Positions 1 through 52,027 of a stretch of 52,027 bases of DNA are shown piece by piece; within the stretch, counting starts at the first letter, position 1, and each line of letters opens with the position of its first letter. The notes beneath the pieces are model-generated. The model worked only from the letters and a program-made list of their open reading frames with translations, did no database searches and was not told the origin of the DNA. A program made the translations under genes and the position numbers. Origin of the DNA: Verrucomicrobiota bacterium (GTDB lineage: Bacteria; Verrucomicrobiota; Verrucomicrobiia; Chthoniobacterales; JAFAMB01); NCBI GenBank assembly GCA_019247695.1, contig JAFBAP010000088.1, positions 1 to 52,027 on the forward strand, written 5' to 3'.

Positions 1-54
1 CGCCGTGTGAACTCTTCCGTGGTGCCCGCCAAACCCGCTGTGCCCGCCGTGTGA
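1..54 (+). repeat. Partial arm of the GTCACACGG composite repeat
   Basis: The first bases match the right arm of the long palindromic repeats at 9029, 14268, 24881 and 29455: CGCCGTGTGAACTCTT, then a GTGCCCGCC block, ending in CGCCGTGTGACC. The rest of the element lies outside the window. Bases 55-172 contain no recognisable feature apart from a weak AAGGA just before the first gene. Confidence 0.7.
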
Positions 55-172
55 CCGGGGGGCGAGGGTCGAGTTTGGGCCTCCGGTGTGCTTGTTTGGG
101 CTGGAGGGATCTGAAACAACGTTTACGTTCGAACCGAATTGATCGCAGCAAAAGGATCGACCGTTAAGGACT

Positions 173-937
173 ATGGATTACGCTCAGGCTGTTTTGGAAT
201 TGGCGCACGCTGCCGGAAGCCATCCGTCAGGTTGGGTCATCTGGGACGAGGGACTCGTGGCGGGAAAACAAGGGAAGCACCTGGCCATCAGTGCTCCGGG
301 CGCTCGCCTGACGAATCTGCAAGCGTCAGATCTGATTGCCGTGAAACCGGCGGTTCTCCTTGAGGCGCTGACGGCGAATCATGGCCGCACCCACGTCGAC
401 AGCGAGATCCTGGGGCAGGCGCGGCTTGCGCCGGATGCGCCGGTACCCGGCCCGGAAGCATTCCTGGCGGCTGAACTCCTGGCGGAGGATTGGCCGGCGC
501 TCCTGGTCCTGCTTCAGCCGGTACCTTTGCACCAGATTCTGGCATCGCCGCGGGCGCGGCAGTTTGCGGACCGCCGGGTGACGGTGAGCGAATCGTACGG
601 CCTGGGCCGGGCGATGCCGTTGGTGCCGTACGCCGACCCGGGGATCGCTCTGGCCAAAGAAATGCGCAGCCGGATTTCCTTGTGGCGTGACCGTTACAAA
701 GCGGTTCCGCGCATCGTGCTGCTGCAAAATCAAGGGGTGATCGTGCTGGGTGACACCGTGGCCGAAATCGTCGAGACGACGGAGAAGCTGATGAAGGCCG
801 CCGATGTCTTCATCGGGGCGAGTGCGCTTGGCGGCCCGCAATTTCTCAGCATCGACAACCTGGACCGGGCTTTGGTGTTCCAACAGGCATTATCGCCCGT
901 CGCCCCGGCTGACCGCGCCGACGATGCAGACGAGTGA
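173..937 (+). CDS. Class II aldolase/adducin-like protein lacking the zinc ligands
   Basis: 254 residues. The C-terminal half (about 150-230) follows the class II aldolase pattern: YADPGIALAKEM, then VLLQNQGVIVLGDTVAE, then a helix. Active members bind zinc with an HxH pair and a third His in an NHG motif. Here the HTHP-like position reads LLQP (114-117) and NHG reads NQG (Q187). The N-terminal GGNxS phosphate-binding turn is also unrecognisable (EGLVA, 26-30). I see the family fold but infer that zinc-dependent aldol chemistry is lost; it could be a regulatory or structural homologue. The start is the ATG after AAGGACT. The gene ends in a GTGA overlap with the next gene, so the two are probably co-translated. 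Confidence 0.72.
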   Translation: MDYAQAVLELAHAAGSHPSGWVIWDEGLVAGKQGKHLAISAPGARLTNLQASDLIAVKPAVLLEALTANHGRTHVDSEILGQARLAPDAPVPGPEAFLAAELLAEDWPALLVLLQPVPLHQILASPRARQFADRRVTVSESYGLGRAMPLVPYADPGIALAKEMRSRISLWRDRYKAVPRIVLLQNQGVIVLGDTVAEIVETTEKLMKAADVFIGASALGGPQFLSIDNLDRALVFQQALSPVAPADRADDADE

Positions 938-2145
938 ACCCGGGTTCCGTCGAGGGAGGACCGAGGGTCTGGCCCGCGCCGTGGCTCCTCGTCGGGGCGG
1001 GATTGGCGGGTTATGTGCTCCTGCTGGTTTCCAACCCCGTTTTCCCCTTCCTGCTGAACGGGTTGCGGGCGCTTCAACGGCATCCCCGGATCTGGCTGTG
1101 GTTCGGGGCACTGAGCGGTTCGTATTTTCTTTTACAATGCATTCAGGCCTACGAACTTGGTTTCCTGCAAATCGGCGTTTCCGACGTTCTCTACTGGCCG
1201 GCTTTTCAGCCTGAGACCGAAAGCATCGCCGCCGCGAAAGCCTGGCTGCCGGCCCTCGATGGTGTGGCCGGTCTTTTCCAGCAAGCCGTGGTTACCTTTC
1301 CGGCCTCAGCCCTGGCGGCGTTCCTTTTCCTTGTCAACTGGCGGAATGCACGCACCACGACCTTCTCGGTGGCGCGAAAACGCCTGGAGCGGTGGCGGTT
1401 CCCGGTGTACTTCGGCGTGCTTTTGTGCGCGGTTGCCGCCCTTCTCAAGCCACTTTTCGCCGTCTGCATTTATCTGCTCAACGATTTTATCGGTGCAGTT
1501 CAGTTGCTGCAGCTCGGGGCGGTTCTCGACGCGTGCTCATTCCAGTTTGAAGCCCTGTTCGGCACGCTGATCCAGGTTTACCTCGTGCTCCTGGTCTACG
1601 CGTGGCTTCGCGGCCTGAGCGTGTCTTCCGACCGCGTGTTCGCTCTGGCCATCAAGCGCAGCGTGCATGCCGCCCGCTGGACCGGCCTTTTTCTGCTGGC
1701 GGGACTGGTGCTGGTGCACCTGCCCCTTCTGACGACCTACGCCCAGCTTCAGGGTGACGCGGACTTTACAAAGGCGGTCGTGCAGTACATTGACCAGATC
1801 GCACGCCCTTTGCTGGATGTGGTCCTGATCCTTTTCTGTTCCGTCCAGTTGAGCCTGGTATTCCATAACGAGGCGTTGAGCGACGCCCTGGGCATGCACG
1901 CCGCCTTCGTACGCGCCCATTGGTACCGGCTGCTCTGGTTTTTGCTGGTTGCCGCGCTGCATTTCTTTTTGCTGGAATGGCTCAGGCATTTTCTCGCGAC
2001 CGGTTTCCCTGAGAATTCCTTTCCGGAGCGGTTGACTACCCTGCTCGCGCTGGAGGCCAAAGCGTTCCTGTCGGCATGGTTTCTCGCGAGTTGGGTTTGC
2101 CTTTACCGGGGGTGCACGGGAGCGGGACCGGCGGTGAGGTTTTAG
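934..2145 (+). CDS. Predicted multi-pass inner-membrane protein, unknown function
   Basis: 403 residues starting at a GTG that overlaps the previous stop codon (GTGA). It contains roughly nine or ten hydrophobic segments, for example near residues 10-35, 46-65, 110-135 and 152-180, with further segments to the C-terminus. They are separated by short Arg-rich loops, so it should sit in the cytoplasmic membrane. I do not recognise a family motif. The overlap with the aldolase-like gene suggests a joint role. The last base of its stop codon is the first base of the heptamer repeat array. Together with the following ATPase-like gene it might be a degenerate transporter, but nothing in the sequence proves this. 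Confidence 0.7.
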   Translation: MNPGSVEGGPRVWPAPWLLVGAGLAGYVLLLVSNPVFPFLLNGLRALQRHPRIWLWFGALSGSYFLLQCIQAYELGFLQIGVSDVLYWPAFQPETESIAAAKAWLPALDGVAGLFQQAVVTFPASALAAFLFLVNWRNARTTTFSVARKRLERWRFPVYFGVLLCAVAALLKPLFAVCIYLLNDFIGAVQLLQLGAVLDACSFQFEALFGTLIQVYLVLLVYAWLRGLSVSSDRVFALAIKRSVHAARWTGLFLLAGLVLVHLPLLTTYAQLQGDADFTKAVVQYIDQIARPLLDVVLILFCSVQLSLVFHNEALSDALGMHAAFVRAHWYRLLWFLLVAALHFFLLEWLRHFLATGFPENSFPERLTTLLALEAKAFLSAWFLASWVCLYRGCTGAGPAVRF

Positions 2146-2291
2146 GGTAGCGGGTAACGAGTAACGGGTAACGAGTAACGAGTAACGAGTAACGAGTAAC
2201 GAGTAACGGGTAAGGGGTAAGGGGTAAGGGGTAACGGGTAGCGGGTAGCGCGTAATGAGTAACGGGTAACGGGTAGCGGGGAGCGCGTGGG
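2145..2291. repeat. Heptanucleotide tandem array, about 21 units of GRGTAAC
   Basis: Consecutive 7-base units vary around GGGTAAC and GAGTAAC: about 21 units in 147 bases, including a run of five GAGTAAC and three GGGTAAG. There are no unique spacers, so it is not a CRISPR array. The same heptamers recur near 4430, 4597 (inverted), 14238 and 50115 (inverted). The period of 7 gives open frames of a seven-residue repeat on the minus strand, which I regard as non-coding. Bases 2292-2388 hold nothing I recognise. Confidence 0.9.
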
Positions 2292-2388
2292 GGCAAATCG
2301 ATGGCGATGTGGTGAAAGCCAGTTTTCGCTTTACGCGGGCTGACGCGCGTGGTGAGCTTCCGTGTCCCGGCTTTTGAAGAATTCCGTA

Positions 2389-3090
2389 ATGCCCATTCTT
2401 CTTCGTGCTCAGCAGCTCCAGGGTAAACGCCAGTTCGGGGACCAACCCGAGGAGAAGGTGCAGCCGTTCGATTATGCGTTTGAGTCCCGCCGGATCTACC
2501 GGTTGGACGGTCCTGACCGGGGCGGCAAGGACCTGGCGTGGCGCCTCCTGACGCTGCTGGAGCGCCCGACGGCAGGCGAACTGCTCGTGCGCGAGGCTGC
2601 CACGTCGCGTCTCGGCGACGCCGCGCTGGCGGAGTTGCGAAACCGCGAAGTCGGCTACGTTTTTCCGACGCCGTACCTGTTGCCCGGGTTCACGGTGGTT
2701 GAGAATGTCGCCATGCCGTTGTTCAAGGTCCTGCAGGTTGACCCGGCGGAGGCAAAAGAAATTACGGAGGAACTGTTAGGAATAACGGGTCTGTCCGGCG
2801 TTACGGAGGAGACTCCGGACGGCCTGACGGCGCTCCAGCAACAGGTTGCCGCCCTGGCGCGTGCCGTTATCCACCGGCCCTCGTTGCTAGGCATCGAATC
2901 ACTCGGAAAAAGCCTGGCTCCGCGTGACGCCCTCCTGTTTTCGGAGGTTTGCCAGCGACTCGTAAATCACTTCGGACTCACGGCTGTCGTCACCGTGGCG
3001 CCCGGCACGGAGACCGCCTGGTCAAGTGTAATCCTGGAAGTTGCGAACGGGACGGTGCAAGAAGTAGTAAAGGCTCACCCAAGCCAATGA
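2389..3090 (+). CDS. ABC-type ATPase homologue with all catalytic motifs degenerate
   Basis: 233 residues from the ATG at 2389; a GTG 27 bases upstream is possible. The order of elements is that of a LolD/MacB-type ABC ATPase, including a clear LLPGFTVVENVAMPL stretch (97-111). The motifs are ruined. Walker A reads GPDRGGKD (41-48), with Gly to Arg and Ser/Thr to Asp. The Q-loop Gln is Pro (VFP, 91-93). The LSGGQ signature reads LTALQ (146-150). Walker B reads LLGIE (166-170) without the Asp, and the H-loop His is replaced (VTVA). The frame is otherwise intact, so this looks like a maintained pseudo-ATPase, not a decaying gene. It ends in an ATGA overlap with hpnD. Confidence 0.65.
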   Translation: MPILLRAQQLQGKRQFGDQPEEKVQPFDYAFESRRIYRLDGPDRGGKDLAWRLLTLLERPTAGELLVREAATSRLGDAALAELRNREVGYVFPTPYLLPGFTVVENVAMPLFKVLQVDPAEAKEITEELLGITGLSGVTEETPDGLTALQQQVAALARAVIHRPSLLGIESLGKSLAPRDALLFSEVCQRLVNHFGLTAVVTVAPGTETAWSSVILEVANGTVQEVVKAHPSQ

Positions 3091-3929
3091 GTTCCGCGCA
3101 GGAGATTACCAAAAAGAGCCAGTCAAATCTGGCGCTTGCGTTCTTCGCTCTCCCGCGGCAGCGCCGCGAGGCGATAACCATTTTCTATGCGTTTTGCCGT
3201 CACATAGACGATCTCGCCGATGATGCAAGCCAACCCCTCGATGAAAGGGTTGCGGCGTTGCAGGCCTGGCGAGCCGCTCTCCGGGGACCGATTCCCGGCG
3301 AAATGCCGTTTGCGGCGGAGATGAGGGGGGTGATTGAGCAGTACCGGATCAATCTGCGGTACCTTGACGACATCCTGGACGGGGTGGAGTCGGACCTGAG
3401 CCCGAGCCGGTTCCAGACCTTTTCCGATCTCAGCCGGTACTGCTACCGGGTCGCCAGCGCGGTCGGCCTGGTGAGCATTGAAATCTTCGGCTACCGCAAC
3501 CCGGGAACGCGGCGTTACGCATACATCCTGGGGCATGCGTTGCAGCTGACCAACATCATCCGGGACGTCGAAGTGGATCTGCGCAACGGCGGGCGAATTT
3601 ACCTTCCGCTTTCCGAAGTGGAACAATACGGCTACTCGGAGGAACAACTCCTGGCACGCGCTTATAACCGCCGGTTTTTGAACCTGATGCAAGCCCAGGC
3701 CGAGCGCGCCCACGGTTTTTTCCGGGAAGCGCGCCGGTTACTGCCGCGAGAAGACGTGCGCTCGATGGTGGCGGCCGAACTGATGCGCGCCACCTATTTC
3801 CGGCTGCTGCAAAAGATCGAGGCGGACCGGTTCCGGATGTTTTGCCGGCGCTACCGGCTCGGCACGGCGGAAAAACTTTCGATGATCACGCTCGCGCTTT
3901 CGTCCAACTGCCTGGGTATCAAACTGTGA
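3087..3929 (+). CDS. hpnD: Squalene/phytoene synthase family protein, HpnD-like
   Basis: 280 residues; the ATG overlaps the preceding stop (ATGA). The family condenses two prenyl diphosphates head to head. Both Asp-rich magnesium sites are present: DDLADD (near residue 36) and DVEVDLRNGGRIYLP (near 161). The N-terminal FALPRQRREAITIFYAFCR stretch is typical of the presqualene-diphosphate synthase branch of the hydroxysqualene route to hopanoids. Phytoene synthase (CrtB) is the main alternative. No hpnC, hpnE, shc or crt gene lies in the window, so the branch cannot be settled by context. It is translationally coupled to the pseudo-ATPase gene. Confidence 0.82.
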   Translation: MSSAQEITKKSQSNLALAFFALPRQRREAITIFYAFCRHIDDLADDASQPLDERVAALQAWRAALRGPIPGEMPFAAEMRGVIEQYRINLRYLDDILDGVESDLSPSRFQTFSDLSRYCYRVASAVGLVSIEIFGYRNPGTRRYAYILGHALQLTNIIRDVEVDLRNGGRIYLPLSEVEQYGYSEEQLLARAYNRRFLNLMQAQAERAHGFFREARRLLPREDVRSMVAAELMRATYFRLLQKIEADRFRMFCRRYRLGTAEKLSMITLALSSNCLGIKL

Positions 3930-3941
3930 GTGAAACTGCCC

Positions 3942-3971
3942 CGTACACGCGAGCGTAACGGCTCGGGTACG
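3942..3971 (+). terminator. Hairpin downstream of hpnD
   Basis: CGTAC and CGAGC pair with GCTCG and GTACG around a GTAACG loop, with small internal bulges. There is no T-run, so this is a terminator-like structure only. It lies 13 bases after the hpnD stop and before the lipoprotein gene. Confidence 0.4.
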
Positions 3972-4011
3972 CGAACTCGCTTCAAGAGGAATGGAATTGG
4001 AACATCGTTGT

Positions 4012-4401
4012 ATGAGGTTAAAAATCTGTGTACTGGCGGTCGTGACGTCGGCCGGCTTGTTGAGCGGCTGTGACACGCCCGAGGGGCAAGGCGCAGGCTA
4101 TGGTGCCGCGGGGGGTGCGATCATCGGCGGTCTGGCCGGCGGTAACGTCCGGAGCGCGGCGGCCGGTGCAGCCGCGGGAGCCGCGACGGGTGCGATCATC
4201 GGAGCCATCGTGCACGAGAACGAGCGCCAGCGTTATGATCAGGATGCCCCGCCGGGGGGATACCCCTATGGACGCCGGACCGAATACCCGGGAGTGGTGC
4301 AGAGCCCGTATTATCCGCACAACCTGATCGACGTCCACGGGATCCCGCCCGGCGCCCTGGTGCTGGATCCATCAGTGAACCGCCCCTTCGTGCGGCCCTG
4401 A
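4012..4401 (+). CDS. Small lipoprotein with glycine-zipper segment
   Basis: 129 residues from the ATG at 4012. That start gives a clean lipoprotein signal (Arg-Lys, hydrophobic core, LLSGC lipobox, Cys20). An ATG at 3991 directly after AAGAGGA would add seven residues. Residues 28-65 are a glycine-zipper region (GAAGGAIIGGLAGG, then Ala/Gly-rich repeats ending GAIIGAIV), as in outer-membrane glycine-zipper lipoproteins. The tail is rich in Tyr, Pro and Gly. It probably sits in the outer membrane; no enzymatic role is visible. Its stop codon is followed after five bases by the AATGCCACAAATG motif. Confidence 0.75.
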   Translation: MRLKICVLAVVTSAGLLSGCDTPEGQGAGYGAAGGAIIGGLAGGNVRSAAAGAAAGAATGAIIGAIVHENERQRYDQDAPPGGYPYGRRTEYPGVVQSPYYPHNLIDVHGIPPGALVLDPSVNRPFVRP

Positions 4402-4404
4402 GGG

Positions 4405-4645
4405 GAAATGCCACAAATGGAAGAGAGTGGCGGGTAACGGGTAATGAGTAACGGGTAACGGGTAACGAATGTAAGGTGTCGGGTGTCGCGTCGAGTAAAT
4501 GCCGCTGAGCGGTGACTTCGACGGCTCATGCGCGTGGCGTTGATTCCATACCGCCGGGGTTACAACTTCGGCCCGTGCCCTTCCACCCGACACCCGACAC
4601 TCGTTACCCGTTACCCGCCACTGTCTTCCATTTGTGGCATTCTGC
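4405..4645. repeat. Palindromic intergenic element with AATGCCACAAATG ends
   Basis: An inverted repeat fills the gap between two convergent genes. The left arm (4409-4450) and the reverse complement of the right arm (4598-4639) agree over about 41 bases with roughly three mismatches: TGCCACAAATGGAAGA, then GTGGCGGGTAACGGGTAA. Inner arms carry GTGTCGGGTGTCG and its complement. The outer ends (4407-4419 and 4629-4641) lie five and six bases from the two stop codons. It would form a long hairpin in transcripts from either side and may be a bidirectional terminator or a non-autonomous mobile element. Confidence 0.85.
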
Positions 4646-4647
4646 TT

Positions 4648-5982
4648 CTAGCGGAACAGGAGCCGGCAGAAGGCGATCGCGGCGATCATGCCGGCCAGGT
4701 CGGCGAGCAACCCGGCCGCAATCGCGTGCCGGGTCCGGGTGACGTTAACTGACCCGAAATACACCGCCACGACGTAGAACGTCGTCTCGGCACTGCCGTA
4801 AATGGTGGCGGCCGTGTAGCTTGTGAGGTGATCCGGCCCGAGGCGTTTTACGAGGTCGCTCAGCACGGCAATGGAGCCGCTGCCGCTGAGGGGGCGCATA
4901 AGGATCATCGGCAGCAGATCCACCGGCGCGTTCAGCTGCCTAAACACCGGTGCAAGCAGTTGTTGCAACATCTCCAGTGCGCCCGCCTCCCGAAAGACGC
5001 CGATGGCCACCAGGATCCCGACCAGGAACGGGATAATGCGCACGGCGATCTGAAACCCTTCTTTTGCGCCCTCGACAAATTCGGTAAAGACCGGAACACC
5101 GCGGCCGGCCGCGTACAAGGGAAAACCGGTGATCAGGCAAGGAACCACCAAGGGCGAAAATGCCCGGAACAAGTTGGCCGGGAATCCGGGTGCGTCCGGC
5201 GGCGCCGCCTGCCCAAGCACTTCCGGAAAAAGGGTGTGAAGGAAGAGGAAGCTGAGAAACAGCACGAGCGCGGCGAGCAACGCAGCCGCCCAGGGGGCAA
5301 GGGGACGCAGCCCTGAAACGGCCGGCGCCGGGGCAGAGGGGGTGCTCGCCGGGGGGGGTCCCGGCGCGGATCTTCGCGTAAAGTACGGGTTTTGCCGGGC
5401 AAAGACGGGCAGGCGCTCGAGAATCTTCACGATCGCGACGGCGCACACCGTGGCGAAGCCGGTGGCCAGCAGGGTGGGCGCAATGATTGCCGTGGGGTTC
5501 CGGCTTCCATTGATCGCCAGGATATTCATCGCGGTAGCCGGGACCAATTGGACGGCGCTGGTATTCAGGGCCAGGAACATGCACATGGCGTTGCTGGCGG
5601 CGTTTGCGCCGGCGTTGAGGCGGTTGAGTTCACCCATGGCTTTGAGGCCGAGGGGGGTGGCGGCATTGCTGACGCCGAGCATGTTGGCAGCGATCGACAT
5701 CATCATCGAGCTCATCGCCGGGTCAGCGGGTGGAACTTCCGGGAACAGGCGCTGCATCACCGGACGAATCAGCCGGGCCATCACGGCGATCAGCCCCGAT
5801 CTTTCGGCCAGACGCATCAGGCCGAGCCAGAGCGCCATGGTGCCCACCAGCGGCAGCGCGATGTCCATGACCGCACTCTTGGCGCTCGCGAACACGGCTT
5901 GATTCAGGGCGTCCAGTCGTCCGGTGATGCCCGCCACGATGACGCCGGCCAGCAGCAAGCCCGCCCAGATAAAATTCAACAT
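4648..5982 (-). CDS. spmAB: Fused spore maturation protein A/B (Gate-domain membrane protein)
   Basis: 444 residues. Two nucleoside-recognition (Gate) domains lie in one chain. The SpmA-like half (about 1-200) carries the conserved NMLGVSNAATPLGLKAM and FLALNTSAVQLVP segments. The SpmB-like half (about 260-444) contains FVEGAKEGFQIAVRIIPFLVG and MRPLSGSGSIAVLSDL. In Bacillus the two are separate genes needed for spore core dehydration; fusions are common in non-spore-forming bacteria, where the role is unknown and transport of a small molecule is likely. Many hydrophobic segments place it in the inner membrane. It is convergent with the lipoprotein gene, and the motif AATGCCACAAATG follows its stop by six bases. 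Confidence 0.85.
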   Translation of the reverse strand: MLNFIWAGLLLAGVIVAGITGRLDALNQAVFASAKSAVMDIALPLVGTMALWLGLMRLAERSGLIAVMARLIRPVMQRLFPEVPPADPAMSSMMMSIAANMLGVSNAATPLGLKAMGELNRLNAGANAASNAMCMFLALNTSAVQLVPATAMNILAINGSRNPTAIIAPTLLATGFATVCAVAIVKILERLPVFARQNPYFTRRSAPGPPPASTPSAPAPAVSGLRPLAPWAAALLAALVLFLSFLFLHTLFPEVLGQAAPPDAPGFPANLFRAFSPLVVPCLITGFPLYAAGRGVPVFTEFVEGAKEGFQIAVRIIPFLVGILVAIGVFREAGALEMLQQLLAPVFRQLNAPVDLLPMILMRPLSGSGSIAVLSDLVKRLGPDHLTSYTAATIYGSAETTFYVVAVYFGSVNVTRTRHAIAAGLLADLAGMIAAIAFCRLLFR

Positions 5983-6117
5983 GGAGCGGGCGGCTGATTT
6001 CTCTGCAATTGCATAAGCATCTCTTGAAGGCAGCGGCAGGCTGGGCTTGCGACGGGGCCGATTGTGACAGAACTGACAGTGGCGGAAAGGAAAGTTTCGG
6101 TTGATCGGCTCAAAGCA

Positions 6118-6490
6118 ACCCGGGAAAGTGATTAATCAACATCAGGTCGATTCACGAAGAATTGCCTTTGCCGCATTTCACCTCGTATTGTGCGACCGAA
6201 GGTGACGTGAAGCCAAGAATGCGGAATCTGGCGGTTGAACTGGCGCCGTTCGGCAGTACCGTCAACAGCATTGCCCCCCAGTCCGATTGAAACGCCTATC
6301 AACGCCAAGCTGTTGAGTGACCCGAAAGCGCTGCAAGGGCTGTTGAGCAACATTCCGCTGGCCCGGCTCGGGAAGCCTGCGGACGTTGCGGGCGTCGCAG
6401 TTTTTTTGGGCTTCGGCAGACGCGGATTACATAACCGGCGCGACCATTTTTGTGGACGGGGGATTAACCTGGAACTACAGCGAACAATAA
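6118..6490 (+). pseudogene. Remnant of a glucose 1-dehydrogenase-like SDR gene
   Basis: Conceptual translation with frame changes restores the C-terminal half of a short-chain dehydrogenase. SIHEELPLPHFTSYCAT contains the catalytic Tyr region (Lys position replaced by Glu). It continues MRNLAVELAPFG, then IETPINAKLL, NIPLARLGKPADVAGVAVFL and finally DYITGATIFVDGGLTWNY with a stop at 6488-6490. Frame breaks lie near 6130, near 6280 (CCCCCC run) and near 6410 (T7/G3 run). The N-terminal nucleotide-binding half is missing. The nearest family is the glucose/sorbosone SDR group usually annotated glucose 1-dehydrogenase. It sits directly upstream of gnd and zwf, so a glucose-oxidation gene may have been lost from this cluster. 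Confidence 0.85.
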
Positions 6491-6502
6491 CGACGAATAC
6501 CT

Positions 6503-7486
6503 ATGCAAATCGGCATCGTAGGCCTTGGCCGGATGGGCGCCAACATGGCGCGCCGCTTACAGCGTCATAATCACACGGTTGTCGTGTTCGACCGAAACAA
6601 GGAAGCCGTCCAGCGCATGGCCAAGGAAGGTTTTGAGGGGGCCCATTACCTGGAGGAACTGGTTGAAAAGCTGGAGAAACCACGGGCCGTGTGGCTCATG
6701 GTGCCTGCGGGGCTGCCCACCGAGAGCAGCGTGCAGTCGCTCAAGGCGTTGCTGGATGCGGGCGACGCCGTGATCGATGGAGGTAATTCCTTCTACAAGG
6801 ACGACGTGCGCCGCAGCCGTTCGCTTCATGAAAAGGGGATCCACTACATCGACGCGGGGACCAGCGGGGGGGTCTGGGGCCTTGAGCGCGGGTATTGCTT
6901 GATGATCGGCGGACCGGAGGAGGCCGTTAAACGCCTGGAACCGATCTTTGCGGCGTTGGCGCCCGGAAAGGGCACGATCGACGCTACGCCGGGCCGGGAA
7001 AAACTCCAAAGCACCGCCGAGCAGGGCTACCTGCACTGCGGGCCGTCAGGTGCGGGCCATTTTGCCAAGATGATCCATAACGGGATCGAGTACGGCTTGA
7101 TGCAGGCTTACGCGGAAGGTTTCGACATCCTGCGCGGGGCGAACGCCGACCAGCTGGAGGATGGTTACCGTTACGATTTTAACGTGGCCGACATCGCCGA
7201 GCTCTGGCGGCGGGGCAGCGTCGTGGGTTCCTGGTTGCTTGATCTGACGGCCATGGCGTTGGCTGAAGACCCGGCGCTGGACCATTTCTCGGGGTTCGTG
7301 CAGGATTCGGGCGAAGGCCGCTGGACGGTGCAGGCCGCCATTGAAGAATCGGTTTCGGCCGATGTCTTAAGCACATCGCTGTTTACCCGGTTTCGCTCCC
7401 GCAGAGAGCACACCTATGCCGAAAAAGTGCTCTCGGCAATGCGCAACAAGTTCGGCGGCCACGTCGAAACCTTTCCCGGCGAATAA
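6503..7486 (+). CDS. gnd: 6-phosphogluconate dehydrogenase, NAD-type (GntZ-like)
   Basis: 327 residues, the short form (the classical NADP enzyme is about 470). It oxidatively decarboxylates 6-phosphogluconate to ribulose 5-phosphate in the cytosol. Visible are the Rossmann GLGRMG (7-12), [11 protein letters not shown] (91-101), [12 protein letters not shown] (119-130) and the catalytic [11 protein letters not shown] block with Lys189, Asn193 and Glu196. Asp30 after the second beta strand favours NAD over NADP by family rule; this is inference. It is followed ten bases later by zwf, so the two form an oxidative pentose phosphate operon. Confidence 0.93.
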
Positions 7487-7496
7487 GTGAGGTTAT

Positions 7497-9017
7497 ATGG
7501 ACGTATGCCAGCCGACTCCGCGGGCGGGTGATCCGTGCGCGATCGTGATCTTCGGTGCGTCGGGGGATCTCACGAAGCGCAAGCTCATCCCGGCGCTCTA
7601 TAACCTGACTTCATACGCGCTTCTGCCGGACAAGTTCAGCATCATCGGGGTTGGTAGGCAGGACTGGTCGGATGCAGCGTTTCGGGATCAGCTGGGCAAA
7701 GACCTTGCCCAGCTGGGCACCCAGCCGGTCGACCCAAAAATATGGGGTTACTTTGAGCAGCGAATGAGTTTCTGCTCAGGCGACTTCGGCGACGATCAGA
7801 CCTATGAATGCCTCAAGGGTTCGCTCGAGCGATCCGAAAAGGAATTGGGCACCGGGGGAAACGTCCTTTTTTACTTTTCGATCCCGCCCGGTTTGTTTGC
7901 CCCAGTGGCCGAGAAGTTGGCTCAGCATGGGCTGACCAGGCAGGAGAAAGGCAATTGGCGGCGGGTGATCATCGAGAAACCGTTCGGCCACGACCTCACG
8001 TCGGCCCGCGAACTTAACGGGCGGCTCACGAGCGTCCTGGAAGAAAACCAGATTTACCGCATCGACCATTACCTGGGCAAAGAGACCGCGCAGAACCTGC
8101 TGATCTTCCGCCTGGGCAACGCGGTATTCGAACCGATCTGGAACCGGCGGTACATTGACCACGTGCAGTTGACGGTGGCGGAGTCGCTCGGCGTGGAGAA
8201 CCGGGGCGCCTTCTACGAGCGGGCCGGCGCGTTCCGGGATGTGATGCAGAACCACATGTTCATGCTGCTGGCGCTGATCGCGATGGAACCGCCGACGTCG
8301 TTGCAGGGGGAAGCCGTGCGAACCGAGAAGGTCAAGGTGCTTGACGCGATCCGTAAACCTTCCGAGGAACAGGTGCTGCGCATGACGGTGCGCGGCCAGT
8401 ACGGCCCGGGAATCATCGACGGCAAACCGGTGCCCGGTTACCGCCAGGAGGCCAACGTGGATCCGCATTCGCTGACGGAGACCTACGCCGCCATCAAGCT
8501 TATGATCGACAACTGGCGCTGGGCCGGGGTGCCGTTCTACTTGCGGACCGGCAAGCATCTGGCCAAGCGCAGCACCAAGATCGTGATACGCTTTAAGATA
8601 CCGCCCCTCGCGCTCTTCGGTGGCGCGGAAAGCGATCCGATCGCGCCTAACTACCTCGTGTTCCACATCCAACCCGACGAAGGCATCGCCTTCCAGGTCC
8701 GAGCCAAGGTACCGGGGCCGACCATCGCGACCAAGGCGGTGCACATGGATTTTGACTACAGCCAGTTCGGGGGCCAAGTGCCGACCACCGGGTATGAAAA
8801 GCTGCTCTACGATTGTATGGTCGGCGACGCCACTTTGTTTCATCGGACCGACATGGTCGAGGCGGCCTGGACGGCGGCCCAGCCGATCCTGGACGCGTGG
8901 GCCGAGCATCCGCCCGACGATTTCCCGAATTACGACGCCGGGTCCTGGGGACCGGCCGCCGCTGATGCCTTGATGGCGCGGGACAACCACCGCTGGTGGT
9001 ACGCCCCGGCGAAATAG
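7497..9017 (+). CDS. zwf: Glucose-6-phosphate 1-dehydrogenase
   Basis: 506 residues, full length. It oxidises glucose 6-phosphate to 6-phosphogluconolactone, reducing NAD(P). The coenzyme motif FGASGDLTKRKL (19-30) and the substrate signature RIDHYLGKE (188-196) are intact. A pgl (lactonase) gene is not present in the window. It is translated just after gnd with a ten-base gap and has an ATG start. Downstream comes a 500-base repeat region. Confidence 0.96.
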   Translation: MDVCQPTPRAGDPCAIVIFGASGDLTKRKLIPALYNLTSYALLPDKFSIIGVGRQDWSDAAFRDQLGKDLAQLGTQPVDPKIWGYFEQRMSFCSGDFGDDQTYECLKGSLERSEKELGTGGNVLFYFSIPPGLFAPVAEKLAQHGLTRQEKGNWRRVIIEKPFGHDLTSARELNGRLTSVLEENQIYRIDHYLGKETAQNLLIFRLGNAVFEPIWNRRYIDHVQLTVAESLGVENRGAFYERAGAFRDVMQNHMFMLLALIAMEPPTSLQGEAVRTEKVKVLDAIRKPSEEQVLRMTVRGQYGPGIIDGKPVPGYRQEANVDPHSLTETYAAIKLMIDNWRWAGVPFYLRTGKHLAKRSTKIVIRFKIPPLALFGGAESDPIAPNYLVFHIQPDEGIAFQVRAKVPGPTIATKAVHMDFDYSQFGGQVPTTGYEKLLYDCMVGDATLFHRTDMVEAAWTAAQPILDAWAEHPPDDFPNYDAGSWGPAAADALMARDNHRWWYAPAK

Positions 9018-9028
9018 CGGCGCAAAGG

Positions 9029-9467
9029 AGAGTTCGGAGTTCGGTCACACGGCGGGCGCAACGGGTGTGGCGGGCACAACGTAAGAGTTCACACGGGCAC
9101 ACCACGGGCACAACGTAAGAGTTCACACGGCGAACACGGAGAGCCACGGCGACCACCGCGGGAAGAGGAAAGAGTTCGGAGTTCGGCGTTCGGAGCGGCA
9201 TCCTGGGTGCCGGCTGCCGCTGTCGAGTCCAGCGTTTGGGATTCTGTTTCTACGTATTCTGCGGATGATTCTGTCTTCCCGCCGTGTGAGCGTGACCTCA
9301 GGGGAGATCGGACCGGGTTCTACGACGCCTCCGAACTCCGAACTCCGAACGCCGAACGCCGAGCCCCGAACTCTTTCCTCTTCCCGCCGTGGTCGCCGTG
9401 GCTCGCCGTGTTCGCCGTGTGAACTCTTACGTTGTGCCCGCCAAATCCGCCGTGCCCGTGGTGTGAC
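9029..9467. repeat. Composite palindromic repeat, full-length copy
   Basis: This fills most of the 501-base gap between zwf and moeB. The left arm runs GGTCACACGGCGGGCGC, then GGCACAACGTAAGAGTTCACACGG (partly duplicated), then a CACGGCGACCAC block, GGGAAGAGGAAAGAG and TTCGGAGTTCGG units. The right arm (about 9327-9467) is its approximate reverse complement. The centre contains TTCTGCGGATGATTCTG, TTCCCGCCGTGTGAGC and GGGGAGATCGGACC, also found in the copies at 14268 and 29455. No protein is convincing here. It lies 11 bases after the zwf stop. Confidence 0.85.
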
Positions 9468-9518
9468 GGCGTTGCTTTTTGAAGACTGCGTGCTTAGCTT
9501 GCCAGCCTCTTGTTGGTT

Positions 9519-10709
9519 ATGGCTGCAAGCATTATCCCGAACGAACGGTTGCACGAAATTCAATTTAGCAACGACGAGATCGCGCGTTACTCCCGGCACC
9601 TCATCATGCCGGAGGTAACGCTTGAGGGTCAGAAGAAACTAAAGGCGGCCAGCATCCTGTGCATTGGGACGGGCGGCCTTGGCTCGCCGATCGCCCTTTA
9701 CCTTGCGGCTGCCGGCATCGGGCGGCTCGGGCTCGTCGATCCTGATGTCGTCGATTTTTCTAACCTGCAACGCCAGATCCTGCACGGAACGGACGACGTC
9801 GGCCGTAAAAAGCTGAACTCGGCCCGTGACCGCATCAAGGAGATCAACCCGAACGTCCAGGTTGACCTGTACGACACCCTGTTCCGGAGTGACAACGCCA
9901 GGGAACTGGTTGCCCCATACGATGTCGTTATCGACGGAACCGACAACTTTCCGACGCGCTATTTGTCGAATGACGTCTGCGTCCTGGCAAAAAAGCCGAA
10001 CGTGTACGGGTCGATATTCCGTTTCGATGGCCAATGCACGGTGTTTGCGCCGCACCTCGGGGGTCCCTGTTACCGGTGCATGTTTCCGGAGCCGCCCCCT
10101 CCGGGCATGGTGCCCAGCTGTGCCGAGGGCGGGGTCCTCGGCGTTCTCCCCGGCATCATCGGGGTGATGCAGGCCATCGAAGCGATCAAGCTTATCCTGG
10201 GGATCGGCGAACCGCTGATCGGACGTTTGGCGAGTTTCGACGCGCTCAAGATGCGTTTTCGGGAGTTTACCATCCGGCGGGATCCCCAGTGCCCCCTGTG
10301 CGGTGAGCATCCGACCATCCACGATCTCATTGATTATGAACAATTCTGCGGGTTACCTCAGGCGGAAGAGGAGAACGCCAGGGAAATGCAGGTGCCGACG
10401 ATCGAGGCGCGCGAACTCAAGGCGAAACTGGACCGCAACGAGCCCTTCGTGCTGATCGACGTGCGCGAGCCGTACGAGTATGAGATCTGTCACATCCCGG
10501 GCTCGCGCCTGATTCCGCTCGGCGAACTGCCGGCGCGTCTCAGTGAACTCGACAGCGCGGACGACATCATTCTTCAATGCAAGAGCGGGGCGCGCAGCGC
10601 CCGCGCCTTGCACATCCTGCAGGAGGCGGGCTTCAAGAAACTGAATAACCTTGAAGGCGGCATCATTGCGTGGGCGGAGCAGGTTGATCCTTCCGTGCCG
10701 AAATATTGA
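9519..10709 (+). CDS. moeB: MoeB/ThiF-type sulfur-carrier adenylyltransferase with rhodanese domain
   Basis: 396 residues from the ATG at 9519; TTG codons upstream are less likely. The N-terminal E1-like domain has YSRHLIMPEV, nucleotide-binding GTGGLGSP, paired zinc cysteines (CYRC and CPLC) and SCAEGGVLGVLPG. The C-terminal rhodanese domain (about 295-396) has the active Cys in LQCKSGARS. The E1 domain adenylates the C-terminal glycine of a small sulfur carrier (MoaD or ThiS type) and the rhodanese supplies sulfur, as in MoeZ/MOCS3. No carrier gene is adjacent, so molybdopterin, thiamin, cysteine or tRNA thiolation remain possible. Confidence 0.88.
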   Translation: MAASIIPNERLHEIQFSNDEIARYSRHLIMPEVTLEGQKKLKAASILCIGTGGLGSPIALYLAAAGIGRLGLVDPDVVDFSNLQRQILHGTDDVGRKKLNSARDRIKEINPNVQVDLYDTLFRSDNARELVAPYDVVIDGTDNFPTRYLSNDVCVLAKKPNVYGSIFRFDGQCTVFAPHLGGPCYRCMFPEPPPPGMVPSCAEGGVLGVLPGIIGVMQAIEAIKLILGIGEPLIGRLASFDALKMRFREFTIRRDPQCPLCGEHPTIHDLIDYEQFCGLPQAEEENAREMQVPTIEARELKAKLDRNEPFVLIDVREPYEYEICHIPGSRLIPLGELPARLSELDSADDIILQCKSGARSARALHILQEAGFKKLNNLEGGIIAWAEQVDPSVPKY

Positions 10710-10739
10710 GCCGGCGAATTCAGCCTTAACAAATGGGCT

Positions 10740-11033
10740 TTGGTTTTGAACCCGCCTGTTGCTGATGACGGGGTTGCAACCCCGGATCCCGGGTTGATCG
10801 CGATCCTGAGGTGCCCGGTGACCCGGTCCGGGTTGCGGTGGGCTGAACCGGAAGAACTGGCCCGGGCACAGCGCGCAATGGCCGCCCGCGCCTTGAAAAC
10901 GCGGGTGGCAGGCGAGCAAATTCTACCGTTCGAGCATTGTTTGGTTTGCGAAACGGGCGAAATCTGCTACCCCGTTCGCGACGACTTACCTTTTCTCGTC
11001 CCAGAAGAAGCGTTTCACCTGCCCCCGGCTTGA
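10740..11033 (+). CDS. Trm112/UPF0434-like small zinc-ribbon protein
   Basis: About 97 residues from a TTG at 10740; no in-frame ATG is available, so the start is uncertain. The core LIAILRCPVTRSGLRW resembles the Trm112/YcaR family (normally ILxCPxCxGxL, here with the second Cys replaced by Arg). A second pair, CLVCETGEICYPVRDDLPFLV, includes the family's YPI-DGIP-like segment. Trm112-like proteins act as small activators of methyltransferases. The gene lies 30 bases downstream of moeB on the same strand. Confidence 0.7.
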   Translation: MVLNPPVADDGVATPDPGLIAILRCPVTRSGLRWAEPEELARAQRAMAARALKTRVAGEQILPFEHCLVCETGEICYPVRDDLPFLVPEEAFHLPPA

Positions 11034-11073
11034 TTCATTCCGTGTATCCGAGCCCGGCGCCCATCACCCCCGT

Positions 11074-11823
11074 ATGGCCAAGGACGAAAAACTGCAAAAC
11101 CGGTACATAATTCTTGACGAGCTGGATCAGAACAAGTCCGTCGACCAGGACGAATACAAGGAAAAGCTCAAGGACTACCAATTACGGATGCTGAACCTGC
11201 AACGGGTTCTCATGGATTCAAAACACAACGTGGTCGTGGTTGTGGAAGGACCCGATGCGGCGGGAAAAGGAGGCGCGATCAAGCGGCTGGTGGAAAAGCT
11301 GGATCCGCGCGGTTACCGGGTTTATTCCATCGTCAAACCGACGGATGAAGAGTACCGGCACCACTACATGTGGCGGTTCTGGAACAAGCTGCCTGCCTAT
11401 GGCCGGATTGCGATCTTTGACCGGTCCTGGTACGGGCGCCTTCTGGTGGAACGGGTCGAGGCTTTTGCGACGACTCACGAATGGAAGCGTGCCTATCGTG
11501 AAATCAACGACTTTGAACGTTTGCTCACCGACGACGGCACCGTGATCGTCAAGCTCTACCTTCATATCGACAAGGATGAACAGCTGAAACGGTTTCGGGT
11601 GCGGGAGGCCGACCCGTTAAAGCACTGGAAGATCACCGAGGAAGACTGGCGTAACCGGCGCAAGTGGGAGCGCCATAACGAGGCGGCACAGGAAATGTTC
11701 GCACAAACGTCGCCGCCGCACGCCCCCTGGACGGTGGTTGCAGCGAATTACAAATGGTACGCGCGTCTGAAGGTGCTGAAGACAACGCTCAGGGCAGTCG
11801 AGGCCCTGGACCTTAAAAGTTAG
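11074..11823 (+). CDS. ppk2: Polyphosphate kinase 2 family protein
   Basis: 249 residues. PPK2 transfers phosphate between polyphosphate and nucleotides in the cytosol. Walker A GPDAAGKGG (59-67), the FDRSWYGR Walker B/lid motif (115-122) and the KLYLHIDKDEQLKRFR and WKITEEDW segments are clear. It is a single-domain enzyme; assignment to class I (nucleoside diphosphate), II or III (monophosphate) needs a phylogeny. It follows the Trm112-like gene by 40 bases. It stands apart from any ppk1 or ppx gene here. Confidence 0.9.
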   Translation: MAKDEKLQNRYIILDELDQNKSVDQDEYKEKLKDYQLRMLNLQRVLMDSKHNVVVVVEGPDAAGKGGAIKRLVEKLDPRGYRVYSIVKPTDEEYRHHYMWRFWNKLPAYGRIAIFDRSWYGRLLVERVEAFATTHEWKRAYREINDFERLLTDDGTVIVKLYLHIDKDEQLKRFRVREADPLKHWKITEEDWRNRRKWERHNEAAQEMFAQTSPPHAPWTVVAANYKWYARLKVLKTTLRAVEALDLKS

Positions 11824-11870
11824 CTTTGGCCGCTGCGGCGTGCGGCACTTCCCTTTTCCCACGGACCGCG

Positions 11871-12842
11871 ATGATTACGTCTGCCAAAAACTATTCTGCC
11901 CCGATCGTTTACGGTTGCATGATGATCGGCGGCGCGTTTGACGCCGCCCCGCTTGATGGCGCCCAGCGGAAGAAGGGCCGGGCGGCGATTGAGGCTGCCT
12001 TGGAATGCGACATCAATTTCTTCGACCACGCCGACTTTTACTGTTACGGGAAATCGGAAACGATTTTCGGCGAGTTTCTACGGGATCACGCCGGTGAACG
12101 GGACCGCTTGGTCGTCCAGAGCAAGTGCGGCATCATTCTACCCGATCAGCCCGAGAAAGGGTTGCCGGGCCGTTTCGACTTGAGCTACCAGCACATCATG
12201 GAGGCCGTCGAGGGCAGCCTGGCGCGTTTGCAGACCGATTACCTCGATGTGCTCCTGCTCCATCGTCCGGACCCGCTGGTTGAACCTGAAGAAGTCGCGC
12301 GCGCGTTCGACGACCTGCACCGCAGGGGCCGGGTGCGTTCCTTTGGCGTGAGCAACCATTCGCCTGCACAAATCGAATTGCTGCAGGCCTACGTCGACCA
12401 TCCGCTGCGCTTCAATCAGATCGAGTACAATCCGCTCCACACCGTACTGCACGATGCGGCCATTCACGCCAATATGCGCCGCCCGGAGTACGGCAATCCC
12501 GGTGAAGGTATCATCGAGTATTGCCGGATGCATGATATTCAGCTCCAAGCGTGGGCGCCCTTGGCAAAGGGGCTTCTCACCGGAAAAGCCGATTCGGCCG
12601 AAGTTGAGCCCCGGGTCAGGCGGGCCGCCGATTACGTTGCCAAGCTGGCCGGTGAATGGGGCGTCAGCCGGGAAGCCGTGGTCATCGGCTGGGTCCTCCG
12701 GCATCCGGCGCGCATCCAGCCGGTCGTAGGCACAACCAATCCCGATCGTCTGCGTTCGGCTTGCGAAGCGCTCCAGCTGAACTTCAGCCGTGAGGAATGG
12801 TACCAGCTATACACGGTGGCAATGGGCCACCGGGTTCCGTAA
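11871..12842 (+). CDS. Aldo/keto reductase (YdhF-like)
   Basis: 323 residues from the ATG at 11871. The AKR barrel residues are recognisable: FDHADFYCYGKSE supplies the Asp and Tyr, QSKCGI the Lys and NHSPAQ the following region. The GWVLRHPARIQPVVGTTNPDRL segment matches the NADPH-binding C-terminus. The Y-C-Y-G insertion resembles the YdhF subgroup. It reduces carbonyl compounds with NADPH; the substrate is unknown. It starts 48 bases after ppk2 and is probably in the same transcript. Confidence 0.88.
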   Translation: MITSAKNYSAPIVYGCMMIGGAFDAAPLDGAQRKKGRAAIEAALECDINFFDHADFYCYGKSETIFGEFLRDHAGERDRLVVQSKCGIILPDQPEKGLPGRFDLSYQHIMEAVEGSLARLQTDYLDVLLLHRPDPLVEPEEVARAFDDLHRRGRVRSFGVSNHSPAQIELLQAYVDHPLRFNQIEYNPLHTVLHDAAIHANMRRPEYGNPGEGIIEYCRMHDIQLQAWAPLAKGLLTGKADSAEVEPRVRRAADYVAKLAGEWGVSREAVVIGWVLRHPARIQPVVGTTNPDRLRSACEALQLNFSREEWYQLYTVAMGHRVP

Positions 12843-12958
12843 GCACCCGGACGAGTTGGGCCGCGGTGCCCCCGCCTGCGCGCGCCGGGCGAGCATCCGC
12901 GCCTGGGTCGGATCGATCCGGCCTTGATCCGGGACGCACCACCGGCGATTCAGTACGG

Positions 12959-14215
12959 ATGCGCAGGATGTTGGTGCTGGCGGTCGTTGCGGCCGCGGTC
13001 GCGGGCGGTCAACCCGGCCGGGTGCGAGCGGAGAACGCTCGGGACTATGCCGTCGCCGGGGTGGAGATGGTCAGGGCCGGCAAAGACCGGGAGGCTCTGG
13101 ACGACTTCACCAAAGCGATTCAACTCGCCCCCGGCGACGCGATGCACTACCGAAACCGGGCCGCGCTATACGGCCGGATGGGGGCCTGGGACAAAGCCGC
13201 GCAGGATTACACGACGGCGTTGAATCTGCAGAACGATCCCGGGGTGCAATTCAACCGTGGGTACAGCTACCTGCAGGTTGGCAGAGGCGACGATGCGCTG
13301 AAAGATTTTGAGGCCGTGCTTAGGCAGCAACCGGATAACGAGCGTGCCCTGCGGCTTCATGCGTACCTCCTGGCAGCGCGAAAGGAGCCGGAAAAGGCCA
13401 TCGATGATTATGATAGACTTCTGGCCAGGAACCCGGACGACGCCGCGGTTTTGAAGGCCCGTGCAGATGCGTTCCTGGCAATGGGGCAACCGGACCGGGC
13501 GATTGCTGACGACACGCAGGCAGTCAAGCTGAACCCGCAGGACGCTGAGGCTCAATCGGCGCTGGCGACGGCGTGTTTGCGGGCCGGCGACAAGGTACGG
13601 GCCTTGGAAGCGCTCGATGCCGTGCTCCGGGCAAAGCCGGACGACGTCGACGCCCTGATCCGGCGTGCCCGGCTTCAATACGAGCGGGAACAGTTCGCCG
13701 CCGCCGCCGCGGCCTACACGACGGCGATCGGGCTCAAACCGGCCGAGGCCGAGCTTTATTCCGGCCGCGGGTACGCCCGGCTCAAGCAAGGGGATAAACC
13801 CGGTGCCCTGGCTGACTTCAACAAAGCCGTCGAACTTGATCCGAACCGGCCGGCCTATCACACGACGAGAATCTACCTTTATGAATCATTGGGTGAAACG
13901 GAAAAGGCAATTGAGGATCTCGGCCGCATGCTGGCCCTTAAACCGGATGATCCGCAACTGCGCCTGCACCGCGGCGACCTTTGCCTGAAAGCGAATCAGC
14001 CGGACGCAGCTTTGGCGGATTATGATTCGATTCTCCGCGCTGACCCCGGCAACGTTTCCGCCTTGGCCGGCAAAGGCCAGGCGCTGGCGCAGAAAGGCGA
14101 CCGGCGCGCCGGAGCCGAACAATTACAGAAGGCGTTGGGCACGGCCAAAGATCCGAAACAACAGGACGAAATCCGGCAAAAGCTGCGGGCCCTCGGGGTC
14201 GGACCTCTGCTCTGA
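12959..14215 (+). CDS. Secreted tetratricopeptide-repeat protein
   Basis: 418 residues from the ATG at 12959, chosen because it gives a signal peptide (MRRM, then a Val/Ala-rich core, cleavage near VRAEN). The mature part is about ten to eleven consecutive 34-residue TPR units, such as DFTKAIQLAPGDAMHYRNRA and ADFNKAVELDPNRPAYHTTR. TPR solenoids mediate protein contacts; a periplasmic scaffold is the likely role. A longer upstream reading would overlap the aldo/keto reductase end and is less likely. Its stop is followed after one base by AATGCCACAAATG. Confidence 0.85.
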   Translation: MRRMLVLAVVAAAVAGGQPGRVRAENARDYAVAGVEMVRAGKDREALDDFTKAIQLAPGDAMHYRNRAALYGRMGAWDKAAQDYTTALNLQNDPGVQFNRGYSYLQVGRGDDALKDFEAVLRQQPDNERALRLHAYLLAARKEPEKAIDDYDRLLARNPDDAAVLKARADAFLAMGQPDRAIADDTQAVKLNPQDAEAQSALATACLRAGDKVRALEALDAVLRAKPDDVDALIRRARLQYEREQFAAAAAAYTTAIGLKPAEAELYSGRGYARLKQGDKPGALADFNKAVELDPNRPAYHTTRIYLYESLGETEKAIEDLGRMLALKPDDPQLRLHRGDLCLKANQPDAALADYDSILRADPGNVSALAGKGQALAQKGDRRAGAEQLQKALGTAKDPKQQDEIRQKLRALGVGPLL

Positions 14216-14740
14216 AAATGCCACAAATGAAGACGTGGCGGGTAACGAGTAACGGGTAACGGGTAACGGGTGTCGGTCACACGGCGGGCACAGCGGGTTT
14301 GGCGGGCACAACGTAGGAGTTCACACGGCGAACACGGCGGGAAGAGGGGGAAAGAGTTCGGGGTTCGGAGCTCGGCGTTCGGAACGGCAGAGAACGCCAC
14401 AAATGACACTGGGTGGCGGGTGCCGGGTAAGAGAGACGCTATATCCGTCGTATGCCCCCTAATCTGTGTAATCTGTGGATGTTTTCTCTTTTCTGCGTTC
14501 TTCTGCGTGTTCTGCGGATGATTCCTGTCTTCCCGCTGGGTGAGCCTGACCCCCTGGGGAGATCGGACCTGATTCTACGCTGCCTCCGAACTCCGAGCTC
14601 CGAACCCCGAACTCTTTCCCCCTCTTCCCGCCGTGGTCGCCGTGGTCGCCGTGGCTCGCCGTGTGAACTCTTACCCCGTGCCCGCCGAACCCGCTGTGCC
14701 CGCCGTGTGACCGACACCTTTCTCCAGTTGTGGCATTCTC
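14216..14740. repeat. Nested repeat element between convergent genes
   Basis: The whole gap is repeat. The outer ends are AATGCCACAAATG (14217-14229) one base after the TPR stop and its inverted, slightly changed copy (14725-14737) three bases from the doxX stop. Next inside are GGGTAAC heptamers (about 14238-14265). Then comes a full composite palindrome (about 14268-14712) with GGTCACACGGCGGGCAC at the left end and its complement at the right. An extra CCACAAATG lies at 14397. The centre repeats TTCTGCGTTCTTCTGCG and GGGGAGATCGGACC. The layers suggest one repeat inserted inside another. Confidence 0.85.
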
Positions 14741-15142
14741 CTAACTGCCGTCAATGCTGTACTTGCCCGGGCCGACAAAGGCCAGCAGCACGAATATAAA
14801 CAACATTTCCAGCGGCCGGGAATACTCCTCAAAATGGTGGGTGGCATGCAGCACGGACATAAAGGCCACGAACATGGTGAAGGCGATAAAACTGCACGCC
14901 GGCCGGAACAGAAGCCCCAGGATCAGCAGGACACCGCCGAAGCACTCAGAAAGGCTCGCCAGCAGGCCCCAGGCCAGCGGCAAAAAGCTGATGCCGAGGT
15001 TGGTCATGGCGTGGCCTAGCCTGATCCACATCGGCGCGCCGCCGGCGAGCTTGGGCCAGCCATGCAGCACGTACATGACTCCCAGGCCCAGACGACCGAC
15101 TAACAGGCCGAAATCAGAGTATTTGCTCAGGAAACTCAACAT
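14741..15142 (-). CDS. DoxX family membrane protein
   Basis: 133 residues from the ATG at 15142; an upstream reading to 15232 is possible. There are four hydrophobic segments and the DoxX signature region LGVMYVLHGWPKLAGG near residues 20-35. A second core segment is LLASLSECFGGVLLILGLLFRPA, containing the conserved Glu and Gly residues. DoxX proteins are small inner-membrane proteins often linked to thiol or sulfur redox; the exact function is not established. It is convergent with the TPR gene. Confidence 0.85.
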   Translation of the reverse strand: MLSFLSKYSDFGLLVGRLGLGVMYVLHGWPKLAGGAPMWIRLGHAMTNLGISFLPLAWGLLASLSECFGGVLLILGLLFRPACSFIAFTMFVAFMSVLHATHHFEEYSRPLEMLFIFVLLAFVGPGKYSIDGS

Positions 15143-15245
15143 GACTCGATCAAGTAACGATTTTCGGTGTGGGACATGGTCTTCCCACCCGGCGGGGAAG
15201 GGTGGCCTGCCACAGAAGGCCGAGGAGTTCAATTGAGCGTCCTGA

Positions 15246-15896
15246 TTACGGTTCCCGCCCGGATGCGACCGCCGGCGGGTTGCTGTTGCTGCTTGCGCTG
15301 CCGATCCTTTCGGCCGCTATCTCGGCTGGAAAGACTTCAAACCGGGCCAACGCTTGCTGCACCCGGGCGAGCGGCAGACCGACCACATTTTCGAACGAGC
15401 CTTCCACTCGCTCGATCACGAGTTCCGCGGCCGATTGGGCCGCGTAAGCACCCGCCTTGTCAAGCGGGTCAATCAGGGCGTGATAGCGTGAAATCTGCGC
15501 GTCCGACAGCGGCTTCAGGGTGACGTACGTCAGTTCCGCATCAACCACGGCTTTGCGGTCCGCGTGGCAAACCACGCAAAAAGCTGTTACGACGAGGTGC
15601 GTCTTTCCCGCTAATTCTTTCAGCATCGCTGCAGCCGAGTCGAGGTCTGCGGGTTTGCCGAAAGTCTTGTTTTCCAGGGCTACGACGGTATCGGCGCCGA
15701 GTACCACCGCGTGAGGATGCTCCTGTGCGACCTGGCGCGCCTTGAGCCCGGCATTTAGCAGGGTGAGTTCGCATGGGGAGAAGTGCGCCGAGTCCGATTC
15801 CTGGACGCGACTCGGGCGGACCTCGACGCGGTAACCGGCGCGCCGAAGGAGATCGGAGCGCCTGGGCGACGTGGAAGCGAGGATGAAAGGCTTCAC
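15246..15896 (-). CDS. maf: Maf-like nucleoside triphosphate pyrophosphatase
   Basis: 216 residues. Maf proteins hydrolyse dTTP, UTP and modified nucleotides to monophosphates, a house-cleaning role tied to septum control. Motifs visible are ILASTSPRRSDLLRRAG (5-21), VVLGADTVV (64-72) with the catalytic Asp, and the YHALIDPLDKAGAYAAQ segment. The Ser/Ala/Pro-rich tail of about 25 residues extends past the usual end. It starts inside the end of the DUF4412-like gene (ATGA overlap) and is probably translationally coupled to it. Confidence 0.92.
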   Translation of the reverse strand: MKPFILASTSPRRSDLLRRAGYRVEVRPSRVQESDSAHFSPCELTLLNAGLKARQVAQEHPHAVVLGADTVVALENKTFGKPADLDSAAAMLKELAGKTHLVVTAFCVVCHADRKAVVDAELTYVTLKPLSDAQISRYHALIDPLDKAGAYAAQSAAELVIERVEGSFENVVGLPLARVQQALARFEVFPAEIAAERIGSASSNSNPPAVASGREP

Positions 15897-16621
15897 TTCT
15901 GGGTAGTGGGTGACGGTTTGGTAATACCTGCCGGTGACGGCGACGGCGACGATGCCGGGCTGGGCGCAGCGTTCATCTGCAGTTCCTGATAACCGTCCGG
16001 GATCGCAAAATCAGCATCGTTGATGGCGGTCTCTTGTACTGAAACAATCGTCGTGACCACCTTCTGGCCCATCACCTCGACCGTGGTGCGGATCGGCAGG
16101 CCGGGGAATTTATCGGGCGGGAGCGCAAGCGGACGAAACGCCTCCATACCAGGACCATTCTGTACGTTGTAAAGGACGGTAACCAGTTGCTGATAATTTT
16201 TGAAGTCTTTATCGATGGCGACCGTGTTGTGAACGCCGTTCAGGTCGTAGGTATACTCCTCGGTCGGGTAACCATTGATTGTTTCCTGTTTGCCGGTCGG
16301 TTTCAATTCCACTCCCGCCGGGTTGTCGGCTTGGTTGCCCAGCATGTTTTTCATGGCGTTAGCCTGGGCAACCATCTGCTCTTTGCTGATCTTGATGAAT
16401 GCCTTTTGCGGATGAATCAGCACCACCGTTTCGCCCGTGTTGGAATCCATGATGGCGCTCGACTGTTCCGTCGCGTCCACCCGGCATTTCCCGTCCTTCA
16501 GCTTAAGCGTGATATTTTCGTTCTGGCCTGCGTTCTCGACGGTTTGCGTGATGACGTAGTCGGCGCGTGCCCCTGTGGCGAGGGCAACAACCGTCCAGGC
16601 AAGGAAGAATAAGGGTTTCAT
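15893..16621 (-). CDS. Secreted DUF4412-like protein
   Basis: 242 residues. A signal peptide (MKPLFFLAWTVVALATGARA) is followed by a beta-rich domain: YVITQTVENAG, LKDGKCRVDATEQSSAIMDS, MNPYPTEEYTYD-like segment at about 115-125, and a C-terminal DADFAIPDGYQEL. This pattern fits DUF4412, a periplasmic domain of unknown function. The tail after residue 218 is rich in Ser and Pro (low complexity). It lies between the GT39 gene (63-base gap) and maf (4-base overlap). Confidence 0.7.
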   Translation of the reverse strand: MKPLFFLAWTVVALATGARADYVITQTVENAGQNENITLKLKDGKCRVDATEQSSAIMDSNTGETVVLIHPQKAFIKISKEQMVAQANAMKNMLGNQADNPAGVELKPTGKQETINGYPTEEYTYDLNGVHNTVAIDKDFKNYQQLVTVLYNVQNGPGMEAFRPLALPPDKFPGLPIRTTVEVMGQKVVTTIVSVQETAINDADFAIPDGYQELQMNAAPSPASSPSPSPAGITKPSPTTQK

Positions 16622-16684
16622 CGAAAGGAGACAAAACGTAGCCCGTATCCCCGAGGTGACGCAAGGAGAGCTGATCGTGCCGGG

Positions 16685-18166
16685 TCAATCGTCGTTGATG
16701 ACCCCGACCAGCGACACCGGCTGGGGTAACGGCAGTTTCAGGCGCCAGCTCAGGAACGATGCCGGCTGGGTTTTCCAACGAGCGAAGTTCAGCCCGTTGT
16801 AGGTGACGACCCGCCAGCGTGGCTCCAGGGGGATGCCGCTGAGTTCGGGCGCTGAAAAAACGCAGGCGGCCGGGCCGGAGCCGGCGAGGAAGGACGCCGC
16901 GCTTTCCGGGCGCAGCCGCTGATGGAATGGCCCGGTCACGCTTCGCAGATACCACACCAGGCTTTGTTCATCGTAACCGACCGAACCGGTCCGCGTGTCG
17001 GGCCGAAGGTAAGGGCGCAGCCGCTGAACGATCATCTTGGATGGAAACGCGGGTTCAACCGCGGCGAAACCGGCCGTGGCAATCAGAACGTAAACTGCAA
17101 CGCTCAGGCCCGTGACCCGTCCGGCCGGGAACTCAGGCGACAGGTGCCGGCCGACCAGGAGCGCGAGCAGGGGGAACGCGGGCAGGGTGTAGTGGGGAAG
17201 TTTCGTCTGGATCAGGGTGAACACGAGGAAAACGAGGCCTGCCATGAGCAGGAGATAACGATCAACGGCGGCCCGCATGCCGGCTGCCCGGCGCAAAACC
17301 TTCAGCAGGCAAAAGCTCCAGGGGGCGAAGCTGACAAAAATCGTGACCAGGTAGAACGGCAGGAAAAGCAGGTACCCCGCGATCCCGGGCGCACCATGGC
17401 TCTCCATCGGTTCGATGGAGCGTTGGACCACGTGTTTGCCGATGCCGACGCGCAGAAATTCACCGTGGGTCAAGACCAAGGCCGGTACGCCCCAGACGCC
17501 GACGATGACCAGCATCAGGATCAAGCCGGCTCCCTCCGAGATCCACAGAGCGGGTTGGCCATCCCGGGTCCGCTTCCGCGCGTAGACCCAGGGGGTGATC
17601 AACGGCAGCAGGGCGATCGGGCCCTTGGCCAGAAAACCCAGGGCTAACGCCAGGTAAAATGCCGCCCAGAGGCGGACCGACGCCGGGCGTTCGAGCCGCT
17701 CCCAGCCTGTCCAGCACGCCGCGGTGAAGAAAAAGACCATCGGCATGTCGGCCACGGCGGCACGGGCATGGACAAAGACCTGCAGGCATGTGCCGAATAC
17801 CAGGGCCGCGGTCCAACCGGCGCGGGAGTTGTTGCCGCAGCGGCGGCCCCAGGCGGCAATCAGCAAGGCGGTGGCGGCAGCAAATACCGTCGAGGGAAAT
17901 CGAACCGCGAAATCATTTTGGCCGAACAGCTTCATCGCGCCCGCCTGGCACCAGTAAGTGAGCGGCGGCTTATCGAAACGGTACTCGCCGTTAACCCGCG
18001 GGATGATCCAATCACCGCTTTGCAACATTTCACGCGAGGCTTCGGCGAAGCGTGGCTCATCCCGGTCGATCAACGGCAGGGTGGAGTTGCCCAGGCCGTA
18101 CAGCGCCAGCAGCGCGGCAAACAGCAGCAGGCGGCCGGACCAGGCGGGAAAAGCAGAAGCGTTCAC
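16685..18166 (-). CDS. ArnT-like glycosyltransferase, GT39/PMT family
   Basis: 493 residues from a GTG at 18166. A longer reading to 18385 would overlap the divergent gene and add an unlikely Arg/His-rich leader. The N-terminus has a membrane helix, then the first-loop motif LIDRDEPRFAEASREML with the catalytic Asp-Glu. It continues with RFDKPPLTYW and ten or more hydrophobic segments. Such enzymes move a sugar from a polyprenyl-phosphate carrier to a lipid or protein at the periplasmic face. ArnT itself adds aminoarabinose to lipid A, but the substrate here is unknown. It is divergent from a PAP2 phosphatase gene, which may handle lipid carriers of the same pathway. Confidence 0.83.
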   Translation of the reverse strand: MNASAFPAWSGRLLLFAALLALYGLGNSTLPLIDRDEPRFAEASREMLQSGDWIIPRVNGEYRFDKPPLTYWCQAGAMKLFGQNDFAVRFPSTVFAAATALLIAAWGRRCGNNSRAGWTAALVFGTCLQVFVHARAAVADMPMVFFFTAACWTGWERLERPASVRLWAAFYLALALGFLAKGPIALLPLITPWVYARKRTRDGQPALWISEGAGLILMLVIVGVWGVPALVLTHGEFLRVGIGKHVVQRSIEPMESHGAPGIAGYLLFLPFYLVTIFVSFAPWSFCLLKVLRRAAGMRAAVDRYLLLMAGLVFLVFTLIQTKLPHYTLPAFPLLALLVGRHLSPEFPAGRVTGLSVAVYVLIATAGFAAVEPAFPSKMIVQRLRPYLRPDTRTGSVGYDEQSLVWYLRSVTGPFHQRLRPESAASFLAGSGPAACVFSAPELSGIPLEPRWRVVTYNGLNFARWKTQPASFLSWRLKLPLPQPVSLVGVINDD

Positions 18167-18238
18167 TTGAGCATCGGTGGAACTGAAAAGCCGTGCGTGA
18201 CGGCCGCGGCATCCCGTGTTAGCTGATTTTTTTGCGGC

Positions 18239-18943
18239 ATGGGGCACGCCCACCCTACTGAATTCTCGCGTGATGCAAACCGGAGAGTGGTTTGGACGCT
18301 GGCGCTTTCCGCAATCGCCGCCGGCCTGATCGTGGCTGCCTTCTGCGGCGATGCCGCTTGCATCCAGTGGATGCAGGCGCATCAAAACCGGACGGTGTCA
18401 CGCCTGGCGGCAAAGCTCAGTGAGTTCGGGGATTGGCCGGAACTCATGGTCTATGGTTCGGTGGTCCTGGCCATCGCCTGGATTCGCCGCGCCGGCCGGT
18501 TGGTGCATTTGGTTCTCTGTATGATGCTGGCGTCAACGCTTGCAGGTGCGGCCGTGAACTCCATCCGCCTCCTGAGCGGCCGGACCCGGCCGGGTGAGCG
18601 GGAAATTCGCAGCGGCTGGTACGGGCTGTGGTACGGCAAGACCTTTCTCCTGCGCAAGAATAAGTTTCACAGCTTCCCATCGGGGCATACCGCCAGCGCC
18701 TTCGCTTTTTTCGGCACGGCCGCATGGGCGCATCGCCGTTGGGGGTGGCTCCTCCTGAGCCCGGCCGGTGCAATCGCCTGGTCACGGTTGTATCTCAACG
18801 CCCATCATCTGTCCGACGTCGTCGTGGCCCTCATCATCGGGCTGCTCCTGTCTTTTATCGTCTGGCGCCGGGCCGGCCCACGGGTACGCCGCTGGGTTGA
18901 TGCCCGCTGGCGGCTGCCGGAATCACCCACCGGCCATAAATAG
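18239..18943 (+). CDS. PAP2-family membrane phosphatase
   Basis: 234 residues with about five to six hydrophobic segments. The three acid-phosphatase motifs are present: LLSGRTRPG (motif 1, Arg where Lys is usual), FPSGHTAS (motif 2) and SRLYLNAHHLSDVV (motif 3 with catalytic His). Substrates in the family are undecaprenyl diphosphate, phosphatidate or lipid A phosphates. It is divergent from the GT39 gene with a gap of 72 bases, suggesting shared control. The ATG at 18239 is the first sensible start. Confidence 0.87.
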   Translation: MGHAHPTEFSRDANRRVVWTLALSAIAAGLIVAAFCGDAACIQWMQAHQNRTVSRLAAKLSEFGDWPELMVYGSVVLAIAWIRRAGRLVHLVLCMMLASTLAGAAVNSIRLLSGRTRPGEREIRSGWYGLWYGKTFLLRKNKFHSFPSGHTASAFAFFGTAAWAHRRWGWLLLSPAGAIAWSRLYLNAHHLSDVVVALIIGLLLSFIVWRRAGPRVRRWVDARWRLPESPTGHK

Positions 18944-19301
18944 ATATGGAAGCATCGGAGCATGGAAGCGCGCGGCGCCAGGGTGTGCCGGGTGCCGGGC
19001 TGCCCGCGGCCAGCAACTCTCATCCAGCCATCCGCGCCCGTCTGCTCCGCCTTCGCGCCACCGGGGCGCACTTTAAAAAAAAGCGTGCCAAGACAACGGG
19101 GAGTCGTTTAGCTTTTTTAAGATTTCGCAAATGGGGCCATGATGGTGCGTTTGGGCCGGCGTCGGATTTCCCCAGTCCGTCGAACAGGAATGCGAATCGC
19201 GGTGATCGCAATCCATAAATCGGATCGATGCCGCCAGGGGTTGATACAACCGTTACAACCGAGACAAGTCATACAATTTAAGCCCTGAGGTATGCCGCAT
19301 C
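18944..19301. other. Gene-less spacer, 358 bases
   Basis: An open frame of 90 codons (18946-19218) is present but is rich in Arg, Ser and Pro, has no ribosome site and matches nothing I know, so I do not call it. The part next to the large fusion gene is less GC-rich (TTGATACAACC, TTACAACC, ATACAATTTAAG at 19241-19281), probably the promoter region, but no well-spaced -35/-10 pair stands out. TGAGG at about 19286 is the likely ribosome site for the ATG at 19302. Confidence 0.5.
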
Positions 19302-22300
19302 ATGAAGTCGAAGTTTAGGACACACGTTTTTCGCGTCTGGATGCTGGTTGCGTTGTTGCTCTCCTTGGGAGCCTGGGTAGCGGCTCGCGCCGGCGAAGTT
19401 CTTTACGCCGATGATTTCACCAACCTAGACCCGACCTGGGGCACCCCGGGTGACATCATCCGCGTCCAGGACGGCAAGCTGGTTCTTAAGCCTGCGCCTA
19501 ACACGTCCCAAAACATTCTCAACCAATCGCAGGTCTTCGAGGATGCGGAAATAACGCTGGACGTCACCATCACCGACGGAGCGACCGAGGTGCCGGGTGG
19601 ACTGATCTTCTGGGCGAAGGACTACAGTAATTTTTACTGCTTGTGCGTCAACGCGAATGGCAGGTTCAAGATCAGCCGGTACGTGACGGACCGGTGGCTT
19701 AATCCGATCAACTGGACCGAGACCAACGCCCTCAACAAGGGCCTGGGGCAAGTCAACCGGCTGCGGTTGGTGACCACAAGCCATCAGGCGATCATCTACA
19801 TCAACGACACTTCGATCCTGACCTTCAACGGCCAGCCGCCTCGGGGCGGGGGGTGCATAGGAATTTCGGGTACCTCGGCCGAAGGAAGCCCGACGGTCTG
19901 GCAATTTGCCAACCTGCGCGTGATCGCCGCTTCGCCCGGCGGACCAGTGGCTGCGCCTGCCGGTCCGGCGGTACCGACGCCGGCGGCGCTGGCGGCGGCG
20001 TCGCCTTCACAAGCTCCACCGGTGCCGACGGCCTCGCCGGCCGCGTCGGTTGCGCCGTCACCGGCTGCAACCGTGGCGGCAGCCGCAGCTACGCCGGCCG
20101 CACCCGCAGTGCCGTCGCCCTCCCCTGCGGCGGTCAACGCGGCAACGCCGACTGAAGCGGCGCCCGGACCGGCTCCCGCCGCGACCCCGGTTGTTGCCGC
20201 GAGCCCGGCCGTTGCCGCGACGCCTGGACCTGCCGGGGGACGCCGAGTTGCGCTCAGGCTCCATGGGTCGAACACGATCGGCGCTGAACTCGCCCCGGCC
20301 ATCGCCGAGGAATTCCTGAAGCACGAGGGCGCCATCTCGGTGCAGCGCAAGCCGGGGCTCAGGGAGGATGAAACCAATCTGGACGCCGTCCTGCCGGATG
20401 AATCGGCGGAATCGGTGGTCATTGAAATCCAGGGCCATGGCTCCAAAGCGGCGTTTGACGATCTGGCGGCTGACGCCTGCGACATCGGCATGTCGTCACG
20501 ACGGATCAAGGCCGAGGAAGCGCAGCGGTGCGCGCGTGCAGGGCTCGGCGACCTGGTTTCGGCCGGGGGCGAACACCTGCTGGGTTTGGACGCCATCGTG
20601 ATCCTGGTTCACAAGTCCAACCCGATCGGCGCGTTGAATAAAGAGCAGCTGGCCGACATTTTCAGCGGTAAAATCACCGATTGGTCACAGGTCGGGGGCC
20701 GGCCGGGCGGCATCAATCTATACGCCATGGGCGATCGGTCCGGCACCTTCGACACGTTCAAGGCGCTCGTCCTGGGCTCCCGGAACCTTTCCCCGCGAGC
20801 CTTGCGTTACGAGAGTAATGCAAAGCTTTCCGATGACGTGGCAACCGATAACAACGGGATCGGTTTTGCCGGCATGGGGTTTGTACGCGGAGCAAGAGCA
20901 GTCGCCCTGGGTGAACCGGGCGCCGCGCCGGTAATGGCCACCCCGTTTTCGATCGTCAGCCAGGAGTACCCGCTTTCGCGCCAACTTTTGCTCTACAGCG
21001 CGGTTGAACCGAAAAACCCGTGGGTGCGCAAGTTCCTGGACTTCGCCCGGCCAAAGTTGGAAGTCTTTTCCTGGTGGACATCGGGGGGTGAAGCGGCAGC
21101 CCTCGACGCGCTGGTGCGTACCTACCAGACTGCCTACCCCGGGGTGGCGGTGATCAACGCCACGGTGGCCGGCGGGGGCGGATCGGCGGCGAGGCCGGTG
21201 CTGCAAACCCGCCTGGCGGTTAACAATCCGCCGGATACGTGGCAGACCCATCCCGGGTGGGAGTTGCTGGGCCAATACGTTACGCCGGGCTACTGCGACT
21301 CGCTCTCCGAGTTGTTTCGCAGCGAAGGCTGGGACAAGGCGTTCCCCAAAGCGCTGGTGGATCTGGTCACGAAGAACGGCCAACCCTACGCTGTGCCCGT
21401 CGGCATCCACCGCGGCAATGTGCTCTGGTACAACAAGAAGCTGCTCGCCCAGCAGGGTATTACAATCGGACCGAAGCTGAGCTTTGATGAGTTTTTTGCC
21501 GATTGCGAAAAATTAAAGGCTGCCGGCGTGCCGGCGCTGGGAGTGGGGGACGCGGGCATCTGGGCTTCAGCGCAACTGTTTGAGAACACGCTGCTGGGGG
21601 TGGTGGGACCGCAGGGTTGGTCGGACCTGTTCAGCGGGCGCCGGCGTTGGGATGATCCGGCGGTCAAACAGGCCGTCGAATACTTCGGACGGATGCAGGA
21701 TTACTTCAATAACGACCATGCGGCTCTGACCTGGGATCAGGCCATCAAGCGCCTAATGGACGGCAAAGTGGGTTTCAGCTGCATGGGCGACTGGGCCGAC
21801 GGGGAGTTCATAAAAGCGCGACTCCAGGAAAACGTCGATTTCGGCTGGGTGAGTTTCCCGGGGACAGACGGTGATTTCATGCTGGTGTCGGACAGCTTCA
21901 CCCTGGCGAAAGGGGCGCCGCACAAAGAGTCGGCGATCGCGTGGCTCAAGAGCATCGGCAGCAAAGACGCCCAACGAACCTTCAGCGCTCAGAAGGGTTC
22001 GATTCCGGCGCGTACTGACGTGGAACGGGCGGGATTTGACCTTTATCATCAGTGGTCGATGACCGATTTCGCCGAGGACAAACTGCTGCCCAGTTGCGTC
22101 CACGGGTCGGCCGCACCGGCCAGCTTCCAACAGGCGTTTAATGATGCGGTGGCCGCCTACATGGCCGACCGCAACACCGATAATTTCACCGGGGCACTGG
22201 TGCAGGCAGCCCAGAAGATGAGCCCGGAGGCGGTGGAAAGGGTTGATCTCGGCGGACGAAAGATCGAATTGATGGACAGCCCGCCGTTGCCGCCCGATGC

Positions 22301-22667
22301 GCCGCCAGACTACGCGCGCCAAGTCCAGGGTGCCGGAAAATTGAACGTAACATTTCGTTTCAGCGCCGGCAGCCGGCGTCTGGATGAAAAGTCGAGGCGA
22401 GACCTTGAGCGGATGGTCGAGATCCTGCGGAATCCGCAATACCAGCGGCGCCAACTCCTGCTGTTCGGTTTCTCCGACAACAAGGGTAGCGCCAGGTGGA
22501 ATGTGGCGCTTTCCAAGGACCGGGCGAAGGAGGTCGCGGAACTGTTCAGAAAGCACGGCATCAGCCCGGCATTGGTTACGGGGTACGGCATGGCTCTGCC
22601 CGTTGCTCCCAACGACAGCGACCAGGGCCGCCAGGAAAACCGGCGGGTTGAGGCGTGGTTGCGATAG
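19302..22667 (+). CDS. Giant periplasmic fusion: LamG-like, PstS-like, sugar SBP and OmpA domains
   Basis: 1121 residues. Signal peptide (1-31, ending AARAGE). A concanavalin/LamG-like beta domain (about 33-206) with a GGLIFWAKDYSNFYCL strand. Ala/Pro/Ser linker (about 208-315). A PstS-like phosphate-binding-protein domain (about 316-583) with GSNTIG, DIGMSSRRI, LNKEQLADIFSGKITDW and the anion-site loop GDRSGTFDTF. A family 1 extracellular solute-binding domain resembling glucose/mannose binders (about 586-985) with VFSWWTSGGEAAALDALV and PVGIHRGNVLWYNKKLL. An OmpA C-terminal peptidoglycan-binding domain (about 1012-1121) with LLLFGFSDNKG and DQGRQENRRVEAWLR. No ABC permease or ATPase is nearby. 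I infer a wall-anchored double binding protein for storage, scavenging or sensing; the ligands are unknown. Confidence 0.85.
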   Translation: MKSKFRTHVFRVWMLVALLLSLGAWVAARAGEVLYADDFTNLDPTWGTPGDIIRVQDGKLVLKPAPNTSQNILNQSQVFEDAEITLDVTITDGATEVPGGLIFWAKDYSNFYCLCVNANGRFKISRYVTDRWLNPINWTETNALNKGLGQVNRLRLVTTSHQAIIYINDTSILTFNGQPPRGGGCIGISGTSAEGSPTVWQFANLRVIAASPGGPVAAPAGPAVPTPAALAAASPSQAPPVPTASPAASVAPSPAATVAAAAATPAAPAVPSPSPAAVNAATPTEAAPGPAPAATPVVAASPAVAATPGPAGGRRVALRLHGSNTIGAELAPAIAEEFLKHEGAISVQRKPGLREDETNLDAVLPDESAESVVIEIQGHGSKAAFDDLAADACDIGMSSRRIKAEEAQRCARAGLGDLVSAGGEHLLGLDAIVILVHKSNPIGALNKEQLADIFSGKITDWSQVGGRPGGINLYAMGDRSGTFDTFKALVLGSRNLSPRALRYESNAKLSDDVATDNNGIGFAGMGFVRGARAVALGEPGAAPVMATPFSIVSQEYPLSRQLLLYSAVEPKNPWVRKFLDFARPKLEVFSWWTSGGEAAALDALVRTYQTAYPGVAVINATVAGGGGSAARPVLQTRLAVNNPPDTWQTHPGWELLGQYVTPGYCDSLSELFRSEGWDKAFPKALVDLVTKNGQPYAVPVGIHRGNVLWYNKKLLAQQGITIGPKLSFDEFFADCEKLKAAGVPALGVGDAGIWASAQLFENTLLGVVGPQGWSDLFSGRRRWDDPAVKQAVEYFGRMQDYFNNDHAALTWDQAIKRLMDGKVGFSCMGDWADGEFIKARLQENVDFGWVSFPGTDGDFMLVSDSFTLAKGAPHKESAIAWLKSIGSKDAQRTFSAQKGSIPARTDVERAGFDLYHQWSMTDFAEDKLLPSCVHGSAAPASFQQAFNDAVAAYMADRNTDNFTGALVQAAQKMSPEAVERVDLGGRKIELMDSPPLPPDAPPDYARQVQGAGKLNVTFRFSAGSRRLDEKSRRDLERMVEILRNPQYQRRQLLLFGFSDNKGSARWNVALSKDRAKEVAELFRKHGISPALVTGYGMALPVAPNDSDQGRQENRRVEAWLR

Positions 22668-22700
22668 GGGTAGTGGCTGCCCCGATCCATCGTGGTCGAT

Positions 22701-22742
22701 CCCGAATTGCGCGCACCTGTTGAACGCGGGCGCGCAATCGGG
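22701..22742 (+). terminator. Strong hairpin after the large fusion gene
   Basis: CCCGA-TTGCGCGC (22701-22714, one bulged A) pairs with GCGCGCAATCGGG (22730-22742) around a 15-base loop. There is no T-run. It sits 34 bases after the stop codon and 47 bases before the next gene. Confidence 0.45.
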
Positions 22743-22789
22743 AGCAAGGCCGGCAATCGTCAGTGTATCCGTTTACGACATTTTCAACT

Positions 22790-23566
22790 ATGACTATCAG
22801 AGACGACGAACAAATCGACCTGCAAACGCCGAATGGCCCGATGAGAACTTACGTGCTGCGTCCCGCAGCCGACGGCCGCTACCCTGGAATCGTCTTGTTT
22901 TCCGAGATCTTCCAGGCAACCGGCCCGATCCGGCGTAGTGCGGCGTTGCTGGCCGGGCACGGCTTCGTCGTCGGAATACCCGAAATTTTTCACGAACTGG
23001 AAGCGCCTGGAACCGTTCTCCCGTACGATCAGGCCGGTGCGGATCGCGGGAACGCCGACAAATACGGGAAGGAACTGGCGAGTTACGACACCGACGCGCG
23101 TGCGGCGCTCAGCTACCTGAAATCACATCCACAGTGTACCGGCCGATTGGGCGTCATGGGTTTCTGTATCGGAGGTCACCTTGCGTTTCGAGCAGCAATG
23201 AATCCTGAAGTGCTCGCTGCGACCTGTTGTTATCCCACTGATATTCACAACGGTCGCCTGGGCAAGGGAATGAAAGACGACTCTCTGGCGCGTGTTCCGG
23301 AGATCCGTGGCGAACTCCTGATGGTGTTCGGACGTCAGGACCCGCACGTGCCGCGCGAAGGACGTGCGATCATCTACAATGCGCTGGCCGACGCGAACCT
23401 GAACTTCAGCTGGCATGAATTTAACGGCGCCCACGCCTTCATGCGCGATGAGGGATACCGTTATGATCCTGTGGCGGCCCGCATCGTGTACGGCATGGCG
23501 GTGGAGATGTTCAAGCGCAGGTTGAACGATGGCGAGGCAGTCGCCGAGCCGGTCCGGGCCGGGTGA
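22790..23566 (+). CDS. Dienelactone hydrolase family protein
   Basis: 258 residues from the ATG at 22790. It has an alpha/beta-hydrolase fold with the DLH triad: Cys126 in GFCIGG, Asp184 in FGRQDPHVP and His215 in NGAHAFM. SEIFQATGPIRRSAALLAGHGF near the N-terminus is typical. True dienelactone hydrolases open cis-dienelactone in chlorocatechol breakdown, but most chromosomal homologues have unknown ester substrates, and no aromatic degradation genes are near. It is convergent with prfB. Confidence 0.88.
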   Translation: MTIRDDEQIDLQTPNGPMRTYVLRPAADGRYPGIVLFSEIFQATGPIRRSAALLAGHGFVVGIPEIFHELEAPGTVLPYDQAGADRGNADKYGKELASYDTDARAALSYLKSHPQCTGRLGVMGFCIGGHLAFRAAMNPEVLAATCCYPTDIHNGRLGKGMKDDSLARVPEIRGELLMVFGRQDPHVPREGRAIIYNALADANLNFSWHEFNGAHAFMRDEGYRYDPVAARIVYGMAVEMFKRRLNDGEAVAEPVRAG

Positions 23567-23602
23567 TGGTGCGCGTGGCCCCGGCTGGCACCGTTTGGGC
23601 CC

Positions 23603-23643
23603 GCCTCAAACGAAGGGCAGCCCGGGCCTTCGGCGTTTGAGGC
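23603..23643. terminator. Symmetric hairpin between convergent dlh and prfB
   Basis: GCCTCAAACG (23603-23612) is perfectly complementary to CGTTTGAGGC (23634-23643). The stem extends inward through AAGG and CCTT. It lies between two convergent stop codons and could act for both directions. Confidence 0.55.
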
Positions 23644-23694
23644 GAGTTGGCTGCGCCGGCGTCGGTCGCCGAGGGGAGGGGACGGTTTTACGGC

Positions 23695-24841
23695 CTAAAC
23701 CTCGTCATCCCCGTCTCCGGTACCCTTTTTGTACGTGAGGCCGCGCAGTTTGCCTTCAATAAACGCGTCGAGGTCACCATCCATCACGCCCTGCACGTTA
23801 CTCGTTTCTACCCCGGTTCGATGGTCTTTAACCATCTGGTAAGGCTGAAACACATAGGAGCGGATCTGGCTGCCCCAGGCAATGTCGCCCTTCTCACCAT
23901 ACTGCCGGTCGAGTTCGGCCCGTTTTTTGTCCTGCTCAACCTGGTAAAGCTTGGCCTTGAGCATGTTCAAAGCCATCTGGCGATTCCGTCCCTGGCTGCG
24001 CTCCGCCTGGCATGCGACGACAATACCGGTCGGAACGTGGGTGATGCGCACGGCGGTTTCCACCTTGTTCACGTTCTGCCCGCCTTTGCCGCCGCTGCGG
24101 AACGTATCGAAGAGCAGGTCGCTCTCCTTGATCTCGATGTCGACGTCATCCTTAAGTTCAGGGACCGCATCGACGCTTGCGAATGAGGTGTGGCGCCGCT
24201 TGTTGGCGTCAAATGGCGAGATGCGAACCAGGCGATGGACGCCGCGCTCAGTCTGGAGGTAGCCGTAGGCGAATTCACCGGCCACAAGCAGGGTCGCCGA
24301 CTTGATCCCGGCCCCTTCTCCCTGCTGGATGTCGACGATCTGGCTCGAATACCCGTTCCTTTCAATCCAGCGCTGGTACATGCGAAGGAGCATATCCGCC
24401 CAGTCGCACGATTCTGTGCCGCCTGCGCCAGCGTGGATCGTAAGAAACGCATTGTTCCGGTCAAACTCCCCGGACAGGAGCATTTTTAACTCAAAATCAT
24501 CCAGCCCGCGCGTCACCGCCGCGTATTCGTTTTGCAAATCCTGAAAGGCGGCGAGTTGCGCCGCGTGGTTGGCTTCTTCCTGCGTCAGGTCCCGCAACAC
24601 TTCGAGGTCGTCCACTTTCCGGATCAACTCGCCGAGCGGTTGCACCCTGGAGCGCACTGCGGTGGTTTCATCGATGATCTTTTGCGCCTGTTCCTTACGG
24701 TCCCAGAAATCAGGCGCGGCCATCTGCTCTTCCAGGTCCTGAAGTCGCCGTTGTAGGGCGGCGTAGTCAAAGATACCTCCGAAGCTCGCCGATGCGGGAC
24801 TTGAGTTGATCGATGCGAATGGCTTGGAAATCGATTTCCAT
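23695..24841 (-). CDS. prfB: Peptide chain release factor 2, with programmed +1 frameshift
   Basis: RF2 ends translation at UGA and UAA. The gene starts at the ATG at 24841 (protein [19 protein letters not shown]) and reaches an in-frame TGA at codon 25. The canonical shift site CTT TGA C moves reading +1 to continue [15 protein letters not shown]. The total product is about 381 residues. The stop-recognition SPF motif ([11 protein letters not shown]) and catalytic GGQ ([12 protein letters not shown]) are present. The charged C-terminal tail ([10 protein letters not shown]) makes it slightly longer than the E. coli protein. Annotation that starts at 24723 would lose about 39 N-terminal residues. 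Confidence 0.96.
24766..24781 (-). promoter_or_regulatory. prfB: prfB programmed frameshift site
   Basis: On the minus strand the bases read CGGAGG TAT CTT TGA C: a Shine-Dalgarno-like GGAGG three bases before the slippery CTT codon, then TGA followed by C. This is the conserved autoregulatory site, in which low RF2 favours slippage and full-length RF2 synthesis. Confidence 0.95.
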
Positions 24842-24880
24842 AAGGTGGATTAAACTGAGTGAGATCAGCGTCCCTGTAAA

Positions 24881-25129
24881 GGGTCACACGGCGGGCACTG
24901 CGGGTTTGGCGGGCACAACGTAAGAGTTCACACGGCGGGCCACGGCGGGCCACGGCGATCACGGCGGGGAGAAGAATGCCGCAGATGAGGGCTGCTGGCA
25001 GGCACGCCGGGCACTTGCGCCGTCTTTGCCCCGGGGCGGAGACGGCGCATCCTCGCCAGGGCCCGAATTCGGGGACCGGATGATTTTGTCTTCCCGCCGT
25101 GGTCGCCGTGTGAACTCTTACGTTGTGCC
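24881..25129. repeat. Composite palindromic repeat, short copy overlapping a gene end
   Basis: The left arm is GGTCACACGGCGGGCAC, then GGCACAACGTAAGAGTTCACACGG, two GGGCCACGGC units and CACGGCGGGGAGAAG. The right arm (about 25089-25129) is its complement (TTCCCGCCGTGGTCGCCGTG, then TGAACTCTTACGTTGTGCC). The centre (about 24975-25080) differs from other copies. The right arm supplies the last codons and the stop of the DhaM fusion gene at 25118. Confidence 0.85.
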
Positions 25130-27691
25130 GCGTCCGAAGGCGGCCAGTTCAGGAAACTGCGTACGAACGAAGCGGCGCACCTCTTCGCCGCGTACGGCCC
25201 CGCTTTGGACCAGCGTTTCGCAGGCGGCACGGCACCTTTCCACGTGGAGCGTGCGCACGATGGCCTTCGTCCGGGCGACTACCCGGGGGCCGACGCTCAG
25301 GGAGAGCAAACCGCACCCCAGCAGAAGCGGAATCGCCTCAGGGTCACCCGCCAGTTCGCCGCAGATCGACAAGGACCGCGACGCCGCGCGGGTGTCGCCC
25401 GTTGTCATGCGAATGGTTTTCAGAACGGCGGAATGCAGTCCGTCCTGAAATGCGCCCAGGCCCGGGTGCCCGCGTTCAGCGCAGAGAAGGTATTGAACCA
25501 GGTCGTTGGTTCCCAGACTGAAGAAATCCGCTGCCGCGGCCAGCGAACCGATGCTGAGCGCCGCGGCCGGGGTCTCGACCATGGCGCCGACGGACAAGGG
25601 CCATTTGTGAGCAACGCCGCGTTCGCGCAAGCCATGGTGCTCCTCGACCAGCGTGCGTTGTGTATCCAGCAGGTCCACCGCGTCAGCCACCATGGGAACC
25701 ATCACGCTCAGGTTGCGATTATTCGCCAGGCGCAGGAGCGCCCGCAGGTGGGCACGGAGGAATTCCGGGTGCCGCAGGAGAAGCCGAATCCCGCGAATGC
25801 CCAGGAACGGATTTGCTTCGGCGCCGACGCCAAGAAACGGAACGGATTTATCGGCGCCGGCATCAAGCAACCGAATCACGACGGGCCGATCATCCCAGGG
25901 CTCAAGGAGTTGATGCAGCAACGCAAACTGCGCCGATTCGTCCGGCGATGTCCTGAACTGCTGAAACAGGAACTCTACGCGCAACAGGCCGATTCCGTCT
26001 GCGCCTTCGGCCACGGCGGATTGGACCTCTTGAGCGGAGTTGACGTTGGCCAGAACGCGGATCATAGCACCGTCGACGGTAACGGCAGGGCCGGGTGGCT
26101 GTGCCCGCCATTGGGCTTGAGCTTTTTCAGCCGACTCGCGGCGCTCACGCACGTAGGCGACAGTGGCGGGATCCGGATCCGTCCAGATCTGGGTGGCCCC
26201 CGCGTCGAAGGCGACCTGGCGGGCTTGCCGGAGTTGCGGGGCGGCATCGCGGGCCCCGCCAAGGCAGGGAATCCCGGCGGCCCGAGCCAGGATGGATCCG
26301 TGCGAGAAAGGACCGCCGCCCAGTTGCAACACGCCCTGGAGCCATGACGAACGAACCTGGTCGAGCAGGGAAGGGGAGAGTTCCTCGCACACGAGCACGA
26401 ACGGTTCGTCCGGCAACTGGCGGGCGGCGGGTCCGGCGGAAGCGCCGGGCAAATGCCTGAGTACGAGCCAGCCCAGTTCACGAAAGTCGGCGGCGCGCTC
26501 ACGGAAGTACGAATCGTCGGCCTGTTCCTGCAGGGAGGCCTGCTCGGCCATGGTCTCGACCCAGGCGCGTGCGGCTGACCTGCGTTGCTCGCGGACGCGA
26601 GCCTCAGCCTGGTCCCTGAGATACGGATCACCCACGATCAACACCTGCGCTTCGACCATGGGGCGTTGCTGTTTGCCGAAGGAACTATCATCCCCCATGC
26701 GCAGCTTGTCTTTCAGCGCTCGAACGGCCGCCGCCAATCCGCGCGCGAGTTTATCGAGCTCTGCAGGGATCCCGGGCGGCGAGACGGGTTCATCAGCGAC
26801 CTCGGCCAGTGGTGCGAGGTTATCCTGATCAATCCAGAACGGCCGGCCGATTGCGACCCCGATCGAACTGGTGAACAACAAGCCCCTGCCGGACTGCGCA
26901 TCGGGCGCCGCCGGACCTCCAGGTTCGGTGCCGGAGGCTTCCTCCCCGAATCGTTGAGCCGCGAGTGAGCGAATCCGCCGGCCTGCCTCCTCCGCCTGCA
27001 GCCCTGCCAATTGAAAGCGGGCACGGTCACCGTACGAAAGTTGCAGGCGGGCGATTTCCACGAGGCTGCGCGCCTCGACCGGCCCGCGCTTTTTGGTCAG
27101 ATTTTCCACACGGACCTGAGCATCGAGTCCGGCCAGGACGCCGAGGAGAGCTGCGACCGGCCGCAAGTGCAGTCCATGGGCGTTCTCGATCCTTAGTTCA
27201 ATCTCTTCCTCGGGCAGTTGCGCGGGCGACCTGGAAGGATCGGGTTGCGGACCCAGGTCCCGCGCTTCGGCATCGCCCAATTGTTCCTGCTTGGGCGTGA
27301 GGCTTGCTGCGGCGGCGGCGACCACCTGTGCAAGGGGGGATCCGATGCGAATCTGTACTGCCGCAGCAATTGCCCCTTCAACCAAAGGAGCTGAGCATAA
27401 GCGGACGCGGGGCCGTTGGGTTTCATCCAGCAGATCCAGGGCGGTCTGCGCGCTCAGGACCGCACTGCCCATATCCATCAGGACGGCGGCCCCGGCATCG
27501 GATAGCACCGCCTGGATCGCCTCGAGAATGTCCAGTGCGTCCGTGCCAAGTTCCCGGTGGTCCTCGCCGGTTCCCCCCGCGGCCGCCACCGGCAATTCCG
27601 GTCCGGTGGCTTGCCTGGCGAGTTCCGCTGCCGCGACGGCGAGCTTACGGCTGTGTGAAACCAGGATCAGGCCGACCATCGATGATCCCAT
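25118..27691 (-). CDS. dhaM: DhaM-HPr-enzyme I fusion, PTS donor for dihydroxyacetone kinase
   Basis: 857 residues; the true start may be the second ATG (27679). EIIA-Man/DhaM domain 1-125 with His13 in VSHSRK and MDMGSAVLSAQTALDLL. HPr domain about 160-250 with His175 in GLHLRP. Enzyme I about 268-857 with His464 in GGGPFSHGSILARAAGIPC. The PEP-binding C-terminal domain is present: GIGLLRVEFLF, LGTNDLVQYLL and Cys777 in CGELAGD. E. coli DhaM stops after a partial enzyme I, whereas this one has the full PEP-binding part, so it could pass phosphate from PEP to DhaL alone. Last of dhaK-dhaL-dhaM. Its final residues and stop codon are encoded by the repeat at 24881. Confidence 0.92.
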   Translation of the reverse strand: MGSSMVGLILVSHSRKLAVAAAELARQATGPELPVAAAGGTGEDHRELGTDALDILEAIQAVLSDAGAAVLMDMGSAVLSAQTALDLLDETQRPRVRLCSAPLVEGAIAAAVQIRIGSPLAQVVAAAAASLTPKQEQLGDAEARDLGPQPDPSRSPAQLPEEEIELRIENAHGLHLRPVAALLGVLAGLDAQVRVENLTKKRGPVEARSLVEIARLQLSYGDRARFQLAGLQAEEAGRRIRSLAAQRFGEEASGTEPGGPAAPDAQSGRGLLFTSSIGVAIGRPFWIDQDNLAPLAEVADEPVSPPGIPAELDKLARGLAAAVRALKDKLRMGDDSSFGKQQRPMVEAQVLIVGDPYLRDQAEARVREQRRSAARAWVETMAEQASLQEQADDSYFRERAADFRELGWLVLRHLPGASAGPAARQLPDEPFVLVCEELSPSLLDQVRSSWLQGVLQLGGGPFSHGSILARAAGIPCLGGARDAAPQLRQARQVAFDAGATQIWTDPDPATVAYVRERRESAEKAQAQWRAQPPGPAVTVDGAMIRVLANVNSAQEVQSAVAEGADGIGLLRVEFLFQQFRTSPDESAQFALLHQLLEPWDDRPVVIRLLDAGADKSVPFLGVGAEANPFLGIRGIRLLLRHPEFLRAHLRALLRLANNRNLSVMVPMVADAVDLLDTQRTLVEEHHGLRERGVAHKWPLSVGAMVETPAAALSIGSLAAAADFFSLGTNDLVQYLLCAERGHPGLGAFQDGLHSAVLKTIRMTTGDTRAASRSLSICGELAGDPEAIPLLLGCGLLSLSVGPRVVARTKAIVRTLHVERCRAACETLVQSGAVRGEEVRRFVRTQFPELAAFGRGTT

Positions 27692-27718
27692 CTCGAACGC
27701 GGTCCGGACGGATCCCGG

Positions 27719-28372
27719 TTATGGCTTCGGCGTCTGCAGGGCGAACGTTTCCGCCAACGCCGTGAAAAGGTACGCGGCGGACGTTGCGCCCGGGTCCTGG
27801 TGCCCCCGGCTGCGTTCTCCCAGGTAACTCGCGCGCCCCTTGCGGGCCAGCAACGGGATCGTCGCTTTTGCGCACTCCTGGGCCTGCGCCGCCACCTCGG
27901 CCAGGGCTGACGGGGTAAGCTCGCCGGCCTCCGCCGCTTTTCGCAACGCCGCGACCGCCGGTTCAAGCACGTCAACCATCGTTTTGTCCCCGGCGGCGGC
28001 TTTGCCGCGCTGAATCACGCCGGCTACGCCCTTTTCCAACCCGGCGGCAAACTCCTGCGGACTGAGGGTTGGACGCCCGGCCAGTCCGGCGCCGGCCTGC
28101 AAAAAGAAGGTGCCGTACAACGGCCCGCTCGCACCGCCGACGGTGCTGATCAAGGTCATGGCGGTTACCTTGAATACTTCGCCCGGATCCTTGCCTTCCA
28201 ATCCCGGGAGTTTCGCTAGGACGGCCTGAAATCCGCGGTGCATGTTGGCCCCGTGGTCGGCGTCGCCGATGGCGGAATCCAGGGCGGTGAGGTGATCCTT
28301 GTTTTCCGCCAGGATCCCGGCGTAACGCTCGAGCCAGCGAAGCGCGGTAGCGGTGGTGATCCCGTTCGCCAT
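27719..28372 (-). CDS. dhaL: Dihydroxyacetone kinase ADP-binding subunit DhaL
   Basis: 217 residues. DhaL holds ADP as a cofactor that is rephosphorylated by DhaM and then phosphorylates dihydroxyacetone on DhaK. The magnesium-ADP motif AIGDADHGANMHRG (34-47) and GGASGPLYGTFF (78-89) are intact, as is GDKTMVDVL. It starts 30 bases after dhaK and ends 27 bases before dhaM. The length fits the family (about 210). Confidence 0.95.
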   Translation of the reverse strand: MANGITTATALRWLERYAGILAENKDHLTALDSAIGDADHGANMHRGFQAVLAKLPGLEGKDPGEVFKVTAMTLISTVGGASGPLYGTFFLQAGAGLAGRPTLSPQEFAAGLEKGVAGVIQRGKAAAGDKTMVDVLEPAVAALRKAAEAGELTPSALAEVAAQAQECAKATIPLLARKGRASYLGERSRGHQDPGATSAAYLFTALAETFALQTPKP

Positions 28373-28402
28373 AACTAACTCCGGCGCACCCTGGTTCCCG
28401 GC

Positions 28403-29404
28403 CTAGAGGCCCCAGCGCAGGGCCGGCGTGCAGACCGGGGCATCCCAAAAATGCTTAAGCTCATCATCGAGTCGGAGAAGGGTCATCGAGGCTCCCGCCA
28501 TTTCCAGGCTGGTGATGTAAGGCCCAACCAAGGAGCGCGCCACGCTGATGCCCCGGTTCCGCAGGATCTCTTGCGCCTTTCGATAGAGAATAAACAGTTC
28601 CAACAGGGGCGTCCCACCCATGCCGTTCACGAAGAGCAGCACTTCATCCTGCGATCCGGGCGCGAGGTCATCCAGGAGCGGCTGCAAAAGCATTTCGGTG
28701 ACCTCGTCAGCCGGCCGTATCTTCATCCGCTCACGACCCGGTTCGCCGTGGATCCCGATGCCCATTTCCATCTCATCCTCGGCCAGTTCGAACGTCGGCT
28801 TACCGGCGTGCGGGACGGTGCATGACGTCAGGGCCATACCCATGCTTCGTCCAGCCGCGTTCACCTTGCCGCAAAGGGCGGCCACTTGCTCAAGGGACCG
28901 GCCTTCCTCGGCAGCTGCGCCGCAGATTTTTTCGGCGAGCACGGTGGCCCCGACCCCGCGCCGTCCCGCGGTGTAAAGGCTATCCTTAACGGCGACGTCA
29001 TCGTTGATCACCACCGCTTCGACCGCGATGCCTTGATCCCGGGCAAGGTCCGCGGCCATCTCAAAATTCATCACGTCACCGGTGTAGTTCTTCACGATGT
29101 GAAGCACACCCTTCCCGCCATCCACCGCTTCGGTGGCGGCAAGCATCTGGTCCGGCGTCGGGCTGGTAAACACCGCCCCCGGACAGGCGGCGTCCAGCAT
29201 GCCCCGGCCCACGAACCCGCCGTGGAGCGGTTCATGGCCGCTTCCGCCACCGGAGATCACGGCAACCTTACCTTTTACGGGTGCATCCGTTCGCTTCAGG
29301 AAGTTAGGACCGAAGTGCGCCGTCAGGATGCCATCATAAGCGGCCGCCAAGCCGGCCATAGCTTCTTCGACAACGTCTTCAACAGAGTTAATGAGCTTTT
29401 TCAC
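28403..29404 (-). CDS. dhaK: Dihydroxyacetone kinase substrate-binding subunit DhaK
   Basis: 333 residues from the GTG at 29404 ([12 protein letters not shown], where homologues begin); a GTG at 29431 adds nine residues. The [22 protein letters not shown] block binds substrate. His219 in [12 protein letters not shown] is the residue that forms the hemiaminal with dihydroxyacetone; E. coli uses His218. Product is dihydroxyacetone phosphate, which enters glycolysis. First gene of the dhaKLM operon. Upstream of the start is a TATAGT hexamer (near 29434, minus strand), a possible -10, but no clear -35. Confidence 0.94.
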
Positions 29405-29454
29405 GGGGGAGGGGACGTCGGTCGCGTCCACTATACCCGGCGGCGGCCGAGCGT

Positions 29455-29934
29455 CGAGTGTCGAGTTCGGAGTTCGGTCACACGGCGGGCACAGCGGGTT
29501 GGGCGGGCACGACGTAAGAGTTCACACGGTCACGCCACGGGCACGACGTAAGAGTTCACACGGCGAACACGGCGGGCCACGGCGACCACGGCGGGAGGAG
29601 GAACGAGTTCGGAGTTCGGAGTTCGGAGCGGCAGCACGGGGGCCGGTTGCCGGTGTCAAGCCCAGGGTTTCTGGATCCTTTTCTGCGTTCTTCTGCGGAT
29701 GATTCCGTTTTCCCGCCGGGTGAGCCTGACCCTTCAGGGAGATCGGACCCGTTGATACGACGCCTCCGAACCCCGAACCCCGAGCCCCGAACTCCGAAGT
29801 CGTTCCTCTTCCCGCCGTGGTCGCCGTGGCCCGCCGTGTTCGCCGTGTGAACTCTTACGTGGTGCCCGTGGCGTGACCGTGTGAACTCTTACGTCGTGCC
29901 CGCCCAACCCGCCGCGCCCGCCGTGTGACCGAGC
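29455..29934. repeat. Composite palindromic repeat, full-length copy
   Basis: This fills the 500-base gap between ykuD and dhaK. The left side has TTCGGAGTTCGG units, GGTCACACGGCGGGCAC, and two copies of GGCACGACGTAAGAGTTCACACGG. CACGGCGACCACGGCGG and TTCGGAG units follow. The right side is complementary and also contains the duplicated CTCTTACG block. The centre has TTCTGCGTTCTTCTGCGGAT and CAGGGAGATCGGACC, shared with 9029 and 14268 copies. It begins seven to eight bases after the ykuD stop (minus strand). Confidence 0.85.
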
Positions 29935-29941
29935 TTTCGCT

Positions 29942-30553
29942 TTACCTCATGATCGTGACCGGGGTGCCGATGTCGACGTTGCTGAAAAAGATCTCGGCCA
30001 TCTTGCCCGGCATTCGAATGCATCCGTGGGATGCGGGATAGCCCGGCAGATAACCTTCATGCATGCCCACGCCGCCGGTGATGCGCATGAAAAACGGCAT
30101 TGGCGCACCTTTGAAGAGTGCCCCGGGCGGCTTCGGATCCTTGCCTATGGAGACGTCTTTTTGGATGACGTTGCCGGCCACGTCCACATAGTCCCCGTAG
30201 AGGTTGGACGCGTGGTCCCGATCTTTCTGCATGATCTTATAGCTGCCCGGCGGCGTGTTATATCCTTCACGCCCGGCAGAAACCTGCGACACGCCGACGA
30301 GTTGGTCCCCCTTGTAAAAATAGGCCCGTTGCTCGTTCAGATAAATAACCACGGAGGCAGGACCTTGAACACCGTCCCCGTCCCAATAAGAAATCGGATC
30401 GTACCCGTCCGCGGGGCCCTGCGCGGTGGCCAGGGAGCCGGTCGTCGGCAAATACGACGTGTTCGGGTTCGCGATTCGCGCCTTTTCGTTGTTTCCGCAG
30501 GCGGACAGCACGAGCGCGGCCGCGACCAACGCGATACGACGGAAGTACATCAT
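29942..30553 (-). CDS. Lipoprotein L,D-transpeptidase (YkuD domain)
   Basis: 203 residues. Lipoprotein signal with LSAC lipobox (Cys19), then a short linker, then a YkuD domain (about 65-203) starting VVIYLNEQRAYFYKG. The catalytic motif GYPASHGCIRM contains the nucleophilic Cys and His. These enzymes form 3-3 cross-links in peptidoglycan or attach lipoproteins. The TPPGSYKIMQKDRDH segment is also typical. A second YkuD gene lies at 50141. A divergent promoter pair separates it from fmdB. Confidence 0.9.
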   Translation of the reverse strand: MMYFRRIALVAAALVLSACGNNEKARIANPNTSYLPTTGSLATAQGPADGYDPISYWDGDGVQGPASVVIYLNEQRAYFYKGDQLVGVSQVSAGREGYNTPPGSYKIMQKDRDHASNLYGDYVDVAGNVIQKDVSIGKDPKPPGALFKGAPMPFFMRITGGVGMHEGYLPGYPASHGCIRMPGKMAEIFFSNVDIGTPVTIMR

Positions 30554-30573
30554 AGGCTTAAAGCAGGAGCGCT

Positions 30574-30602
30574 GACATAGACAACTTATTCAGGAAGGTC
30601 AA
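30574..30602 (-). promoter_or_regulatory. Possible promoter for the YkuD lipoprotein gene
   Basis: On the minus strand TTGACC is followed after 17 bases by TATGTC, about 20 bases before the start codon. The -35 is good, the -10 weak. Confidence 0.35.
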
Positions 30603-30644
30603 GCCGCTGTTTATGATTTGAAAACCGTGAAAACGGGGGCCGCG

Positions 30645-30673
30645 TTGTCCCAAAGGGCTTTTGCTGCTATATT
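30645..30673 (+). promoter_or_regulatory. Sigma-70-like promoter of the fmdB run
   Basis: TTGTCC, a 17-base spacer, then TATATT. The expected transcription start is about 30680, only some six bases before the ATG at 30686, so the first message may be nearly leaderless. Confidence 0.55.
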
Positions 30674-30685
30674 CCGGGTTCATCT

Positions 30686-31039
30686 ATGCCGACCTACGAG
30701 TACCGTTGCGAGAAGTGCGGGCAGAATTTTGAGGCGTTTCAATCGATGAAAGACCCTGCCTACAAGGTTTGCCCGAAAGAGCTCTGCCGCCAGCCGGAGT
30801 GGGAGCAGGGTCCGGTGAAGCGCCTGCTCGGGACCGGCGCCGGCCTGATTTTTAAAGGCTCAGGTTTTTACATCACGGATTACCGGAGCCCAAGCTACAA
30901 AGAAGCGGCCAAGAAAGAGTCGGGTTCGAGCGCGGGCAGCGGCGGGAATGGCGGTAGTACCGGTGGCGGGAGCAACAGCGGAAGCAAACCCGGTGGTTCC
31001 ACGGGTACCGCCGGCGGCGGCACACCGGCCAAGAGCTGA
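30686..31039 (+). CDS. FmdB-type zinc-ribbon protein with Gly/Ser-rich tail
   Basis: 117 residues. MPTYEYRCEKCGQNFEAFQS is the hallmark of the FmdB/YHS-like putative regulatory family, with a Cys8-Cys11 pair. The second pair sits in CPKELC with a longer loop than usual. Residues 75-117 are a low-complexity Gly/Ser tail. Function in the family is not proven (early reports linked it to amidase/formamidase regulation). It has a recognisable promoter and opens the long same-strand run to ptsI. Confidence 0.85.
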   Translation: MPTYEYRCEKCGQNFEAFQSMKDPAYKVCPKELCRQPEWEQGPVKRLLGTGAGLIFKGSGFYITDYRSPSYKEAAKKESGSSAGSGGNGGSTGGGSNSGSKPGGSTGTAGGGTPAKS

Positions 31040-31115
31040 GTGGTGTCGAGGGTTGTCGCAGCTTGACGGCGATGATATCTATTCACCTTCATGCCGGCCG
31101 CATCATTTCTGTCGT

Positions 31116-31241
31116 ATGTTTCGATTAACCCGGCGCGAACAGGTTCTCATCCTGGGGTTGTGCCTTGCCCTTTTTGTGGGCGCAATCGTTCAGCACTTTC
31201 GTGCGGCGGGCAAGGTGCCGGCGCAGGTTGAAAGCAAGTAA
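31116..31241 (+). CDS. Small single-pass membrane protein, 41 residues
   Basis: The frame begins at the ATG at 31116 (MFRLTRREQVLILGL). It has a basic N-terminus, one hydrophobic helix (about 10-26), then a basic tail ending VESK. It lies between fmdB and the Minf_1886 gene with an 8-base gap to the latter, on the same strand. Function is unknown. The compact layout and helix composition support a real gene, but it is short. Confidence 0.6.
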   Translation: MFRLTRREQVLILGLCLALFVGAIVQHFRAAGKVPAQVESK

Positions 31242-31249
31242 AATCATCC

Positions 31250-31654
31250 ATGCAGAAGTCCTTCAACGAGATTGTCGATCAGATCGTCGAACATAACCCT
31301 CGGTACGACCGGGAAGCGTATCGGTTCGTCAAGGAGGCCCTCGAGTTTACCATCAAGCAGCGCAAGCGGGCCCTGGCGGAGACCAGCCACCACGTTAATG
31401 CTGCCGAGCTTCTCGACGGTTTTCGCCAGTTTGCCCTGAAGGAATTCGGGCCGATGACGTCGACGGTGCTGGATTACTGGGGAATCCGAGCCTCGGAGGA
31501 TGTGGGTCAAATTGTCTTCAACCTCATCGAAGCCGGTGTCTTCGGTAAGACGGAATCCGATTCGCTGGAGGATTTCCGGGGCGGGCTCGATTTTCAGGTT
31601 GCGTTTGTGCAACCCTTCGAGCCGGTGCGAACCTCGTCGAAGGGGAAATCTTAG
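31250..31654 (+). CDS. Minf_1886 family protein
   Basis: 134 residues. The sequence (SFNEIVDQIVEHNPRYDREA, RKRALAETSHHVNAAELLDG, VLDYWGIRASEDVGQIVFNL, IEAGVFGKTESDSLEDF) matches what I recall of the conserved uncharacterised family named after Methylacidiphilum infernorum. It is soluble and mainly helical, with no catalytic motif I recognise. It occurs mostly in Verrucomicrobiota and Planctomycetes, which supports the taxonomic placement. It lies 13 bases before the M16 peptidase gene. Confidence 0.8.
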   Translation: MQKSFNEIVDQIVEHNPRYDREAYRFVKEALEFTIKQRKRALAETSHHVNAAELLDGFRQFALKEFGPMTSTVLDYWGIRASEDVGQIVFNLIEAGVFGKTESDSLEDFRGGLDFQVAFVQPFEPVRTSSKGKS

Positions 31655-31667
31655 GGGCGCTGGATCG

Positions 31668-34181
31668 ATGGAGTTTACGGAACTGCGGACGACGCAGCAC
31701 GAACTTGCGAACGGCACGACGATCCTGGCGGTTGAGCGGCCCGGTACCGAGGCAACCAGTATCCAGGTATGGTGCGAGACCGGCAGCATCAATGAGGGTG
31801 CGTGGGCCGGGTCCGGCCTGACGCACCTCCTCGAACACATGTTATTCAAAGGGACGGCGCAGCGCAGCGCAGTCCGGATTGCCGAAGAGATCCACCGGCA
31901 TGGCGGTTATCTGAACGCCTACACGTCCTTCGATCGGACGGTATACTGGGTTGATTGTCCCCGGTCTGCGCTGGGGCCGTCCTTGGAAGTTTTAGCCGAC
32001 ATGACCTTCCGGTCGTCGATCGAACCCGCCGAGCTGGAGCGCGAAATGGACGTTATCCGGCGCGAGTTTGAGATGGGGTATGACGACCCGGACCGGCTGC
32101 TGAGCCAATTGACGTTTGCAACGGCATACCAGGCCCATCCCTGCCGGTTCCCCGTCATCGGTCTGCGGGAGATATTCGATCGCCTGAACCATGCCGCGGT
32201 AATGGACTATTACCGCCGCCGCTACGTCCCGAACAATGTGTTCGTGGTTGTTGCCGGCGACTTTGCCCCGGAGGCCGTCCGGGATGAAGTGGAACGGGCA
32301 TTTAGTTTCGCCCAGCCGGCGCCCCTCGAGGCCGCCGTCTTGCCGGAAGAACCGCGCCAGCAGGGGCGCCGATCCAGGAGCCGGGTGTTCGATGCCGAGC
32401 TTGGCTACTTCAACCTGGCGTTCCATATCCCGCCGCTGTTCAGCCCGGATACGCCCGCGCTGGACATCACTTCCGTGATCTTGGGCGGGGGTGTCAGCTC
32501 GGTCCTTTACAAATCGCTACGGCAGGAGCGGGGTCTCGTGTACGGAATCAACGCATTCAGCTATACGCCGGCGTTTCCGGGGCTCTTGACGATTTCCGGA
32601 ACGTGTGCGGAGAAGGGGCTTGACTCGGTTGAACACGAGGTGATGTCAGCGCTGCGGCAATGGCGGCGCCACGCCCTGGAACAAGCGCAGCTGGAGAAGG
32701 CCAAGCGCGTGATCTGGGTCACCGCGATCGAGCAGTTGCAGACGGTCAAAGGCATAGCCACCGACGCCGGCCTGAACTGGCTGTATACCCGCAACGTCAA
32801 CTACAGCCATCGGTACCTGGAAAAAGTTTGGGAAGTGACCCGGGAACAAGTCGCGGATGTCTGCGACCGATTCCTGGTAGAGGATAACCTCTCCTTCACC
32901 AGCCTGCAGCCCCACCTTGCCCCGAAGGCGCGCCCGGTCCGGCGACCACTCCCGGCGGAGCCGGAGATCGTAACTTTGGCGCCTCATGGGGAGGTGCTGC
33001 TGATTCCGGACGCTCGTTTGCCTCTCCTGCATGCGTCCGCGATTTTTCGTGGCGGGGTGCTGGCGGAAGGTCCCGGGCAGGGCGGTTTGGCGCGACTGCA
33101 CTCGCAGTGCGCGGTAAAGGCGACCCGGCGCCGGAATCCGGCGGTATTAGCCGAACAAATCGAAAGCCTCGGCGGCTCACTTTTCGGAGATTCCGGCTAC
33201 AACTCGGTGCGACTCACGATCAACACGCTGGCGGCGGACAGCGACCGGTTGCTCGACATTTTCGCGGACGTGCTCGCGGAACCTGTTTTCCCGCCGGGAG
33301 TACTGGAACGGGAGCGTGAAAGCCAGCTCGCCGCGATCCGGGCCGACGACGCGCAACCGTACATGGTCGCCCGCCGCATTTTGCGCCGTGCCGTTTACCG
33401 GGATCATCCCTATGCGCACAACGTGTTGGGCACGGTCGATTCCGTGGGGCGGCTGACGCAAGGCGATCTGCACGCGATGAACGAGCGCACCGTGCTTGGG
33501 GGGTCCGGGCTGCTTGCCTTCAGCGGCCAGTTTGACCGGAACCGCCTGCTGGATCAGCTCACCGCCCGGTTGCCCGCCATGCCCCGGGAGAGGACGGGGG
33601 TCGCTGCAGACGTACCGCCCGCGCAGCCGCTTGAGGACGAGCGAATCACGCACCGGGACCAGCGTAACCAGGCCATCACGATGATCGGATTTCTGGCGTG
33701 CTCACTTTACGACCCCGACCGCGTCGCCTTCGAGCTGCTGGATGAAGCCACCGGTGACTCGAGCTCCCGATTTTTCATCCGGATTCGGGAGGAGCTGGGG
33801 CTCGCATATTCAGTGGGGACGTCCCTGTCGCTGGGGCTTGCGCCGGGCTTGTTTACCGTTTATGCCGCGACGAGCCCGAACGCCGTCGAACGCGTTGCGG
33901 AGCTCTGCCACGAACAGGTGAAACTGATCGCGGAGCACGGGCTCAGCGAGCGCGAGTTTGAGCGGGCGAAGGCCCGGTTGCAGGCTCAGTATGCCTTCCA
34001 AAAACAAAACCTGGACGGATACGCGCACGCGACGGCGTTGAATGTTCTGTACGGGCTCGGTCCGCGTTACCAGGAAGCCCGCCAGGAGGCCATCGGCGCG
34101 CTGACGCTGGAGAGCGTCCAGGCAATCTGCCGTAAATATTTAATGGATAAACCATCGGTAACAGTCATTGTTAAACCTTAA
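31668..34181 (+). CDS. M16-family metallopeptidase with two tandem domains
   Basis: 837 residues from the ATG at 31668, which fits the usual N-terminus (HELANGTTILAVERP). The zinc motif HLLEH (53-57) with the following Glu-rich helix (EREMDVIRREFEM) marks an active N-terminal half. The second half (about 425-837) repeats the fold, as in pitrilysin-like proteins, but lacks HxxEH. It contains the Arg/Tyr-type substrate loop SSSRFFIRIREELGLAYSVGTSLS. There is no signal peptide, so it is probably cytoplasmic. It starts 13 bases after the Minf_1886 gene and is followed 15 bases later by the DUF1844 gene. Confidence 0.9.
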   Translation: MEFTELRTTQHELANGTTILAVERPGTEATSIQVWCETGSINEGAWAGSGLTHLLEHMLFKGTAQRSAVRIAEEIHRHGGYLNAYTSFDRTVYWVDCPRSALGPSLEVLADMTFRSSIEPAELEREMDVIRREFEMGYDDPDRLLSQLTFATAYQAHPCRFPVIGLREIFDRLNHAAVMDYYRRRYVPNNVFVVVAGDFAPEAVRDEVERAFSFAQPAPLEAAVLPEEPRQQGRRSRSRVFDAELGYFNLAFHIPPLFSPDTPALDITSVILGGGVSSVLYKSLRQERGLVYGINAFSYTPAFPGLLTISGTCAEKGLDSVEHEVMSALRQWRRHALEQAQLEKAKRVIWVTAIEQLQTVKGIATDAGLNWLYTRNVNYSHRYLEKVWEVTREQVADVCDRFLVEDNLSFTSLQPHLAPKARPVRRPLPAEPEIVTLAPHGEVLLIPDARLPLLHASAIFRGGVLAEGPGQGGLARLHSQCAVKATRRRNPAVLAEQIESLGGSLFGDSGYNSVRLTINTLAADSDRLLDIFADVLAEPVFPPGVLERERESQLAAIRADDAQPYMVARRILRRAVYRDHPYAHNVLGTVDSVGRLTQGDLHAMNERTVLGGSGLLAFSGQFDRNRLLDQLTARLPAMPRERTGVAADVPPAQPLEDERITHRDQRNQAITMIGFLACSLYDPDRVAFELLDEATGDSSSRFFIRIREELGLAYSVGTSLSLGLAPGLFTVYAATSPNAVERVAELCHEQVKLIAEHGLSEREFERAKARLQAQYAFQKQNLDGYAHATALNVLYGLGPRYQEARQEAIGALTLESVQAICRKYLMDKPSVTVIVKP

Positions 34182-34196
34182 CCCTATTCGATCAGT

Positions 34197-34667
34197 ATGG
34201 CAGAATACCAGCACACGGTCACGTCCGCAGGCGAGATGACCCAGCGATTCATCGAATTTGTTCTGATGCACGCTCAGAACGCCGCATTTATGCTCGGCCA
34301 GATCCCGCATCCGCAAACGGGTAAGCCCGAGGTCAACCTGGATATGGCGCAGTTATTGATCGACCAGCTCGTCATGCTCCAGGATAAGACGAGCGGAAAC
34401 CTGAATTCAGACGAAGCCCGCATCCTTAACGGCACGATCGCCAACCTGCAGATCGCCTTTGTGGAGGCTGTGCGGAAACGGGAAGGGCGTGGTGAACCGC
34501 CGGCCGCGACGTCGTCCGCCCCCGAGGCGGCGGCCGGACCGGGCCAGGTCTCGCGTCCGGAGGCCATCGCCGAGCAGCAGCCGCCGCCGGATGCGGATCC
34601 TGGCAAGGTGGAGCCGGCGCCGGCGACGGAGTCACGCAAGAAGTTCGTCAAGAGCTATGGCTCATGA
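34197..34667 (+). CDS. DUF1844 domain protein
   Basis: 156 residues. The N-terminal 90 residues match DUF1844: FIEFVLMHAQNAAFMLGQIPHPQTGKP and LLIDQLVMLQDKTSGNL. DUF1844 is a small helical domain common in delta-proteobacteria, Planctomycetes and Verrucomicrobia, with no known function. The remainder is a Pro/Ala/Glu-rich linker ending in a basic KKFVKSYGS. It lies between the M16 peptidase and kdsA genes. Confidence 0.85.
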   Translation: MAEYQHTVTSAGEMTQRFIEFVLMHAQNAAFMLGQIPHPQTGKPEVNLDMAQLLIDQLVMLQDKTSGNLNSDEARILNGTIANLQIAFVEAVRKREGRGEPPAATSSAPEAAAGPGQVSRPEAIAEQQPPPDADPGKVEPAPATESRKKFVKSYGS

Positions 34668-34789
34668 CGGCGGCCGTGGTGTAATCACTTCGCGGCGAAG
34701 GTCTTCGGGAGGTCTCGACGCCGGTGTAAGACAGGTTGCCGCGGCCGGGCCTTCCGCTCAACCGGGGCGCATCCCAGCGAGTTTGCCGC

Positions 34790-35605
34790 ATGTCGAGAAC
34801 CTGCGTTGTAGGTGACGTCGAGTTTGGGGGCAGCGCGCTCGCTTTTGTGCTCGGGCCTTGCGTCATGGAGTCGGAGGGGTTTGTCCGCAACCTTGCCGGT
34901 GACCTTGATAAGGCATGCCGGAAGCTCAGGGTGCCCTTCATCTTCAAAGCTTCCTACGACAAGGCAAACCGCAGCTCCGTCCGGTCTTTTCGCGGTCTCG
35001 GGCTGGAAGCCGGCTGCGAGCTGCTCGCTGAGGTGAGGGAAACTACGGGCCGGCCGGTAACGACGGACGTACACTCGGCGGAAGAAGCAAAGGTGGCCGG
35101 CCGCTACGTTGACCTGCTGCAGATCCCCGCTTTTCTGTGCCGCCAGACGGATCTCTTGCAAGCGGCCGCCGAAACGGGGCGCCCGGTTAACGTGAAGAAG
35201 GGGCAGTTTCTGGCGCCCTGGGACGTGAAAAACATCGCCGAGAAACTCGAAACGTTCGGCTGCCGGCAGTACGTCTTCACGGAACGCGGGGCCAGTTTTG
35301 GTTATCAGAATCTCGTGGCGGACATGCGTTCGCTTTACTGGATACGCGAGCAGGGTTACCCGGTAATCTTCGACGCCACCCATTCCGTTCAGCGTCCCGG
35401 CGCCGGTGGCGATCGGAGCGGAGGCGACGGCGTGCTCGCCCCGGTCCTCGCACGGGCAGCCGTTGCAGCCGGGTGCGACGGGGTGTTTATTGAGACGCAC
35501 TACGATCCGGGTGCCGCGCTCTCGGACGGACCTAACCAGATCCGCTTCCAGGAGTTGCCGCACCTCCTTCGCAGGCTCACCGAAATTCATGAAATCGTAC
35601 GTTAG
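34790..35605 (+). CDS. kdsA: 2-dehydro-3-deoxyphosphooctonate aldolase (KDO-8-phosphate synthase)
   Basis: 271 residues from the ATG at 34790. It condenses PEP with arabinose 5-phosphate to KDO 8-phosphate, the first dedicated step of the LPS core sugar. Motifs: VLGPCVMES, FKASYDKANRSS, NVKKGQFLAPWD, FTERGASFGYQNLV, DATHSVQRPG and the C-terminal GVFIETHYDP. The start of lptC lies inside its last codons, so synthesis of KDO is tied to LPS export genes. Confidence 0.95.
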   Translation: MSRTCVVGDVEFGGSALAFVLGPCVMESEGFVRNLAGDLDKACRKLRVPFIFKASYDKANRSSVRSFRGLGLEAGCELLAEVRETTGRPVTTDVHSAEEAKVAGRYVDLLQIPAFLCRQTDLLQAAAETGRPVNVKKGQFLAPWDVKNIAEKLETFGCRQYVFTERGASFGYQNLVADMRSLYWIREQGYPVIFDATHSVQRPGAGGDRSGGDGVLAPVLARAAVAAGCDGVFIETHYDPGAALSDGPNQIRFQELPHLLRRLTEIHEIVR

Positions 35606-36092
35606 GACGTGCGCGACATTGGGCGTAACCGGGACGCTGGTCGCTGCGTCGTTCGCTCAGGACGCAGCGTCGGGGCGCAGGTTGGATATCCCCGTACCGG
35701 TGGGACACGAGGTTAAGGGGTTGCACCTGCCTGTACGGAACAACGAAGGTAAAATGGACATTCTGTTCGACATTGAAACCGCAACGCGGCTTGACGTCCA
35801 GAATGTGCAGATGCAGACCGCGTCGATCCAAACCTACAACCAGCAAACTTCGCTACCGGAGGTGAAGATTGACCTCAGGAATTCGACCATGAATCTGCAG
35901 AACAACGTGATCCGGAGTAACGAGCCGGTCGTGATCACGAGGAGCGATTTCAAGCTCACCGGGAATGGCCTGGAGTTCAATTCCAAGACGCGCCAGGGTC
36001 GCGTCACCGGCAACATCCATATGCTCATCTACAACCGGAATGAGCTCGACCAGAAACAGGAGAAACGCGATCCGGCGGCTCAGGCACCCTGA
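35589..36092 (+). CDS. lptC: LptC-like LPS-export periplasmic protein
   Basis: 167 residues; the ATG overlaps the kdsA end by 17 bases. It begins with a signal-like segment (MKSYVRTCATLGVTGTLVAASFAQ) and continues with repeated beta-strand units such as LDVQNVQMQTASIQTY and GNGLEFNSKTRQGRVTGN, the OstA/LptC jelly-roll pattern. LptC passes LPS from the LptBFG transporter to LptA. Position between kdsA and lptA-lptB supports this over an OstA paralogue. LptF and LptG are not in the window. Confidence 0.75.
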   Translation: MKSYVRTCATLGVTGTLVAASFAQDAASGRRLDIPVPVGHEVKGLHLPVRNNEGKMDILFDIETATRLDVQNVQMQTASIQTYNQQTSLPEVKIDLRNSTMNLQNNVIRSNEPVVITRSDFKLTGNGLEFNSKTRQGRVTGNIHMLIYNRNELDQKQEKRDPAAQAP

Positions 36093-36814
36093 TGAAGTAC
36101 TGGTTTTGCATTTTGACGGTGGGTTGTTGGGTAATGGCTGTAACGGGTCGCGCGCAGGACCGGCGCCCCGCAAAGGCGGCGCCCAAGGCGGCCGCGGTGG
36201 CCGCCGCCAGCCCGAAAAAGAACGACCGGAACGGCAACGACCTGTTCGGCGACAGCCAGCAGGAGGCGAAGGGACCGACCGAGATCACGGCGAAAGAGGA
36301 GGCGCAATTCGACTCGCAATCACGGAGCGCGGTTTTCGTCGGCAACGTCAAGGTGATCGATCCGTCCTTCACGATGACCTCCGACAAGCTCACGGTGCAT
36401 TTGAATCGTGAACAGGACGGTGGCGGGTTGCAAAGTGCGGAAGCCGAGGGTCACGTGATGATCGTTCATATGAACCAGCCCAAGCCACCGCCTGCGGGTG
36501 CGCCGGCCGGGCAGACTCCGGCCGCCGCGGCCGCCGCGGCCGGGGCCCAGCCGGGGGCGCCGCCGGGACAACCGGCGCAGCCGGTGCGTTCCACCGGCCA
36601 GTCTGAACGCGCGATTTACGAGCCCAAGGACGGTTCGGTCACCCTGCTCGGATGGCCGCAGGTAACCCAGGGGCTTAATACCCACATTGCGATCGAGCCG
36701 AACGTAAAAATGGTGCTGTACCGCGACGGCCGGATGAAAACGTACGGAAGCACCCGAACCCTCATTCAAGAGAAAACGGAGCCGAACAAGTCCCAGACGA
36801 ATGCCGCCCAGTAA
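36092..36814 (+). CDS. lptA: LptA/OstA-like periplasmic LPS-transport protein with Pro/Ala insertion
   Basis: 240 residues; the ATG shares its A with the lptC stop (TGATG). A signal peptide (cleavage after TGRAQ) and Lys/Ala-rich spacer precede an OstA-like jelly roll: FVGNVKVIDPSFTMTSDKLTVHL, then SAEAEGHVMI. Residues about 130-168 are a Pro/Ala/Gly-rich insertion that splits the fold before RAIYEPKDGSVTLLGWPQV. LptA normally bridges the periplasm as a filament of such folds. The final 14 bases overlap the lptB start. Confidence 0.8.
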   Translation: MKYWFCILTVGCWVMAVTGRAQDRRPAKAAPKAAAVAAASPKKNDRNGNDLFGDSQQEAKGPTEITAKEEAQFDSQSRSAVFVGNVKVIDPSFTMTSDKLTVHLNREQDGGGLQSAEAEGHVMIVHMNQPKPPPAGAPAGQTPAAAAAAAGAQPGAPPGQPAQPVRSTGQSERAIYEPKDGSVTLLGWPQVTQGLNTHIAIEPNVKMVLYRDGRMKTYGSTRTLIQEKTEPNKSQTNAAQ

Positions 36815-37583
36815 CTTAACCGCACCTTTTCCTGACGTGGAAACCGTTCAGGAGACCGGTAACCGAGTCCTGCAGACCGAGAAACTGGTAAAAATCTACG
36901 GGGGCCGTGCCGTCGTCAACGGCATCGACATCCACGTAAACGAGGGGGAGGTGGTCGGGTTGCTCGGCCCGAACGGGGCCGGTAAAACGACCACGTTTTA
37001 CCTTATCGTCGGGTTGGTACGGCCCAACGGGGGCAGGGTGCTCTTTCGGGAGCGTGACGTAACCAAGCTCCCCATGCATCGCCGGGCCAAGCTGGGCATG
37101 GGCTACCTGCCCCAGGAAGAATCGATCTTTCGGAAACTGACGGTCGAGGAGAATATCCTCGCCATCCTCGAAACGCTGCCCATCTCCCGCAAAGCGCGGC
37201 GGCTGAGGTGCGAGGAATTGCTGCGGCAGTTCGGCATCGAAAATCTGGCCCGAAATCAGGCCCTTACCCTGAGCGGCGGTGAAAAGCGCAGGCTGACGAT
37301 CGCCCGCTCGCTGGTGACCAATCCGCGGTTGATGATGCTGGACGAACCCTTCAGCGGCGTCGATCCCATCGCCGTGGCGGAAATTCAGCAGCACATTTCC
37401 AATCTGAAGAAGTCCGGCCTGGCCATCCTGATCACTGATCACAACGTCCGGGAGACTTTAGAGATTGTCGACCGGGCATATTTGATCTATGACGGAAGAG
37501 TAGAGAGCCACGGCACGCGGGAGTTCCTGATTAACGACCCCGTAAGCCGCCACCTCTACCTGGGAGAACGTTTCAGAATGTGA
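36801..37583 (+). CDS. lptB: LPS export ABC transporter ATP-binding protein LptB
   Basis: 260 residues with a 20-residue N-terminal extension. It powers LPS extraction with LptF and LptG at the inner membrane. All ABC motifs are intact, unlike the homologue at 2389: Walker A GPNGAGKTTT, Q-loop YLPQEESIF, signature LSGGEKRR, Walker B LMMLDEPFSGVDP and H-loop ITDHNVRETL. It is translationally coupled to lptA by a 14-base overlap. Confidence 0.96.
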   Translation: MPPSNLTAPFPDVETVQETGNRVLQTEKLVKIYGGRAVVNGIDIHVNEGEVVGLLGPNGAGKTTTFYLIVGLVRPNGGRVLFRERDVTKLPMHRRAKLGMGYLPQEESIFRKLTVEENILAILETLPISRKARRLRCEELLRQFGIENLARNQALTLSGGEKRRLTIARSLVTNPRLMMLDEPFSGVDPIAVAEIQQHISNLKKSGLAILITDHNVRETLEIVDRAYLIYDGRVESHGTREFLINDPVSRHLYLGERFRM

Positions 37584-37742
37584 GGGGTCACCTGACCAGA
37601 ATCATGACCTCAGTTGAGCCGATCGGTTCTCATGCTGTCGGGCTCAGCGGCCCCCTTCACCTCCCAGCCATCGCAAACGCCACTCCCGTGACCTCTTGTG
37701 CACCGGGAGCTGGTCCTCTTAATCATCACATGGAGACCTCGT

Positions 37743-38381
37743 ATGCAGATTAGAAATGCGAATCCACCTATCCAGGTAACTGGCCGGCATGTCAGCGTCA
37801 CCGAGGCAATGAAAGAGTATTGCCGTCGGAAAGTGGCCACATTGCACCTCGATTATCCGAAAATCATCGAAGTGCAGGTGATCCTAGACGTCCAGAAGTA
37901 TCGACACTTGGCGGAGGTGATTCTGCATTGCAGCAACCATATTACCATCGAGGCAAGTGCGGTTAGTTCCGACATGTATGCGTCAATCGATCAGGTGGTT
38001 GATCGGATCGGGCGGCAGATGCGCAAGTACAAAACGCGTCTGATGCAAAATCACCGGCCGCGCAAGCAGGCGGTCAGGCATTTGGAGGAACAAATTTTGC
38101 GCTGGCAATGGACGGAGCCGAAAGCAACGGTCGAAGCGGTCCTGGCGGATGAACCGGCGCCCCTGCCTGCGGCCGGGCAGGACGGTGCTGGCGGGCCGGA
38201 GGTGATCCATACGGAGAAGTACCCGGTGAAGCCGATGTTCGTCGACGAAGCCGTCCTCCAGATGGAAATGTCGACCAAGCAGTTTTTGGTGTTCCTGAAC
38301 GCGAAATCCGATAAGGTCAATGTCCTCTACCGACGAAAGAGCGGCGATTTTGGCCTAATCGAGCCGACTTTCGACCGGTGA
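37743..38381 (+). CDS. hpf: Ribosome hibernation promoting factor, long form
   Basis: 212 residues from the ATG at 37743, preceded by GGAG. The N-terminal S30AE domain (about 1-105) begins IQVTGRHVSVTEAMKEYCRRK. The C-terminal dimerisation domain (about 155-212) reads KPMFVDEAVLQMEMSTKQFLV and ends YRRKSGDFGLIEP. Long HPF joins 70S ribosomes into inactive 100S dimers. Placement after lptB and before hprK matches the conserved lpt-(rpoN)-hpf-PTS gene order known from proteobacteria, here without rpoN. The 159-base upstream gap suggests its own promoter. Confidence 0.92.
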   Translation: MQIRNANPPIQVTGRHVSVTEAMKEYCRRKVATLHLDYPKIIEVQVILDVQKYRHLAEVILHCSNHITIEASAVSSDMYASIDQVVDRIGRQMRKYKTRLMQNHRPRKQAVRHLEEQILRWQWTEPKATVEAVLADEPAPLPAAGQDGAGGPEVIHTEKYPVKPMFVDEAVLQMEMSTKQFLVFLNAKSDKVNVLYRRKSGDFGLIEPTFDR

Positions 38382-38426
38382 TTTCTCCGCTGACCGGCTG
38401 GCTACCGTCGTTCCAGCGATTCATCC

Positions 38427-38456
38427 GCGGCGCCCGGTTCACGTGCCGGGCGCCGC
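38427..38456 (+). terminator. Perfect 11-base-pair hairpin between hpf and hprK
   Basis: GCGGCGCCCGG pairs exactly with CCGGGCGCCGC around an 8-base loop, 45 bases after the hpf stop. There is no T-run. It could terminate or stabilise the hpf message; the hprK start is 147 bases downstream. Nothing else is visible in this 221-base gap. Confidence 0.55.
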
Positions 38457-38602
38457 AGACATTCCGGCCATTCGGTCCGGACGGCGGAATCCGCCCATCA
38501 TGCCCCGCCGGGAGACGGGTAAGGCAATGATCGGTCGTTGGGCCGGCCCGGAACCGGGTCATCGCTTGGTGATGTCCCCATGCCGGGGCGGGGGGAAAGG
38601 TC

Positions 38603-39559
38603 ATGCGGCGGGTTAAAGTGCCGGTAGTTGAGGTCGGCGAGTTTTACGCCCGGCACGCCGAAGCGCTGCACCTGAAACTGGTGGGCCCGGCGCTGGGGTT
38701 TGACCGAAAAATCCGCGAGCCCACCATCAACCGGCCGGGGTTGGCGCTTTCCGGATTTTTCATCTACTTTGCAGGAAAGCGGATCCAGGTTCTTGGCAAT
38801 GCCGAGGTAAGTTACTTGAAAAGCCTTGATGTGGACGAACAGGCGAACCGTTGCGTGCAGCTCTGCAACCAGCACATTCCCTGCATGGTGGTTTCACGGA
38901 GCCTGCCGGTCCCCAAGGCCCTGAGCGATGCGGCCGGCCAGTCCGAGGTCTCCATCTTCCGCACGCCCATGGTGACCATGCGATTCATCAACGCCGCCAC
39001 GATCGCTCTGGAAATGGAGTTTGCGCCGACCGTGACCGAGCACGGCAGCATGGTCGACATCATGGGGGTGGGCACCCTGGTCCGCGGATCGAGCGGCATC
39101 GGCAAGAGCGAATGCGTCCTCGGCCTGATCGAACGGGGCTACAGCCTCGTAAGCGACGACGTCACCCGGTTCCGGGGTTTCGAAGGACGCGAATTGGTCG
39201 GCACAGCCCCTGACCTGACGCGGTATCACATGGAGGTACGCGGGCTGGGAATCATCAACGTGGCGTCGATCTTTGGCGTCGGGAGCATCCGCCTGGAGAA
39301 ACGCCTTGACCTGATCGTAACACTTCGTGACTGGCAAGAGCTTGAGGAGGTGGATAGAATTGGACTCGAGCAGGAGCACTATGAAATCCTGGGGATAAAA
39401 ATACCCCACATCACCATCCCGGTCCGTACCGGGCGCGATATGGCGCGCTTGGTGGAAGTGGCCGCTCTGGATCAAAAGTTGAAGAGTTTAGGACAAAATA
39501 GTGCGATAGAATTCAACCAGCGGCTTTTAAGCTTTATGCAAAAAAACAAGGAGACGTAA
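38603..39559 (+). CDS. hprK: HPr kinase/phosphorylase
   Basis: 318 residues. It phosphorylates and dephosphorylates a serine of HPr to control sugar use. N-terminal domain (1-130), then HGSMVDIMGVGTLVRGSSGIGKSE with His148 and Walker A GSSGIGKS (162-169). SLVSDDVTRF and the HPrK signature MEVRGLGIINV (210-220) follow. The capped C-terminal helix with IPVRTGRDMARLVEVAA completes the family pattern. Its stop overlaps the start of ptsH by one base. Confidence 0.96.
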   Translation: MRRVKVPVVEVGEFYARHAEALHLKLVGPALGFDRKIREPTINRPGLALSGFFIYFAGKRIQVLGNAEVSYLKSLDVDEQANRCVQLCNQHIPCMVVSRSLPVPKALSDAAGQSEVSIFRTPMVTMRFINAATIALEMEFAPTVTEHGSMVDIMGVGTLVRGSSGIGKSECVLGLIERGYSLVSDDVTRFRGFEGRELVGTAPDLTRYHMEVRGLGIINVASIFGVGSIRLEKRLDLIVTLRDWQELEEVDRIGLEQEHYEILGIKIPHITIPVRTGRDMARLVEVAALDQKLKSLGQNSAIEFNQRLLSFMQKNKET

Positions 39560-39858
39560 TGGGGCTACTGAGTCGTCGACCTGCTTCCGGAAAGATCCAA
39601 AAAGAAGTGACTATCTTGAACAAGCTTGGTTTGCACGCGCGCCCGGCCGCCATGTTTGTGCGTGTGGCAAACAAGCACCGCGCCGAGATCTGGGTCGAAA
39701 AGGATGGCGAGCAGGTAAACGGCAAGAGCATCATGGGTCTGATGATGCTCGCCGCTGGTCAGGGAAGCCGTCTCCTCATTACCGCCGAAGGTGCGGATGC
39801 CCAAGGCGCCCTTCAGGAGTTACAGGATCTGGTTGAACGCCGCTTTGACGAGGAATAA
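39559..39858 (+). CDS. ptsH: Phosphocarrier protein HPr
   Basis: 99 residues, with about ten extra at the N-terminus compared with E. coli HPr. The phosphoacceptor His26 lies in GLHARPA and the regulatory Ser57 in GKSIMGLMMLA, so both enzyme I and HprK sites are present. It sits directly after hprK (TAATG overlap) and 209 bases before ptsI. The intervening gap has no convincing gene. Confidence 0.96.
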   Translation: MGLLSRRPASGKIQKEVTILNKLGLHARPAAMFVRVANKHRAEIWVEKDGEQVNGKSIMGLMMLAAGQGSRLLITAEGADAQGALQELQDLVERRFDEE

Positions 39859-40067
39859 CGCAAATAACGCAGCCCCCGAACCAAGCCGGCGCTGCAGCCT
39901 GGAGCCGCTTCCGTGAACTGATCGGCTTCATGCGGGACAGGGCGCGGCAGCCGGCCATCCACGAAAATCCGCTCTCCCGGAGAATTTTGGGCAATGACGG
40001 CCCGGCGGCTCGAGTTTAAATCTTTTTTATCGAAACTTAACCGGATTACATTAGCCTGCCATCCGCA

Positions 40068-41822
40068 ATGAGCGGCCAGGAAATCAGACTTGAGGGAATA
40101 GGGGTCGCCCCAGGCATCGCCCGCGGGATCGTTTTCATTCATCACCCGGACGATGAAGAGCCGCCAAAGCGCCGCATCGACGATTCTGAAATCCCGGGCG
40201 AGATCAGCCGGTTTGAAACGGCCCTGATCGCCACACGGGCCCAGATTCTCGAGATGCAACAGCGGATCGCTGAGGCGATCGGCGCCAAGGACGCCAGCAT
40301 TTTCGACGCCCATCTGCTGGTCGTCGAAGACCGGACCCTGATCGATGAAGTGCTGCGCACGCTCGAGCGCGACCGGTTCAACATCGAATTCATTTTCGCG
40401 CAGGTGGCCAACCGCTACGCGCATACCTTGAGCCAGATCGATGACCCGTACCTGCGCGAACGGGCCTTTGACATCCACGACGTCACCCGCCGCGTAATTC
40501 GCAACCTTCTCGGACAGACCGGGCAGTCGCTTACTCACCTCGATTCGCCTCAGATCGTCGTCACGCACAACCTCACGCCGTCGGATACGGCCATGCTGAA
40601 CCGCCAGATGGTGCTCGGGTTCGCCACGGACATCGGCAGCCGGACGTCCCACACCGCCATCATGGCGCGTTCCTTGAATATCCCTGCGGTGGTGGGCCTC
40701 AAGGACGCTTCGACGCGCCTGAATCCGGGCGACCACGTGCTCCTCGACGGCACGAACGGTTACCTGTTCGTGAACCCGACCGATCAAACCTTGTGGGAGT
40801 ACGGCGAGGTGGAGGTGCGGCTGGAGCAGGTCGAAGAAGTCCTGACCGGGCTGCGGGACACCGAGAGCACCACGGCCGACGGCCGTCACGTCATCCTTTC
40901 AGCCAATATCGAGTTGCCTGAAGATGTGGAACTGGTAAAGAGCGCGGGTGCCGAAGGGATCGGGTTGTACCGCACCGAATTCTTTTTCCTCAACAAGAAC
41001 GATTTGCCGGACGAGGAGGAACAGTACCGCGTCTACCGGCAGGTTGCGGAAGCCATTTATCCCCAAAGCGTCATCATCCGTACCCTGGACCTGGGCGGAG
41101 ACAAGTTCCTGAGCCATGCGCACCTGCCGGCCGAGATCAATCCGTTTCTAGGCTGCCGGGCCATCAGGTTCTGTCTTGACCGCCCTGATGTTTTCAAGGC
41201 CCAACTTCGGGCGCTTCTCCGCGCGAGCGCGGTGGGCAACGTGCGGATGATGTACCCGATGATTTCAGGCCTGCCGGAGCTTCGCCAGGCAAACGAGGTT
41301 CTCGACGTCTGCCGCCAGGAACTCCGCGCCGAAGGGACGCCGTTCGATGAAAACCTTGAGGTCGGCATCATGATCGAGGTGCCCAGCGCCGCCCTGGCAG
41401 CCGACGCCCTCGCCAAAGAGGTCGACTTTTTCAGCATCGGCACCAACGACCTCATCCAGTACACCATCGCCGTCGACCGGGTCAACGAACGAATCGCCCA
41501 CCTTTATGAACCGACGCACCCGGCCATCATCCGTTTGATCGAGCTCACGGTGCAGGCAGCCCACAACGGCGGGATCTGGGTCGGTGTCTGCGGCGAGATG
41601 GCGGGTGAAATCTCGCTGACCCCGCTTCTCCTCGGGCTCGGTGTCGACGAGTTGAGTGCCAGTCCCGGCTTGGTGCCCCGGGTGAAAAAAGCGGTCCAGA
41701 CGCTCAGCACCAAGGAGTGCCTGCGCCTGGTTGAGGACATCCGGTCGCTGAACTCAGCTTCGGAAATCCTTAAATGCTGTGAGGATGTCGCCCGCCGCCA
41801 TTACGCCGAACTCCTGAGCTAG
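40068..41822 (+). CDS. ptsI: PTS enzyme I (phosphoenolpyruvate-protein phosphotransferase)
   Basis: 584 residues, full length. It transfers phosphate from PEP to HPr. The phosphohistidine motif GSRTSHTAIMARSL has His195. The C-terminal TIM barrel has EGIGLYRTEFFFL, FFSIGTNDLIQYTIAVDR and Cys508 in CGEMAGE. No sugar-specific EII is nearby except DhaM, which carries its own enzyme I, so this one probably serves the HprK-regulated HPr. The upstream gap has an AT-rich stretch (40018-40055) that may hold the promoter. Confidence 0.95.
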   Translation: MSGQEIRLEGIGVAPGIARGIVFIHHPDDEEPPKRRIDDSEIPGEISRFETALIATRAQILEMQQRIAEAIGAKDASIFDAHLLVVEDRTLIDEVLRTLERDRFNIEFIFAQVANRYAHTLSQIDDPYLRERAFDIHDVTRRVIRNLLGQTGQSLTHLDSPQIVVTHNLTPSDTAMLNRQMVLGFATDIGSRTSHTAIMARSLNIPAVVGLKDASTRLNPGDHVLLDGTNGYLFVNPTDQTLWEYGEVEVRLEQVEEVLTGLRDTESTTADGRHVILSANIELPEDVELVKSAGAEGIGLYRTEFFFLNKNDLPDEEEQYRVYRQVAEAIYPQSVIIRTLDLGGDKFLSHAHLPAEINPFLGCRAIRFCLDRPDVFKAQLRALLRASAVGNVRMMYPMISGLPELRQANEVLDVCRQELRAEGTPFDENLEVGIMIEVPSAALAADALAKEVDFFSIGTNDLIQYTIAVDRVNERIAHLYEPTHPAIIRLIELTVQAAHNGGIWVGVCGEMAGEISLTPLLLGLGVDELSASPGLVPRVKKAVQTLSTKECLRLVEDIRSLNSASEILKCCEDVARRHYAELLS

Positions 41823-41839
41823 GGGATTTGTGAGGGCCG

Positions 41840-41867
41840 GGGCGATGGGCGATGGGCGACGAGCGAT
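41840..41867. repeat. Second heptamer tandem array, four units of GRGCGAY
   Basis: GGGCGAT, GGGCGAT, GGGCGAC, GAGCGAT in a row, 17 bases after the ptsI stop. The period and G-R-G start match the GRGTAAC arrays but the last four bases differ. Confidence 0.75.
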
Positions 41868-41907
41868 GAATTGGCTTAGCTTGCGCGTCTGATCCATCCT
41901 GTCGTTT

Positions 41908-43014
41908 ATGCGCATTTCTACCCCTGCTCGAGTCGGCCTGATCGGTTGCGGCAACATTTCACCTGCTTATTTGCAGGCGAGCAGCCGCTTCCCGCAGCTC
42001 GAGGTCGTGCTTTGTGCCGACGCCGTCTTCGAAGCCGCCAAAAAACGTGAAAACGAATACGGCGTCCGGGCGGTTTCCGTTGACGAGGTGTTTTCCGATC
42101 CTTCCGTGGAGATCGTCCTCAGCCTGACGCCGCCGCAGAATCATGCCCCGATCATTCGCCGTGCGCTGGAAGCGGGGAAGCACGCGTACACTGAAAAGCC
42201 GCTGGCGCTGTCGACCGAGGAAGCGAAGCCCTTGCTCGCTTTGGCCCGGGAGCGTTCGCTTCGAATCGGTTGCGCTCCCGACACGGTTCTCGGCGGTGGA
42301 ATTCAGAGCGCACGCAAGGCGGTCGATGACGGGTTGATCGGACGCCAGATCGGCGGCACCGCCTTCATGTTTTATGGGGGGCCCGAAAGCTGGCATCCGA
42401 ATCCGGCCTTCTTTTATCAGCAGGGCGCAGGTCCGCTCTTCGACATGGGTCCGTATTATCTGACCGCGCTCGTGACCTTGCTGGGACCCATCAGGCGCAT
42501 CTTTGCTTCCGGCCAGATCACGCACCAGGAGAGAATCTTCGGGGCCGGCCCTCGCAAAGGTGAAACCTTCCCGGTCGAAGTGCCGACTTACATCGCGGCG
42601 CTGCTGCTCTTCGAATCCGGTTGCACCGTTCACCTTGGAATCAGTTTTGACGTGCCGCTCCATACCCATTCGCACATCGAACTGTATGGCACCGAAGGCA
42701 CGCTGGTCGTCCCGGATCCGAACCGGTTTTCAGGAAATGTCCGGCTGGCGCGAACCGGCGCTTCCTGGAGCGACGTAGCGCACTCGCACGGCTTTGGAGA
42801 TCGCGACTGGCGTGGTCTGGGCCTTGCCGAAATGGTTGAGGCGCTCCGCGCGGGTGTGCCGCACCGTGCATCGGCCGACATGGCTTACCATGTGCTTGAG
42901 GTCATGGAAGCCATCGCCGCCGTGGCGATCGGCGGCGGTGAAAAGGTCATTCACTCCCGTTGCGAGCGGCCGCGGGCGGTGAAGCCGCTGGAGCCGACTT
43001 ACGACCTTAGTTAG
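41908..43014 (+). CDS. Gfo/Idh/MocA family oxidoreductase
   Basis: 368 residues. N-terminal Rossmann domain with VGLIGCGNISPAYLQASSRF and the family signature EKPLALSTEEAKPLL (Lys in EKP). The C-terminal alpha/beta domain starts near residue 130 with RKAVDDGLIG and contains the FFYQQGAGPLFDMGPYYLTAL segment with catalytic Asp and Tyr candidates. Such enzymes oxidise or epimerise sugars and inositols with NAD(P). The substrate is not inferable here. ATG at 41908, 85 bases after ptsI; it may be a separate unit. Confidence 0.88.
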   Translation: MRISTPARVGLIGCGNISPAYLQASSRFPQLEVVLCADAVFEAAKKRENEYGVRAVSVDEVFSDPSVEIVLSLTPPQNHAPIIRRALEAGKHAYTEKPLALSTEEAKPLLALARERSLRIGCAPDTVLGGGIQSARKAVDDGLIGRQIGGTAFMFYGGPESWHPNPAFFYQQGAGPLFDMGPYYLTALVTLLGPIRRIFASGQITHQERIFGAGPRKGETFPVEVPTYIAALLLFESGCTVHLGISFDVPLHTHSHIELYGTEGTLVVPDPNRFSGNVRLARTGASWSDVAHSHGFGDRDWRGLGLAEMVEALRAGVPHRASADMAYHVLEVMEAIAAVAIGGGEKVIHSRCERPRAVKPLEPTYDLS

Positions 43015-43056
43015 GGCACGAACCTGCTTTTGGGGGGCGTTACGCCGGCGGCATAT

Positions 43057-43080
43057 TTAGTTTAGAAAAGCAAACTTAGT
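43057..43080. promoter_or_regulatory. AT-rich inverted repeat upstream of mntH
   Basis: TAGTTT and AAACTTA flank AGAAAAGC in an otherwise GC-rich gap, about 120 bases before mntH. Size and composition would suit a MntR/DtxR-type metal regulator site, but I cannot confirm a consensus. Confidence 0.35.
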
Positions 43081-43196
43081 TGACGTTAACTTCGGCAGGC
43101 CTACGTTGCGGAAGCGTTTGCCGGGCTGAACGTGCTGGATATACCCGCGTTGTGAACCCGTCCCGCGGCTTTGCCCGGCCAAATGCGCGCGAGTGA

Positions 43197-44543
43197 ATGG
43201 CCAGCATACCTTATAGTACCCGCCAACCGGATAACGAAGCCCCTGCGAAAGTCTCGCTGCCGGAGGTGCACCGATCCATCCCGATCCCGGCGGCGGCCTC
43301 TTTTTGGACCCGGCTCTGGATGTTCCTCGGGCCGGGCTTCCTGATTGCCGTCGGTTACATGGACCCTGGCAACTGGGCGACTGACCTCGCGGCGGGAGCT
43401 CAGTTCGGTTACACGCTGCTGTTTGTCATCCTCATCGCAAGCGTGATGGCGATCCTGCTGCAATACCTCTGCATCAAGCTGGGCATCGTCACCGGCCAGG
43501 ATCTCGCGCAGGCTTGCCGGACCGACTATCCGCGATGGCTTAGCCTGAGCCTTTGGATCCTCGCCGAAGTGGCCATCGCTGCCTGTGACCTGGCCGAGGT
43601 GCTTGGGGCGGCGATCGCCTTGCAACTGCTTTTTAAGCTGCCGCTCATCGTTGGATGCATCCTGACCGGGCTTGACGCGCTGCTCGTGCTGCTCCTCCAG
43701 GGCAAAGGGTTCCGGTACGTTGAAGCCATGGTTGTCGGCCTCATCGCCGTCATCGCCGGCGGCTTTGCCATCGAGCTCCTCTGGGCACACCCCTATTGGT
43801 TCGGCGTGGCGGCAGGTTTTCTGCCCAGCCCCGTGCTGGTAACCGATCCGAAGGCGCTCTTCATCTCGACCGGCATCCTGGGTGCCACGGTGATGCCTCA
43901 CAACCTGTATCTGCATTCCGCGATCGTCCAAACCCGTGCGTTCGATCAGGCGGAACCGGCCAAACGCGAGGCGATCCGCTTCGCCTCCTATGATTCCGGA
44001 TCGGCTTTACTGTTTGCGTTACTGGTGAACGCAGCCATTCTCATCGTCTCAGCCGCGGTTTTTCACGAGAGCGGGCACCAGGACGTTGCGGAAATCCAGG
44101 ACGCCTACCGTCTCCTGAGTCCTCTGCTGGGAACCGGGGCGGCCAGTTTCGTCTTTGCCTTCGCCCTGCTCCTGTCCGGTCAGAACTCCACCTTGACGGG
44201 CACCCTGGCGGGCCAGGTTGTGATGGAAGGATTTATGCGATTCCGGATGCAGCCATGGCTGAGGCGGCTGTGCACCCGTCTGGCCGCAATCCTTCCGGCG
44301 GTGATCATCATCGGCATCTACGGGGAACGCGAGACCACGCAGCTTCTGGTTTGGAGCCAGGTGATCCTGAGCCTGCAGCTCAGCTTTGCCGTCTTGCCCC
44401 TGCTGCTGATGACCAACAGCCGCAGGAAGATGGGCAATTTCGCCAATCGGGGCATGATCAAGGCCCTTGCGTGGTTGACGGCGGTCGCGATCGTCGTTCT
44501 GAACGCAATATTGTTGTTCAACCAGTTTACAGGCAACGGGTGA
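43197..44543 (+). CDS. mntH: Nramp-family divalent metal transporter
   Basis: 448 residues, with about eleven hydrophobic segments. The metal-binding motif in helix 1, VGYMDPGNWATDLAAG, and MPHNLYLHS in helix 6 are intact. It imports Mn(II) or Fe(II) with protons at the inner membrane. A 45-residue N-terminal cytoplasmic region precedes helix 1. A superoxide dismutase gene that could use the manganese lies 2 kb away. A partial AATGCC motif follows the stop by one base, and a full AATGCCACGAATG lies 26 bases after it. Confidence 0.92.
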   Translation: MASIPYSTRQPDNEAPAKVSLPEVHRSIPIPAAASFWTRLWMFLGPGFLIAVGYMDPGNWATDLAAGAQFGYTLLFVILIASVMAILLQYLCIKLGIVTGQDLAQACRTDYPRWLSLSLWILAEVAIAACDLAEVLGAAIALQLLFKLPLIVGCILTGLDALLVLLLQGKGFRYVEAMVVGLIAVIAGGFAIELLWAHPYWFGVAAGFLPSPVLVTDPKALFISTGILGATVMPHNLYLHSAIVQTRAFDQAEPAKREAIRFASYDSGSALLFALLVNAAILIVSAAVFHESGHQDVAEIQDAYRLLSPLLGTGAASFVFAFALLLSGQNSTLTGTLAGQVVMEGFMRFRMQPWLRRLCTRLAAILPAVIIIGIYGERETTQLLVWSQVILSLQLSFAVLPLLLMTNSRRKMGNFANRGMIKALAWLTAVAIVVLNAILLFNQFTGNG

Positions 44544-44673
44544 AATGCCGGAAACGGTACAAGCGGAAAAATGCCACGAATGACGGATGCCATTCAGACG
44601 GTTATCTCGGTTCAATGCCGCCTTAGGGCGGGTGTCGGCGCGGGAGGAGGCTCCGTACTTAGTTGAACTGGTT

Positions 44674-44926
44674 TTAGGCCCAACGGGCCGGGAGAACATA
44701 GCCCAGGGTTTACCCTGGGTAACCGTCAAATCACGATCGAGCCCTCCTAAGGCGTCACGCCTGTACGCCCATCCTGACAAACACCCGCCCCGCCGGGTTG
44801 GATTTGCTGAAGGGGCGGCAGAACCCGCCGGCCACGCCTTCTGCCGCCTTTTCGGGGCTGGGTCGAGTGGAAGCGCCTTTCCAGGGTAAACCCCGGGGCT
44901 ATGTTCTGCCGGCCCGTTGGGCCTAA
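44674..44926. mobile_element. 253-base element with about 45-base terminal inverted repeats
   Basis: The left end reads TTAGGCCCAACGGGCCGG, then AGAACATAGCCC and GGGTTTACCCTGG; the right end is the same in reverse complement with only a few changes. The interior (about 160 bases) has no coding signal. The structure fits a non-autonomous MITE- or REP-like element; I see no target duplication and no transposase. Confidence 0.75.
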
Positions 44927-44935
44927 GACAACATG

Positions 44936-44964
44936 TTACCTCGATGGTCATCGAAAGGGTATGA
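44936..44964 (+). repeat. Direct repeat copy 1 (29 bases)
   Basis: TTACCTCGATG, TCATCGA and GGTATGA blocks, identical to copy 2 at 45051 in 25 of 29 positions. Contains an imperfect palindrome CGATG-TCATCG. Starts ten bases after the inverted-repeat element. Confidence 0.65.
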
Positions 44965-45050
44965 TTGAGACTTAATCGATACGATCATGACCGTTTATAC
45001 GGTTTAATGGGTGTAAATCCGGCAGGGCACCTGAAAAGGAGGACAAAACT

Positions 45051-45079
45051 TTACCTCGATGCTCATCGAGCCGGTATGA
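45051..45079 (+). repeat. Direct repeat copy 2 (29 bases)
   Basis: Second copy of the repeat at 44936, 115 bases further on. Here the core is CGATGCTCATCG and an AGGAGG precedes it by about ten bases, but no gene follows. Confidence 0.65.
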
Positions 45080-45276
45080 GTCATAATCGCGGCCTTGCCT
45101 GCCGCTATTCGGCTTACAGCGTCAGGTCAATGGCGCCCGTGACAGAAGCAGGAGACAGCGCCACCGCGATACCGTCGGTATTTCCTGATTCCCGACCCGC
45201 ACGATTTCCAGAGGAAACCCCCGCGTTGGGTTCTCATTCGTTTGTGGCATTTGTGGCATTCTTCCGCTCGTGGCAT

Positions 45277-46518
45277 TTATTTCCACGTCAGGCTGGCGAA
45301 GCGCCGCGCCGCTTCTTCCGCGTTCTCGCGGCTGTTGAACGCAGAAACGCGGAAGTAGCCTTCGCCTTGCGCACCGAAACCGGATCCCGGGGTGATGACG
45401 ACCTGCAATTCGTGAAGGATCCGGTCAAAAATTTCCCAGCTCGTCCGGGTGCCCGGAGCTTTAACCCAGATGTACGGCGCGTTGGTGCCGCCGAAGACGT
45501 TGAGGCCCGTTCGGCGAAGTGTATCCGCCAGGATCGCCGCGTTACCGAGGTAATGCCGGATCAGGGCGTCAACTTCCCGCCGGCCCGGTTCAGAGTAAAC
45601 GGCTTCGGCCGCCCGCTGAACCGGGTAACTTACCCCGTTGAACTTGGTGCTGAAACGCCGATTCCAAAGCGGGTGCAGAGGCAAAGGCTCGCCGGAGGTT
45701 GACCGTGCTTTCACCCGCTTGGGCAGAACGGTAAAGGCGCACCTTACACCGGTAAAGCCGCCGTTCTTGGAAAAGCTTCGAAACTCGATCGCGCATTCCT
45801 CAGCGCCGGGCAGCTCATAGATCGAGTGAGGAATGGCCGGGTCCGTGATGTAAGCCTCATAGGCGGCGTCAAAAAGGATCACCGCGCCATGCCGGAGGGC
45901 GAATTCGACCCAGCCGCGGAGCTCTTCACGCGTCGCCACCGCGCCGGTCGGGTTATTGGGGTAGCAAAGGTAGATCACGTCGACCGGCTGTGACGGCAGC
46001 TTCGGCACAAAATTGTTGGTTTCGTTACACGGAAGATAAATCAAACCCTCGTAAGACCCATCCTTTTGCGCCTCTCCCGTATGACCGGCCATCACGTTCG
46101 TATCGACGTAAACCGGATACACCGGATCCATCACCGCGATACGATTCTGATGGCCGAGGATGTCGAGGATGTTCCCGCAGTCACACTTGGAGCCGTCAGA
46201 CACAAAAATTTCGTCGTCCGCGATGTTGAGCCCGTGGCGCCGGTAATCATTTTCGGCAATGACGTGCCGGAGGAACTCGTAACCCTGTTCAGGGCCGTAT
46301 CCACGAAATGTTTCGCGCCGGCCGAGTTCGTCCACCGCTCGATGCATCGCGTTACGAACCGCTTCCGGTAAGGGCTCGGTCACGTCGCCGATCCCGCAAC
46401 GGATCAAACGCCGGCCGGCTTCCGGATGTTGCTCGATGAAGGTATTTACCCGGCGCGCGATCTCGGGGAAAAGGTAGCCGGCCTTGAGTTTCAGGTAGTG
46501 GTCGTTCAGGAAAGCCAT
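45277..46518 (-). CDS. dapL: LL-diaminopimelate aminotransferase
   Basis: 413 residues from the ATG at 46518 ([20 protein letters not shown]). It makes LL-diaminopimelate directly from tetrahydrodipicolinate and glutamate, bypassing succinylated intermediates, for lysine and peptidoglycan. The PLP lysine lies in [37 protein letters not shown] and the final [17 protein letters not shown] match the family. It is found in plants, Chlamydiae, Verrucomicrobia and others. Asd, an earlier enzyme of the same pathway, lies at 50632. A 26-base hairpin just upstream overlaps the start region. Confidence 0.95.
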
Positions 46519-46524
46519 AAAGGG

Positions 46525-46550
46525 GCCGGGCACGCCACCGCGTGCCCGGC
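46525..46550 (-). terminator. Perfect 11-base-pair hairpin just before dapL
   Basis: GCCGGGCACGC and GCGTGCCCGGC with a 4-base loop, ending seven bases before the dapL ATG and 102 bases after the superoxide dismutase stop. It may terminate the sod message or hide the dapL ribosome site. Confidence 0.55.
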
Positions 46551-46651
46551 AGGAATAAATCGCTCAATTCAGCGCCGGCGCACTCTTGCAACCACGAACC
46601 ACGGCGCGTCCGGGGACGGCGCCGAGGCCGGGTTCCTTGGGCCGGCAAGTC

Positions 46652-47269
46652 TCAGGCGCGGAGTGCGGCCTGGTAATTCTTTTCGGCCTCGTCCCAATTC
46701 ACCACGTTCCACCAAGCCTTCAGGTACTCGGGGCGCCGATTCTGGTACTTCAGGTAGTAGGCGTGTTCCCAGACGTCCACGCCGATGACAGGTTTGAGGC
46801 CCTCCATCAACGGGTTGTCCTGATTGGCCGTAGAGGTCACCTCAAGTTTGCCTTCCTTGTTCAGCACCAGCCATGCCCAACCGCTGCCAAACCGAGCGGC
46901 CCCGGCAGCATTGATTTTTTCTTTAAACGGTTCGAAACCGCCGAAAGTTGAATTGATGGCCGTCGCCAACTCGCCTTTCGGCTCACCACCGCCGTTAGGC
47001 GATAGAATTTTCCAGAACAACGAGTGGTTTGCGTGGCCGCCGGCATTGTTCCGAATCGGGGTTCGGATGTTTTCCGGAACGGCGTTCAGGTTCGAGATCA
47101 GCTCCTCAACCGGTTTGCCGGCCAGATCCGGATGATCCTTTAGCGCGTTATTCGCATTGGTGACGTAGGTCTGGTGATGCTTGTCATGATGGATTTCCAT
47201 CGTTTTGGCATCAATATGCGGCTCCAAGGCGTCGAAGGGGTAAGGTAAGGGCGGTAATTCGTAAGCCAT
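46652..47269 (-). CDS. sodA: Superoxide dismutase, Fe/Mn family
   Basis: 205 residues. It dismutates superoxide in the cytosol. Metal ligands visible are His27 ([12 protein letters not shown]), His82 ([10 protein letters not shown]), and the Asp and His of [15 protein letters not shown]. The GGHANH segment and NQDNPL region resemble Mn-type enzymes, but family members can use Fe or be cambialistic. Upstream and on the same strand as dapL. Confidence 0.95.
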
Positions 47270-47384
47270 AATTCGACAATGGTTGATCTTGGAACGCGCG
47301 CCGAAAGCTCGCGACGTTCATTGGGCCAACCTAGAGCACGTCCGCCGAAAGCGTCAAACCGGCAGGAGCGGATAAAAAAGGCGG

Positions 47385-47723
47385 TCAAGTACGGTTGAAA
47401 AGGTCGAGTTGACCGTCGTACAGGAGTAATTCCTGGCCGGCCGGGAACGCGGGCTCATCCGGTTCCCCGGAGCCCGGCTGCCCGGCGGCCGCCGCTTGCC
47501 GCTCGAGTTGCTGGAGGCGGGTTTGCAGCAGTTCCGCCGCAGCGATGTGCATCGGCTGGCCGCAACGCGCGCTGTGTTTCCGGAGTAGTTGCAGCAGTTC
47601 TTCGTTCAGGATGATCTGAAGAAAGCTTTTGTTTTCTTCTTTAAGGCGCGCGCGGCGCCGGCGTTGCGCATCCCTTAACTGCTGCCGCCTTTTTTTTTGC
47701 TGCTGGGAGGAAGGCTGCGCCAT
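47385..47723 (-). CDS. Small basic protein with possible ribbon-helix-helix-like segment, unknown
   Basis: 112 residues from the ATG at 47723. The N-terminus (1-30) is extremely basic and Gln-rich (KKRRQQLRDAQRRRRARLKEE). Residues 31-75 (SFLQIILNEELLQLLRKHS, then AAAELLQTRLQQLE) could form an arc/CopG-like fold but I cannot be sure. The rest is Ala/Gly/Pro-rich and acidic. Basic head plus helix suggests nucleic-acid binding. It is the start of the minus-strand group before sodA (115-base gap) and divergent from the acetyltransferase-like gene. Confidence 0.5.
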   Translation of the reverse strand: MAQPSSQQQKKRRQQLRDAQRRRRARLKEENKSFLQIILNEELLQLLRKHSARCGQPMHIAAAELLQTRLQQLERQAAAAGQPGSGEPDEPAFPAGQELLLYDGQLDLFNRT

Positions 47724-47875
47724 AGAAGGAAGGGGCACCGATGATAGTGCGCGCACTTGCCGAGGTCGAGGGCGAATGGGGACGTCCGACAACGGAATCT
47801 TGCAGAAAGACCATACGGGCCGCGACCGCACCGTGTGTTTGCGGGTTGAGCACCCGAGTTATGATCATTTCCGTG

Positions 47876-47905
47876 TTCCCTAAGATAAATTACTATTTCT
47901 ATAGG
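47876..47905 (+). promoter_or_regulatory. AT-rich probable promoter upstream of the acetyltransferase-like gene
   Basis: A 30-base AT-rich island (TTCCCTAAGATAAATTACTA, then TATAGG at 47900) stands out in GC-rich sequence. It favours a coding start downstream of it. The rest of the gap (47724-47965) shows nothing recognisable. Confidence 0.35.
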
Positions 47906-47965
47906 CATGCCGTTCACGACCGGCGTGTTTGCCGCCGCGTCCCCGGGAGGGCGCTCCGGTCTGAA

Positions 47966-48472
47966 ATGCGGTCCCCGGCTGGACTTTCGCCGGTTCTTAC
48001 ATTACATGGCACGATTGTGTTACCACTCACGTTCTCGTCTTCACTTCCTGCCAACCGCCGCGAGGAACTGGAGGAGTTGATGTTTTTTCACCCTGAACAA
48101 GGTGAACACACGGCCAGCATCAACGCTTCAATTGAAGCGTACGGGTTCCCAAAGATCCTGCAGGAGGAGGATTCTCTGCGCATCAGCATTGCCGGCCTGG
48201 ACGTCCAGACGCTATACGCCTTTGTGCCGCGCGGGTCGACCCAGGAACTAGCCGGCGTCGTGGTTTACACCCGGACATCGGACGACACGCTGGTATTGCT
48301 GCACATGGCCGTCAAACCTGAGTTCAGCTTTGCGAGCGGATACCGGAACGAGTTGGTGCTCCCGCGGATGCTTGTGCAGTTGCGGGCGATTGCCAAACGC
48401 ATCAAAGGCATCAAGCGACTCTCAATTGTCTACGCGGACCACCGGGAACTGCGACCCGTAACCCAAGGCTGA
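47966..48472 (+). CDS. Conserved hypothetical, GNAT-like fold suspected
   Basis: 168 residues from the ATG at 47966; a GTG at 48017 or a start as far up as 47741 is possible. Core strands LAGVVVYTRTSDDTLVLLHM and AVKPEFSF, followed by the helix MLVQLRAIAKRIKGIKRLSIVY, look like the central part of a GNAT acetyltransferase, but the acetyl-CoA loop is not clear. The stop shares its last base with the Nif3-like start (TGATG), so they are translationally coupled. Confidence 0.5.
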   Translation: MRSPAGLSPVLTLHGTIVLPLTFSSSLPANRREELEELMFFHPEQGEHTASINASIEAYGFPKILQEEDSLRISIAGLDVQTLYAFVPRGSTQELAGVVVYTRTSDDTLVLLHMAVKPEFSFASGYRNELVLPRMLVQLRAIAKRIKGIKRLSIVYADHRELRPVTQG

Positions 48473-49224
48473 TGAAGCTGCAGGAGGTCGTTGCTTTCCT
48501 GGACGGTTTTCTGAACGTATCTGAAATCCAGGATTACCCGAATGCCCTTAACGGGCTGCAACTCGAGAACGATGGCCGCGTCCGGAAAGTCGGCGCAGCG
48601 GTTGACGCATCGGAGCCGGTATTGCGCGCGGCGGTCGAGGCGCAGGTCGATCTCCTGATCGTGCACCACGGTTTGTTCTGGGGGGGCCTCACCCGCGTGA
48701 CCGGGCCGGTATACCGCAAATTTCATCTCGCGATCACGGCCAACCTCGCCGTTTACAGTGCGCACCTGCCTTTGGATCTGCATCCGGCGGTCGGCAACAA
48801 CGTGCTGCTCGCCCATCGCCTGGGGCTCACGGAACTCAAGCCGTTTTTTCTCGAACGCGGCGCGTGCATCGGAGTCGCCGCAGAGGTTCGGTTGATGCGA
48901 GACGAGCTTGTCCGGAGGCTCGAGCAAACCCTCCAGCGAAAGGTTTGGATGGCCGCGGCCGGGCCGGTGGAGATTCATCGTGTGGGGATCGTCACGGGCG
49001 GGGCCGGGGCCGAGGTCGGCAAGGCGGCAGCCGAGGGCGTCGACACGTTCATCACCGGCGAGGGTCCGCACCACACGTTCGGCCTTGCCGAGGAACTGAG
49101 GGTGAACCTGATCTACGGCGGCCATTATGCGACGGAGACCTTCGGGGTCTGCGCGCTTGGGGAGATGCTTAGTCAAAAACTCGGTGTGCCCTGGGTGTTC
49201 ATTGACCGGCCGTCCGGCCTGTGA
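48472..49224 (+). CDS. Nif3-like dinuclear metal-centre protein
   Basis: 250 residues. The NIF3/YbgI family forms hexameric rings with a two-metal site; it is often annotated as GTP cyclohydrolase I type 2, but function is unsettled. The metal motif LIVHHGLFWGG (His pair) and the C-terminal GGHYATETFGV with His and Glu are present, as are NALNGLQLEN and DLHPAVGNNVLLA. Length is typical of the short form without the PII-like insertion. The ATG overlaps the upstream stop and the end overlaps mpg by GTGA. Confidence 0.9.
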   Translation: MKLQEVVAFLDGFLNVSEIQDYPNALNGLQLENDGRVRKVGAAVDASEPVLRAAVEAQVDLLIVHHGLFWGGLTRVTGPVYRKFHLAITANLAVYSAHLPLDLHPAVGNNVLLAHRLGLTELKPFFLERGACIGVAAEVRLMRDELVRRLEQTLQRKVWMAAAGPVEIHRVGIVTGGAGAEVGKAAAEGVDTFITGEGPHHTFGLAEELRVNLIYGGHYATETFGVCALGEMLSQKLGVPWVFIDRPSGL

Positions 49225-49814
49225 TCGCCATGGGCAACGTGGGTCGCTCCTTTTTCCAGACTGACCCTCTGACCTGCGCGCGGGCCTTGATCGGTTGTGA
49301 TCTGGTCTGGGGTCCGACCACGGGCGTTATCGTTGAGACCGAAGCCTACGCGGAAATCGGCGACGAGGCGTCCCATACTTTCCTTCGCCGGCACGCGCGC
49401 ACCTTCATCCGCGACCACCCCGCCGGCTCGCTTTACGTGTACCTGAACTATGGGGTGCACTGGCTGTTAAACCTGCTGGTGCGTGACGGCACCGCGAACG
49501 GCTTCGTGCTCATTCGCGCCCTGCAGCCCGGGTCCGGTCTGGAACTCATGCGCGGACGGCGCCGAACGGACAACCTCGGGGCCCTCTGTTCGGGTCCGGG
49601 CAAGCTGACGCAGGCCCTTGCGATTGACGGCAGCTTCCACGGCAGGGACCTTTTCGCGCTGCCGGACGCCGCCGTCCGTGTCCCGGAACACCAACCTGAA
49701 GTCGACACCGACCGGCGCATCGGCATTACCAAAGCGGCGATGCTCGAGTGGCGCTTTCTCGCCAAAGGGTCACCCTATGTCAGTGCGGGCAAAGCCCGCC
49801 CCAGAAAGGTCTGA
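49221..49814 (+). CDS. mpg: DNA-3-methyladenine glycosylase, MPG/AAG family
   Basis: 197 residues from a GTG overlapping the upstream stop (GTGA); an ATG at 49230 is an alternative. It removes alkylated purines from DNA. The catalytic Glu lies in IVETEAYAE. ASHTFLRRHARTF, GSLYVYLNYGVHW and the CSGPGKLTQALAID loop are characteristic. Third of a coupled three-gene group with the acetyltransferase-like and Nif3-like genes. Confidence 0.93.
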   Translation: MIAMGNVGRSFFQTDPLTCARALIGCDLVWGPTTGVIVETEAYAEIGDEASHTFLRRHARTFIRDHPAGSLYVYLNYGVHWLLNLLVRDGTANGFVLIRALQPGSGLELMRGRRRTDNLGALCSGPGKLTQALAIDGSFHGRDLFALPDAAVRVPEHQPEVDTDRRIGITKAAMLEWRFLAKGSPYVSAGKARPRKV

Positions 49815-49878
49815 GGCGGGTACAAATCCTCCAGCCCAAACCTCACCACAACTAAACGGCTTGGGTAAGGCCGAGACC

Positions 49879-50004
49879 TTATTTGGAGTAACCGGTTGTA
49901 GGTGCAGCCGGTGGGGGCGGCGGCGGCTGTTCCTTTTTACAAGCAGAAACGCCCAGCACCGCAGTGGCCAGAGCCACCAAAGTCAAGTACTTTACAAGGT
50001 TCAT
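49879..50004 (-). CDS. 41-residue lipoprotein
   Basis: The frame from the ATG at 50004 starts MNLVKYLTLVALATAVLG and has a VSAC lipobox (Cys22). The mature part is only 20 residues: CKKEQ, six prolines, AAPTTGYSK. A strong AGGAGG lies nine bases before the start. Such short Pro-rich lipoproteins are plausible outer-membrane or cell-wall tethers, but no function is known. Convergent with mpg and downstream of the second YkuD gene, so a link with peptidoglycan is possible. Confidence 0.75.
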   Translation of the reverse strand: MNLVKYLTLVALATAVLGVSACKKEQPPPPPPAAPTTGYSK

Positions 50005-50086
50005 TCAGTCTCGCCTCCTTTCTTAGCTAGCAGCTAACCCGTATTAGGCTGAACCCCTGCCGGACACAAATCGATTTTTCCATTTT

Positions 50087-50112
50087 GTCACACGGCGTGC
50101 CCGCCGTGTGAC
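50087..50112. repeat. Minimal copy of the composite repeat: perfect GTCACACGGCG hairpin
   Basis: GTCACACGGCG and CGCCGTGTGAC pair perfectly over 11 bases around TGCC. The outer ends of the large palindromes stand alone here, 29 bases after the YkuD stop. Next to it (50115-50155) are inverted GGGTAAC-like heptamers that run into the YkuD gene end. Confidence 0.8.
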
Positions 50113-50140
50113 CGAACCCTACCCGTTACCCGTTTACCAG

Positions 50141-50608
50141 CTACCCGTCACCGGGTGTGATGACGACCTCCGTGCCCGGTTCGACCTCGTTGAAGAGCCG
50201 GTCGATGTCCGCGTTGGCCATCCGGATGCAGCCGTGACTGGCCGGGCTGGCCAGCAGAGCTTCCTGGTTGGTTCCATGAATGTAGATGAACCGCTCTTTG
50301 GTGTTGGCATTGTGCGCCTCCAGGCCGTTCAACCAGAGGATGCGGGAGGTGATCAAGTCAGGTTCGGACGTCCAGTCCGGCTCCTCGGAGACAACCGGTT
50401 TGCGTCCCCGGAAGACCGTGTTCAGCGGTTGATCGCCTCCGACCTTTTCCGCGATTTCAAACCGGCCCAGGGGCGTTTTGAAACTCCCGGGTTCACAGCC
50501 TGCGCCGAAGCGCGAGCTGGAGATCGGATAACTTTGAAGCACTTCCTCCCCGCGACACAGGTAAAGCCTTTGCCGGTCGAGACGAATCACGATCTTGAGT
50601 GGCGTCAT
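50141..50608 (-). CDS. L,D-transpeptidase (YkuD domain), compact form
   Basis: 155 residues, with no signal peptide visible (MTPLKIVIRLDRQRLYLCRG starts directly in the domain). The catalytic ASHGCIRM motif with its Cys is intact. KTPLGRFEIAEKVGG and RFIYIHGTNQE are typical. Export is not evident, so the real start could be farther upstream or the protein may be exported by another path. The stop codon is provided by a GGGTAG heptamer of the repeat. Its start lies only 23 bases from the divergent asd gene. Confidence 0.88.
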   Translation of the reverse strand: MTPLKIVIRLDRQRLYLCRGEEVLQSYPISSSRFGAGCEPGSFKTPLGRFEIAEKVGGDQPLNTVFRGRKPVVSEEPDWTSEPDLITSRILWLNGLEAHNANTKERFIYIHGTNQEALLASPASHGCIRMANADIDRLFNEVEPGTEVVITPGDG

Positions 50609-50631
50609 ACTTGTTTTAAAGTGCTGGCGGT

Positions 50632-51630
50632 ATGGGCAAGCATTTCACGGTAGCGATTGTCGGCGCAACGGGTGCCGTCGGAATCGAACTTCTGCGGCTA
50701 TTGGAACAGCGGGCGTTCCCGGTGCGCGGCTTGAAGTTGCTTGCCTCCCCCCGATCGGCGGGTAAACGCCTGCGTTTTCGAGGGGAGGAATTGCCGGTGG
50801 AAGCGTTGTCGGGCGAGTCATTCAAGAACGTCGATTTTGCCCTCTTCAGTGCCGGTGCGTCCACGTCGAAAGTATTTGCCCCGCTCGCGGTGAAGGCGGG
50901 GACGACGGTCATCGATAATTCCTCGGCGTTTCGGATGGAGCCGGAGGTGCCCCTGGTGGTGCCGGAAATAAATGCTGACGACGTTCGCCATCACGCGGGC
51001 ATCATCGCGAATCCGAATTGCACGACCATCATCAGCTTGATGGCCCTTTGCCCGCTGCACCGCGCCTTTGGTTTGAACCGCGTCCTTGCGGCAAGTTACC
51101 AGGCCGTTTCGGGGGCGGGCGCAAAGGGGATCATCGAATTGAAAGCGCAGGTCGAGGCGGGAGGCGAGCATGCACCGGTCGCCGCCGTCTTCCCGCATCC
51201 GATCGCCTTCAACGTCATCCCTCAGGTGGATGTCTTCCTGGCGGACGGGTACACGAAGGAAGAGCACAAATTCGTTAACGAAAGTCGCAAGATCCTGCAT
51301 CTGCCGGAGCTGCGTGCTTCCATCACGTGCGTGCGCGTACCCGTTTACCGGTCGCATGCCGTCGCCGTGCACGCCGAATTCCGCAACCCCGTGTCGGTTG
51401 ACCGGGCAAGGGACGTTGTCGCCAAATTTCCGGGCGTCCGGCTGGTTGACGAGCCGGGTGCGGGCAAATACCCGGTTCCGTTGGCCACCTCAGGAAATGA
51501 CGATTGCCAAGTAGGCCGTATCCGGCTCGATTCTGCGCTGGACAACGGGTTGGCGTTCTGGGTCTGCGGCGACCAATTGCTCAAAGGTGCCGCGTTGAAC
51601 GCCGTCCAAATTGCCGAACTCCTGGTTTGA
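50632..51630 (+). CDS. asd: Aspartate-semialdehyde dehydrogenase
   Basis: 332 residues. It reduces aspartyl phosphate to aspartate semialdehyde for lysine, diaminopimelate, threonine and methionine synthesis. GATGAVG (11-17), active-site Cys130 in NPNCTT and SYQAVSGAGAKG are clear. The region normally holding the catalytic His reads VPVYRSHAVAVHAEF. It provides the precursor for the DapL route. The gene has 23 bases before it, so its promoter must overlap the divergent gene. Confidence 0.95.
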   Translation: MGKHFTVAIVGATGAVGIELLRLLEQRAFPVRGLKLLASPRSAGKRLRFRGEELPVEALSGESFKNVDFALFSAGASTSKVFAPLAVKAGTTVIDNSSAFRMEPEVPLVVPEINADDVRHHAGIIANPNCTTIISLMALCPLHRAFGLNRVLAASYQAVSGAGAKGIIELKAQVEAGGEHAPVAAVFPHPIAFNVIPQVDVFLADGYTKEEHKFVNESRKILHLPELRASITCVRVPVYRSHAVAVHAEFRNPVSVDRARDVVAKFPGVRLVDEPGAGKYPVPLATSGNDDCQVGRIRLDSALDNGLAFWVCGDQLLKGAALNAVQIAELLV

Positions 51631-51704
51631 GGCGGTTCGCTCAGACCCGCCTCGAACCATGCGGATGGCGGGCCTCCGGCTTCAAAGGGGGGCCACGCCG
51701 TTCG

Positions 51705-52027
51705 CTACCCGTGAGCGCGCTCTGGCGGCCGCCCTTTCGCCGTATCGACCGGCGGCACGTGCTTCTTCAAGAATTGCTCCATCGCTTCGTAGAAGGAGAA
51801 GCGGTTCTCCTCGTTGTGGAAACCATGGCCTTCGTTTTCCTTGACCATGTATTCGACATCAACGCCCCGTTTTTTTAACGCTTCCACGATCTGGTTCGAC
51901 TCGGCGATGTTCACCCGGGGATCTTTGGCGCCCTGAGCCACGAAAAGCGGTGCCTTGATCTTATCCGCGTTCAGAGCCGGGGAATGCTGCAGAAACCATT
52001 CCTTATCCTGATCCGGGTTTCCGACCA
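51705..52027 (-). CDS. S9-family prolyl oligopeptidase, C-terminal fragment (gene runs off the window)
   Basis: The reading frame is open to the right edge: VGNPDQDKEWFLQHSPALNA, DKIKAPLFVAQGAKDPRVN, then EGHGFHNEENRFSFYEAMEQF. These are the last ~106 residues of an acylaminoacyl-peptidase/dipeptidyl-peptidase-like enzyme. They include the catalytic Asp (AKDPRV) and His (GHGF); the nucleophile Ser lies outside. Ends convergent with asd, 74 bases away. The C-terminal tail (PVDTAKGRPPERAHG) is poorly conserved. Confidence 0.9.
   Translation of the reverse strand, partial: VGNPDQDKEWFLQHSPALNADKIKAPLFVAQGAKDPRVNIAESNQIVEALKKRGVDVEYMVKENEGHGFHNEENRFSFYEAMEQFLKKHVPPVDTAKGRPPERAHG

Follow-up and report, generated by a model that had tools for sequence, protein, structure and literature searches.

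The open reading frame at 19302-22667 (+) of the window, which is the whole 52,027-nt stretch of Verrucomicrobiota DNA analysed here, has 1121 codons and no internal stop, and it encodes a protein in which a complete, mature glucose-binding protein (GBP) is apparently nested in the end of the PstS-like domain of a PstS-OmpA protein. We consider that there is an even chance that this fusion is a periplasmic, peptidoglycan-anchored sugar receptor, descended from a PstS-OmpA sensor module, that works for a membrane signalling partner; the sugar binding, the partner and the signalling are all predicted. The loss of the key phosphate-gripping residue makes the fusion probably a sugar sensor rather than a trap for phosphate plus sugar. 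The PstS-OmpA and GBP classes and signalling by binding proteins are already known, while a search of open-access papers turned up no description of the nested architecture, of the matched loss of the phosphate arginine, or of a pairing with TIR or STAND membrane proteins. If true, the ligand of an envelope sensor was changed by inserting a whole nutrient-binding protein and disabling the old pocket, and the abundant, unexplained TIR and STAND membrane proteins of this Verrucomicrobiota group would gain a concrete, testable input.

The features of the fusion gene and its upstream neighbour are as follows:

18239-18943 (+): PAP2-superfamily phosphatase gene, upstream of the fusion, in a synteny common to the same-genus locus G001:C221

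19302-22667 (+): whole fusion gene, one open reading frame of 1121 aa, with homologues of the fusion (orthologous or paralogous) in other assemblies

19302-19391 (+): predicted signal peptide, residues 1 to about 30, with cleavage likely after A-A-R-A

19392-19931 (+): N-terminal jelly-roll domain (3keto-disac_hyd/CBM66/LamG-like), residues about 31-210, an approximate fold assignment

19932-20235 (+): Pro/Ala-rich linker, residues about 211-311, fast evolving (dN/dS 0.28)

20244-21047 (+): PstS-like domain, residues about 315-582, with Met476 at the phosphate-site arginine position of RxxxSGT

21051-22217 (+): inserted complete mature glucose-binding protein (solute-binding protein, SBP, family 1), residues about 584-972

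22218-22280 (+): stretch (MSPEAVERVDLGG..) aligning with the last helix and C-terminal tail of insert-free PstS-OmpA proteins, residues about 973-993, a short alignment of moderate confidence

22359-22664 (+): OmpA peptidoglycan-binding domain, residues 1020-1121, with D1059 and R1074

The five-part architecture and the domain order proposed in the first-pass annotation were borne out by a Pfam search, which places PBP_like_2 at residues 373-581 (E 3e-27), SBP_bac_1 at residues 597-891 (E 4e-26) and OmpA at residues 1020-1114 (E 3e-16), together with a sub-threshold match to the concanavalin-type 3keto-disac_hyd family at residues 38-206 (22.8 bits versus a cut-off of 26.8). The best NCBIfam matches, both under the curated cut-offs, are the TIGR02136 PstS subfamily (residues 370-582) and the GlcS glucose binder (residues 588-900). 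PBP_like_2 followed by a C-terminal OmpA domain is the order of the PstS-OmpA class. The signal peptide, as read from the sequence, carries no lipobox cysteine. An Asp and an Arg of OmpA domains are expected to hold diaminopimelate, and both (D1059 and R1074) are conserved in all four OmpA-bearing fusions, in agreement with the proposed wall anchor. The dN/dS values for two pairs of OmpA-type fusions are 0.05-0.12 across all folded domains, indicating purifying selection.

Residues 585-965 match TtGBP, the glucose-binding protein of Thermus, from end to end (2b3b, E 7e-102), and the glucose binder 5dvf matches the same domain with an E value of 4e-52. This end-to-end match rejects the possibility that residues 586-985 are an extension of the PstS fold and upholds the earlier assignment of a separate, sugar-type domain closest to glucose binders. 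Twelve glucose contacts are listed for the Pseudomonas glucose-binding protein (PMC7927077), and 10 of them are identical in the window GBP domain; K92 is replaced by H650, the same His as in TtGBP, and N301 by V862. Three of the five other fusions covering the GBP have the contact set of the window protein, bar one Gly-to-Ser substitution in one of them, and the paralogue pair G000:C18 and G001:C39 has lost the contacts W36 (to L) and K339 (to N) and also carries the Gly-to-Ser substitution. The domain is thus predicted to bind glucose or a related hexose. It shares full-length homology with TtGBP and with Pseudomonas GltB/GtsA (5dvf, 8hqq), but, unlike these proteins, it lies inside another binding protein, is wall-tethered and has no importer genes nearby. 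A stand-alone glucose-binding protein gene is present elsewhere in the window genome (contig C90), and its neighbours, read by sequence, are not permeases but a putative PfkB-type sugar kinase and a putative KDPG aldolase. At another locus (L111:35-4036), a stand-alone SBP family 1 GBP adjoins a two-domain ABC ATPase and a ribose-type BPD_transp_2 permease, an unusual importer combination in which BPD_transp_2 replaces the usual BPD_transp_1 pair.

Insert-free PstS-OmpA chains run ..VRKFVEFALGKEGQEIVNKLGFVGQ..APAQY.., and the window chain runs ..VRKFLDFARP, then through the mature GBP from KLEVFSWW to ALVQAAQK, and then MSPEAVERVDLGGRKI..APPDY... The PstS domain of the window protein is discontinuous, with about 390 GBP residues intervening after ..KFLDFARP, and this comparison of the junctions indicates that a signal-less, full-length GBP apparently takes up the position into which the last PstS helix would otherwise extend. 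For the short tail behind the insert, the alignment with the PstS end is plausible rather than certain. The front junction of two sister-genus copies has about 27 additional residues. A single origin of the fusion has moderate support on the PstS tree, where the fusion group is supported at 91/97; the GBP tree alone leaves the fusions unresolved at its base and does not reject one clade (p-AU 0.41). It is mainly the PstS tree that carries the single-origin claim.

In the solved PstS relatives that were aligned, an arginine, R135 in E. coli, stands four residues before the SGT of the anion loop, and the window protein has Met476 at this canonical RxxxSGT position. The residues found here at seven fusion loci are M, M, L, P, P, G and G, with arginine at none of them. 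The arginine is kept in all 42 alignable PstS and PstS-OmpA proteins lacking the insert, and in eight further relatives. When 12 non-fusions were compared with 6 fusions, this arginine was the only column fully invariant in the former and absent from every one of the latter, and the PstS tree places its loss as a single event on the stem leading to the fusions (support 91/97). The PstS-like domain nevertheless evolves under purifying selection (dN/dS 0.07 to 0.21 versus 0.28 for the linker). The loss of the arginine in every fusion makes phosphate sensing doubtful and, together with the purifying selection, suggests that the PstS-like domain is in use, probably not for tight binding of phosphate. 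The anion loop named in the first-pass annotation (GDRSGTFDTF) is degenerate. In addition, contig C187 of the window genome carries pstS-pstC-pstA, with pst permease genes and a separate pstS of the GAGATFP type, and the fusion gene is not encoded with pstC, pstA or pstB. The possibility that the PstS-like domain supplies a PstS otherwise absent from the Pst importer was rejected because this canonical locus exists elsewhere in the genome. Phosphate as the ligand, as first proposed, is not supported, given the missing arginine and the separate pst locus.

Outside the family, the nearest PstS-OmpA modules (at most 53% identity) belong to receptor Ser/Thr kinases, of which they form the outer half, in at least eight genomes. 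Pkinase, PBP_like_2 and OmpA in one chain were confirmed by Pfam in four of these proteins, and the others have a kinase-like N-terminus. The kinases (L180, L181, L182, L183, L186, L187, L188 and L044) occur in several families of the order, all keep the phosphate-site arginine, and are possible phosphate sensors. They are one-chain membrane kinases (Pkinase-TM-PstS-OmpA), whereas the window protein is a soluble periplasmic protein without a kinase, with a signal peptide and the jelly-roll domain in place of the N-terminal kinase and transmembrane (TM) helix. In G009, which belongs to the fusion-bearing sister genus, another relative carries a Cys-rich head and then a membrane helix ahead of PstS-OmpA, and a relative of the same type is found on contig C134 of the window genome. 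The kinase fusions and these Cys-rich membrane-helix relatives indicate that PstS-OmpA serves as a membrane-sensor module in the order. The C134 protein (L174:3835-6372, -) is an 846-residue open reading frame with a Cys-rich, zinc-ribbon-like head, a putative Ig domain, PstS and a weak OmpA match, and its phosphate-site arginine is kept. Proteins named by NCBI "Phosphate ABC transporter substrate-binding/OmpA family protein" (for example, Pseudoalteromonas WP_152441739 and Tolypothrix WP_167727947) share PBP_like_2 and the C-terminal OmpA with the window protein, and close members of this class have the same register, the LRLHGSNTIG-type start and the DIGMxSR motif; unlike the window protein, the class has neither the GBP insert nor the jelly-roll domain. 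WP_152441739 keeps the RxxxSGT arginine, and the position is not alignable in WP_167727947.

The neighbourhoods of the fusion genes differ between the genera. In the sister genus (g3), a TIR-TM-coiled-coil or nSTAND1-TM-coiled-coil gene lies directly upstream on the same strand at all four fusion loci, and the encoded proteins have a long coiled coil beyond the membrane helix. The upstream protein of G003:C64 has a cytoplasmic TIR domain (E 1e-20), and that of G003:C412 an nSTAND1 NTPase (E 2e-74), whose homologue at G005:C201 is 75% identical; the upstream copy at G005:C99 is cut by the contig start. The TIR-type genes end 19 and 15 bp before the fusion gene, and the nSTAND1 gene of G003 about 140 bp before it. 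These loci amount to two independent cases of pairing, each in two genomes. The C-terminal tails of the TIR-type and nSTAND1-type coiled-coil proteins are alike (0.25% of shuffles score as high), which suggests a single outer half with swapped inner halves. At the loci of the window genus (g1), no TIR, STAND or kinase gene adjoins the fusion. The open reading frames listed next to the window gene include no sugar permease or ATPase, as noted before; the neighbours are the PAP2 phosphatase and, downstream, a dienelactone hydrolase. The paralogue G000:C18 has no OmpA domain, and the genes that directly follow it form a sugar ABC importer operon (SBP, permease and MalK-type ATPase genes).

The TIR-TM and STAND-TM proteins of the family have the N-domain in common with the fusion (39% identity) or are encoded directly upstream of it; they hold a cytoplasmic effector, which is absent from the fusion protein. 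The one with the N-domain is a single-chain TIR-TM-jelly roll protein encoded at L106:4043-5452 (G003:C22, -), whose outer domain is 39% identical to that of the window protein. TIR proteins are abundant in the family, and many of them carry a membrane helix. The draft Verrucomicrobiota genomes G004, G008 and G010 encode 9 to 14 TIR-domain proteins each, many with a membrane helix and with varied C-terminal parts. Two nSTAND1-TM-coiled-coil proteins (L038:952-4620 and L049:1233-4778, -) have first 240 residues that match no Pfam family and look DUF4062/TIR-like only by eye. Membrane-associated conflict systems combine TM segments with PBP or OmpA domains (PMC7159879) and resemble the present loci in that STAND or TIR modules go together with PBP or peptidoglycan-binding domains that face outward. 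We saw no EACC1, caspase or vWA-MoxR genes here, and the fusion is not a member of those systems as described.

We propose the following mechanism for a sugar receptor. The ancestor would have been a sensor module like the PstS-OmpA outer halves of the membrane receptor kinases found in the order. One insertion would have placed a complete mature GBP into the end of its PstS domain, and the phosphate-gripping arginine would have been lost from the anion site on the same branch. In the present protein, the OmpA domain would tether the chain to the wall, the glucose-binding domain would close around its ligand, either glucose or a similar hexose, and in this closed state the protein may use its PstS-like and jelly-roll domains to dock on a signalling protein of the inner membrane. 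For the sister genus, we would expect this partner to be the product of the gene directly upstream, a TIR-TM-coiled-coil or nSTAND1-TM-coiled-coil protein. A precedent is the homologous GltB of P. aeruginosa, which binds the sensor kinase GtrS, and whose pocket mutations abolish or reduce signalling (PMC7927077). The separate pstS-pstC-pstA locus and stand-alone GBP gene support the sensor model, as the fusion is then neither the Pst nor the glucose carrier. Counting against it are the own-genus loci, which have no adjoining TIR, STAND or kinase gene and of which G000:C18 sits beside a sugar ABC importer, has no OmpA domain and is missing two glucose contacts, and the small number of independent pairings; the structure models are too poor to show docking. 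A more specific version, which we put forward tentatively as one of the less likely outcomes, is that wall-tethered sugar receptors switch inner-membrane TIR/STAND effectors in a bacterial Toll-like pathway, the ligand-binding part of which would be a separate periplasmic chain, with a GBP nested in a phosphate-sensor module whose own site was switched off.

The first-pass annotation had left open a trap or a sensor of phosphate and carbon; its sensing half is favoured, its phosphate half is not, and a trap is less likely because the closest PstS-OmpA modules belong to receptor kinases and the sister-genus fusions are paired with TIR/STAND proteins. A nutrient trap, that is, a wall-anchored glucose reservoir feeding ABC importers, in which the PstS-like and jelly-roll domains would serve as spacers or bind glycans as adhesins, is still the alternative to be taken most seriously, although we regard it as unlikely. 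It would account for the intact GBP pocket, judged from its residues, for the paralogue directly upstream of a sugar ABC operon, and for the stand-alone GBPs of the clade often being found with permeases. However, the window gene has no permease nearby, the genome has its own stand-alone GBP (C90), the operon of the paralogue already includes an SBP gene, a carrier that needs to reach the inner membrane would not usually be tethered to the wall, and the sister-genus partners are signalling proteins rather than transporters.

A role as an adhesin that attaches the surface or wall to polysaccharides of plants or microbes, in which the jelly-roll and GBP domains hold glycans without signalling, is improbable. 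The N-domain does resemble the CBM66, galectin and LamG folds: its model is nearly all-beta, the best solved matches of this low-confidence model are domains of these three types, and the Foldseek match to CBM66 has an E value of 9e-5 on the same low-confidence model. The two predicted structure models come from shallow alignments and have pLDDT values of 46 and 48, so the fold assignment of the N-domain is approximate (pLDDT only 46) and we make no claims on inter-domain arrangement or docking from them. The relatives come from environmental Verrucomicrobiota metagenome-assembled genomes (MAGs), presumably of soil, which would also suit an adhesin. Yet this reading leaves the shared origin with receptor-kinase ectodomains and the TIR/STAND pairings unexplained, and the GBP pocket residues suit a single hexose.

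Still harder to sustain is the dual sensor or trap of phosphate and carbon proposed earlier. The purifying selection on the PstS fold and the retention of the SGT loop, D394 and most of the first-loop Ser and Thr residues are in its favour, but the chelating arginine has given way to M, P, G or L in all fusions, and one paralogue lacks both the first-loop Ser and Thr (HGANAIG).

The fusion was found at 8 loci in 4 genomes, all within one GTDB family of Verrucomicrobiota: the window gene and G000:C18 in the window genome, two loci in the same-genus genome G001, and two each in G003 and G005, two of the four genomes of the sister genus. Two of the eight loci end at contig ends before the insert. 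The fusion matches L054 and L057 come from Verrucomicrobiota MAGs. Across 147 genomes from the order and 289 from the phylum, which do contain PstS and PstS-OmpA proteins without the GBP, no GBP-bearing fusion was found outside the family, and a contig scan, which detects close relatives only, likewise did not find the architecture outside the family. Over the genomes searched, the architecture is not widespread and a restriction to one small clade is supported, although it may also occur elsewhere. The window genome is a draft in 191 contigs, but a chimeric assembly or an artefactual gene fusion has a negligible probability and is ruled out by independent copies, because the same PstS-GBP junction recurs at six loci in four assemblies, in copies about 54-84% identical to each other with dN/dS of about 0.1-0.2.

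Elsewhere in the window, positions 24723-24845 (-) belong to prfB, the gene of release factor 2, whose programmed +1 frameshift site has the classic in-frame stop in AGGTATCTTTGAC.
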